Of a stretch of DNA of 34,523 bases, positions 1-34,523 are shown in pieces. Origin of the DNA: a virus; IMG/VR virus record IMGVR_UViG_3300019763_000207, positions 1-34,523 of that record; one strand, written 5' to 3'. The notes below the pieces were generated by a model. The model did not search any database and had not been told where the DNA came from. It saw nothing but the letters and a program-made list of their open reading frames with translations. Position 1 is the first letter of the stretch; each line of letters opens with the position of its first letter. Both the position numbers and the translations under genes were made by a program.

Positions 1-272
1 CATCGGATCCCCCAGGGTTGGCTAATTAACTCCAAGCTGCGCATACCGTTCATGGACTCAAAAGGCATGGTTGATAACGCCACCGGTGTACCTTTCCCCT
101 TTACCGTTGGACCTTTGGCGCGTATCACGCCTAAGTCTCGGCGGCGTAAGTTGATAAAGTTAACTGATACACCAAAGTGCAGGGCAATTTCGCGATCACT
201 CATGATGTTCGCGTTGGTCTTAATGAAGCGATCTACTTCAAAACCAAATTCCATAGAGAATTTATTGCTCAT
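1..272 (-). CDS. Partial small HTH-type protein, runs off the left edge
   Basis: The first 90 codons of a gene read leftward and cut by the window edge. The start at 272 follows a strong ribosome site (AAGGGGGTG), and its first 11 nt overlap the end of the gene upstream, so the two are probably translationally coupled. Residues about 24-48 (SDREIALHFGVSVNFINLRR) look like a helix-turn-helix: a short helix, a turn around FGVS, and a basic second helix. The following segment is rich in basic residues. It is the last visible gene of the early operon, so a DNA-binding or regulatory role would fit, but I do not recognise the family. The integrase expected in such a phage may lie just beyond this gene, outside the window. 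Confidence 0.6.
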   Translation of the reverse strand, partial: MSNKFSMEFGFEVDRFIKTNANIMSDREIALHFGVSVNFINLRRRDLGVIRAKGPTVKGKGTPVALSTMPFESMNGMRSLELISQPWGIR

Positions 273-429
273 GAGTCACCCCCTTGTTTTCGGCTTTGTT
301 CTGGTTAATTTCTAGTAACTTAGTCACATCACGGATCTGGTTTTGGTTTTGTGCCTGGGCGATGAGTTTGGATATGGCCATCGCCGCTGTGGCGTATTGT
401 TGATCGAACGTGCGGGTTGACGTGCTCAT
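262..429 (-). CDS. Small hypothetical protein (55 aa)
   Basis: A 55-codon gene squeezed between two real genes. Its ATG overlaps the stop of the coiled-coil gene upstream (ATGA), and its stop overlaps the start of the next gene. That tight packing is the main reason to call it real. The product is polar and rich in Gln, Asn, Ala and Thr, with a predicted helical centre (residues about 12-45) and no membrane segment or known motif. Function unknown. Coupled translation with its neighbours suggests it is made in the same early-operon transcript. Confidence 0.55.
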   Translation of the reverse strand: MSTSTRTFDQQYATAAMAISKLIAQAQNQNQIRDVTKLLEINQNKAENKGVTHEQ

Positions 430-1382
430 GCGGCACCGCCTGCTGTTTCAGCTAATTCAGCATGTATTTGTGCTACTGCAGTTTGTATTGCTTTGGGTAT
501 CGGCCGAGGGCGTGGCACGTTAACGGATCCATTAGTGAATGCTTCTACCTGCTGATTAGTCAGGTTTTGCATGTCCATTACTGTGTAGTGCCCAATGGAT
601 TCGGTACCGTAGATTTCGAAGGTGCCCAGCTTGGCATCGCGGATAACTTTTAATGGCTCCACTCCAGTGCCGGTGTTGATATCGGCCTTGGCTTTATCCA
701 GGGCGATATCCAGCTGGCGGTTAACTACCTTCAGCTTTTTATTGTTTCTACGCAGGTCATCGACCGCTTCTTTTAATGCGGTTTTATCATCGAGCAAGCG
801 CTTAATGCGGGATTTGGAGCGATCAGGTTCGAGTGCATTTAAGCGTTTTATTTCCTGATTCGCCGTGTATAAATCCTTACTGAGTTTTTCGGAGTGAGCG
901 CACTGGTTCTTGTATTTAAATAACACCTTCACCGCTGTGGACTTCCAACTATCACAGGTGCTTTGAATGTGCTCTATTATTTTTGCAGTGTTTGACTTGT
1001 GCTTATTAAGTTCGTCTATCTCCGCTACCAGATCACTCGCCAGCTGGCTGCGCAGGTGGTCTTTTTCGTCGTCATTGAGCACCGATAAATCAGCACCAAA
1101 GATGGCAACCACACCGGTTAGTTGTTTGCGGTTAACCTCATGCTTGAATGCTTCAATTAAATCCTCCGTAGGCTCACTTTTAAACAAAATCACATCATCA
1201 TTCGCTAACGCGAGTGCTGTGAACACTTGCTCACGATCGCTAGCGATTTGGCGCTGTAAATCAACAATGGTGTTTTCGCGCAGGGCGATCTCGAACATTT
1301 CTAGCCGGCGCGCTATTTCAGCATTAGTAATGGGTAGCTGCACTTTCGCGTTGCTCATAGTGATTTTAGTTGATGCGTTCAT
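426..1382 (-). CDS. Coiled-coil hypothetical protein of the early operon
   Basis: A 318-aa protein if the start at 1382 is used. That ATG overlaps the stop of the previous gene (ATGA) and has AAGGGAG about 8 nt upstream. The frame stays open further upstream, but that stretch lies within the preceding gene. Much of residues 120-230 is charged and heptad-like (many Lys, Glu, Asp, Leu), consistent with a long coiled coil. A less charged C-terminal part (about 235-318) carries a Pro-Arg-Pro-Arg-Pro segment. There are no membrane segments, signal peptide or catalytic motif. Its place downstream of the replication protein suggests a DNA-metabolism or structural accessory role, but no family is recognised. 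Confidence 0.65.
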   Translation of the reverse strand: MNASTKITMSNAKVQLPITNAEIARRLEMFEIALRENTIVDLQRQIASDREQVFTALALANDDVILFKSEPTEDLIEAFKHEVNRKQLTGVVAIFGADLSVLNDDEKDHLRSQLASDLVAEIDELNKHKSNTAKIIEHIQSTCDSWKSTAVKVLFKYKNQCAHSEKLSKDLYTANQEIKRLNALEPDRSKSRIKRLLDDKTALKEAVDDLRRNNKKLKVVNRQLDIALDKAKADINTGTGVEPLKVIRDAKLGTFEIYGTESIGHYTVMDMQNLTNQQVEAFTNGSVNVPRPRPIPKAIQTAVAQIHAELAETAGGAA

Positions 1383-1528
1383 GCCGCTGCTCCCTTGATT
1401 ACGGTGTTCTGTGCGTTGCGCTTTTTGATGGCCTCGGCCAGTTTTTCGCGTTTCTGGACGGGTAAGCTTGCCCACATCAGCATTGCGATGTGGTTGCCCA
1501 GTTGTGTAGCATGGTTCGCGTTGTTCAT
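1379..1528 (-). CDS. Small hypothetical protein (49 aa)
   Basis: A 49-aa gene starting MNNANHATQL. I chose the ATG at 1528 because GGAGAA lies about 8 nt upstream; the longer open frame has no ribosome site. It ends in an ATGA overlap with the coiled-coil gene. The product is mostly helical with a Lys/Arg-rich second half (KREKLAEAIKKRN) and no cysteine or membrane segment. Function unknown. It is one of several small early genes of the kind commonly carried by P2-like phages after the replication gene. Confidence 0.5.
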   Translation of the reverse strand: MNNANHATQLGNHIAMLMWASLPVQKREKLAEAIKKRNAQNTVIKGAAA

Positions 1529-1594
1529 AGGTTTTCTCCGATTACCTGTGTTTAACAGCGGCGCGGGCTCCGCCAAGATCCCCGCGCTGCACCT

Positions 1595-1831
1595 TTATGC
1601 GCTGTGGCGCAATGCTTCGTTGATTAGAAAATCGTCCACGATGATCTCAACAGCGCCGATCACCTGGTTCATTTCTACAGGGTTAAAGCCAGCCTGCGCT
1701 TTAAGCCCTCCCATGATCGAATACAACAGAGCCGTGTGCGCCTCATGATCGATCGTTTTCATTTTTGTGCTGATGTTGTTCAAGCGATCCTTCACGTGAG
1801 CTTTCAGCGTTTCATGCGCGATGTTATCCAT
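1595..1831 (-). CDS. Small hypothetical protein (78 aa)
   Basis: A 78-aa protein with a good ribosome site (AGGAGA, about 8 nt before the ATG), 26 nt downstream of the replication gene. It is predicted all-helical and acidic towards the C-terminus, with no recognisable domain. It is probably co-transcribed with the replication protein. The 66 nt after it, before the next gene, can form an imperfect GC-rich hairpin (GCGCGGG paired with CCCGCGC, about 1561-1593) that lacks a clear T-run. That may be an attenuator or only a chance structure. Confidence 0.6.
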   Translation of the reverse strand: MDNIAHETLKAHVKDRLNNISTKMKTIDHEAHTALLYSIMGGLKAQAGFNPVEMNQVIGAVEIIVDDFLINEALRHSA

Positions 1832-1857
1832 CGTCGGTTCTCCTGTTGTTAATTCGA

Positions 1858-4536
1858 TTAATTCTTTTCAAACACCCAGCAACGTACCGAGGCCGTTTTC
1901 TTGCTGTCGCCTTTGAGCACACGGCTGTTCACTACTTTGTTCGATTCCACAAACTTGCGGCTGCGGCTGGTGCGTAGGTATTTTTTAAGTTCGCTGCTTT
2001 CGGGGCACTTCAAGCGGAAGTCACCGGCAAAGCGCTCGAACTCTTTTAAGTTGATGGCGATGAGCGGGCTGTCGTCGCCCATGTGATTAATGCTGTTATT
2101 GCCGATTGCACTTTCGATGTAATCGAAGGCCTCCCAAAACTCGACCACAACTTTGTGATCGGAGTTGATGGCCGTTTGTCGTTCGATGGCCATTTGCACC
2201 ACAAATTGGCGCGCGGGTGCGATGATTGATTCGGGGAAGACCTGCAAGCCCTTGTCGCCAAGGCATTCTAAGAGCGCTAATAATTGGCTGTGGTTTTTAG
2301 CGATACGCATGGTGCGTATTTGCTCAATTTTAAGCAGTTCTTTCTCGTAATGTGTTACCTGAAAATCGAACAATTCCATCAGTGTCTTTTCAGCTTTTAA
2401 CGCCTTCAACATAAAACCTGATAAGTGTTCTACGGGGTGCTGGGCCAACCAATCGGCGCTGATTTTTGCCTGTGGTGTATGGTGCGCTGTGGTCAGTGTT
2501 GTGTGGGTAATTCGTTGGATGATCGCCTCGCTGGCATCCACTTCGCTGTTTTGCGAGATAAACAATGCGCCACGTACCGGCGGCTCGTAGGTATCGTTAC
2601 CCGCATTTTTTACACCGCGTGATCGCATAGGGCGGCCGTTAAAAACCGGCTTTAGTTCGTCCCAGTCAAACTGGCGTTGCTTGGCGTTGGCGTTGCCTTC
2701 GCGGTCGCCTTCGATCAGTAGAATGGGCAGGTTAGAGACTTGAACAAAGTACCGGCCCATCGCCGCTACCGTCATTTTATTCGGGTCTTGACCTTCCCAT
2801 TGGTCACGACCTGCGAGTTTCCATAAAAACTCGATTAAGGTGGATTTACCCGCGCCTGGCTCGCCGACTAATTCAAAAAAGGGAAACGATTGGTGCTTGC
2901 GGCGGATCTGCTCAACAAAAAATGAGCCTAGCCACCAAGCGGTTGTTACCACGCCGATGGTGCCGAATGCGGTGGTTAGGTGGCGGCTCCATGCATCGTG
3001 GTATTCGTCCATGCGGTCGTTAATGGTTAGCTCAGGGCTGTGGCTAAGTGATTTAATATTGAGTTTGCCAAACTCGAAATAGTCTTGGTCGTTAACGCGC
3101 TTAATTTGACCTTCTTTGACTGCGATATCGTTAAAAATCCATGCTTTGTGTTCTTGGCTGTAGCCGATGTAATCAATGGTGTCTACGGTTTTAAGGCCGT
3201 GCATCATGTCTTGCATTAAACTATCGAGTTGCTTTGGGCTGCCTGTATACCATGCGTTTTTTGCTACCGATAACAGTCGGTTTTTAAACTCGTTGGCGCT
3301 GGTGAGTTGCTTAGCGGTGAATGGGTGCTTGTAGTGGTGGCCATCCGGCATATCGATGTGCATGTAGTACCAACTTTCGTCGGTTACGTTGTTTTGTTGA
3401 AAATACAACGGTGTGGGTACTGCGCTGCAGATGCAGTTAATGGTGCCGGCGTTGCGCAGGCACTGCTCGCGTAAGTCTTTGGGCATCATTTCCACACCGT
3501 CCATGTCGTGGCTTTTTAGTTCGCGGTCGTAGGCTTCCATATCTAACTTGAACCACCACACGCGGCTGCGGTAGGTAAACCAAAACTCGCGCCGGCTGTT
3601 GTGGTGGTACATGAGCAATGCTTTATCGCCGGGGCTTTCGGCTAACACTAGATCGCCGTAATAGAGATATTCCTCAACGTCTTTATCGCCTAGTTTGTCC
3701 AGCTGGTGTAAATCGTTCCAATCGTGATCGATGGTGGGCTGTGCTGCGCCGCAGATCCACCCCTCCTGTGTTGCACGTTGTGCAAATTTAATAGCCGCGT
3801 TGCGTCCGGCTTTGTCACTATCTTGTGCCCAAATGATGCGCGGTCGTTTAGCTGTTCCGCAGGCTTTGGCCAAGTTGCTTAAAAACTCGCTGGGATAGTT
3901 ACTGCTGCTGATATTGCTGACAGCAATTATGCCGTGGTGCATTAACGCGATTGCATCGAAAATACCTTCGGTAATCCATATTGAGTTGGCTTCGGTCAGT
4001 GCCGCCCAATCTAAAATAGGGGCTTGCCACACTAAGCCTTTGTATTCGCCTACACAGCGGGCTTTTTGCTTACCAAAGCGCTGGGGTTTGTCCAGCACGC
4101 GCTCCCAATAACCGTTTTTCATGGGGAAGCGCACGGTGGTGCTGCCGATGTTGAGTTCGGCGTGTTGGAACCACTCCTGTGTATACCAGCCGCGTACACG
4201 GCTTAAATCAAAGTAGCGACCAGCGCTTAAATAGGCATCGGCCACGGCCGTGGGGTTTTGGGTGCGCTCGGCTTCGGTTTTAGGTTGGAAACGCTCGGTC
4301 CATGTCTCAAAAAATTCGGGGAACAATTCTTTAACGTGGTGGATATCGCCGCAATTATTAGAGCGGCCACACTTAACGACCCAGGGTGTGGCCAGTGATG
4401 TAAATGCCTCGCGCTGATGGCAGCTAGGGCATTCTATTTTACTGATGTATTTTTTCTCGATTTTACCGTTATAGCCAGCGCCAGTTAGAGCGGTGACTAC
4501 ATCGTTACGGATTGAATCATGCATGGGGTAACTCAT
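1858..4536 (-). CDS. Phage replication protein: zinc finger, Toprim primase and P-loop ATPase
   Basis: An 892-aa protein combining the parts of a primase-helicase, expected to start phage DNA replication in the cytoplasm. A zinc-binding module sits at residues 36-62 (CPSC, then C56 and C62). A Toprim-like core follows, with the invariant Glu at 190 (WITEGIFDA) and an Asp pair at 239/241 (QDSDKAG). A P-loop lies at 558-566 (GEPGAGKST), with a Walker B-like strand about 604-611 (PILLIEGD). The start at 4536 has AAGGA about 8 nt upstream. P2 itself uses a rolling-circle A protein; this fused Toprim/ATPase type replaces it in many P2-like phages of other gammaproteobacteria, so the replication mode probably differs from P2. 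An 11-bp inverted repeat just upstream (4577-4630) is a candidate origin or regulatory site. Confidence 0.85.
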   Translation of the reverse strand: MSYPMHDSIRNDVVTALTGAGYNGKIEKKYISKIECPSCHQREAFTSLATPWVVKCGRSNNCGDIHHVKELFPEFFETWTERFQPKTEAERTQNPTAVADAYLSAGRYFDLSRVRGWYTQEWFQHAELNIGSTTVRFPMKNGYWERVLDKPQRFGKQKARCVGEYKGLVWQAPILDWAALTEANSIWITEGIFDAIALMHHGIIAVSNISSSNYPSEFLSNLAKACGTAKRPRIIWAQDSDKAGRNAAIKFAQRATQEGWICGAAQPTIDHDWNDLHQLDKLGDKDVEEYLYYGDLVLAESPGDKALLMYHHNSRREFWFTYRSRVWWFKLDMEAYDRELKSHDMDGVEMMPKDLREQCLRNAGTINCICSAVPTPLYFQQNNVTDESWYYMHIDMPDGHHYKHPFTAKQLTSANEFKNRLLSVAKNAWYTGSPKQLDSLMQDMMHGLKTVDTIDYIGYSQEHKAWIFNDIAVKEGQIKRVNDQDYFEFGKLNIKSLSHSPELTINDRMDEYHDAWSRHLTTAFGTIGVVTTAWWLGSFFVEQIRRKHQSFPFFELVGEPGAGKSTLIEFLWKLAGRDQWEGQDPNKMTVAAMGRYFVQVSNLPILLIEGDREGNANAKQRQFDWDELKPVFNGRPMRSRGVKNAGNDTYEPPVRGALFISQNSEVDASEAIIQRITHTTLTTAHHTPQAKISADWLAQHPVEHLSGFMLKALKAEKTLMELFDFQVTHYEKELLKIEQIRTMRIAKNHSQLLALLECLGDKGLQVFPESIIAPARQFVVQMAIERQTAINSDHKVVVEFWEAFDYIESAIGNNSINHMGDDSPLIAINLKEFERFAGDFRLKCPESSELKKYLRTSRSRKFVESNKVVNSRVLKGDSKKTASVRCWVFEKN

Positions 4537-4576
4537 GTGCGGCTTTCCTTACTGCAAACCTATGTATCTAGTACAA

Positions 4577-4630
4577 ATTGGCGCTTAATCGATAAAAGTG
4601 ATGAAGTTTATGGTCTGGCTAAGCGCCAAT
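4577..4630. repeat. 11-bp perfect inverted repeat upstream of the replication gene
   Basis: ATTGGCGCTTA at 4577-4587 and its exact complement TAAGCGCCAAT at 4620-4630 flank a 32-nt AT-rich spacer in the 112-nt gap between the Bro-N gene and the replication gene. No T-run follows on the - strand, so it is not an obvious intrinsic terminator. Position and symmetry suit a binding site for the replication protein, a replication origin, or a regulatory stem in the early mRNA. The sequence cannot separate these. Confidence 0.5.
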
Positions 4631-4648
4631 GTGGCGGCAGTTAGTTAC

Positions 4649-5185
4649 CTAGATCAACGGTAATTGGTTCTTGTCTTTACCCAGCAAATTGATATCGGGC
4701 ATGGGTTCGCCTAGTGCGTTGCAGAGGTTGCGAAGGCGGTAAGTTAAGAGTTGAAATGCGAACGCATCCGTTGTTTTGCTGAGTTTGCCAAGGAGGTTAA
4801 CCATGGCATTCGTGCCTTTTATCTGATCACTCTCTTTTGTAATCCCAAAGTGGCCTTGTTTACGTAAAGCAGGTAATACTTCTTCAAACACCCAGTCAGC
4901 AAACTTAATAGCTTCTGGCTTACGTGAGCTAAAAATGGCCTTATAAACAGCAGGCTCTGAGATATAAATGACCTCTGCTACACCACTTTGACCCTGAAGA
5001 TATAAGGGTCTAATCCACTTTTCTTGATAGCTTTTAAGGCTACCTGAGCGTTGGCTCCACGTAATACCTAACGATTCGAATACATCCTTAGCGCAAAACC
5101 AAATATCACCTTTGTCATCGGTTGCCGTTCTTACTTCGCTTTCTTCAAAGAGAAAAGGGTTTGAATGCGGGTTTATATTGTTCAT
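4649..5185 (-). CDS. Bro-N domain protein, antirepressor-like
   Basis: A 178-aa protein whose residues about 10-112 match the Bro-N (BRO family) fold common in phage antirepressors and DNA-binding regulators: WFCAKDVFESLGI, then the conserved SEPAVYKAIFSSRKPEAIKFADWVFEEVLPALRKQG stretch (cited in part). The C-terminal 60 residues are not a recognised domain. It starts with ATG at 5185 behind AAAGGA. The 79-nt upstream gap is very AT-rich, with several TATA-like stretches, and may hold its own promoter. By family it should bind DNA and may counter the repressor or tune early transcription; the target is not known. Confidence 0.8.
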   Translation of the reverse strand: MNNINPHSNPFLFEESEVRTATDDKGDIWFCAKDVFESLGITWSQRSGSLKSYQEKWIRPLYLQGQSGVAEVIYISEPAVYKAIFSSRKPEAIKFADWVFEEVLPALRKQGHFGITKESDQIKGTNAMVNLLGKLSKTTDAFAFQLLTYRLRNLCNALGEPMPDINLLGKDKNQLPLI

Positions 5186-5264
5186 AGCAGCGGTCCTTTA
5201 TTTAAATTGTGTGTTGAGATATCTAACTATTTTTATACCGTTATCTTTATTATCTTTTGACTAT

Positions 5265-5564
5265 TCACCCTGTGGTTGATTGGGATAGCACCTCATCAAT
5301 GTCCATTTGCTTATTGTTTTCGCGTTCGATCGCTTGCATACGTATGGCGTGGTCTGCCATGGGTAACTGAATGCTGCGGTTAGGGCACGCGCTGGGGCTC
5401 ATTTCGTGGGTGATTTCTAAGCCTCCGCGAAATGTGGCGCCGCAGTTAACATTGGTGCACTGCAGGTACATCGAACGTAATAACGGGTGTTGTTCTACGC
5501 TGTTGCGTACACGGATACCGTGGCTGCAGTGCGGACATTTGAGTTTGTAAACGCTTCCGCTCAT
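5265..5564 (-). CDS. ogr: Ogr/Delta-type zinc-finger activator of late transcription
   Basis: A 99-aa protein with the Ogr/Delta signature: C10-x2-C13-x22-C36-x4-C41, in the contexts CPHC and CTNVNCGATF, which closely follow P2 Ogr. In P2 this protein binds dyads near -55 of the late promoters and contacts the RNA polymerase alpha subunit. Matching dyads are present here before O/P, the SGNH fibre, V and FI. The start at 5564 has AAGGGAG upstream. The C-terminal 40 residues are longer than in P2. Unlike P2, where ogr follows D, this copy sits in the early operon between the CII-like and Bro-N genes, which would tie late activation directly to the lytic switch. Confidence 0.88.
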   Translation of the reverse strand: MSGSVYKLKCPHCSHGIRVRNSVEQHPLLRSMYLQCTNVNCGATFRGGLEITHEMSPSACPNRSIQLPMADHAIRMQAIERENNKQMDIDEVLSQSTTG

Positions 5565-5573
5565 ATCGCTCCC

Positions 5574-6047
5574 TTATCCTTCAAACTGACGTGCAGTGTG
5601 ATCAAATGAGTTAATGCGCTGGTGCAGTTCCATTAATCGTTTATCTATCACCGCGCGTTCGTCTGGTGTTACCACGCCGTCTTCCAGTGCTTTATGGAAT
5701 TGATCAATGAGGCACAAGGTTCCGTCCATCAAACTGGTACTGGTTTTAAGTACATCCATATCGCTGGGAGCAGGCTTTAAGCTGCTGGGTTCTACCCAGA
5801 CCACATCCGCTTCGGAACAGATGCTGTCTAAAATGCGGCTGTCGCGGGTGGTGTTTAAGATGAGCATGGCTTCGCGTTCTTGTAGTTGGTGCGTGGTCAC
5901 TTTGGCATCTAATTTTTTACGCAATACATCCAAGCTAATCCCAAGCATGACGGCCATTACTGGCAAACCTCCGGTGTAATCGCGGCACGCCATTTTGTAA
6001 GCGGTTAGCGTGTCGTGTATGCCGCCGTTATCGATGAGCTTTGTCAT
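5574..6047 (-). CDS. CII/CP76-family phage regulatory protein
   Basis: A 157-aa protein resembling the phage regulatory protein CII (phage_CP76) family found next to the repressor in many P2-like phages. The N-terminal part (ACRDYTGGLPVMAVMLGIS, then LRKKLD) is the typical helix-turn-helix region, and the rest is helical and charged. It is the second gene of the early operon, followed by ogr after 9 nt. It probably controls early transcription or the lysis-lysogeny choice. Family assignment is from remembered motifs and position; it is not lambda CII in mechanism as far as can be told. Confidence 0.75.
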   Translation of the reverse strand: MTKLIDNGGIHDTLTAYKMACRDYTGGLPVMAVMLGISLDVLRKKLDAKVTTHQLQEREAMLILNTTRDSRILDSICSEADVVWVEPSSLKPAPSDMDVLKTSTSLMDGTLCLIDQFHKALEDGVVTPDERAVIDKRLMELHQRINSFDHTARQFEG

Positions 6048-6077
6048 GTCCTGAATTACCTCGAGTTGGACGTCGTG

Positions 6078-6263
6078 TTAGGCGCTGGCTTGGTTTAGGG
6101 TAGTTTCGTAGGCATTACGTGCCGCTAGGGCTTCTTTAATGAGTACGCGCCCCATGGTTGAATCATTGCGGTCCTCTTCACGGCCTAGCTGTTTAATTAA
6201 CTGCAATTCGGCTTCTGGGATGCGCACGCCCAAAGTTTTCATGGTGTCTGTTTTCTTGCTCAT
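6078..6263 (-). CDS. Small ribbon-helix-helix-like protein, first gene of the early operon
   Basis: A 61-aa protein. The segment LGVRIPEAELQLIKQLG looks like the strand and first helix of a ribbon-helix-helix (Arc/MetJ) regulator, and the following helix is consistent with that. It is the first gene read from the early promoter at 6299-6327, where P2 has cox, so it may be the Cox-like switch protein or excisionase partner; this is inference from position. The ribosome site AAAGGA is about 9 nt before the ATG. Confidence 0.6.
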   Translation of the reverse strand: MSKKTDTMKTLGVRIPEAELQLIKQLGREEDRNDSTMGRVLIKEALAARNAYETTLNQASA

Positions 6264-6298
6264 GGGTTAAAATCCTTTGTAATGGTTAACATTTAATA

Positions 6299-6327
6299 AT
6301 GATTGCACTCGTATGAGTGCATGTCAA
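6299..6327 (-). promoter_or_regulatory. Early lytic promoter with an operator in its spacer
   Basis: On the - strand there is a perfect -35 (TTGACA, 6327-6322), a 17-bp spacer, and a -10-like hexamer AATCAT (6304-6299). The predicted start is near 6292, leaving about 30 nt of leader before the first early gene. The spacer (6305-6321) is almost exactly the inverted repeat GCACTC-GTAT-GAGTGC, so bound repressor would block polymerase. The -10 matches consensus at 4 of 6 positions. Confidence 0.65.
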
Positions 6328-6349
6328 TGGTTTTGTATTCGTATGAGTG
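6305..6349. promoter_or_regulatory. Putative repressor operators (inverted repeat plus second copy)
   Basis: GCACTC-GTAT-GAGTGC at 6305-6320 is a 6-bp-arm inverted repeat. The 11-mer TCGTATGAGTG within it (6309-6319) recurs at 6339-6349, about three helical turns (30 bp) away, overlapping the repressor start codon at 6343. Two spaced copies in the divergent control region fit cooperative binding and autoregulation by the adjacent XRE repressor. No other copies were noticed. Confidence 0.6.
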
Positions 6350-6966
6350 ATTTTGGTGAAAGATTAAAGATTGAACGTATCCGTTTGGGTTATAGCCAAG
6401 AGGATATGGGGGCCATTGGTGGTGTTGCGAGGAATGCACAATCTAACTATGAAAGCGGCAAGCGCTTGCCTGATGCCAAATACTTAATATCTATTGCTGA
6501 TGTAGGTGTTGATCTTCGGTTTGTTTTGCAAGGTATCCATACGAGTGCGCTATTAAGTAATTACCTCACCGTCGACGAAGCGAAACTAATCGAAGCCTAT
6601 CGCAAGACTGAACCCGCTAGCCGTACCACGGTATTGCAGGTATGTGATGCCGTATCAGCAAAGTACGAAGTGGAATATGTAACAGGTACCAAAAAGAATT
6701 TTTCGAGTGAGGATGATCATCAACTATGCCAACGTTTACGCATAGAACGTGAGCGCTTAGGGTTAACACCAGAGCAATTAGTAAGCGATGAGCGATTACA
6801 AATGGAACTAGATGATTACCTCGATGCTGAAGAAGATCGTCTAAACCCCTTGAGTGAATGGCAAGGTATAACATTTGCCGCACTAGCGAGTTTGGGTATG
6901 GATATACGTTATATATTAATAGGTGAGCGTTCTTTAATTATGCCTAGTGATATGGATATCGATTAG
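6343..6966 (+). CDS. XRE-family phage repressor with duplicated domain, no protease domain
   Basis: A 207-aa protein from the ATG at 6343. The start at 6313 is less likely because it lies inside the operator and the usual family beginning (FGERLKIERIRLG) follows 6343. Residues 3-57 form an XRE helix-turn-helix (GYSQEDMGAIGGVARNAQSN), followed by the DLRFVLQG segment typical of such phage regulators. Residues about 123-195 repeat the layout in degenerate form: LCQRLRIERERLGLTPEQL, then FAALASLGMDIRYILIGERS. There is no S24/LexA-like protease domain, so RecA-triggered self-cleavage is not expected. No Shine-Dalgarno is visible, so the mRNA may be leaderless or nearly so. It faces the early operon and should act as the C-type lysogeny repressor. 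Confidence 0.82.
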   Translation: MSDFGERLKIERIRLGYSQEDMGAIGGVARNAQSNYESGKRLPDAKYLISIADVGVDLRFVLQGIHTSALLSNYLTVDEAKLIEAYRKTEPASRTTVLQVCDAVSAKYEVEYVTGTKKNFSSEDDHQLCQRLRIERERLGLTPEQLVSDERLQMELDDYLDAEEDRLNPLSEWQGITFAALASLGMDIRYILIGERSLIMPSDMDID

Positions 6967-7025
6967 TTTATTAAATTGTAATGTTAATAGCTGGGTTAAT
7001 ATTGCCTAGAATATAAGGATATATT

Positions 7026-8081
7026 GTGAAGACTGAGACTAGAAAAAAAACAATTCATTATAAAAATGCGGTTTTTACAAATTCTGAAATAAGCCTTCAG
7101 GATTTATTAGAGGTTTTAGTTGATAAAGACGAGGCTGTATTCAATGTAGGCGGACGAGTAGAAAATATAGACGCAGATAATACGAGCAAAAGATTTATTA
7201 ATCATCATAAAAACTTTAGTGGTATGTTTTTTGGGCAATTGATATTTCTAGAGCATGGGAAAAGCCAAGAATTAATAGAAGTAGATGCAGAAGCGCAATT
7301 TTGTAATATAAAAAGCTTACTCCCTTCAAGTATTAAGTATGCTAATGAGACCTCGGAAGAGGCTGAGGCAAAACGACGTGAGTTCATTAATTCTTTTCTA
7401 TATTTCGGCGTTTTTGGTAACCACCTTGTTGTTTTGCAGTCTGCGGCGTTACGTACACGTGAACTGGAAACACATTTAAATTGGTTGCTTGGCACAAAGA
7501 CCAGTAAAATCCCTAATAAGTCTGCTCTAGTTTTACAAGGTAAACCAACTCTAGAGACTATTAAAAAAGTTGAAAAAACGCCTGTTAAAAAAATAAAAAT
7601 AGGTTCGCCTATCGATACTGTAGACTCAGTTGATGAAAAGATAGAGAACAAATCATTAATATTGAAAGATAGTTACCAAACCAAAACTGTAAAATATAAA
7701 CCTACAGGTATGGGTATGGATGTAGTAAAAGCAATACTAGGTGATAATGTATTCAATAAGTTAAGTTTTGATGACTCGCTAGATGAGGCTAATCTAAAGG
7801 TTAATCTAGAAATAACATACAGTCGAAAGACATCAAGCCAAGGCCAAAAAGTTTTAGATGATATAGCTACCTCGATGCGTCACATTGATGACGCTGATGT
7901 TAAAATAGACTTAGTGGGTGGCGGCACCATACATGGAAAAGATTTGAAACTATCTGGTGATATCAGCGTTAAAATGATTAAAGGTAAAGTCGATGAAAAT
8001 GATCTTTACCACCAGATGCATGCTTGGCTAGTTTCAAAAATAGATGATAAAGAAATTGAGCTAGAAGATGATCCCGAATAA
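7026..8081 (+). CDS. Unknown 351-aa accessory protein, candidate defence/exclusion component
   Basis: A 351-aa protein starting with GTG behind TAAGGA (about 7 nt). No family is recognised. It divides into an N-terminal domain (1-155) that ends in a hydrophobic and basic segment (FGVFGNHLVVLQS, then RTRELETHLNWLL), a Lys/Thr-rich low-complexity linker (about 160-215), and a C-terminal domain (about 220-351) with strand-like stretches, a VGGGT motif and an acidic end. No signal peptide or membrane segment is seen. It is clearly more AT-rich than the phage structural genes. It follows the repressor by 59 nt on the same strand, so it is likely transcribed in the lysogen, perhaps from a weak promoter in the AT-rich gap. 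Its last 14 nt overlap the membrane-protein gene, pointing to one functional unit. Confidence 0.7.
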   Translation: MKTETRKKTIHYKNAVFTNSEISLQDLLEVLVDKDEAVFNVGGRVENIDADNTSKRFINHHKNFSGMFFGQLIFLEHGKSQELIEVDAEAQFCNIKSLLPSSIKYANETSEEAEAKRREFINSFLYFGVFGNHLVVLQSAALRTRELETHLNWLLGTKTSKIPNKSALVLQGKPTLETIKKVEKTPVKKIKIGSPIDTVDSVDEKIENKSLILKDSYQTKTVKYKPTGMGMDVVKAILGDNVFNKLSFDDSLDEANLKVNLEITYSRKTSSQGQKVLDDIATSMRHIDDADVKIDLVGGGTIHGKDLKLSGDISVKMIKGKVDENDLYHQMHAWLVSKIDDKEIELEDDPE

Positions 8082-8619
8082 TTCTAAAGATGCACAACTA
8101 GGTTGGACAGGTATAGGGTTTTTAGGAATCCTAGCGAGCTGCTTAGTTGGTGGAATAATTGGTAGATCTATTGGTTCTAGTTTACAAACAGTTAATAGTT
8201 TGCCATGGATTTTGGTCACGATACAATTAGCTGTTATACCTTTTACACTAATAGTTAGATCTAAAGTAGGCGAAGTAAGAGAGATAGAGGGGCTATCTGC
8301 TACTGAAGAGAGAAGGCTGGAGAGAATAGTTCGTGAAAAAATACATCAATTCGATACAGCTATAATATCATTTCTTATCATGGCTATTATATCTGTCACA
8401 GCTTTATTAATAGGAAGTAGTGACGAATCTTTAATTAGAATAGCGTTTTCAGTCGTTTTTTCTTTTGCATTTATATGTATTTTTTCATTTTGGTTAATAC
8501 TTAAAGAATCATCAGAAATTGATGTTTTTAAATCCGATATGTTGAAACGAAGGGCAAGAAAAAAGAAGGCAAAGGCTGCTATTAATAGTTTAAAAAAAAA
8601 GAAGATTGAATTAGCTTAG
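8068..8619 (+). CDS. Four-TM membrane protein partnered with the 351-aa protein
   Basis: A 183-aa protein with four hydrophobic segments (about 12-33, 46-64, 97-116, 122-146). A charged cytoplasm-like loop with REIEGLSATEERRLER lies between the second and third, and a strongly basic tail ends the protein (about 160-181). Its start lies 14 nt inside the preceding gene, implying coupled translation. The Lys/Arg tail is expected to be cytoplasmic and could touch nucleic acid or membrane lipid. Two-gene units of a soluble protein and a small multi-TM protein are common in phage exclusion and abortive systems, so that role is the leading hypothesis. It has no similarity I can name. Confidence 0.7.
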   Translation: MIPNNSKDAQLGWTGIGFLGILASCLVGGIIGRSIGSSLQTVNSLPWILVTIQLAVIPFTLIVRSKVGEVREIEGLSATEERRLERIVREKIHQFDTAIISFLIMAIISVTALLIGSSDESLIRIAFSVVFSFAFICIFSFWLILKESSEIDVFKSDMLKRRARKKKAKAAINSLKKKKIELA

Positions 8620-8623
8620 ATAT

Positions 8624-9061
8624 TTAGTTCTCACACCAATCTCTTTTATCGCCATAACGGGAATAAAAACGCTGGCTTTCAATCATCTTGATGAATGGCT
8701 TTTTATCGATGTACACATCGGCAATCACGCGGAAGTACATACCCCTGCGGATGTTCTTTAGCTCCACTACTTTAGCAGATCTTAGCTTACTGACCAGAAA
8801 CTGCTTAGCTTCCCTGGCTAATTTTTTCTCATAGCTACATTTCCCACGCATCTCAGGTGTATCTAGCTCGTTGATACGAATGGTTATGCTTTTACCTACT
8901 ATGGCTGGCCACTGGTCTATGTCAACTTTGAAAGAGTCACCATCAATAACAGTACCAACATTGGAAACGGTAATATTGCCATAGTCTTGCACTGCATAGA
9001 CTGGCGATAAAAATAATATAGTGAATAGGGAAAGTACTGTTTTTTTTCTGCTATGTTTCAT
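8624..9061 (-). CDS. Exported SNase-type (thermonuclease family) nuclease
   Basis: A 145-aa protein with a signal peptide (basic start, hydrophobic core, cut expected near VYA, residue 23) and an SNase fold. The active-site pattern of staphylococcal nuclease is intact: DGDSF with Asp42, Arg62 and Asp67 and Glu70 in IRINELDTPE (the same 5- and 3-residue spacing as R35/D40/E43), and Arg111 in the YFRV segment. Cys75 and Cys143 could form a disulfide. It should hydrolyse DNA or RNA in the periplasm or outside the cell. Its start overlaps the two-TM gene by 11 nt, and its stop is only 4 nt from the stop of the convergent gene, with no terminator between. Possible roles are destroying incoming phage DNA or nucleotide scavenging after lysis. 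Confidence 0.85.
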   Translation of the reverse strand: MKHSRKKTVLSLFTILFLSPVYAVQDYGNITVSNVGTVIDGDSFKVDIDQWPAIVGKSITIRINELDTPEMRGKCSYEKKLAREAKQFLVSKLRSAKVVELKNIRRGMYFRVIADVYIDKKPFIKMIESQRFYSRYGDKRDWCEN

Positions 9062-10076
9062 TTTCTTCTTTAATAATTAATTCGGCAATTATTTGATTTA
9101 TGCTTTTTTTATTAGGCTGATCAAGCAAGCTTTCTTCTAAACTTATACTGTGATCAGGAAAGCAAAAACTTCTTAAATTTAAGTCTTGTTGAATATAAGA
9201 TTTGGCAAAATTCATTATATCTGAAGGCATTGTGCTAAAATCAATATCCGTCCATGGGCTTTCTTCAGTTAAATATATTTTCCATTTTTTTGGCATGGCT
9301 ATATTTTTTGTAGAAATAATATTCAATCGAGAAGCGCAATAAATCAAAGTTCCTATAAATTGAACCAGCAATGTTCTATATCTTTCATCATCTTTATTGT
9401 ATAGCTCAACTAGTTTGTAGTTTATTCCGACCAGCCTAGCTGTGTTTGCATTGATGTATTCATAGTATAAGTTAGAGTCAAATATATAATCTAACTCGTC
9501 TTCAATTTCTACTGTGTGGGTTTTTTCTTCTATAGTCCTCTTTTTAAATATAAATGGCTTTATTTCAATAATCGAGACCCCATCTCCTAATGATGTTTCT
9601 TCATGGACGCAGTTTGGGTCTATATAGTTCGATACTATTTCTACATTATGAGGGGTGTTATTAGGAAAGAGCTTTTTGTAAAACAAAGGTTTGTTTTGTA
9701 CTTTAATGTTTTTAAAGTCATTTTCTATCTCAGTTATAACTTTATAAAACTCGGCCCTATGATCTATAAAGTTTTTAAATTTATTCTGGTCTAAGGCCAA
9801 CTTTATTTGACTTTTTGTTTGTTCGCTTCTATGAATTATCGCTATGAAACCTGCTATAGCTAAACCGGATGATGCTATCTTGAACGGTAGTTCTAAATAA
9901 TATGAAAAGTTTTTTATGCAATCTAGGGATGAGCATATTACATATAGATCGTTACTAATTATTATTGTCAATAAAGAAAATATTGTAGCAAAAATGGTTA
10001 CGATAATTGTTAATTTAAAAGATTTTAATTCGGTAATTGATTCATTCAGATGCTCATCGTTATATTTTCTTTTCAC
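9051..10076 (-). CDS. Two-TM protein with large cytoplasmic domain, putative abortive-infection/exclusion partner
   Basis: A 341-aa protein starting with GTG behind GGAGG. Two N-terminal membrane segments (about 22-41 and 65-82, with Cys48 and Cys53 in the short outer loop) are followed by a long, probably cytoplasmic, helical and charged domain. The layout of two TM segments then HRSEQTKSQIKLALDQNKF recalls membrane effectors of Abi-type and retron-associated proteins, but I cannot assign a Pfam family. The gene is very AT-rich, which marks recent acquisition. It starts 35 nt after late gene D with no terminator visible, so it may be read with the late operon, and it overlaps the nuclease gene downstream. 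Confidence 0.7.
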   Translation of the reverse strand: MKRKYNDEHLNESITELKSFKLTIIVTIFATIFSLLTIIISNDLYVICSSLDCIKNFSYYLELPFKIASSGLAIAGFIAIIHRSEQTKSQIKLALDQNKFKNFIDHRAEFYKVITEIENDFKNIKVQNKPLFYKKLFPNNTPHNVEIVSNYIDPNCVHEETSLGDGVSIIEIKPFIFKKRTIEEKTHTVEIEDELDYIFDSNLYYEYINANTARLVGINYKLVELYNKDDERYRTLLVQFIGTLIYCASRLNIISTKNIAMPKKWKIYLTEESPWTDIDFSTMPSDIMNFAKSYIQQDLNLRSFCFPDHSISLEESLLDQPNKKSINQIIAELIIKEENET

Positions 10077-10111
10077 TATACACGACCTCCATTCGTCTGA
10101 GGCCTATCATG

Positions 10112-11098
10112 TTACGTTTGCACTTCCATTTCAACCCGCGTTGTAAACCCTGTATCTCCCATCATGTGCACCACACGGCTGGTGATCCAATTGATGGCTT
10201 TAATCTCTTGCTTGAATGAGCCTTGCAGTACCACGGGGGTTTCTGGGTATAGCGTGGCGATACCGTGGGCGAGTGTATAGGTTAGCTGATGTTCGCCTTG
10301 CTGCACTTTTTGCCATTCGGCTTTGGCGGCGGTTTCGGCTTCGGCTTTTGTGGCATAGGTGTGGCGCAGTACTTTTAAATTACCTACCGCGCCAACCACT
10401 ATCTTATGCAGGGTGGCGTTCTTTTTTTCGTTCCATTGTGTTTGTACGCCGGTGTAGTCATGTTCGCGATCGCGGCGGCTATAGTGGTGCTGGTCGCCTT
10501 GGTTACGTTGTAAATAAACCGGCGCTATGTCTATACCGCTCGCGGTGGTACCGGATCCTTTGGGCGTAAACAGTAAACGACCAGCTTTTATGGTGCTAAC
10601 GGCATTGTGCCGGCTGCCTAAGCGTGCGAGTAGGTTTAAATCGCTTTCGTTGGTTTGGTCTAGGTGTTCAATTGTGTAGGTGGCTAGATTGCTGTTAATC
10701 ACGGGTGCTAGGCCGTTGCGCTTGGCAATGGTGGTGAGGATGTCGCCTAGTGTGAGGGCGTGCCAGCTTTGTTCGCGTTTCTCTTTGATGGTGCTTTTGT
10801 AGTCGGCAGAGCGTGCGCGAATGGTGAGTGTGTCGGGTGTGCCGCTATGCTCGATCTCATCTACTGTAAATAGCCCTTTATTGACTAAATCCCCTGTGTA
10901 ACCCATCCAGAGTTCGATGCTGGCGGCGGCCGCTGGCAGTGTGAGCAGTCCGTCGCTGTCGTCGAGTGTTATATCTAGCTGGTCGGCTTTGTCACTGCGC
11001 TCGTCGGTTAGAGTGAGGTTGATTAGGCGTTTTTGTATTTGGCCGCTGACGTTAACGCCATTAATTAGAATGGTATACGCGGGGGTTTTTGTGCTCAT
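10112..11098 (-). CDS. D: Tail/baseplate hub protein gpD
   Basis: A 328-aa homologue of P2 gpD, the hub that caps the tail tube above the spike and is structurally related to T4 gp27. The N-terminus (PAYTILINGVNVSGQIQKRLINLTLTDERSDKADQLDITLDD) and the later IEHSGTPDTLTIRARSADYK segment are typical of the phage late control D family (shown here in shortened reading). It starts in an overlap with the gpU stop. In P2, ogr follows D; here the accessory pair 9051-10076/8624-9061 does. Confidence 0.9.
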   Translation of the reverse strand: MSTKTPAYTILINGVNVSGQIQKRLINLTLTDERSDKADQLDITLDDSDGLLTLPAAAASIELWMGYTGDLVNKGLFTVDEIEHSGTPDTLTIRARSADYKSTIKEKREQSWHALTLGDILTTIAKRNGLAPVINSNLATYTIEHLDQTNESDLNLLARLGSRHNAVSTIKAGRLLFTPKGSGTTASGIDIAPVYLQRNQGDQHHYSRRDREHDYTGVQTQWNEKKNATLHKIVVGAVGNLKVLRHTYATKAEAETAAKAEWQKVQQGEHQLTYTLAHGIATLYPETPVVLQGSFKQEIKAINWITSRVVHMMGDTGFTTRVEMEVQT

Positions 11099-11523
11099 AG
11101 CAGTAGGGTGCTTGCGTCGGTTATAAGGCCCACTTGGTCGATGCGGTTGTCGTCTACACGGCTCAGTGTCAGGTTAAACGTAATACGGCGGGGCGTACCA
11201 TCCGGCCAGAATAAGGTTTTGGTTTCGGTGAGGTTGTGGATTTCCCACAGCCCAAATACTGCACCGGTCCCGGAGATTAGAATATAAGGGGCCCCTTGGT
11301 CGCCCATGTAGCGCAGGGTATCGATGCTGGCGGCATCGCCGGTTAGCTCGGGTGCTACCCAGCCGCTCACGGTGATGGTGTCGGTACCTTGGCCAATGAA
11401 CTGGCTGGCGGGGCGCTCGCCCACTCGGCTATTACTGGCATAGCGCCAATCAGTAGCGCGCTGCAGTTCCTGGTACGCGACTGTATTGATACTGAATACA
11501 AACTGGCCTAAACACAGCTGCAT
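11095..11523 (-). CDS. U: Tail protein gpU
   Basis: A 142-aa homologue of P2 gpU, a tail-completion/tail-tube-terminating protein. It has the family pattern of early aromatic QLCLGQFVFSI, then FIGQGTDTITVSG, then RITFNLTLSRVDD near the end. The start at 11523 has GAGGAT inside the end of gene T, 3 nt after T stops. It is co-translated with T and D in the FI-D late operon. Confidence 0.88.
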   Translation of the reverse strand: MQLCLGQFVFSINTVAYQELQRATDWRYASNSRVGERPASQFIGQGTDTITVSGWVAPELTGDAASIDTLRYMGDQGAPYILISGTGAVFGLWEIHNLTETKTLFWPDGTPRRITFNLTLSRVDDNRIDQVGLITDASTLLL

Positions 11524-11526
11524 GGA

Positions 11527-14043
11527 TTAATCCTCGTCTGATAGGTTGCTACGGCGGCTGGCCGCGTGTTGGTGTTGGAGCTTGGCAAGTTCGGTAGCTA
11601 CTAGGCGCGCCAATGCTTGTTCGTCCATGCCAGTGGCGGCGTGCACATGGATAGCGCCAACGCTAATGCTGCTGCCAGCTGTTTGTGCGGCACGGGCTTG
11701 CAATGGTGGGCGGTTATCAAACGCGGAAGCACCCATGCTCATGGAGCCGATCGCTAGCCCAGCACCGACGTTTTTAACGCGCTGGCTCATGTTCATTAAC
11801 GGGCGCAGCGTATTACGATTGTTGCCTAAGCCTTTTTCCAGCCCTGCCATGACATCGGATCCGTGGTTAATGAACACACGCGAGGGTGAGCGGATACCGA
11901 GCTTGTCTTTAAACCAATCGCTGGCGCTGCTGGCCACGCCGGTGATGCTCGACTTTAGATCGCCCAGTTTGTTTTTTATGCCATCGATTAAGCCGTTAAT
12001 GAGCATGCTGCCAAACTCGGTAAATTTGCCGGGTAACTCGATGCCCAGTGAGTCGAGTGCGTGTTGAATGGATTGATACAAGATGCCCAGTGGTGACCAG
12101 TTAAGCAGCAGCGCTAGGATGTCCAGCAAACCGCCATCGAACGCAGTTTTAATCTCGGCCCAGAGGTTTTTAAAAAAGGCTTTTACCGGCTCCCAATTTT
12201 TATAGATGATGAACGCGGCCGTGGCGATGCCGGTAATGGTTAGGCCGATGGGGTTAGTTATAAGAAATAGGCTAAGCGCGCGTAATGCGGTAAGTACTGC
12301 GGGCAGTGCTTTTTTTGCTAGTGGGAGTAATGCGGTTATTCGTAAAGTGGTGAATAATTTTAAGAGTGTACCCAAGCCCATCATGACGCCAGCCGCGGCT
12401 AACCCAACACTACTAAGCACAGCCACCACGGCGGCTAATACGCCAGCCCATTTAATAATACCGGCTGTCAGCTCTGGGTTTGCTTGTGTCCATTGGCCAA
12501 TAGTGCGCACCAGTGCGGTCGCGTCTTGAATGAGTTGTCGAATAGGCCCGTCTTTGGTTTCTTCTAAGCCGATGAGTACATCCGACCATGCGGAACGGAA
12601 GGCTTTTAAATCGCCCCGTGCATTGTCTGACATAATGCTAGCGGTAGCGGCGGCTTCGCCTTTAGCCGCTTTAATAATGTTTAAAAACTTGGTGAGCTCG
12701 CCCTGTTTAGCTTGGTTGACTAATACGGACAACGCTCCGAAGGCTTCATCGCCTGCAATATCTTTAAACAGCCCAGCTTTTTGTGCATCTCCCAGCCCTT
12801 GGGTAGCATTGGATAACTGCTTGATAATGCCGATCATCGGTAGCAGGTTACCGTTGGCATCCAGTGTTTGAATATTAAGCTCAGTGAGTGCAGCTAATGC
12901 GTCTTTGGGTGGTGCCGCGATACGACCATATATAGCTCTCAGTGCAGTTCCGGCCATGCTGCCTTGTATACCGGCATCGCCTAGTTTACCCGCCAATGCG
13001 GATACTTCGTTTATGCTACCGCCCAGCTCGCTGGCGATAGGGGCGACATAACCCATGGTTTCACCCAGCATTTGCAGTGTGGTATTGGAGCGGGTGAAAG
13101 TGGCGGTTAGTGTATCGCCCACCATGCCCATTTGGTTAGCGTTGAGTTTAAAACCGGTGAGTATGTTGGAGCTTATATCAGCCGCTTCGCCTAGCTCGGT
13201 CCCTGCCGATTTAGCCAGGGACAACATACCCGGCATAGCGTCTAAAATAGACTGCGGCGTAAAACCGGCCATCGCTAGATAACTTTGCCCGCTAGCGGCC
13301 TCGCTGGCAGTAAACGAGGTAGCGGCACCCAATGTCCGTGCTTGTACCCTCAGGGCTACCATACGCTCGTTTTCTTTATTTAAGCGCGTGAGTGCTTGCA
13401 CTTGGCTCATGGCTGCGTCGAAGTCGAACCCTTCATTAACTAAACCGGCCACGCCACCGGCGGCGCGTTGGCCAGCGTAGAGTCCGACGGCGCTTTTAGC
13501 AGCTAATACTGCACCACGCGATTGCAATTGGCTGTAGCGTTTTTGTGCGGTCGCGAGTTTGTTTAGCCGTGCGTGTTGATGTTCGATAGCTGCATTGGTT
13601 TGTTTGATGCGTGTATTGAGCTGCTGCTGATGATTATCTAATGAGCCGGTACTTATCCCCGCATTTTTTAACGCCGCTTTTAATGTAATGAGTTTTTGGC
13701 GGTTAAGTTCGTGAGTCTTAGCGAGCTTGTCGGCCACGGTTGTAGCGGCTTTAAACCGTTTGGTCATTGCTGCTGTTGGTACGCCGTTAGCGGATATTTC
13801 GTCAGTGAGGCTCTCGACTTTGCGTCGTGCGTATGACAACTGGTCGGCAGTTTCTTTAGTAGCTGAAGATACTTTCTCAAAACTGCTGATGTCACGCTGT
13901 TGGCGCTGCAATTGCCGCAAGGCATCGCGGCTGGCTTTGAGCTGCTTGGCGGTTTTGCTGCTGTCTAGGCCAATCTTTTTAAGCGGGGCGCTAGCTTTGT
14001 TGAGTGTTTCTAAAACTAGCTGGAGCTTTAAACTGTTGTTCAT
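11527..14043 (-). CDS. T: Tail tape measure protein gpT
   Basis: An 838-aa tape measure protein that sets tail length and probably helps DNA cross the membrane. The first 180 residues are coiled coil, residues about 190-460 are the conserved phage tape-measure core (FTASEAASGQSYLAMAGF, GTALRAIYGRIAAPPKDA), and hydrophobic Ala/Leu/Ile segments cover roughly 520-620. A C-terminal part carries the DKLGIRSPSRVF motif often seen at the end of such proteins. The length is close to P2 gpT (815 aa), so a tail of about P2 length is expected. The start has GAGGAC upstream, in the end of E'. Confidence 0.92.
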   Translation of the reverse strand: MNNSLKLQLVLETLNKASAPLKKIGLDSSKTAKQLKASRDALRQLQRQQRDISSFEKVSSATKETADQLSYARRKVESLTDEISANGVPTAAMTKRFKAATTVADKLAKTHELNRQKLITLKAALKNAGISTGSLDNHQQQLNTRIKQTNAAIEHQHARLNKLATAQKRYSQLQSRGAVLAAKSAVGLYAGQRAAGGVAGLVNEGFDFDAAMSQVQALTRLNKENERMVALRVQARTLGAATSFTASEAASGQSYLAMAGFTPQSILDAMPGMLSLAKSAGTELGEAADISSNILTGFKLNANQMGMVGDTLTATFTRSNTTLQMLGETMGYVAPIASELGGSINEVSALAGKLGDAGIQGSMAGTALRAIYGRIAAPPKDALAALTELNIQTLDANGNLLPMIGIIKQLSNATQGLGDAQKAGLFKDIAGDEAFGALSVLVNQAKQGELTKFLNIIKAAKGEAAATASIMSDNARGDLKAFRSAWSDVLIGLEETKDGPIRQLIQDATALVRTIGQWTQANPELTAGIIKWAGVLAAVVAVLSSVGLAAAGVMMGLGTLLKLFTTLRITALLPLAKKALPAVLTALRALSLFLITNPIGLTITGIATAAFIIYKNWEPVKAFFKNLWAEIKTAFDGGLLDILALLLNWSPLGILYQSIQHALDSLGIELPGKFTEFGSMLINGLIDGIKNKLGDLKSSITGVASSASDWFKDKLGIRSPSRVFINHGSDVMAGLEKGLGNNRNTLRPLMNMSQRVKNVGAGLAIGSMSMGASAFDNRPPLQARAAQTAGSSISVGAIHVHAATGMDEQALARLVATELAKLQHQHAASRRSNLSDED

Positions 14044-14048
14044 CTGCT

Positions 14049-14168
14049 TTAGTCCTCAGATGCGCTGTACCGAACCCGCGCCCGCTCGCGCCATTGCATT
14101 AATTCTTCGAGTTCATATTCAGCCATGTCGGCCGGTGTCCAATGGAACACCAGCGCGATATCGGCCAT
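14049..14168 (-). CDS. E': GpE-family tail protein E' (39 aa), normally made as a frameshift extension of E
   Basis: A 39-aa segment (MADIALVFHWTPADMAEYEL and on) that is unmistakably the GpE family, the E' part of the P2 tail assembly chaperone. Its ATG has no convincing ribosome site. The frame is open upstream to the slippery T-run in gene E, and a -1 shift there joins the two exactly. So it is mostly expected as the C-terminus of the E+E' fusion, which chaperones the tape measure as in P2 and lambda G/GT. Confidence 0.88.
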   Translation of the reverse strand: MADIALVFHWTPADMAEYELEELMQWRERARVRYSASED

Positions 14169-14176
14169 GGCCTCGT

Positions 14177-14500
14177 CTACGCTTCGAGGGTAGCCAGTTT
14201 GGCCTTTTTGATAAAAAAACTGGCAGTCTCAGTGCCTAGTTCCACTAGATCGGCGGGGTCTAGTTCGGATACCTCGGCCTCGGTGAGCGATGGAACGGTG
14301 ATGCGCGGCAACAGCTTATGCATTGCGTTAATGTCTAGGCTTAACACGTCTTGCAGGTTCAGACCGCGCAGCTCGCCAGAGCGGGGTCGGCGTACTTGCA
14401 ACTCGCTGATTGTGTGTTTGCCCCGCACGATAGGTACGTCTAAAACGACTGTGGTGCGTTCTGAATTTGTTGTCGTTGGTTTTTCAGTTTCAGTGGTCAT
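14177..14500 (-). CDS. E: Tail assembly protein gpE with -1 frameshift site
   Basis: A 107-aa homologue of P2 gpE from the ATG at 14500, which has AAGGGA upstream; the longer frame only adds hydrophobic codons behind the terminator. The N-terminus is Thr/Glu-rich, followed by the conserved RRPRSGELRGLNLQDV core. Near the end the mRNA reads AGT TTT TTT ATC (T7 at 14213-14219). It makes a short E, or an E+E' fusion by frameshifting. Confidence 0.88.
   Translation of the reverse strand: MTTETEKPTTTNSERTTVVLDVPIVRGKHTISELQVRRPRSGELRGLNLQDVLSLDINAMHKLLPRITVPSLTEAEVSELDPADLVELGTETASFFIKKAKLATLEA
14213..14219 (-). promoter_or_regulatory. Programmed -1 ribosomal frameshift site in E
   Basis: Seven T on the - strand in the frame AGT TTT TTT ATC. 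A slip back by one lets the ribosome continue TAT CAA AAA GGC and stay open through the E' start to the E' stop at 14049, giving an E+E' fusion. P2 uses a similar T-run (T6G) for the same purpose. The geometry is T_TTT_TTT, the X_XXY_YYZ form. Confidence 0.85.
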
Positions 14501-14540
14501 GTGGTGCGTCCCTTTAAAAAAATAGAAGATAAAAAACAGC

Positions 14541-14565
14541 AAAAAATGGGCGGAAGGCTCCGCCC
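14541..14565 (-). terminator. Intrinsic terminator/attenuator between FII and E
   Basis: On the - strand GGGCGGA (14565-14559), a 4-nt loop, TCCGCCC (14554-14548), then A and six T (14546-14541). It lies after the tube gene and before E. Partial stopping here would leave sheath and tube mRNA in excess over E, T, U and D, as their copy numbers in the tail require. Confidence 0.75.
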
Positions 14566-14600
14566 AAAGCGCTGCTTGGTGCTCTTTTAATCGTATGTGT

Positions 14601-15110
14601 TTACACGCCGATCGCTTTGCGGTGATCAGCCAACAAATCGACGCCGTTCACTTTTTCGATCATGTTGATGATGTCGATTTCGATAATATCTTCGTTATCT
14701 ACCGTTAGGCGGTAGTAGCTCAGCTCGATAACGGCTTTGTGAGCGGTGTTATCGCCTGTTTTAGCCGTGGCCATGTCGAGTTCGCTGTGGCGCCCGCGCG
14801 TGGTGACTTCTACGGCTGAGATAGTGCCGGTATCTTCACGCTGATAAGAGCCAGCAAAACGCGCCAGTACACCATCGTGCGTGGCGGTACCAAAGGTTTT
14901 GAGTACGTCTAGGCTAATGCCGCCGAGTGTGTACTCCATTGATAGGGCTTCCATGCCATGATCGACTTTGATGGGGGCGTTCATACCGCCGGCGCGGTAG
15001 TCTTCCATTTGGCGTGTAAGCTTGGGCAGCACGACTTCATCGACTTGGCCGAGGTAGCTGATACCGTCTAGAAAGAGGTTCATGTGTTTAAGTTTGCGTG
15101 GCATTGCCAT
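14601..15110 (-). CDS. FII: Major tail tube protein gpFII
   Basis: A 169-aa homologue of P2 FII, which polymerises as the inner tail tube. The N-terminus (PRKLKHMNLFLDG, YLGQVDEVVLPKLTRQMEDYRAGGM) is diagnostic of the family. The start at 15110 has AAGGAG 8 nt upstream. It follows the sheath gene by 11 nt and is followed by a terminator-like hairpin. Confidence 0.93.
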   Translation of the reverse strand: MAMPRKLKHMNLFLDGISYLGQVDEVVLPKLTRQMEDYRAGGMNAPIKVDHGMEALSMEYTLGGISLDVLKTFGTATHDGVLARFAGSYQREDTGTISAVEVTTRGRHSELDMATAKTGDNTAHKAVIELSYYRLTVDNEDIIEIDIINMIEKVNGVDLLADHRKAIGV

Positions 15111-15121
15111 AGTTCAGCTCC

Positions 15122-16297
15122 TTATTCGGCGGCGATTTGCGCGGCAAAATCGACTAGGTAGGTATCCGTAATGCGCTGCTGGAACAGAAGGTTCTCTAGC
15201 GGTGGCACGGGCGTGTAGTTGTAGTCGATGTACAGTTTGCCAGCCTTTAGCGTAGTTTCTGTGTTGACGGTATCGTCAAACCACGCGGTGGCGTCGATGA
15301 TGTATCCGTTGGCTTTTAGCTCACGGAACTTGGCGTTAATGCCTTCGATGATGTCTTTTACTAGCGATGCATGCATGGGCTTATCGATAGCCCACATGTG
15401 AGCGTCTGCTATGGTGTCGGCCAATACTTGCGCGGTACGCGTGTAGTTTTCGAAGGCGAATAGCGGATCTTCTGAACACGTACGTGAACCCCAGAAGCGA
15501 AAGCCGCTGCGCTGGACTAGGGTGGTCACTTCGTGTTCGTTTAAATAGCCTGCATCGGTTGCTGGGTTTTGTAGATCCCAGTACACGTCTTTACTGATAC
15601 CCGTTACGCCGCCCACCGCGACGTTGGATAGTGTTTTGTGCCAGCCGGTTTCTTCATCTAGTTTTGCGCGCATGCCTAGTGCTCGCGCTGTAGCCCATAG
15701 TGTAGTGGTAGTGTTTGCTTCGGTATCCCAGCCTAAAAAGTCGGGCCAGATCACCATGCATTCGCGGGCTCCAAAGTTGTCGCGGTAGGTGACGGCTTCT
15801 TCTTTGGTTGCACAGCCCCAAGCACTGATATACGCAAACGCGCGCAGCGCTTGGGCAATGGTAATCAGTTCGGCTGATACGGCCTGCGCATCTAAACCGG
15901 GTACGCCTAAAATGCGGGGCTTAACGCCCAACTGACCTTCGGCGGCTAATAAAGCTTGCATGCCTGTGTACTGGCCGCTGGCGGTTACACCACCGATGAG
16001 GTTACTGGTTGTATCGGCATCGTCGGCCCCTTCGGGTACACGTACTACAACAATCACGGGCTTGGTTTGGTCTTTAATGGCATCTAAGCTGCGCGCCAAT
16101 GTACCCAGTACACCGGCTTGGCCGATGGCTTCTAATACGTTAGTGACCAGGACGGGTTTGTTTTCAGGGAAATACGTGGTGTCGGCATCTTCAGCGGTCG
16201 CGACTAATCCGATCACCGCCGTGGACACGGTGCGGATTGGGCGGGTGCCTTCGCTAATTTCGATGACGCGCACACCATGATGGTAATCAGTAGCCAT
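15122..16297 (-). CDS. FI: Tail sheath protein gpFI
   Basis: A 391-aa contractile tail sheath protein: YHHGVRVIEISEGTRPIR at the start and a well-conserved core (FRFWGSRTCSEDPLFAFENYTRT), the same length as P2 FI (396 aa). It is the first gene after a late-promoter dyad (16382-16400) and has AGGAG before the ATG. Contraction of this sheath drives the tube and spike through the host envelope. Confidence 0.95.
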   Translation of the reverse strand: MATDYHHGVRVIEISEGTRPIRTVSTAVIGLVATAEDADTTYFPENKPVLVTNVLEAIGQAGVLGTLARSLDAIKDQTKPVIVVVRVPEGADDADTTSNLIGGVTASGQYTGMQALLAAEGQLGVKPRILGVPGLDAQAVSAELITIAQALRAFAYISAWGCATKEEAVTYRDNFGARECMVIWPDFLGWDTEANTTTTLWATARALGMRAKLDEETGWHKTLSNVAVGGVTGISKDVYWDLQNPATDAGYLNEHEVTTLVQRSGFRFWGSRTCSEDPLFAFENYTRTAQVLADTIADAHMWAIDKPMHASLVKDIIEGINAKFRELKANGYIIDATAWFDDTVNTETTLKAGKLYIDYNYTPVPPLENLLFQQRITDTYLVDFAAQIAAE

Positions 16298-16332
16298 GGG
16301 AACTCCTGCAGCTGTTGGGTTAGGCGGTCTGG

Positions 16333-16400
16333 TTTATACAGAGTGTGCCTTGCAGGGGTACGCGAGTGCAGTAGTTGCCGGTGTAAATACCGGCGTTACA
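16333..16400 (-). promoter_or_regulatory. Late promoter of the FI-D operon (Ogr-type dyad)
   Basis: Dyad TGTAA-N9-TTACA at 16382-16400, centre 16391. A TATA-like -10 (TATAAA, 16338-16333) lies downstream on the - strand, about 9 nt further than in the other late promoters, and the FI start follows 36 nt later. No -35 is needed with Ogr-type activation. Confidence 0.6.
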
Positions 16401-16429
16401 TAGAATGTTAACGGGTTATGTGACCCTGT

Positions 16430-18346
16430 TTATTTTCTGAACCTACCATATACTTTTGCCACAATATCGTCATCACCGTGGCCAGCTAAATACATAATTT
16501 TTTTGTTGCTACTGCCCACGTTAAACGCTATCTCGGTGGCGGAGCTGGTTGTCATTATATTGCGATTAAATGGCGCCGTGTCATCAGGAACAAACGCATC
16601 GGTTAGAAATAAGTGATGCGAATGTACTGAATTTGAAATAGTGGCTGAGCCAGTTACGACGATCAGCTCCTCAAATAAATTCCATGCCTCACTGAGTGTG
16701 TTTGCTCCATTAACAAAGTTACCTGATTTGAGTAGTACTGGTGTTCGCGAACTTTTAAGCTGGCTTTCGTTAATGCGATTGTTTGCATTGTCATTCGCTG
16801 CTTTAACAGCACTAGCTGTGGCGGCCAATGACGTACTTGTGCTGCCGGTACTGCTTGTTAGTTGAACTAAACCAATACGAGATGTCGACGCTGTTTTTGC
16901 ATGTAAAGCAGCAGAGGTTATGGCACGAATGGTGTCTGTGCCCGTTATCGCTTCAGTGCTGGTTGCTAATTCTACAATACCGCGTGCACTGGTGCTGGCA
17001 TGGTCAATGGCGTGGGTATGGCTGCTTGCACTAACGCTGTTGGTGCTGGCGTCGGTGATTTGACCAGGAGTTCCGAGTGAAATAGAGCGATTAGCTGATA
17101 AATTGCCACCACCAGTTAATCCATTACCCGCCGAAATAGAACGCCCAGAGGGTACTCGCCCATTTGCATTATCGTTAGCGGCTTTTACTGCACTGGATGT
17201 GGCGGCAACTGAGGTACTGGTACTGCCTGTGCTGGTGCTGAGTTGCACAATACCGCGTGCACTGGTGCTAGCATGATCTACAGCATGAGTATGGCCGCTG
17301 GTACTGACACTGTTGGTGCTGGCATCAGTGATAGTTTCAGGCGTACCCAAAGAGATCGTGCGGTTAGTGGTTAGGTTTCCGCCACCACTCAGGCCGTTAC
17401 CAGCACTGACAGTTCGTGATGATGGAGCACGTGTATTGGCATTATCGTTTGCAGATTTTACGGCCGCAGCTGTTGCAGCTTGGTTAGTGAGTGTACTACT
17501 TACGGTATTTGCTAACTGAACAATCCCCCGTTTGGATGTGCTGGCTTCATCTATCAAATGACTGTGCCCTGTGCTGCTAACGCTATTGGTGCTGGCATCA
17601 GTGATAGTTTCAGGTGTGCCCAAAGTGATAGTGCGGTTAGTGGTTAGGCTTCCGCCACCACTCAGGCCGTTACCAGCAATGACAGTTCGTGATGATGGAG
17701 CGCGTGTATTGGCATTATCGTTAGCGGACTTAACCGCGCCCGCTGTAGCAGCCACTGATGTGCTCGAATTGTTTGTACTATTGCTGAGCTGTACTAAACC
17801 ACGGCGTGTGCCGGTGGCCGTTAAACTCGCTAACCCAGCGGATGTTACGGCTCGTTGATCATCATCGCCCGCGATCGTTTCTGCACTGGTAGCTAGTTCT
17901 ACAATCCCCGCTACAGTTGTGGTGGCCGGTGGCGCCACAAAGACGATGTCGCCAAAGGTAACGCTGGCAGCATCGAGTGTAGTGAGGATGATATCGATAC
18001 CAAAAATGAGCGTGGCCGCTGCCGATTTTTGAACGATGGGATCACTGGTTTGCGAGTAGATAGCAAACAAGGTGCCGCTGTTGCTGAACAATCCCACTTC
18101 GCCCACGGTGTAATCGTCGGTGGTTGAGTCTTGACCCACGACATGGATCGTATCGTCTGATACAGCGGATCCGCCGGTTATGGCCACGCGCTTGGCTTCG
18201 GCTTGGAGCGTAGTGGCATTGGCCGCTGGATTGTATTGCGCGGTACCAAACGCCATGTGGGTGATCTGGACAGGGCCGGTACCAGTGTTTTGTGCGTTGA
18301 TAACCTCGGCACGGCCAGCGTCGGTAATGGTAACGATGAGTGTCAT
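16430..18346 (-). CDS. H: Tail fibre with three 91-residue repeats (gpH position)
   Basis: A 638-aa tail fibre. Residues 1-135 match the DUF3751 N-terminal domain that joins P2-like fibres to the baseplate (TLIVTITDAGRAEVINAQ, VGEVGLFS). Residues 204-476 are three copies of a 91-aa repeat, each with AGNGLSGGG-like, SLGTPETITDASTNSVS and GIVQL segments, forming a trimeric shaft. The C-terminal 100 residues, divergent and His/Ser-rich, are the likely receptor-binding tip. It follows gpI by 12 nt with AGGAG upstream. No tail fibre chaperone (gpG/Tfa type) follows it, which is unusual for P2-like phages. Confidence 0.85.
   Translation of the reverse strand: MTLIVTITDAGRAEVINAQNTGTGPVQITHMAFGTAQYNPAANATTLQAEAKRVAITGGSAVSDDTIHVVGQDSTTDDYTVGEVGLFSNSGTLFAIYSQTSDPIVQKSAAATLIFGIDIILTTLDAASVTFGDIVFVAPPATTTVAGIVELATSAETIAGDDDQRAVTSAGLASLTATGTRRGLVQLSNSTNNSSTSVAATAGAVKSANDNANTRAPSSRTVIAGNGLSGGGSLTTNRTITLGTPETITDASTNSVSSTGHSHLIDEASTSKRGIVQLANTVSSTLTNQAATAAAVKSANDNANTRAPSSRTVSAGNGLSGGGNLTTNRTISLGTPETITDASTNSVSTSGHTHAVDHASTSARGIVQLSTSTGSTSTSVAATSSAVKAANDNANGRVPSGRSISAGNGLTGGGNLSANRSISLGTPGQITDASTNSVSASSHTHAIDHASTSARGIVELATSTEAITGTDTIRAITSAALHAKTASTSRIGLVQLTSSTGSTSTSLAATASAVKAANDNANNRINESQLKSSRTPVLLKSGNFVNGANTLSEAWNLFEELIVVTGSATISNSVHSHHLFLTDAFVPDDTAPFNRNIMTTSSATEIAFNVGSSNKKIMYLAGHGDDDIVAKVYGRFRK
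16919..17737 (-). repeat. Three tandem 273-bp repeats inside the tail fibre gene
   Basis: Units at about 17737-17465, 17464-17192 and 17191-16919, each 273 bp (91 codons). The first two are nearly identical over long stretches; for instance the AGTTCGTGATGATGGAGC block recurs exactly 273 bp apart. The third is more diverged at its end. Such repeats can expand or contract by recombination and change fibre length. Confidence 0.85.
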
Positions 18347-18358
18347 TTTGGTGTGCTC

Positions 18359-18916
18359 CTAACCTTCGGTCGTGTGTAAACGGCGGTAAACCACGGGACG
18401 TGCTGCGCCAAATAGCGCCATGGATCCGGTAGCGGATAGCCCTGCATTAAGTACAAAGTGGGCGCGCACGGGTTTAACGCGGTTGATTTCATTAACAATG
18501 TCTTGTTGAAGTGCGGCATTACCGGCTGCCTCCCCACCGCTAACCATGGCTAGCTCGAATGTGTGGGGCGTGCCTTTGGGTGATTTTTCCCACCATTCCG
18601 TGACTGATACACTCGCCCCAAATGCCTCGACCGCTGTTTTAACCGCAAAGGCCGTGCCTTTAGTTCGCTGTACAGCAATGGCTTTGCGGATCTGTTGTCG
18701 CTTAATAGCCTCGCTCCAGTAAGGCTTCCAGTTATCCATACTCAGCGCCCAGGCTAAGTATGGCAGCAGGTGAGCAGGGCAGGTATCGGGGTTCCAGAGC
18801 GTGCGCATAGGCACGGGCAAATTGGCCGCGCGTTCAGAGGCCGATTCTATTGTGCGTTCTAAAGCGGTTGCATTGGGGGGTAACAGGCTGTTGTTAATTG
18901 GGTTTACGTTACTCAT
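18359..18916 (-). CDS. I: Baseplate/tail protein gpI
   Basis: A 185-aa homologue of P2 gpI. The hallmark is LWNPDTCPAHLLPYLAWALSMDNW, followed by QQIRKAIAVQRTKGTAFAV. The ATG at 18916 overlaps the gpJ stop; ATG 18919 or an upstream GTG at 18925 are alternatives with no better ribosome site. It joins the baseplate wedge to fibre attachment, directly before the fibre gene. Confidence 0.9.
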   Translation of the reverse strand: MSNVNPINNSLLPPNATALERTIESASERAANLPVPMRTLWNPDTCPAHLLPYLAWALSMDNWKPYWSEAIKRQQIRKAIAVQRTKGTAFAVKTAVEAFGASVSVTEWWEKSPKGTPHTFELAMVSGGEAAGNAALQQDIVNEINRVKPVRAHFVLNAGLSATGSMALFGAARPVVYRRLHTTEG

Positions 18917-19811
18917 CATAACCACCGTTGGTGATGCTGATGGCCGTGCAATACGCGGCGCTGGTGCTGTTTACACTAATATCGCCTGAGGGGCTGGCTA
19001 GCTCTACCCGTTGCACACCCGGTTGATGAAGCGCCGCATAAATGCCTGATAACGTGACATCTTGCCCAATACCCCGCTGGGCGCTGACGTAGGTTTCGAT
19101 GGCGGCTGTCGCGGCATCTTGTACTAAGCTTGCATCCGGGCCGCTGTAAAAATACAGCGTGGCAGTGATGCTGTAATTGATAATGGTGGCGCTCTGGACG
19201 GTGACGTTATCAGTTAACGGTCGCACGTCATCGGCGCTCAAAACGGTATTAACTGTACTTAACAACCCCGCATTGGCAGAACCATTGCCCGTGCGTGATA
19301 GCACTGTGACCACTACATCGCCGGGGGTGGGGCTGGTTGCGCCGGCATCCAGCACATCGGCATCGGCACTCAGCGCGTGGTAAATGTATGCGCCTTCAGG
19401 GCCTGCGGTGCTAAACCCTTCTAGTGATAATTGTATGCGACGGCGGTAGTCACTGTCAGCCTCGTAAACCGCATCGATCGGCGGAATGGCATTGGTATCA
19501 GCGACGCTTACTAAGAGACGGCTTACACCAAATAACGCGCCTAAGTGGTCCAGATCGGCACCGGTTGCAAATGCGAGCATGACGGATTTACTCGCCTCGT
19601 TGATGCGCTGTCGCAAAATTAACTCCCGATACGCGAACACCTGCAGCAAGATGGTCAGAGGCTCGGTTTCTAAGCTTAATACATCGGCCAACGAGCTATC
19701 GCGTGCGATTAAATCGGCGGTTAACTCACTGAGGATGGTTTCGTAATCGAGCTGTTCTACCACCGTGGGGGCGGGTAGTTTATTCAGTTCTATAGCTGTA
19801 AATCCGCTCAT
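18909..19811 (-). CDS. J: Baseplate wedge protein gpJ
   Basis: A 300-aa baseplate J-like protein, related in fold to T4 gp6. Typical segments are LNKLPAPTVVEQLDYETIL near the start, ATGADLDHLGALFGVSR, YRRRIQLSLEGFSTAGPEGAY, and a C-terminal GVQRVELASPSGDI. The ribosome site is AGGGG. It builds the wedge ring with W and I and overlaps gpI by 8 nt. Confidence 0.93.
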   Translation of the reverse strand: MSGFTAIELNKLPAPTVVEQLDYETILSELTADLIARDSSLADVLSLETEPLTILLQVFAYRELILRQRINEASKSVMLAFATGADLDHLGALFGVSRLLVSVADTNAIPPIDAVYEADSDYRRRIQLSLEGFSTAGPEGAYIYHALSADADVLDAGATSPTPGDVVVTVLSRTGNGSANAGLLSTVNTVLSADDVRPLTDNVTVQSATIINYSITATLYFYSGPDASLVQDAATAAIETYVSAQRGIGQDVTLSGIYAALHQPGVQRVELASPSGDISVNSTSAAYCTAISITNGGYDE

Positions 19812-19822
19812 GATGACCCCTG

Positions 19823-20176
19823 TTACAGTGTGGTTGTGGTGGTGAATGGCGTGGTTGTGCTGCCCGTCACTAGCGTGCCACTGATCTCGATAATGACACG
19901 GCCTGCTTGTTCGCCTGTTCCGGCCGCCATAAATTGCACACTGGATATGTTAAAGCGAGGCTCCCAGCGCATCACCGCGACGGCGGTTGCAGCATATAAC
20001 CGCAGCAGGGTGGTGCTGTTGAGCGGCTGGTCGATTAGATCGGGAATGACGCTGCCAAAATCACGGCGCATTACACGTGAACGTAATGGGGTGGATATAA
20101 TGGTATGTATAGATTGGCGGACGTGATCGGCCAATGTGGCGGCCTTTGTGCCGCTGGTGTTGATCATGCCGGACAT
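19823..20176 (-). CDS. W: Baseplate protein gpW
   Basis: A 117-aa homologue of P2 gpW, the gp25-like/lysozyme-fold wedge protein. The conserved SIHTIISTPLRSRVMRRDFGS and AVAVMRWEPRFNISSVQF parts are clear. Its start overlaps the stop of the small repeat protein upstream (TAATG), a coupling arrangement. Confidence 0.92.
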   Translation of the reverse strand: MSGMINTSGTKAATLADHVRQSIHTIISTPLRSRVMRRDFGSVIPDLIDQPLNSTTLLRLYAATAVAVMRWEPRFNISSVQFMAAGTGEQAGRVIIEISGTLVTGSTTTPFTTTTTL

Positions 20177-20385
20177 TAGGCCACCGCCTGTTCAGCGTAT
20201 ATATGGCCGCTATCGACAATGCCGCCAGTGGTATCGAGCCAGCTGTTATCACTGAACGGCGCCGGTGCTGGGTTGTTGCTGGCGTAGCCGGGGTTGAGTG
20301 CGAAAATCTCTTGATCGGCCCAAATTTCCCCGAAATCGAGTACGCAACCGGTAACGCCTTCTAACCAACTGTTTTCGAATGCCAT
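20176..20385 (-). CDS. Small protein with two tandem repeats between V and W
   Basis: A 69-aa protein with a strong ribosome site (AGGAGG) and tight coupling to gpW, so it is a real gene. Residues 4-27 and 46-68 are two versions of one motif: NSWLEGVTGCVLDFGEIWADQ and NSWLDTTGGIVDSGHIYAEQ, joined by a Pro/Ala/Asn-rich linker. P2 has no such gene in this position. Being between the spike and gp25-like genes, it could be a small baseplate part or a spike accessory. No family is recognised. Confidence 0.7.
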   Translation of the reverse strand: MAFENSWLEGVTGCVLDFGEIWADQEIFALNPGYASNNPAPAPFSDNSWLDTTGGIVDSGHIYAEQAVA

Positions 20386-20398
20386 GCCTTACCTCCTG

Positions 20399-21010
20399 CT
20401 ATCGAGCATTGCCAGTACTGCCGCCGCTATCGCCTTGGTGGGTATGGCTTTTTAGGCTAATACCATCGGCCGTGACATCACCATTGGTAATGTTGACGTT
20501 GCCGCTTATTGTTGCGCTGCTGCTAACGCCGCCACTGCCGGCCATACCCGCTTGATAGGTGAGCTTGCCTTTAACCAGTAACTGCCCAGTAACCGTAGTT
20601 TGTGGGCAATCGAGTGTGACTAAACTAGGGCTAATCACCGACACGTCACCCGCGCTATCGACTGTGGTATGGCTGCTGCTGCTATCGTGCTGAATAGTGG
20701 TGCCATCGTTAAAGCGGATCATATCAACCGCATGGTTTGTGCTGGGGCTGTTGAGGCTATTTGTATAGAGCATGCCAATGATTACAGCTTGCTCTACCTC
20801 GCCACCTTCGCACGCGAGTACCACTTGAGTACCCAACGCCAGCGGCCGCCAGCGGATAAAGTTGTTACCCACCTCAGCTGGCCACGGTAGCCAGTTCGTG
20901 AGCAAATCCCCACTTTGCACTCGTAATAGACGCGCAGCGTTGTTTACCTCGGCAATCGTGCCCAGGCGAATGATGTTTTGTAATCTGCGTAGAATTTCAG
21001 CGGTATTCAT
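20399..21010 (-). CDS. V: Baseplate spike protein gpV
   Basis: A 203-aa homologue of P2 gpV, the trimeric spike at the tail tip. An OB-fold region at the N-terminus (IRLGTIAEVNNAARLLRVQSGD, WLPWPAEVGNNFIRW) is followed by a beta-helical part and the end HTHQGDSGGSTG, close to P2's HKHPGDSGG, where the HxH motif binds iron at the tip. I chose the ATG at 21010: it matches the family and is the predicted transcription start itself, 56 nt from the late dyad centre, so the mRNA may be leaderless. Confidence 0.92.
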   Translation of the reverse strand: MNTAEILRRLQNIIRLGTIAEVNNAARLLRVQSGDLLTNWLPWPAEVGNNFIRWRPLALGTQVVLACEGGEVEQAVIIGMLYTNSLNSPSTNHAVDMIRFNDGTTIQHDSSSSHTTVDSAGDVSVISPSLVTLDCPQTTVTGQLLVKGKLTYQAGMAGSGGVSSSATISGNVNITNGDVTADGISLKSHTHQGDSGGSTGNAR

Positions 21011-21016
21011 AGTGCT

Positions 21017-21075
21017 ATAATGCAAAAACCGCCGTGGAATCCACAGCGGTTGGGTGTGTAGCGGGGGGATTTACA
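21017..21075 (-). promoter_or_regulatory. Late promoter of the V operon (Ogr-type dyad)
   Basis: Dyad TGTAG-N9-TTACA at 21057-21075 (centre 21066). On the - strand the -10-like CATTAT begins 44 nt further (21022-21017). A second dyad, GTGGATTCCAC-like, lies between. The first V codon is at the predicted +1. Confidence 0.72.
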
Positions 21076-21111
21076 GGCGGGAATGGCTAACGGTTTTCAC
21101 GCTCTGTGAAT

Positions 21112-21345
21112 TCACTCTTTGATTATTTTTGTGATTAGATAGGCTGATGCAACTATGGAAATCAATGTGGCGCTTAGACCAATTAAAAGTAACCCGAAGT
21201 TACCAATAGCATCCCATCTCTTTGAATAGTCAAAAAATTGATATTGGTCAGGCCCAAGCGTCCAGTCAGTGGCAGTAAATAAGAAAATAAGAAAAGTAGC
21301 GAAACAAAATCCAAGGATTGTTATGTACTTCGCTGTATGGCTCAT
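21112..21345 (-). CDS. Small two-TM membrane protein
   Basis: A 77-aa protein with two membrane segments (about 6-25 and 47-72), a short outer loop with aromatic and acidic residues (DQYQFFDYSKRWD) and a basic C-terminal end. AAGGAT precedes the ATG by 8 nt. It lies between the SGNH fibre and the V promoter in AT-rich DNA, so it is a late-inserted moron. Possible roles are superinfection exclusion or membrane modification; none is proven by the sequence. Confidence 0.65.
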   Translation of the reverse strand: MSHTAKYITILGFCFATFLIFLFTATDWTLGPDQYQFFDYSKRWDAIGNFGLLLIGLSATLISIVASAYLITKIIKE

Positions 21346-21417
21346 GGTTCAAATCCTTATGTAATATGTTTTAACTAATCTTAGTATTTTTTGGGGCTTT
21401 TTTTAATTGTTAATTAA

Positions 21418-21525
21418 CTAAAGCTCTACATAGATAGCCATCTGGATTTTAGCTTCACCTAACCCAGACACACGTACTTCATTGTGTGTCTGGGTTACTT
21501 CTACTTCTATTTGGTTGCTGGACAT
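21418..21525 (-). CDS. Possible very small protein (35 aa) behind the SGNH fibre
   Basis: An ATG-started frame of 35 codons in the 218-nt gap after the fibre gene, with a weak ribosome site (AGAGACC). The product begins MSSNQIEVEVTQTH and is strand-like. The DNA inside carries a 13-bp perfect inverted repeat (AACCCAGACACAC and its complement, loop 10 nt, about 21468-21503) that would also fold in the mRNA. It could be a small tail accessory, or the hairpin may be the real feature. Low confidence as a gene. The rest of the gap (21346-21417) is AT-rich and shows nothing else firm. Confidence 0.3.
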   Translation of the reverse strand: MSSNQIEVEVTQTHNEVRVSGLGEAKIQMAIYVEL

Positions 21526-21563
21526 AAACTGGTCTCTGTTTATGCCGTACTGCGCGGCTCGGC

Positions 21564-24017
21564 TTAAAAAATTTCTTTGAGCTTTTTGGCAACAATTGGA
21601 GCCACATACTCAACCATAGCTTGTTCGCCTTCTTCAGACGGGTGGAGGTTGTCACGATATAAGCTAGGAGTCTGATCTTGACCGCCTAGTAGAATTGGCC
21701 ACATATCTAACGCCGGTTTCCCTGTGGTGGCGTCCCACCAATTTGGGGTCAGTTCTTGAGCAACTGAGTAGATATGTTCAGTGTTTAAACTTGCATCAGG
21801 GTCTCCTGCGGTGGAAGTCACAGTGGAGGTTTTAGTCATAACTCCGCACTCAAAGCCCGCTGCGTGAACTAGCGACACGCAATTACGGAGTGAGGTCTCG
21901 AAGGCGTCGAAGCCGTTACCATCTTGGTTGGCACCCGCCATAATTAACACTAGTACTCGCTCCACGCCTTGATACTCTGTTAGTAACGCAGGTAGTCTAC
22001 TTTCCATTTGTTGTACTGTATTGCCTCCGATCCCTTTGTTAACCACATCAACCTTAAGCCCGTAAGCATCCTCTATAATACTACTGTAAGTACCTTGGTT
22101 CTGATGTATCATATAGTTAGTAATGGAGTCTCCTACATGGATAACAGTGTAAGTATCCCGAGGGTCTTCTAGGTCAAGTTTGGGTGTTATTGTGACACTG
22201 TCGATAAATCCTTCAGCAGCGCCATTTGTTTTCTGCAAGTAATATCTGCGATTACCTGGTTGGTCTGTTATGGTGGTTCCGCTAGTAACACCAGAGGCTA
22301 CAGTCCTTATCGCTGTACCCAATACAAGCCTTATTGCTTCCGTCAGCGGTTCTGAAATTACATAATCTACCCGTTGGTTAAATACACCATCGGTGCCGGA
22401 CTCTGTTACACTGTTAGAGACACCGTATCTGACATCATTGTAGGAAGCTGCAGTGACATCCCAGTTTACCTCTCCCCAATAGGTTTGATCAGTCGCCTGT
22501 AACTCCCCATCTGCAACGTTGTATTCCATTCGCATGACGTTGAGTTCAGTAATCCCTACTGTAGACAAGTTGCCTAACGATCCTGAGTTCTCTAATACTG
22601 TGAGATCTCCGTTTTCGAAGGAGGGCTCTACATCTAGTAAATTGCCAGTAGAGTCTGTTAAAGACAGCGACAAAATACAACCGAGCAAAGTTTTCTCGTA
22701 TGTTCCGTCGTTATTAAAACTTGCAAGTGTATCAATTGGTAGATTCGCTTTAGGAACTGTAAACGTTTCTGACCTTCCTGCACTTTTCAGGGTGAGTACA
22801 TCACCTACCCTAGATATGTAGCTCTTATGAGCTACACGATCTACGAGCTGAACAGAGGCAGTACATTGGGTCAGCACCCCTGCAACGTTGTGAACGTATT
22901 CTAGATAGCCATCACTGTTAACCCACAGTCTGAAATAATTGTCTACATCAGTAAAACCGGAGATGATAGTGTCGCCACCAGTGGACATAAGGTATACGTC
23001 AAGAAAGAAGTCACCTACCACCTCTCCTTGTGCAGCTAGCAAGTACTTCTGCCCCAGTCCAGAGAAAAGACCAACTACATTTCTGTTAGCAATAGATGGA
23101 GGGATTACAATTAGACTATCAGACCAGTTCGCAGGTGTACCGTCTACAAGTCCACGCAGTTGCACTGCGTGCCCTGTATCTTTTATGAGCGGTATTGTTA
23201 GCGGAGATGTACATGGAGCAGCTTCGCCGCTATTTATACGGTACTCATAGCTGTCAAACACAGTGTCAGCTGAGACTGATATAGTCGCTGTTGATGTATC
23301 TAGTTCCTCCATCGACACTGTGTACACTGCTGTAATCTCAGAACTAGCTGTAGTAGCCATCGTCACACTGAATGCTGTGCTCGATGATGTTTGCCCGTTT
23401 ACTGTCTGTGTATACGAGATGTTGACGATAGACTCAGCGGCTTGGCCTGTGATCTGGTACGTTGAACCTGTGATCGTCGTCGTTACACCGCCTGCAGTGA
23501 CGTTAATCGCTGCACTACTAATCAGGCCAGAGAACGACAGGTCTATTGTGGTGTCAGTCACGCCAACTACTGAATGGGTGACGTTAGGTACAGCCGGTGC
23601 GGTGATGCTAATCACATTACTGGCTACGGATTTAATAGCGCCCTGCACTGCATAGATGTGTAGTTCGTGTGTGGTTTCTGGCACCAATACCAGATCAGTG
23701 CTGGTGAGTGTTGAATTGCCTATTTTGCTGCCGTTGTCCCATATCTCGAAATTGACGGTACTGTCGGGATCGGTCCATGACAGGCTGACGCTATTAAAGA
23801 GTAGATCTGTGTAACTCAGTACCGGCGCGGCCGGTAGTGAAGGGGGGGCTTCGCCGTTTTCTAAAGCCTCAACGCGCGCGAGAAGGTGCTCAAGTGTTGT
23901 GCCTGAGTCAGTGAATACGGTCGAGTGTAGTTCGTTTACGGCATCGACCAGATCTTTACCGGTGCTGACGTGAACTCCGGCGGCGATGGCGGCTTCTTTG
24001 GTATAGAGACGGGGCAT
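21564..24017 (-). CDS. Second tail fibre/appendage with SGNH hydrolase (esterase) domain
   Basis: An 817-aa protein. An N-terminal segment (1-55) is followed by a fibronectin III-like domain (about 59-145), more beta-rich parts, a concanavalin/LamG-like region (about 310-460), and a C-terminal SGNH hydrolase (about 621-817). All four SGNH blocks are visible: GDS with Ser631, GGN with Gly665, GAN with Asn697, and DNLH with Asp789 and His792. Such tail-borne esterases usually remove acetyl or similar groups from surface polysaccharide or LPS, allowing adsorption. It has AGGAG before the ATG and its own late promoter, and interrupts the usual S-V order. Confidence 0.8.
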   Translation of the reverse strand: MPRLYTKEAAIAAGVHVSTGKDLVDAVNELHSTVFTDSGTTLEHLLARVEALENGEAPPSLPAAPVLSYTDLLFNSVSLSWTDPDSTVNFEIWDNGSKIGNSTLTSTDLVLVPETTHELHIYAVQGAIKSVASNVISITAPAVPNVTHSVVGVTDTTIDLSFSGLISSAAINVTAGGVTTTITGSTYQITGQAAESIVNISYTQTVNGQTSSSTAFSVTMATTASSEITAVYTVSMEELDTSTATISVSADTVFDSYEYRINSGEAAPCTSPLTIPLIKDTGHAVQLRGLVDGTPANWSDSLIVIPPSIANRNVVGLFSGLGQKYLLAAQGEVVGDFFLDVYLMSTGGDTIISGFTDVDNYFRLWVNSDGYLEYVHNVAGVLTQCTASVQLVDRVAHKSYISRVGDVLTLKSAGRSETFTVPKANLPIDTLASFNNDGTYEKTLLGCILSLSLTDSTGNLLDVEPSFENGDLTVLENSGSLGNLSTVGITELNVMRMEYNVADGELQATDQTYWGEVNWDVTAASYNDVRYGVSNSVTESGTDGVFNQRVDYVISEPLTEAIRLVLGTAIRTVASGVTSGTTITDQPGNRRYYLQKTNGAAEGFIDSVTITPKLDLEDPRDTYTVIHVGDSITNYMIHQNQGTYSSIIEDAYGLKVDVVNKGIGGNTVQQMESRLPALLTEYQGVERVLVLIMAGANQDGNGFDAFETSLRNCVSLVHAAGFECGVMTKTSTVTSTAGDPDASLNTEHIYSVAQELTPNWWDATTGKPALDMWPILLGGQDQTPSLYRDNLHPSEEGEQAMVEYVAPIVAKKLKEIF

Positions 24018-24054
24018 GGATTGCTCCTGCTAATTAATCGGTATTCATACCGCC

Positions 24055-24113
24055 ATAATGCAGGGGCTGGGGTGGGTTCCACAGTGGGCGTGTGTGTAGA
24101 CCGCCGTTTTACA
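24055..24113 (-). promoter_or_regulatory. Late promoter of the SGNH fibre gene, a copy of the V promoter
   Basis: Dyad TGTAG-N9-TTACA at 24095-24113 (centre 24104), with CATTAT at 24060-24055, 44 nt away. It has exactly the same length (65 nt) to a following ATGAATACCG as the V promoter, where those ten bases begin gene V. Here they open a dead four-codon frame (MNTD, stop) ahead of the fibre's own ribosome site. Confidence 0.75.
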
Positions 24114-24119
24114 TGGGCG

Positions 24120-24563
24120 TTAATTGCCGAGGTGGGCGAGTAAGGCGTCCATGATCATATTTTTATCGGCATCGCTAAAGCCTAGTAGTTGGCGTTGTTC
24201 GTAAGTGACTTCGGGGCCACCTTTTCGCACGCGATCGCGTAGGCCTTCTTGGTGAACGCGGGCGCTGCGGGCGATGCGGCTGTAAAAACCCACGGTTACA
24301 TCGTTCGCGTTGGCACGTTGTTTTAAATATTTGGCGGTGCGCAGTTTAGCAAACATGGCGCGGCGTTTAATACGGCCCTGCTGTTGTTGGAATTTACGTG
24401 GCGCGAAGTCGCTGCCATCGGGGTTTTGTTGGTCTTTGATGCGTTGTTGTTGGCTGCGGCGAAGGTCTCGGGCAATGGTACGCGCTAAGCTGGCCCGTTC
24501 GCCGCTGCTGAGTTTGCCGAGCAGCGGGGTGGCCCAGTTGTTGAGTAATTGTAGGTCGTCCAT
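24120..24563 (-). CDS. S: Tail completion protein gpS
   Basis: A 147-aa homologue of P2 gpS, a phage virion morphogenesis family protein needed to complete the tail. The marks are LASLARTIARDLRRSQQQRI-like helix (residues 20-42), RKFQQQQGRIKRRAMFAKLRTAKYL and a C-terminal helix. Its start overlaps the gpR stop (TAATG). It is the last gene of the O-S late operon, just before the inserted fibre cassette. Confidence 0.9.
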   Translation of the reverse strand: MDDLQLLNNWATPLLGKLSSGERASLARTIARDLRRSQQQRIKDQQNPDGSDFAPRKFQQQQGRIKRRAMFAKLRTAKYLKQRANANDVTVGFYSRIARSARVHQEGLRDRVRKGGPEVTYEQRQLLGFSDADKNMIMDALLAHLGN

Positions 24564-25057
24564 TATCCGTTTCCGCTCTCTATATCACTAGCGCTATCGG
24601 CATAGCCGCGTGTCATTAAAAATCCATCAGCATACAAGGCTTTAAAGAGTGACGGGTCCGGCAGCAGGTATTCTGGCTGGGGCTCGTCTATATGAATCGC
24701 GCTGTAGTGCGTGGCATCGGTGGTATTGACCAGTACACCTTCAGACAGTGGCAGAGTTATCGACAGATCGATTTTGTTGTTGCTGATGATATCCGCTTCG
24801 AATTGGATGGCTGTGGGCTGCAAATCGATTTGGTGTGTGCGTACCCATGCTAGCAATGGCGCAATGATACAGTCGGGGTGGCTGCTTAAATCGGTCACGA
24901 TGACATTGAGGGTGTATTCGTATTGGTAATGCAAACTGGTTTGCGGGCGGCAGCTGATGGTACCGGTGTTGATGTAGATTTGAAGACAGTCGGGGTTGCT
25001 GGTTAAGTGCGGGTTGCTCTGGAGTAGATACGCGCGCAGCGCTTGGGGCTTTTTCAT
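24563..25057 (-). CDS. R: Tail completion protein gpR
   Basis: A 164-aa homologue of P2 gpR, starting MKKPQALRAYLLQSNPHLTSNP behind AGGA. Family marks are the early KKPQ/RAYLL and a central YEYTLNVIVTDLSSHPD segment. It acts with gpS at the head-proximal end of the tail. About 317 nt at its start are also open in the frame of the upstream lipoprotein gene. Confidence 0.88.
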   Translation of the reverse strand: MKKPQALRAYLLQSNPHLTSNPDCLQIYINTGTISCRPQTSLHYQYEYTLNVIVTDLSSHPDCIIAPLLAWVRTHQIDLQPTAIQFEADIISNNKIDLSITLPLSEGVLVNTTDATHYSAIHIDEPQPEYLLPDPSLFKALYADGFLMTRGYADSASDIESGNG

Positions 25058-25343
25058 GGTGTGTTTTTCCTGAGCGTTGTTTGAGTTGAATGTTTTGCAA
25101 TTGACATTGATAGATGGCGTCTACTTGAGCGGCGCAGGCGGCCCAATCATTCTCGATTTGTTCTTGATCAGTTATCAGATCCCCGTTCAGTTCCGGCGCT
25201 GTTGGGCTGAGTGTGCAAGGTGTTACGAGCGGACAGGTACTGTCGATATTGATCAGCACCGGTGATAGCGGGGCGCTGGCGCAGCCGCTTAACCACGTTA
25301 GGCAACTGAGTAGCAGCCCAATTTTTATAGTCGTCGTTTTCAC
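24741..25343 (-). CDS. lysC: Outer-membrane spanin lipoprotein (LysC/Rz1-like), unusually long
   Basis: A lipoprotein starting with GTG at 25343 (AGGAGA 8 nt upstream), out of frame inside lysB, as is normal for Rz/Rz1-type pairs. The lipobox LSGC puts the lipidated Cys at residue 21. The first 85 residues have the usual Cys-rich form (CPLVTPC, ENDWAACAAQVDAIYQC). P2 LysC is 96 aa, but here no stop appears and the frame runs on to 200 aa, 317 nt into gpR, with a Pro/Gln/His-rich tail. Either the tail is translated or it is a by-product of gpR codons. It fuses inner and outer membranes at the end of lysis together with LysB. Confidence 0.7.
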   Translation of the reverse strand: MKTTTIKIGLLLSCLTWLSGCASAPLSPVLINIDSTCPLVTPCTLSPTAPELNGDLITDQEQIENDWAACAAQVDAIYQCQLQNIQLKQRSGKTHHEKAPSAARVSTPEQPALNQQPRLSSNLHQHRYHQLPPANQFALPIRIHPQCHRDRFKQPPRLYHCAIASMGTHTPNRFAAHSHPIRSGYHQQQQNRSVDNSATV

Positions 25344-25605
25344 GTTGTAATCTCCTGATGGTGTTTTTTGATTGGTTAATGGTGGCGATTAGTGCCGATT
25401 GTTGCTGTTGCAGATGTTGTTGCGCCATGACGCGATCGTTGGCGGCTTTGGCAATCGCGGTAACGGCGGTTTGGTACGCGGTGAGCTGCTCGGTTTGCTG
25501 ACCTGTTTTTGTTTGTAAATCCAATATGATGTTGTATTGCCAGACGCTTATCCCAACAAAGGAGAGCAGTAATAGAGCAAACGGGGCGAGCAGGCGTAGG
25601 CTCAT
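25168..25605 (-). CDS. lysB: Inner-membrane spanin (LysB/Rz-like)
   Basis: A 145-aa protein from the ATG at 25605, which overlaps the endolysin stop; the frame stays open upstream only across endolysin codons. One N-terminal membrane anchor (SLRLLAPFALLLLSFVGISVW) is followed by a long coiled coil (Gln-rich, about 30-100), the classic i-spanin form. The o-spanin gene starts inside it. Together they disrupt the outer membrane after the endolysin has cut the wall. Confidence 0.85.
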   Translation of the reverse strand: MSLRLLAPFALLLLSFVGISVWQYNIILDLQTKTGQQTEQLTAYQTAVTAIAKAANDRVMAQQHLQQQQSALIATINQSKNTIRRLQRENDDYKNWAATQLPNVVKRLRQRPAITGADQYRQYLSARNTLHTQPNSAGTERGSDN

Positions 25606-26420
25606 GCGGTGGCCTGCTGATCGGCTAATGCGGCGGTGTACGCGGTGGCTAATCGGGTGTCGTATTTGTTGTTGCGGTAGCCGGGGCCGTTGTAGCCTTT
25701 GGCGAATGCGGCCCATTCCTGTTTTTGCAATGCGATTTTTAATACAGGATCGGCATTTACAAAGCGCACAAACGCATCCAGCTGATGGCCTTCACTCATT
25801 TCCATTTGCGAGACAAAATCAGTAATGCTTGTGTAACCCAAGCGCTTCCAGTGATAGCCCATAATCTGAAACATGCCCCAGCTGCACGATTCTAGCGCGC
25901 TGGTTGCGTGTATTTTTTGGGCCTCAGTTAAACGAATCCATTCACCAGCCCCGCCTGTGTAGCCGCCTGCGTCGCGGTTGACTAGGTTGCTGTGTTTTTG
26001 TTCGTGATATTTAAGTTGCGAGTTGGTAATGCCGTGGACGAGCAGACGGCGGCGCATGACGTGGCGCTCGTATAATATTTTGGGGCGACCGGCATTATCA
26101 AAACCGCTGTGTTTGCTCTCGATGCGGCGCACGGCGGCAATGGTGGCTAGATCCACACCCAGCGCGCTAGCGGCGATGGTTAAATTGGACTCACTGAGCA
26201 GATGGCTGGTATCGCGTTTAAGCAGGGCGGACATCGTTTTTGGCCCAACAATCGCATCGATCACGAGGTTGGCCGCCGCTTGTAAATCCATGACAGCGCG
26301 GGCGGTGGCGTTATCAAACGTGCCGTGTTCGTAAGTATCGACGGCTAAATACTTTGCATTTAGCAAACGCGCTTGCAGCAGGGCGACATCGTTACCGGTG
26401 TTACCTGTTTTTAGGATCAT
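25602..26420 (-). CDS. Endolysin: PG-binding domain plus N-acetylmuramidase (DUF3380)
   Basis: A 272-aa endolysin. Residues about 5-68 are a peptidoglycan-binding domain (TGNDVALLQARLLNAKY, DNATARAVMDLQAA, DAIVGPKTMSAL). Residues about 80-270 are the DUF3380 muramidase: AAVRRIESKHSGFD (candidate catalytic Glu), ILYERHVMRRRL, and SWGMFQIMGYHWKRLGY. There is no signal peptide, so it needs a holin to reach the wall. AGGAG is 8 nt before the ATG. It is not P2's LysA type, so the lysis module is mosaic. Confidence 0.9.
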   Translation of the reverse strand: MILKTGNTGNDVALLQARLLNAKYLAVDTYEHGTFDNATARAVMDLQAAANLVIDAIVGPKTMSALLKRDTSHLLSESNLTIAASALGVDLATIAAVRRIESKHSGFDNAGRPKILYERHVMRRRLLVHGITNSQLKYHEQKHSNLVNRDAGGYTGGAGEWIRLTEAQKIHATSALESCSWGMFQIMGYHWKRLGYTSITDFVSQMEMSEGHQLDAFVRFVNADPVLKIALQKQEWAAFAKGYNGPGYRNNKYDTRLATAYTAALADQQATA

Positions 26421-26716
26421 GATTTAACCTCCGATAAGATGGTTTTGCCGGTGCGTATAATGGCGGCGACGTTACCGCGGGCATAAAAAACCAGTGCCGC
26501 GATAAAACACAGCAGCAGTACGCCCGCAGGGTGCAAGCTGGCGGCAGTGATGCGGCCGGTTAGTAGCGCGAGGGTGAGTGCACCAGTAATAACGATAACC
26601 GCGTAGGCGACGGCACTAATGCCGCGTTTAAAGGTGCTGCCCTTGCGTTGGTAAAACATAAGCCGCGCGCAGGTGGCGGCGCTGACAGCACAGACCAGCA
26701 CATCGACAATGTTCAT
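26417..26716 (-). CDS. Holin, 3-TM type
   Basis: A 99-aa protein with three hydrophobic segments (about 4-19, 34-55, 65-80) and a basic C-terminus, matching the 3-TM phage holin family found in P2-like lysis cassettes. It overlaps the previous gene (ATGA-type) and the endolysin by 4 nt. It is expected to open the inner membrane and set lysis timing, possibly with the neighbouring second holin-like gene. Confidence 0.78.
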   Translation of the reverse strand: MNIVDVLVCAVSAATCARLMFYQRKGSTFKRGISAVAYAVIVITGALTLALLTGRITAASLHPAGVLLLCFIAALVFYARGNVAAIIRTGKTILSEVKS

Positions 26717-27063
26717 TTTTTGAATCCTTTAATTAAGTTGCTGATGTCCAGCCCTTCCGCGTGTTTAAGAATGGGCTGGCTGAGGGTGACGCACAGCAGG
26801 CCGCCTAAGAATCCGGCAACACCGCTTTCTTGTATAAAAGTATTGCTGGTGATTTCTGGGGCTAGCATGTAACCCACGGCTAGGCTGATGATTAAGTACA
26901 GCAGACGCATCCAGATGCTGACCTCGCGTGCTGATAAGACGAATAATGTTGCACCCGCAAACGCACCAATTAACGCGTTGGCATCTACATCCAGCAATAA
27001 GCTGGCGGTGCCCACGGTGGCGGTGGCGGCGACGGCGACTACGGTGGTGCTCGGTTCGGCCAT
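26713..27063 (-). CDS. Second holin-like membrane protein
   Basis: A 116-aa protein from the ATG at 27063; the longer open frame would overlap gpX and has no ribosome site. There are three hydrophobic stretches (about 20-42, 48-68, 82-98) and a short basic tail, matching the putative phage holin family that sits next to gpX in P2-like phages. Having two holin-like genes in a row suggests a holin and antiholin or a heteromeric pore. Confidence 0.75.
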   Translation of the reverse strand: MAEPSTTVVAVAATATVGTASLLLDVDANALIGAFAGATLFVLSAREVSIWMRLLYLIISLAVGYMLAPEITSNTFIQESGVAGFLGGLLCVTLSQPILKHAEGLDISNLIKGFKK

Positions 27064-27067
27064 TGTT

Positions 27068-27283
27068 TTAATCCCAAAGACTGACGCGCGTTTGCGCGGG
27101 TGTGGTGGTGAGTTCAATGCTGGGCAGTGTGATAAGCGTGCCCAACGGTAAATAGGGGCCAAGTTCGCATAGCCCAGCATTGGCGTTGTAGACCGCCTCG
27201 GTCACGATGGCGGTGCGGCCATAATGGCGTTGGCAAATTAAATCGACCGTGTCGCCCTGTTGGCTTCGGTGCTGGGTGGCCAT
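27068..27283 (-). CDS. X: Tail protein gpX
   Basis: A 71-aa homologue of P2 gpX, an essential small tail protein with a LysM-like fold. The marks are QQGDTVDLICQRHYGRT and LPLGTLITLPSI. Its start overlaps the gpL stop (TAATG). In P2-like phages it sits between the head genes and lysis genes, as here. Confidence 0.92.
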   Translation of the reverse strand: MATQHRSQQGDTVDLICQRHYGRTAIVTEAVYNANAGLCELGPYLPLGTLITLPSIELTTTPAQTRVSLWD

Positions 27284-27747
27284 TAGATCAACTCAACCGT
27301 GGTGCGTTGGGCACCAATAATGGCGCGGATAGCGATTAACGCGTTGCGGCGATAATGGCCCACGGTTTCGTCGAGCTCGTCCGCACGTTGACTGCCGGTT
27401 AGGGTGCTGTCGTAGTCACGATATTGCTCGGTTAAGTCAGCTTTGGCGTAGTTAAAAACAGCGCGCTCGTATAGCCCTAGGTTGATACTGGTACCGCCCA
27501 CTTCTTCAGCGGGTACACCATTAAGCGTGGGATACCCTTTTTCTCTTTGAGTACGTGCCCACAAGGCTAGATCGCTGTTGACTTCGATAATGGCGTTAGT
27601 GAGGGCGTGTTTTGCACGCGACGGGGTGATGCTGTCGTTTAAGCGAACGGCCTCACGAAAGCGAGTAACGGATACCGCCGGGTAAAACTCAAAATTTGTG
27701 ATGTCCGGCTCGACCGGTGTGGGTGTGTTGGCGATAAACGCTGACAT
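27283..27747 (-). CDS. L: Head completion protein gpL
   Basis: A 154-aa homologue of P2 gpL, which finishes the DNA-filled head so the tail can attach. Typical segments are VSVTRFREAVRLNDSITPSRAKHAL and GLYERAVFNYAKADLTEQYRDYDST (read in shortened form). It has GAGGTG upstream. It is separated from M by 122 nt that can fold strongly. Confidence 0.92.
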   Translation of the reverse strand: MSAFIANTPTPVEPDITNFEFYPAVSVTRFREAVRLNDSITPSRAKHALTNAIIEVNSDLALWARTQREKGYPTLNGVPAEEVGGTSINLGLYERAVFNYAKADLTEQYRDYDSTLTGSQRADELDETVGHYRRNALIAIRAIIGAQRTTVELI

Positions 27748-27781
27748 AGTTCACCTCGTTTTGTTAAGCACCCGCGTAGGT

Positions 27782-27850
27782 TGAGCGGTGGTCGGTGGTG
27801 TTGCTGTTCAGATTCCGTTGCCGGGGCTGCAGCTAACCACCGAGCCGCTC
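27782..27850. repeat. Long imperfect inverted repeat between M and L
   Basis: TGAGCGG-TGGT-CGGTGGT (27782-27799) pairs with ACCACCG-AG-CCGCTCA (27835-27850), two 7-bp blocks around a small internal loop, enclosing about 35 nt. The - strand mRNA of the O-S operon would fold here. There is no T-run. It may be an mRNA processing or stability element. Confidence 0.5.
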
Positions 27851-27869
27851 AGGTGCGAGGGACGCTCGG

Positions 27870-28541
27870 TTAAGCGGCTGAGTCTGGGAACTCGGCGGCT
27901 AGGTTCTTTAATTGCCGTTCTAGTTTTTCAATCGGTTTTTTGACGCCGGCACGCTCATCCAAACTGAGTGCCGTGCGTAGGTGATTGAGCGCTGTTTCTG
28001 GTTGCTGAGCTTGCAGTGCTTCGTCTAAACCCAGTGCTTTGTGTAGTTTTGCGCGTACCTGGTCGGGCATGTCTTGTGCAGCGGTGAGCTGCTCGGTTGC
28101 CAGCAGTGTGGCCAGTGGTAGCGAGCTTTTTAGCGCGGCATCTGCGATTTCTTCGGCTATCACGCAAGCGGTGCTGCGCTGGAACTGGTCGGGCATGGTT
28201 AAGCCGTGGCGAATAGCGTAGGTTGCCATTTCTAGCGCTTGGCCGTAGTGGCCCGCATCGATGGTCCACAACATGGTGGTCATGAATACATCATCGGCCG
28301 CGCCTGAATCGGCTGCGATTACACCTTCGATATACGGGCGGTATTCGGGTAGCAGTTCTTCTTTTCGAGCGCACTTGCTCACAATGCTTTGAATCGCTTT
28401 AAGTTGCTGCTTGTGCTCGTAGAGCTGCGCGAGCATGAGTTCGTATTGTGATGCGTCGGGGCGAATCCCTGACTCGGCAGCGGCGGTCGCTTCTTGTTCG
28501 GCTTTTATGCGCATCATGTGTTTGCGGGCTGGTGATAACAT
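27870..28541 (-). CDS. M: Terminase small subunit gpM
   Basis: A 223-aa homologue of P2 gpM, the endonuclease/DNA-recognition subunit that works with gpP at cos. The beginning MLSPARKHMMRIKAEQEA and MLWTIDAGHYGQALEMATYAIRHGL are diagnostic (each read in shortened form). GAGGGA precedes the ATG. It lies after the capsid gene with a short GC-rich hairpin (CCCCGC/GCGGGG, 28570-28591) between. Confidence 0.93.
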   Translation of the reverse strand: MLSPARKHMMRIKAEQEATAAAESGIRPDASQYELMLAQLYEHKQQLKAIQSIVSKCARKEELLPEYRPYIEGVIAADSGAADDVFMTTMLWTIDAGHYGQALEMATYAIRHGLTMPDQFQRSTACVIAEEIADAALKSSLPLATLLATEQLTAAQDMPDQVRAKLHKALGLDEALQAQQPETALNHLRTALSLDERAGVKKPIEKLERQLKNLAAEFPDSAA

Positions 28542-28603
28542 GTGATTTGTCCCTCAAATCGGTGAGTGGCCCCGCCTGTTGTAGCGCGGGGTTTTCTGCA
28601 GGC

Positions 28604-29611
28604 TTAGGCTAGTGTGATGTTCTCGATCAAACAGCCACAGCCGTAGTCTTCGATGCCAAACCAGTCGTTGGATGATTCGTAGTTTTCGATGCGGTCGCGT
28701 TTTGGGTTGTCCATGATGTGACGGCGGCGCGTGCCTTCTTGGTAGTACATAGATAGGTTGTCCAGGCGAGTGATCATGATTTTGCCCGCTGGGACAAACG
28801 GCACACGAACTGCTGGCAGTCCGCCCACGCGTTTTTGGCTGATGATCATATCCGTGGCCATCATTTCGCTAGCCGGTTGCGCTTGGTTAACCAATGGGAA
28901 ATATTTATCGTGCAGTAGGTCACGGCCCATGATGGCAACCAATGATGTATCTTCTTGGTACCACGGCTCAATTAAGTTGCTGACGGCATCCATGACAAGT
29001 GCATCTAGGTTTTCGTAGTCTTTACCGGCACCAATTTCTACTTTATTGCTGGATGCAACGACCTCAGATAATACGCGCGCAGGTGAATCTTGGCGGTAGC
29101 GCTCTAACCAACCGATATTCACATCTTGTAACAGTGGATTAGCACCAATATCTGAATCAACCGCGTAACTGGTACCATTAAATGCAATCGTGATGCGGTC
29201 CAGTGCTTGGCGACGGATAATCGCGTTACGTAGTCGCGCTTGGAAGTCGGGGAACTTGGCCCACATATCAATTGTTGCGTAACGAATGTGTGTGTCGCTG
29301 TTGTTTTGGCGGCAGTAGTAATCGTTGCTATCCAGTGTTAATGGGTCTTTTGTTTGACGATCACCGGCCGTAGTATCGGTGTTGCTGGCGATAGGGCCGC
29401 CCACCCCTAGGCCCAGCTTTTGTCCTTGCTGTTCTGTTACGCCAATGATGTTGATTTTGTTTAAAAACTCGCTGGATTCCTGCATTTTGGTTTCGAGCGT
29501 TTGTTGTACTGTAGGCGCGACGGCAAATTTAACCGTTGCATCGTCTACGCCGTTCAGCTGTGCGATCTGCTGCGCGTAGGCGTTAAATAGTTTGCGTGTT
29601 TCGTTTCTCAT
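28604..29611 (-). CDS. N: Major capsid protein gpN
   Basis: A 335-aa homologue of P2 gpN, which forms the icosahedral shell and is processed by gpO. It begins MRNETRKLFNAYAQQIAQLNGV and has the typical GVTEQQGQKLGLGVGGPIASNTDT segment (read in shortened form). Its length is near P2 (357 aa). A GGAG ribosome site precedes the ATG. Confidence 0.95.
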   Translation of the reverse strand: MRNETRKLFNAYAQQIAQLNGVDDATVKFAVAPTVQQTLETKMQESSEFLNKINIIGVTEQQGQKLGLGVGGPIASNTDTTAGDRQTKDPLTLDSNDYYCRQNNSDTHIRYATIDMWAKFPDFQARLRNAIIRRQALDRITIAFNGTSYAVDSDIGANPLLQDVNIGWLERYRQDSPARVLSEVVASSNKVEIGAGKDYENLDALVMDAVSNLIEPWYQEDTSLVAIMGRDLLHDKYFPLVNQAQPASEMMATDMIISQKRVGGLPAVRVPFVPAGKIMITRLDNLSMYYQEGTRRRHIMDNPKRDRIENYESSNDWFGIEDYGCGCLIENITLA

Positions 29612-29662
29612 GGTGGAGCTCCGTTTATCTGATCCGGTTGTGTTCTCGTTGTGCGGGCTGGG

Positions 29663-30481
29663 TTAGCAGTCCGTTAGCACGACGTTATCCCCACCGGCAG
29701 CCGGAGGGCGTTTTTTAAAATTAGGCATGGTACTCAGCGTGGCGGTTAAATCGGATACTTGTTTTTTAAAGCCTTCCACTTCAGCTAATAGCGCGGTGTA
29801 TTGCTCGGAATCTGTGTTATCGCTGTTATCTAACGCATCAATGCGGTCATTGATGGCAACCATTTCGGTACCGAGCAGCTCGACGGCTTGCGTGTAATCC
29901 TGCTGGCTTTGGTCCACTTTTTTGTCCTGTTTCTTGAACATGTCTTTTAACTTATCCATGAGCGGTGTTTCGTCGGTAAACTCCAACTGGGCTTCAACCG
30001 ATGCCGAGAACAAGTTTTCGGCTTTTTGCTTGCGCTCGGTCAGTGGGTTAACCGTGGCTTTGGCTGCAAATTCCAACATTTCGGTACCCAGGGACGCGGG
30101 TGAATCCGTTACCGCTAACCCCACCAAATACGCTTGGCCAGATCCTGCAAAGTCGGGGTCGACTTCCATGGAAGTGAATACTTTTTGGCGTTTTTTGTTG
30201 AGTGCGACTAATTCTGGTGTTGGGGCGAGCTGTGCAAATAGGGCTGCTTTTTGCTCGCCATCGATCTCGACTTCGCCTTTTGTTAGGGCGACTACGTCAC
30301 CAAATGAGCCAAATACTGATTCGGGCATGATGCCGCGCAAGTGCTCGCAGTTGATGCGGGCGGTGTATTTTTCCGGGCTGTAGGTTGCCGCCATCTGTTC
30401 GATCCATTCAGGTGTAATGGTTCGGCCATCGGTTGTGGCACCGGCCACGGCGATCCGGAAGGGTTTTGACTTGAGCTTCAT
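29663..30481 (-). CDS. O: Capsid scaffolding protein/protease gpO
   Basis: A 272-aa homologue of P2 gpO, a serine protease and internal scaffold. The N-terminal protease shows Asp18 (TTDGRTITP), His47 (CEHLRG) and a likely serine at 104 (VFTSMEV), matching the P2 triad D19/H48/S107. The C-terminal half (about 170-260) is helical scaffold with a coiled coil. It is the first gene of the O-S late operon and has its own Ogr-type promoter 70 nt upstream. Confidence 0.92.
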   Translation of the reverse strand: MKLKSKPFRIAVAGATTDGRTITPEWIEQMAATYSPEKYTARINCEHLRGIMPESVFGSFGDVVALTKGEVEIDGEQKAALFAQLAPTPELVALNKKRQKVFTSMEVDPDFAGSGQAYLVGLAVTDSPASLGTEMLEFAAKATVNPLTERKQKAENLFSASVEAQLEFTDETPLMDKLKDMFKKQDKKVDQSQQDYTQAVELLGTEMVAINDRIDALDNSDNTDSEQYTALLAEVEGFKKQVSDLTATLSTMPNFKKRPPAAGGDNVVLTDC

Positions 30482-30553
30482 TCCGTCTGTCCTCTGTTGC
30501 TCTGGCGGCTGGTTTGCCGGTTGTTCATCTGTGTGTTCGTTTCTGTGATGCTC

Positions 30554-30612
30554 ATAGTTGACGCTGGGAGGGTTAGTCGCAACGCGGTGCCGGTGTAAGT
30601 GCGCGCGTTACA
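30554..30612 (-). promoter_or_regulatory. Late promoter of the O-S operon (Ogr-type dyad)
   Basis: Dyad TGTAA-N9-TTACA at 30594-30612 (centre 30603). On the - strand the -10-like AACTAT lies at 30559-30554, 44 nt from the centre. The predicted start is near 30547, about 65 nt before O. The same dyad may also drive the divergent P promoter. Confidence 0.7.
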
Positions 30613-30652
30613 TGTGACATCTACATAAAAGGAGGGAATACACGGCTAATCT
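30594..30652 (+). promoter_or_regulatory. Late promoter of the P-Q operon (shared dyad)
   Basis: Read rightward from the same dyad (centre 30603), a -10-like TAATCT begins 44 nt away (30647-30652). The predicted start is then at or next to the P start codon at 30659, again 56 nt from the centre as for V. The AAAGGAGGG at about 30627-30635 would be upstream of the mRNA start and too far to serve as ribosome site. Confidence 0.6.
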
Positions 30653-30658
30653 GGCCGC

Positions 30659-32476
30659 ATGAATGCAATCACTGAACTACATGACGAGCCACTTGACGAT
30701 CAAGTGGACGAGCAGCCCGCTGATCTCGATACGCGACGACAAGCCAAGTTTTTATATTGGCAAGGGTTTCGTATTGCTCGGATTGCAGAGCTGTTAGGTG
30801 AAAAACGCGCGACGATCGACAGCTGGAAACGCAGAGATAAGTGGGACGATGCTGCACCGATTGAACGTGCAGAGTATGTATTGGAGGCACGGTTAACCCA
30901 GTTGATTTTGAAGGATCCGAAAGAGGGAAAGGATTTTAAAGAGATCGATTTGTTGGGGCGGCAAATGGAGCGTTTTGCGCGCGTGCGACGTTACGAGAGG
31001 CCGGGCGGCCATGAGGGAGATTTAAATCCGAAGGTTGCGAACCGTAACGCGGGGCCAAAACGTAAGCCGGTTAAAAACGATTACAGCGATGAGCAGGCCG
31101 AGAAATTCCGCGAACGGTTTATGGATGAGCTGTTCGGGTACCAAAAAGACTGGTACCGAGCGGGCGTGCTGCATCGGATCCGCAATTTGCTGAAAAGCCG
31201 CCAGATCGGTGCGACCTATTATTTTGCGCGTGAGGCGTTTTTGGATGCGGTGGAAACAGGCCGTAATCAGATTTTTTTGAGTGCATCCAAGGCGCAGGCG
31301 CATGTGTTTAAGCAGTACATTTTGAGCTATGCCCAGGATGCAGCCGAGGTTGAGTTGACGGGCGATCCGATTGTGTTGCCGAACCAAGCAACGCTGTATT
31401 TCTTGGGCACCAATGCACGCACGGCACAGAGTTACCACGGCAATCTGTACTTTGACGAATATTTTTGGACGCACAAGTTCCAGGAGCTTCGCAAAGTGGC
31501 GAGCGGTATGGCGATGCACAAAAAATGGCGCCAAACGTATTTTAGTACGCCATCGGCTCTGAGCCATGAAGCCTACCCGTATTGGGCGGGCCATCTGTTT
31601 AATCGTGGGAAGAAAAAAGCCGATCGAATTGATCTTGATATCAGTCATTCATCACTAGCCGGTGGGCGATTGTGTGAGGATGGCCAGTGGCGGCAGATCG
31701 TGACGGTTGAAGATGCGCTGGCGCAGGGCTGTGATCTGTTCGACTTAAATCAGTTGAGATTGGAATACAGCGAGGATGAATACCGAAATCTGTTGATGTG
31801 TGAGTTTGTAGACGATCAGCAGAGCATTTTCGGGTTGAACATGCTGCAAAGTTGCATGGTTGATAGCTGGGAAGTATGGGGTGATTTTTACAAGCCGTTT
31901 GCGATGCGCCCGGTTGGGCAACGCACGGTTTGGGTAGGGTACGACCCCAACGGTGAAACTGAGAATGGCGACAATGCGGGCTTAGTGGTGGTGCTACCGG
32001 CCAATGGCCCTAAAAACAAACACCGTATTTTAGAAAAACACCAGATACGCGGGTTGGATTATGAAGCGCAGGCGGAATTGATCCGCAAAATTACCCAGCG
32101 CTATACGGTGGGCCACATTGGAATCGATACCACGGGCATTGGCTCGGCTGTATACCAACTGGTTCGAAAGTTTTACCCAGCTGCTGTGCAATACCAATAC
32201 ACGCCAGAAGTAAAAAGCCAGCTGGTGATGAAGACCTACAACATTATTAGCAAAGGCCGGTTGGAATTTGATGCCGGCGCGACTGATATCGCACAGAGTT
32301 TTATGAGTATTCGTAAAACCACAACTGGCAGCGGCCGGCAAATGACTTTTATTGCTGGACGCAGCGGGGCGGTCGGGCATGCCGATTTAGCCTGGGCAAC
32401 TATGCACGCACTTGATAAAGAACCGCTCGACGGTGGCACGTCCGGATCCGGCGGCGGTTCGATGGAGATATTTTAA
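30659..32476 (+). CDS. P: Terminase large subunit gpP
   Basis: A 605-aa homologue of P2 gpP, the packaging ATPase/nuclease. An N-terminal HTH (about 32-58: GFRIARIAELLGEKRATIDSW) is followed by a P-loop-like Walker A at 179-186 (KSRQIGAT), Walker B LYFDEYF at 263-269, and the nuclease acids Asp429 (VGYDPN), Asp490 (GIDTTGIG) and Asp576 (GHADLAWA). Length is near P2 (590 aa). No ribosome site fits the ATG, and it may be translated from a leaderless mRNA. It is divergent from O and 1 nt upstream of Q. Confidence 0.95.
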   Translation: MNAITELHDEPLDDQVDEQPADLDTRRQAKFLYWQGFRIARIAELLGEKRATIDSWKRRDKWDDAAPIERAEYVLEARLTQLILKDPKEGKDFKEIDLLGRQMERFARVRRYERPGGHEGDLNPKVANRNAGPKRKPVKNDYSDEQAEKFRERFMDELFGYQKDWYRAGVLHRIRNLLKSRQIGATYYFAREAFLDAVETGRNQIFLSASKAQAHVFKQYILSYAQDAAEVELTGDPIVLPNQATLYFLGTNARTAQSYHGNLYFDEYFWTHKFQELRKVASGMAMHKKWRQTYFSTPSALSHEAYPYWAGHLFNRGKKKADRIDLDISHSSLAGGRLCEDGQWRQIVTVEDALAQGCDLFDLNQLRLEYSEDEYRNLLMCEFVDDQQSIFGLNMLQSCMVDSWEVWGDFYKPFAMRPVGQRTVWVGYDPNGETENGDNAGLVVVLPANGPKNKHRILEKHQIRGLDYEAQAELIRKITQRYTVGHIGIDTTGIGSAVYQLVRKFYPAAVQYQYTPEVKSQLVMKTYNIISKGRLEFDAGATDIAQSFMSIRKTTTGSGRQMTFIAGRSGAVGHADLAWATMHALDKEPLDGGTSGSGGGSMEIF

Positions 32477-33490
32477 ATGAACACTGAATTAGCAACTGTG
32501 GACCAAGCCGCAACGGATCGTATCGAAGCATTTACGTTTGGGGAACCTACGCCGGTGCTTGACCGCCGCCAGATCATGGAATATCTGGAGTGTGTGCAGA
32601 TGGATAAATGGTACGACCCGCCGATCAGTTGGGAGGGCTTGAGCCGTTCGTTTAGAAGCGCACCGCATCACAGCAGCCCTATCTATTTTAAAGCGAACGT
32701 GATCACCAGCTCGTTTGTCCCACATAAACTGTTAAGCCGGCAGACGTTCCGAAAATTTGTTTTAGATTATCTGGTATTTGGTAATAGCTACATAGAAGAC
32801 CGCACCAGCATACTCAATCAGAAAATGCCTATGCAGCACGCGTTGGCTAAATACACCCGCCGCGGGGCTGATCTTGATAACTATTGGTTTGTTAAAAGCT
32901 GGCAAAACGAGCACGAATTTAAACCGGGTTCAGTATTCCATTTAATGGAGCCTGATATAAATCAGGAGGTGTACGGACTGCCGGAGTATTTAAGTTCGCT
33001 GAACAGCGCATGGTTAAATGAAGCCGCTACGCTGTTCCGCCGTAAATACTATGAAAATGGTAGCCATGCCGGTTTTATTTTGTACTTGAGCGATACCGCC
33101 CAAAGCCAGGATGATATCGATTCGGTTCGTCAGGCATTAAAAGATAGCAAAGGGCCGGGTAACTTTCGCAACCTATTTGTGCATGCACCCAACGGCAAAA
33201 AAGACGGCATTCAAATCATACCAATAAGCGAAGTGGCCGCAAAAGACGAAATGTTTAATATCAAATCAGTAACGCGCGACGATCTACTCGCTGCCCACCG
33301 CGTACCGCCCCAGCTGATGGGTATCATCCCCACCAACACCAGCGGATTCGGCGATACCAAAACCGCCGCCGAGGTATTTGCACGTAATGAACTGGATCCG
33401 CTGCAGAGCCGATTTAAAGAACTAAACGACTGGTTCGGTGACGAGGTTGTGCGGTTTGATAAGTATGTGATCGGGGGGGATGTAGCATGA
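32477..33490 (+). CDS. Q: Portal protein gpQ
   Basis: A 337-aa homologue of P2 gpQ, the ring through which DNA enters the head. Family segments are YDPPISWEGLSRSFRSAPHH, FVLDYLVFGNSYIED and AHRVPPQLMGIIPTNTSGFGD (read in shortened form). Length is near P2 (344 aa). It starts directly after the P stop. Confidence 0.95.
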   Translation: MNTELATVDQAATDRIEAFTFGEPTPVLDRRQIMEYLECVQMDKWYDPPISWEGLSRSFRSAPHHSSPIYFKANVITSSFVPHKLLSRQTFRKFVLDYLVFGNSYIEDRTSILNQKMPMQHALAKYTRRGADLDNYWFVKSWQNEHEFKPGSVFHLMEPDINQEVYGLPEYLSSLNSAWLNEAATLFRRKYYENGSHAGFILYLSDTAQSQDDIDSVRQALKDSKGPGNFRNLFVHAPNGKKDGIQIIPISEVAAKDEMFNIKSVTRDDLLAAHRVPPQLMGIIPTNTSGFGDTKTAAEVFARNELDPLQSRFKELNDWFGDEVVRFDKYVIGGDVA

Positions 33491-33891
33491 GTAAATGGAT
33501 TGGTGTTGATCTGGATGGAACGCTGGCCGAATACCACTGGCGCATGGGAAAAACAATTGGGGAACCGATACCGTCCATGCTGGAAATGGTTAAAGCCATG
33601 CTTTCATCAGGAATTGATGTTCGTATTTTTACAGCACGGGCTACAGATACAAATCAGCTGCCAGCGATTAAAAGTTGGCTAAACAGACATGGACTAGGCG
33701 CGTGCTCTATCACCAACATTAAAGACTTTGATTGCCACCTGATCATTGATGATCGGGCAGTTCGTGCAATCTGGAATGAAGGAGAACACTGTCATGGCTG
33801 CAAGGCTGAGGCGATAAGACGAATGAATCAATTAGGAATAAAAGGTTGGCCAAACACACACAAAACAGGAGGAGGCGTGTTTGTTATTTAA
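33487..33891 (+). CDS. HAD-like phosphatase/kinase-phosphatase domain protein
   Basis: A 134-aa protein with HAD motif I (VDLDGTLAEYHW, Asp8 and Asp10), a motif II-like segment (FTARATDT) and an acidic motif IV (IIDDRAVRAI). The cap domain is minimal. Its start overlaps the portal stop (ATGA). Such small HAD proteins appear after Q in several P2-like phages. The substrate may be a nucleotide or the 5'/3' phosphate of nucleic acid, but this cannot be told here. It ends at a strong hairpin. Confidence 0.75.
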   Translation: MSKWIGVDLDGTLAEYHWRMGKTIGEPIPSMLEMVKAMLSSGIDVRIFTARATDTNQLPAIKSWLNRHGLGACSITNIKDFDCHLIIDDRAVRAIWNEGEHCHGCKAEAIRRMNQLGIKGWPNTHKTGGGVFVI

Positions 33892-33907
33892 TATAAATAA
33901 ACCCGCA

Positions 33908-33930
33908 TAAAAAAAGCCCCGCGAGGGGCT
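33908..33930 (-). terminator. Intrinsic terminator, strong on the - strand
   Basis: AGCCCC (33915-33920), GCGA loop, GGGGCT (33925-33930). On the - strand it is followed by seven T (33914-33908), right after the stop of the gene ending at 33935. On the + strand it follows the HAD gene with only a weak T tract, so it may act for both. Confidence 0.8.
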
Positions 33931-33934
33931 ATTA

Positions 33935-34186
33935 TCAACTGGCTTGCAGGAAGGGAAAATCCAGCTGTATCTCTTCTTGCTGGCCATGCCGCATAAAAAA
34001 CTGCTTACCAAACTCAACTTTATTTAACGCCTGCGAATAACGCGACAACAGCGCCTGTAAATCTGGATCTTGTTTAATTTCTGCTAACAACGCTAAATCC
34101 TGTTTAATACGCGTAAACGCTTTGACTTCGGCTATATGAATAACCCCATGTTGCTGAATAATGCGATCGTTAATGAATGAATACAT
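33935..34186 (-). CDS. Small hypothetical protein (83 aa)
   Basis: An 83-aa protein from the ATG at 34186, which has AGAGGGTAAC upstream; an upstream ATG in the same frame lies inside the preceding gene. It is helical and Gln/Lys-rich with no membrane segment. It follows the 110-aa gene by 4 nt and ends at the terminator. The pair is not recognised; it could be host DNA or phage cargo at the end of the prophage. Confidence 0.6.
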   Translation of the reverse strand: MYSFINDRIIQQHGVIHIAEVKAFTRIKQDLALLAEIKQDPDLQALLSRYSQALNKVEFGKQFFMRHGQQEEIQLDFPFLQAS

Positions 34187-34190
34187 CGTG

Positions 34191-34523
34191 TTACCCTCTA
34201 ATCTTGCAAGGTTGATGACGTACTTTTTTTGTAAGCTCCTTGCGAAGGACCTCATAAGTCGATTCTTCAAACTGTGGGTTGCCATAAACAATCAGCACGT
34301 TATCGGCACAATCTACATCACGAGAAACCACTCCAAATCGTTCGATAGTCATGTAAACATCTTGAAGATCATCATCTGTTATAGGCTCTCCCTGCTCTAG
34401 CTGCACGCGTAAGTTTCTAATACTCTTCATGGCCTGTACAAGCGAGCTGGAAAATATACTCATAGATCCAGGACCAAAAACACGTAGATCTTTAAAATCA
34501 TTCGTTTCAACTACCACTTTCAT
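34191..34523 (-). CDS. Hypothetical protein (110 aa) at the right edge
   Basis: A 110-aa protein beginning MKVVVETNDFKDLRVFGPGSM, with its ATG being the last three bases of the window; the ribosome site is therefore unseen and an earlier start is possible. It looks like a small alpha/beta protein with a conserved-looking DNVLIVYGN strand. No family is recognised. It is probably in an operon with the 83-aa gene, and the two could form a small functional pair, but nothing shows what. Confidence 0.55.
   Translation of the reverse strand: MKVVVETNDFKDLRVFGPGSMSIFSSSLVQAMKSIRNLRVQLEQGEPITDDDLQDVYMTIERFGVVSRDVDCADNVLIVYGNPQFEESTYEVLRKELTKKVRHQPCKIRG

Follow-up and report, generated by a model that had tools for sequence, protein, structure and literature searches.

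What is the function of two overlapping genes that follow the repressor gene of a temperate phage, the first encoding a soluble protein and the second a protein with four TM segments? We addressed this question in the IMG/VR virus record IMGVR_UViG_3300019763_000207, analysed over its whole length of 34,523 nucleotides (hereafter, the window). The neighbouring genes encode a P2-type major head protein, a portal, a terminase, tail protein D, a tape measure, a CII-like activator and a primase, so this 34.5-kb record can be assigned to a P2-like phage. Almost no close DNA relatives of this virus were found among phage records. The initial annotation of this DNA had described two ORFs sharing a 14-nt overlap on the strand of the repressor, and this arrangement was recovered at the same positions (Table 1). 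The two genes are called A and B below. The GTG start of A agrees with an N-terminus that is common to its family (K-x-[IV]-H-Y-K), and the 14-bp overlap suggests that A and B are translationally coupled.

Table 1. Features of the repressor-A-B region, with positions given in the window.
Feature	Position	Strand	Remarks
Operator-like dyad CACTCGTATGAGTG	6306-6319	.	just 5' of the repressor, visible directly in the sequence
Cro/CI-type HTH repressor	6343-6966 (likely ATG start 6343; longest ORF 6313-6966)	+	HTH, phage repressor PHROGs
A: RexA-like protein, proposed DNA-binding sensor/trigger, phrog_3482 family	7026-8081	+	351 aa, GTG start
A/B overlap, ATGATCCCGAATAA	8068-8081	+	14 bp
B: RexB-like four-TM membrane protein, proposed effector	8068-8619	+	183 aa, ATG start

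We then investigated how the two genes could be expressed. The gene preceding them matches the domains HTH_31 (1.2e-8) and HTH_3 (4e-8), as well as phage repressor PHROGs. A partial second copy of the operator-like site is present at 6336-6349, and the number of matches to this site, when three mismatches were allowed, was not above chance. The end of the repressor ORF and A are separated by 59 bp on the same strand. No terminator-like site was found between the repressor and position 7026, and the two promoter-like matches detected in this gap are no more than expected by chance in the region. Transcription of A and B from the repressor promoter is therefore the simplest reading, and the repressor transcript probably runs on into both genes. 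The pair is thus placed for production in the lysogen, as had been anticipated. The repressor itself seems to consist of two tandem copies of a single HTH domain: aligned with each other, its halves score 57 (500 shuffles: mean 24.8, sd 4.2, maximum 46). Upstream of the same system in a Pseudomonas relative (L137), the repressor is in a single-copy form of 129 aa.

From sequence comparisons, A and B belong to phage families without a functional name. A gives a full-length match to phrog_3482 (E 1.3e-112). The matches of B, to phrog_16807 (1e-10) and to phrog_4510, are weak; none of these three families is functionally named. No model from Pfam, NCBIfam or PADLOC matches either protein, and no match was obtained in the PDB by sequence profile. 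In particular, the Pfam models of RexA and RexB (PF15969/PF15968) match the lambda proteins but neither A nor B. The profile of the A family was compared with lambda RexA and with gp30 of the Mycobacterium phage Sbash, and both comparisons, made with shallow alignments, were not significant. As no link was found at the sequence level, the relation of A to RexA presented below rests on predicted structure.

A was modelled with AlphaFold2 from 30 sequences (pLDDT 77.9, pTM 0.73) as a soluble protein, disordered at about residues 203-222. The Lys-rich linker that had been proposed between two domains (about residues 180-191) is partly modelled as a beta-strand (residues 187-195), so this stretch is the border of a domain more than a free linker. 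When the model was compared with the PDB using Foldseek, lambda RexA (8TWQ) was the sole entry matched significantly, through both of its chains (E 7.4e-6 and 6.7e-5, prob 1.00). With VIA-align, A and 8TWQ were superposed with a Z of 11.8 over 160 residues (4.2 A) spanning residues 8-347. The runners-up, Chl4, Iml3, CENP-N and RdgC, reached a Z between 5.3 and 7.3 (7.3 for the best of them). These proteins are distant structural relatives of A, as they are of RexA, with a lower Z and another biological setting; RdgC, Iml3 and Chl4 were reported as structural relatives for RexA itself (PMC11077077). Among viral models, the significant matches of A were unnamed phage proteins, followed by RdgC as the first named one. 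The whole-chain TM-scores between A and 8TWQ are low (0.29-0.37) and the rmsd is high, which is expected if two hinged domains differ in their relative position. The 8TWQ crystal has been argued to represent a closed form, and a large domain rotation has been predicted (PMC11077077). Given the clear margin over all other folds, the predicted structure of A almost certainly corresponds to the RexA fold.

The model of B is that of a confident four-helix protein (pLDDT 91). Four segments of its sequence are hydrophobic, the loop between TM2 and TM3 is charged, and the C-terminal helix or tail is basic, with 13 K/R versus 3 D/E in residues 152-183. The four TM segments and the basic tail seen at the outset were thus both found again. 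According to the positive-inside rule, this basic tail places both termini of B in the cytoplasm (N-in/C-in). The best conserved residues are E80, R82, R83 and L84, in the cytoplasmic TM2-TM3 loop, and F154 and R161, in the tail. A structure search of the PDB with B returned generic helix bundles only. Among the BFVD viral models, the fourth match is a 165-aa protein of Sbash (prob 0.84, TM 0.45-0.49, E 0.52). This match must be gp31, the sole 165-aa gene in the Sbash record. Lambda RexB was absent among the viral matches listed for B. Sbash gp31 is an experimentally tested RexB-like effector, and the substitutions R70A and D73A in its central TM2-TM3 loop region abolish defence (PMC6426596). 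Both gp31 and B have a conserved central cytoplasmic loop. However, the structural E-value is weak and the profile of B did not match gp31 significantly. Taken together, position, topology and this weak structural match are suggestive of a RexB-like protein, and B is likely to be the membrane effector of the pair.

How widespread is this pair? Using tblastn, relatives of A with 37-46% identity were identified in Shigella phage SfIV, Escherichia phage Perceval and Acinetobacter phages, and none of B was found in phages. Viral contigs scanned with A as a single sequence gave no relatives; with the alignment as query instead, 158 viral contigs matched (80 were kept), together with 14 GTDB genomes. 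The relatives in GTDB genomes belong to Oceanospirillum, Marinobacter, Pseudomonas, Serratia, Morganella, Pantoea, Psychrobacter, Erwinia, Acinetobacter and others. In total, more than 90 homologues of A were collected, almost all full-length. The Perceval version is present in near-identical form in 42 out of 5,426 complete E. coli genomes. Among the matches listed, nearly all of these E. coli copies are labelled "hypothetical protein (x2)". In phage records, one submitter annotated A as "DefenseFinder protein".

The association between A and B is constant. An ORF of 150-200 aa lies immediately 3' of A in 88 of the 93 loci; three of the remaining five stop at a contig edge, and in the two others B is part of an ORF that starts further 5'. 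B therefore follows A in every non-truncated locus. With more than 90 homologues of A, almost all full-length, this order is far beyond chance. From 399 Pseudomonas genomes, close relatives of A were detected in seven (two further genomes carry divergent A-like proteins, which are not part of this count), and the B profile was detected in the identical seven and in none of the Pseudomonas genomes without A (Fisher p 3e-15). A separate occurrence of the two genes in most genomes, which the initial annotation had named as an outcome that would refute its proposal, was not observed: the genes co-occur perfectly, and the proposed unit of a sensor with a membrane partner holds as a conserved two-gene module. 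The constant order and the matching sets of genomes indicate that A and B travel as a unit. Divergent A-like genes (L140 and L141) are each followed 3' by their own gene with three to five TM segments. In SfIV (L002, 2405-3827), A is intact, while B has only 108 aa and adjoins an IS1 transposase gene, being a shortened form. Pseudomonas prophages also contain another RexA-like subfamily (L140, L150-L157). Its proteins, of about 353 aa, share 23% identity with A (profile match E 8e-19), and they have their own four-TM partner of 193-195 aa, which carries a conserved MPITANF motif.

We also looked at the genes located upstream of the pair. The order repressor-A-B is found here and in the E. coli phage Perceval, where the pair lies directly behind the CI repressor. 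One short ORF separates the repressor from A-B in the Acinetobacter phages phi1_092021 and Ab1656-2. From related loci, 31 upstream ORFs were scanned, and HTH and S24 repressor domains were the commonest matches (S24 peptidase domain, 16 of 31; HTH_3, 15 of 31). The S24 peptidase domain is that of CI/LexA-type repressors.

Three features of Rex systems are therefore found in this locus: a predicted RexA fold, a four-TM partner directly 3', and a location within the immunity region, where the pair follows the repressor in the same orientation. Such a position is typical of Rex systems, not universal. The repressor-A-B order of the window, on one strand, is that of lambda (cI-rexA-rexB), the predicted structure of A has the RexA fold (8TWQ), and a four-TM protein is encoded directly downstream. 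The lambda proteins are shorter (279 aa for RexA vs. 351 for A; 144 aa for RexB vs. 183 for B), and RexB has no counterpart of the basic C-terminal helix of B. In addition, no sequence similarity with the lambda proteins was detected with Pfam models or with profiles from shallow alignments, and the phage carrying A-B is P2-like, not lambdoid. The RexABpp system (PP_5643/PP_5644) of the P. putida prophage P1 was described in January 2026 by Rosendahl and colleagues (PMC12894663). It acts in defence, and neither of its two genes is dispensable for this. RexApp is a DNA-binding protein, and its over-production leads RexBpp to halt growth and to damage the membrane (PMC12894663). Its link to RexA was drawn with HHpred (PMC12894663). 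By its published description, RexABpp resembles A-B in combining a RexA-fold soluble protein with a four-TM protein, whose termini are on one side of the membrane, behind a CI-like repressor; it differs by two extra genes between the repressor and rexA. The residue pattern of RexBpp (W25, F35, L55, T103, S145, G153, Y181) is complete in none of the related loci examined, and the partners of the L140, L150-L157 subfamily keep three of these seven residues at one offset, which is too few for a claim. Sbash gp30 and gp31 (372 and 165 aa) are likewise overlapping genes for a sensor and a four-TM protein; they show no significant sequence match with A and B, and this pair does not adjoin the repressor (PMC11077077).

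From the RexA-like fold of A and the order repressor-A-B, which is that of cI-rexA-rexB, we conclude that A-B is most likely a phage-exclusion system of the Rex type, acting by abortive infection, which this P2-like temperate phage carries in its immunity region. The membership in the Rex group is claimed here from architecture and fold, and the function by analogy. The candidate new defence or exclusion system of the initial annotation is thus kept as a probable exclusion or defence system, but its kind is a known one, and A-B is a widespread, mostly unannotated branch of it. A, a RexA-fold protein that would probably be dimeric and bind DNA non-specifically, would be made in the lysogen from the repressor transcript. 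Upon infection by a second phage, A would sense an infection intermediate (DNA or protein-DNA) and activate B, the putative four-TM inner-membrane protein. B would then oligomerise and damage the membrane, so that growth would stop and the incoming phage would not be produced. The Rex systems of lambda, Sbash, CarolAnn and P. putida are the basis from which we infer that A binds DNA, responds to a trigger and activates B, and that the membrane is affected.

The pair might primarily serve a purpose other than exclusion, since RexA also modulates the lysis-lysogeny switch (PMC11077077). A could thus bind operator DNA or the repressor and bias the prophage towards lysis, B restraining A, with exclusion as a by-product or absent. 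Lambda RexA has such an activity, which RexB antagonises (PMC11077077), and A is in the immunity region, adjoining the repressor. We consider this role in the switch unlikely: deletion of rexAB in P. putida removed phage resistance and left the activity of the repressor promoter unchanged (PMC12894663). Moreover, the repressors that precede the A-B family differ from one phage type to another, which fits an accessory module that can move between phages better than it fits a dedicated component of the switch.

The logic of the pair could also be reversed, A being a toxic or antiviral effector that B holds at the membrane until infection. Butters gp30/gp31, with the same gene architecture, works in this way (PMC12894663), and the very basic cytoplasmic tail and the conserved cytoplasmic loop of B could hold A. 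This organisation is less likely still, as the membrane protein is the effector in lambda, Sbash, CarolAnn and P. putida (PMC12894663). Finally, a defence system of a Kiwa-like or entirely new kind, with no relation to Rex, would be compatible with a four-TM protein, a soluble partner and the absence of a sequence family of known function, but is highly improbable in view of the strong match of the predicted structure of A to the RexA fold and of the cI-rexA-rexB order. The parallel with Kiwa (KwaA/KwaB) that had been drawn was dropped, neither A nor B having a match in Pfam or, at E up to 1, in PADLOC-DB, which includes Kiwa.

The Rex-type reading gives a probable function to a large phage family of "unknown function", abundant in many gammaproteobacterial prophages and now tied to the Rex fold, and this is the value of the finding. 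Rex is among the oldest exclusion systems known, and its trigger is still unsettled. The dozens of natural A-B variants, some of them from hosts that are easily handled in the laboratory, offer material for the study of this trigger, of the contact between A and B, and of the membrane activity. By January 2026, five Rex systems had been recorded (PMC12894663). More tentatively, and with somewhat less than even confidence, phrog_3482 and its membrane partner might form a separate Rex branch extending across gammaproteobacteria and much commoner than these five systems. This branch would be common to P2-like, lambdoid and Acinetobacter phages and might have its own trigger and effector logic, e.g. 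the basic tail of B tethering A.

Two other genes lie next to the pair, on the opposite strand. The first (8624-9061, -), convergent with B, encodes a small protein that resembles staphylococcal nuclease and whose N-terminus is signal-peptide-like. The second (9051-10076, -) encodes an orphan protein of 341 aa with N-terminal hydrophobic segments. No family was found for it in four libraries; it shows weak matches, with about 30% identity over the first third, to proteins of Vibrio cyclitrophicus records of about 14 kb labelled PE. Located between the repressor and tail gene D, these two genes together form a cargo spot. It is missing from the Pseudomonas relative L136, in which B is directly followed by a D-like gene.
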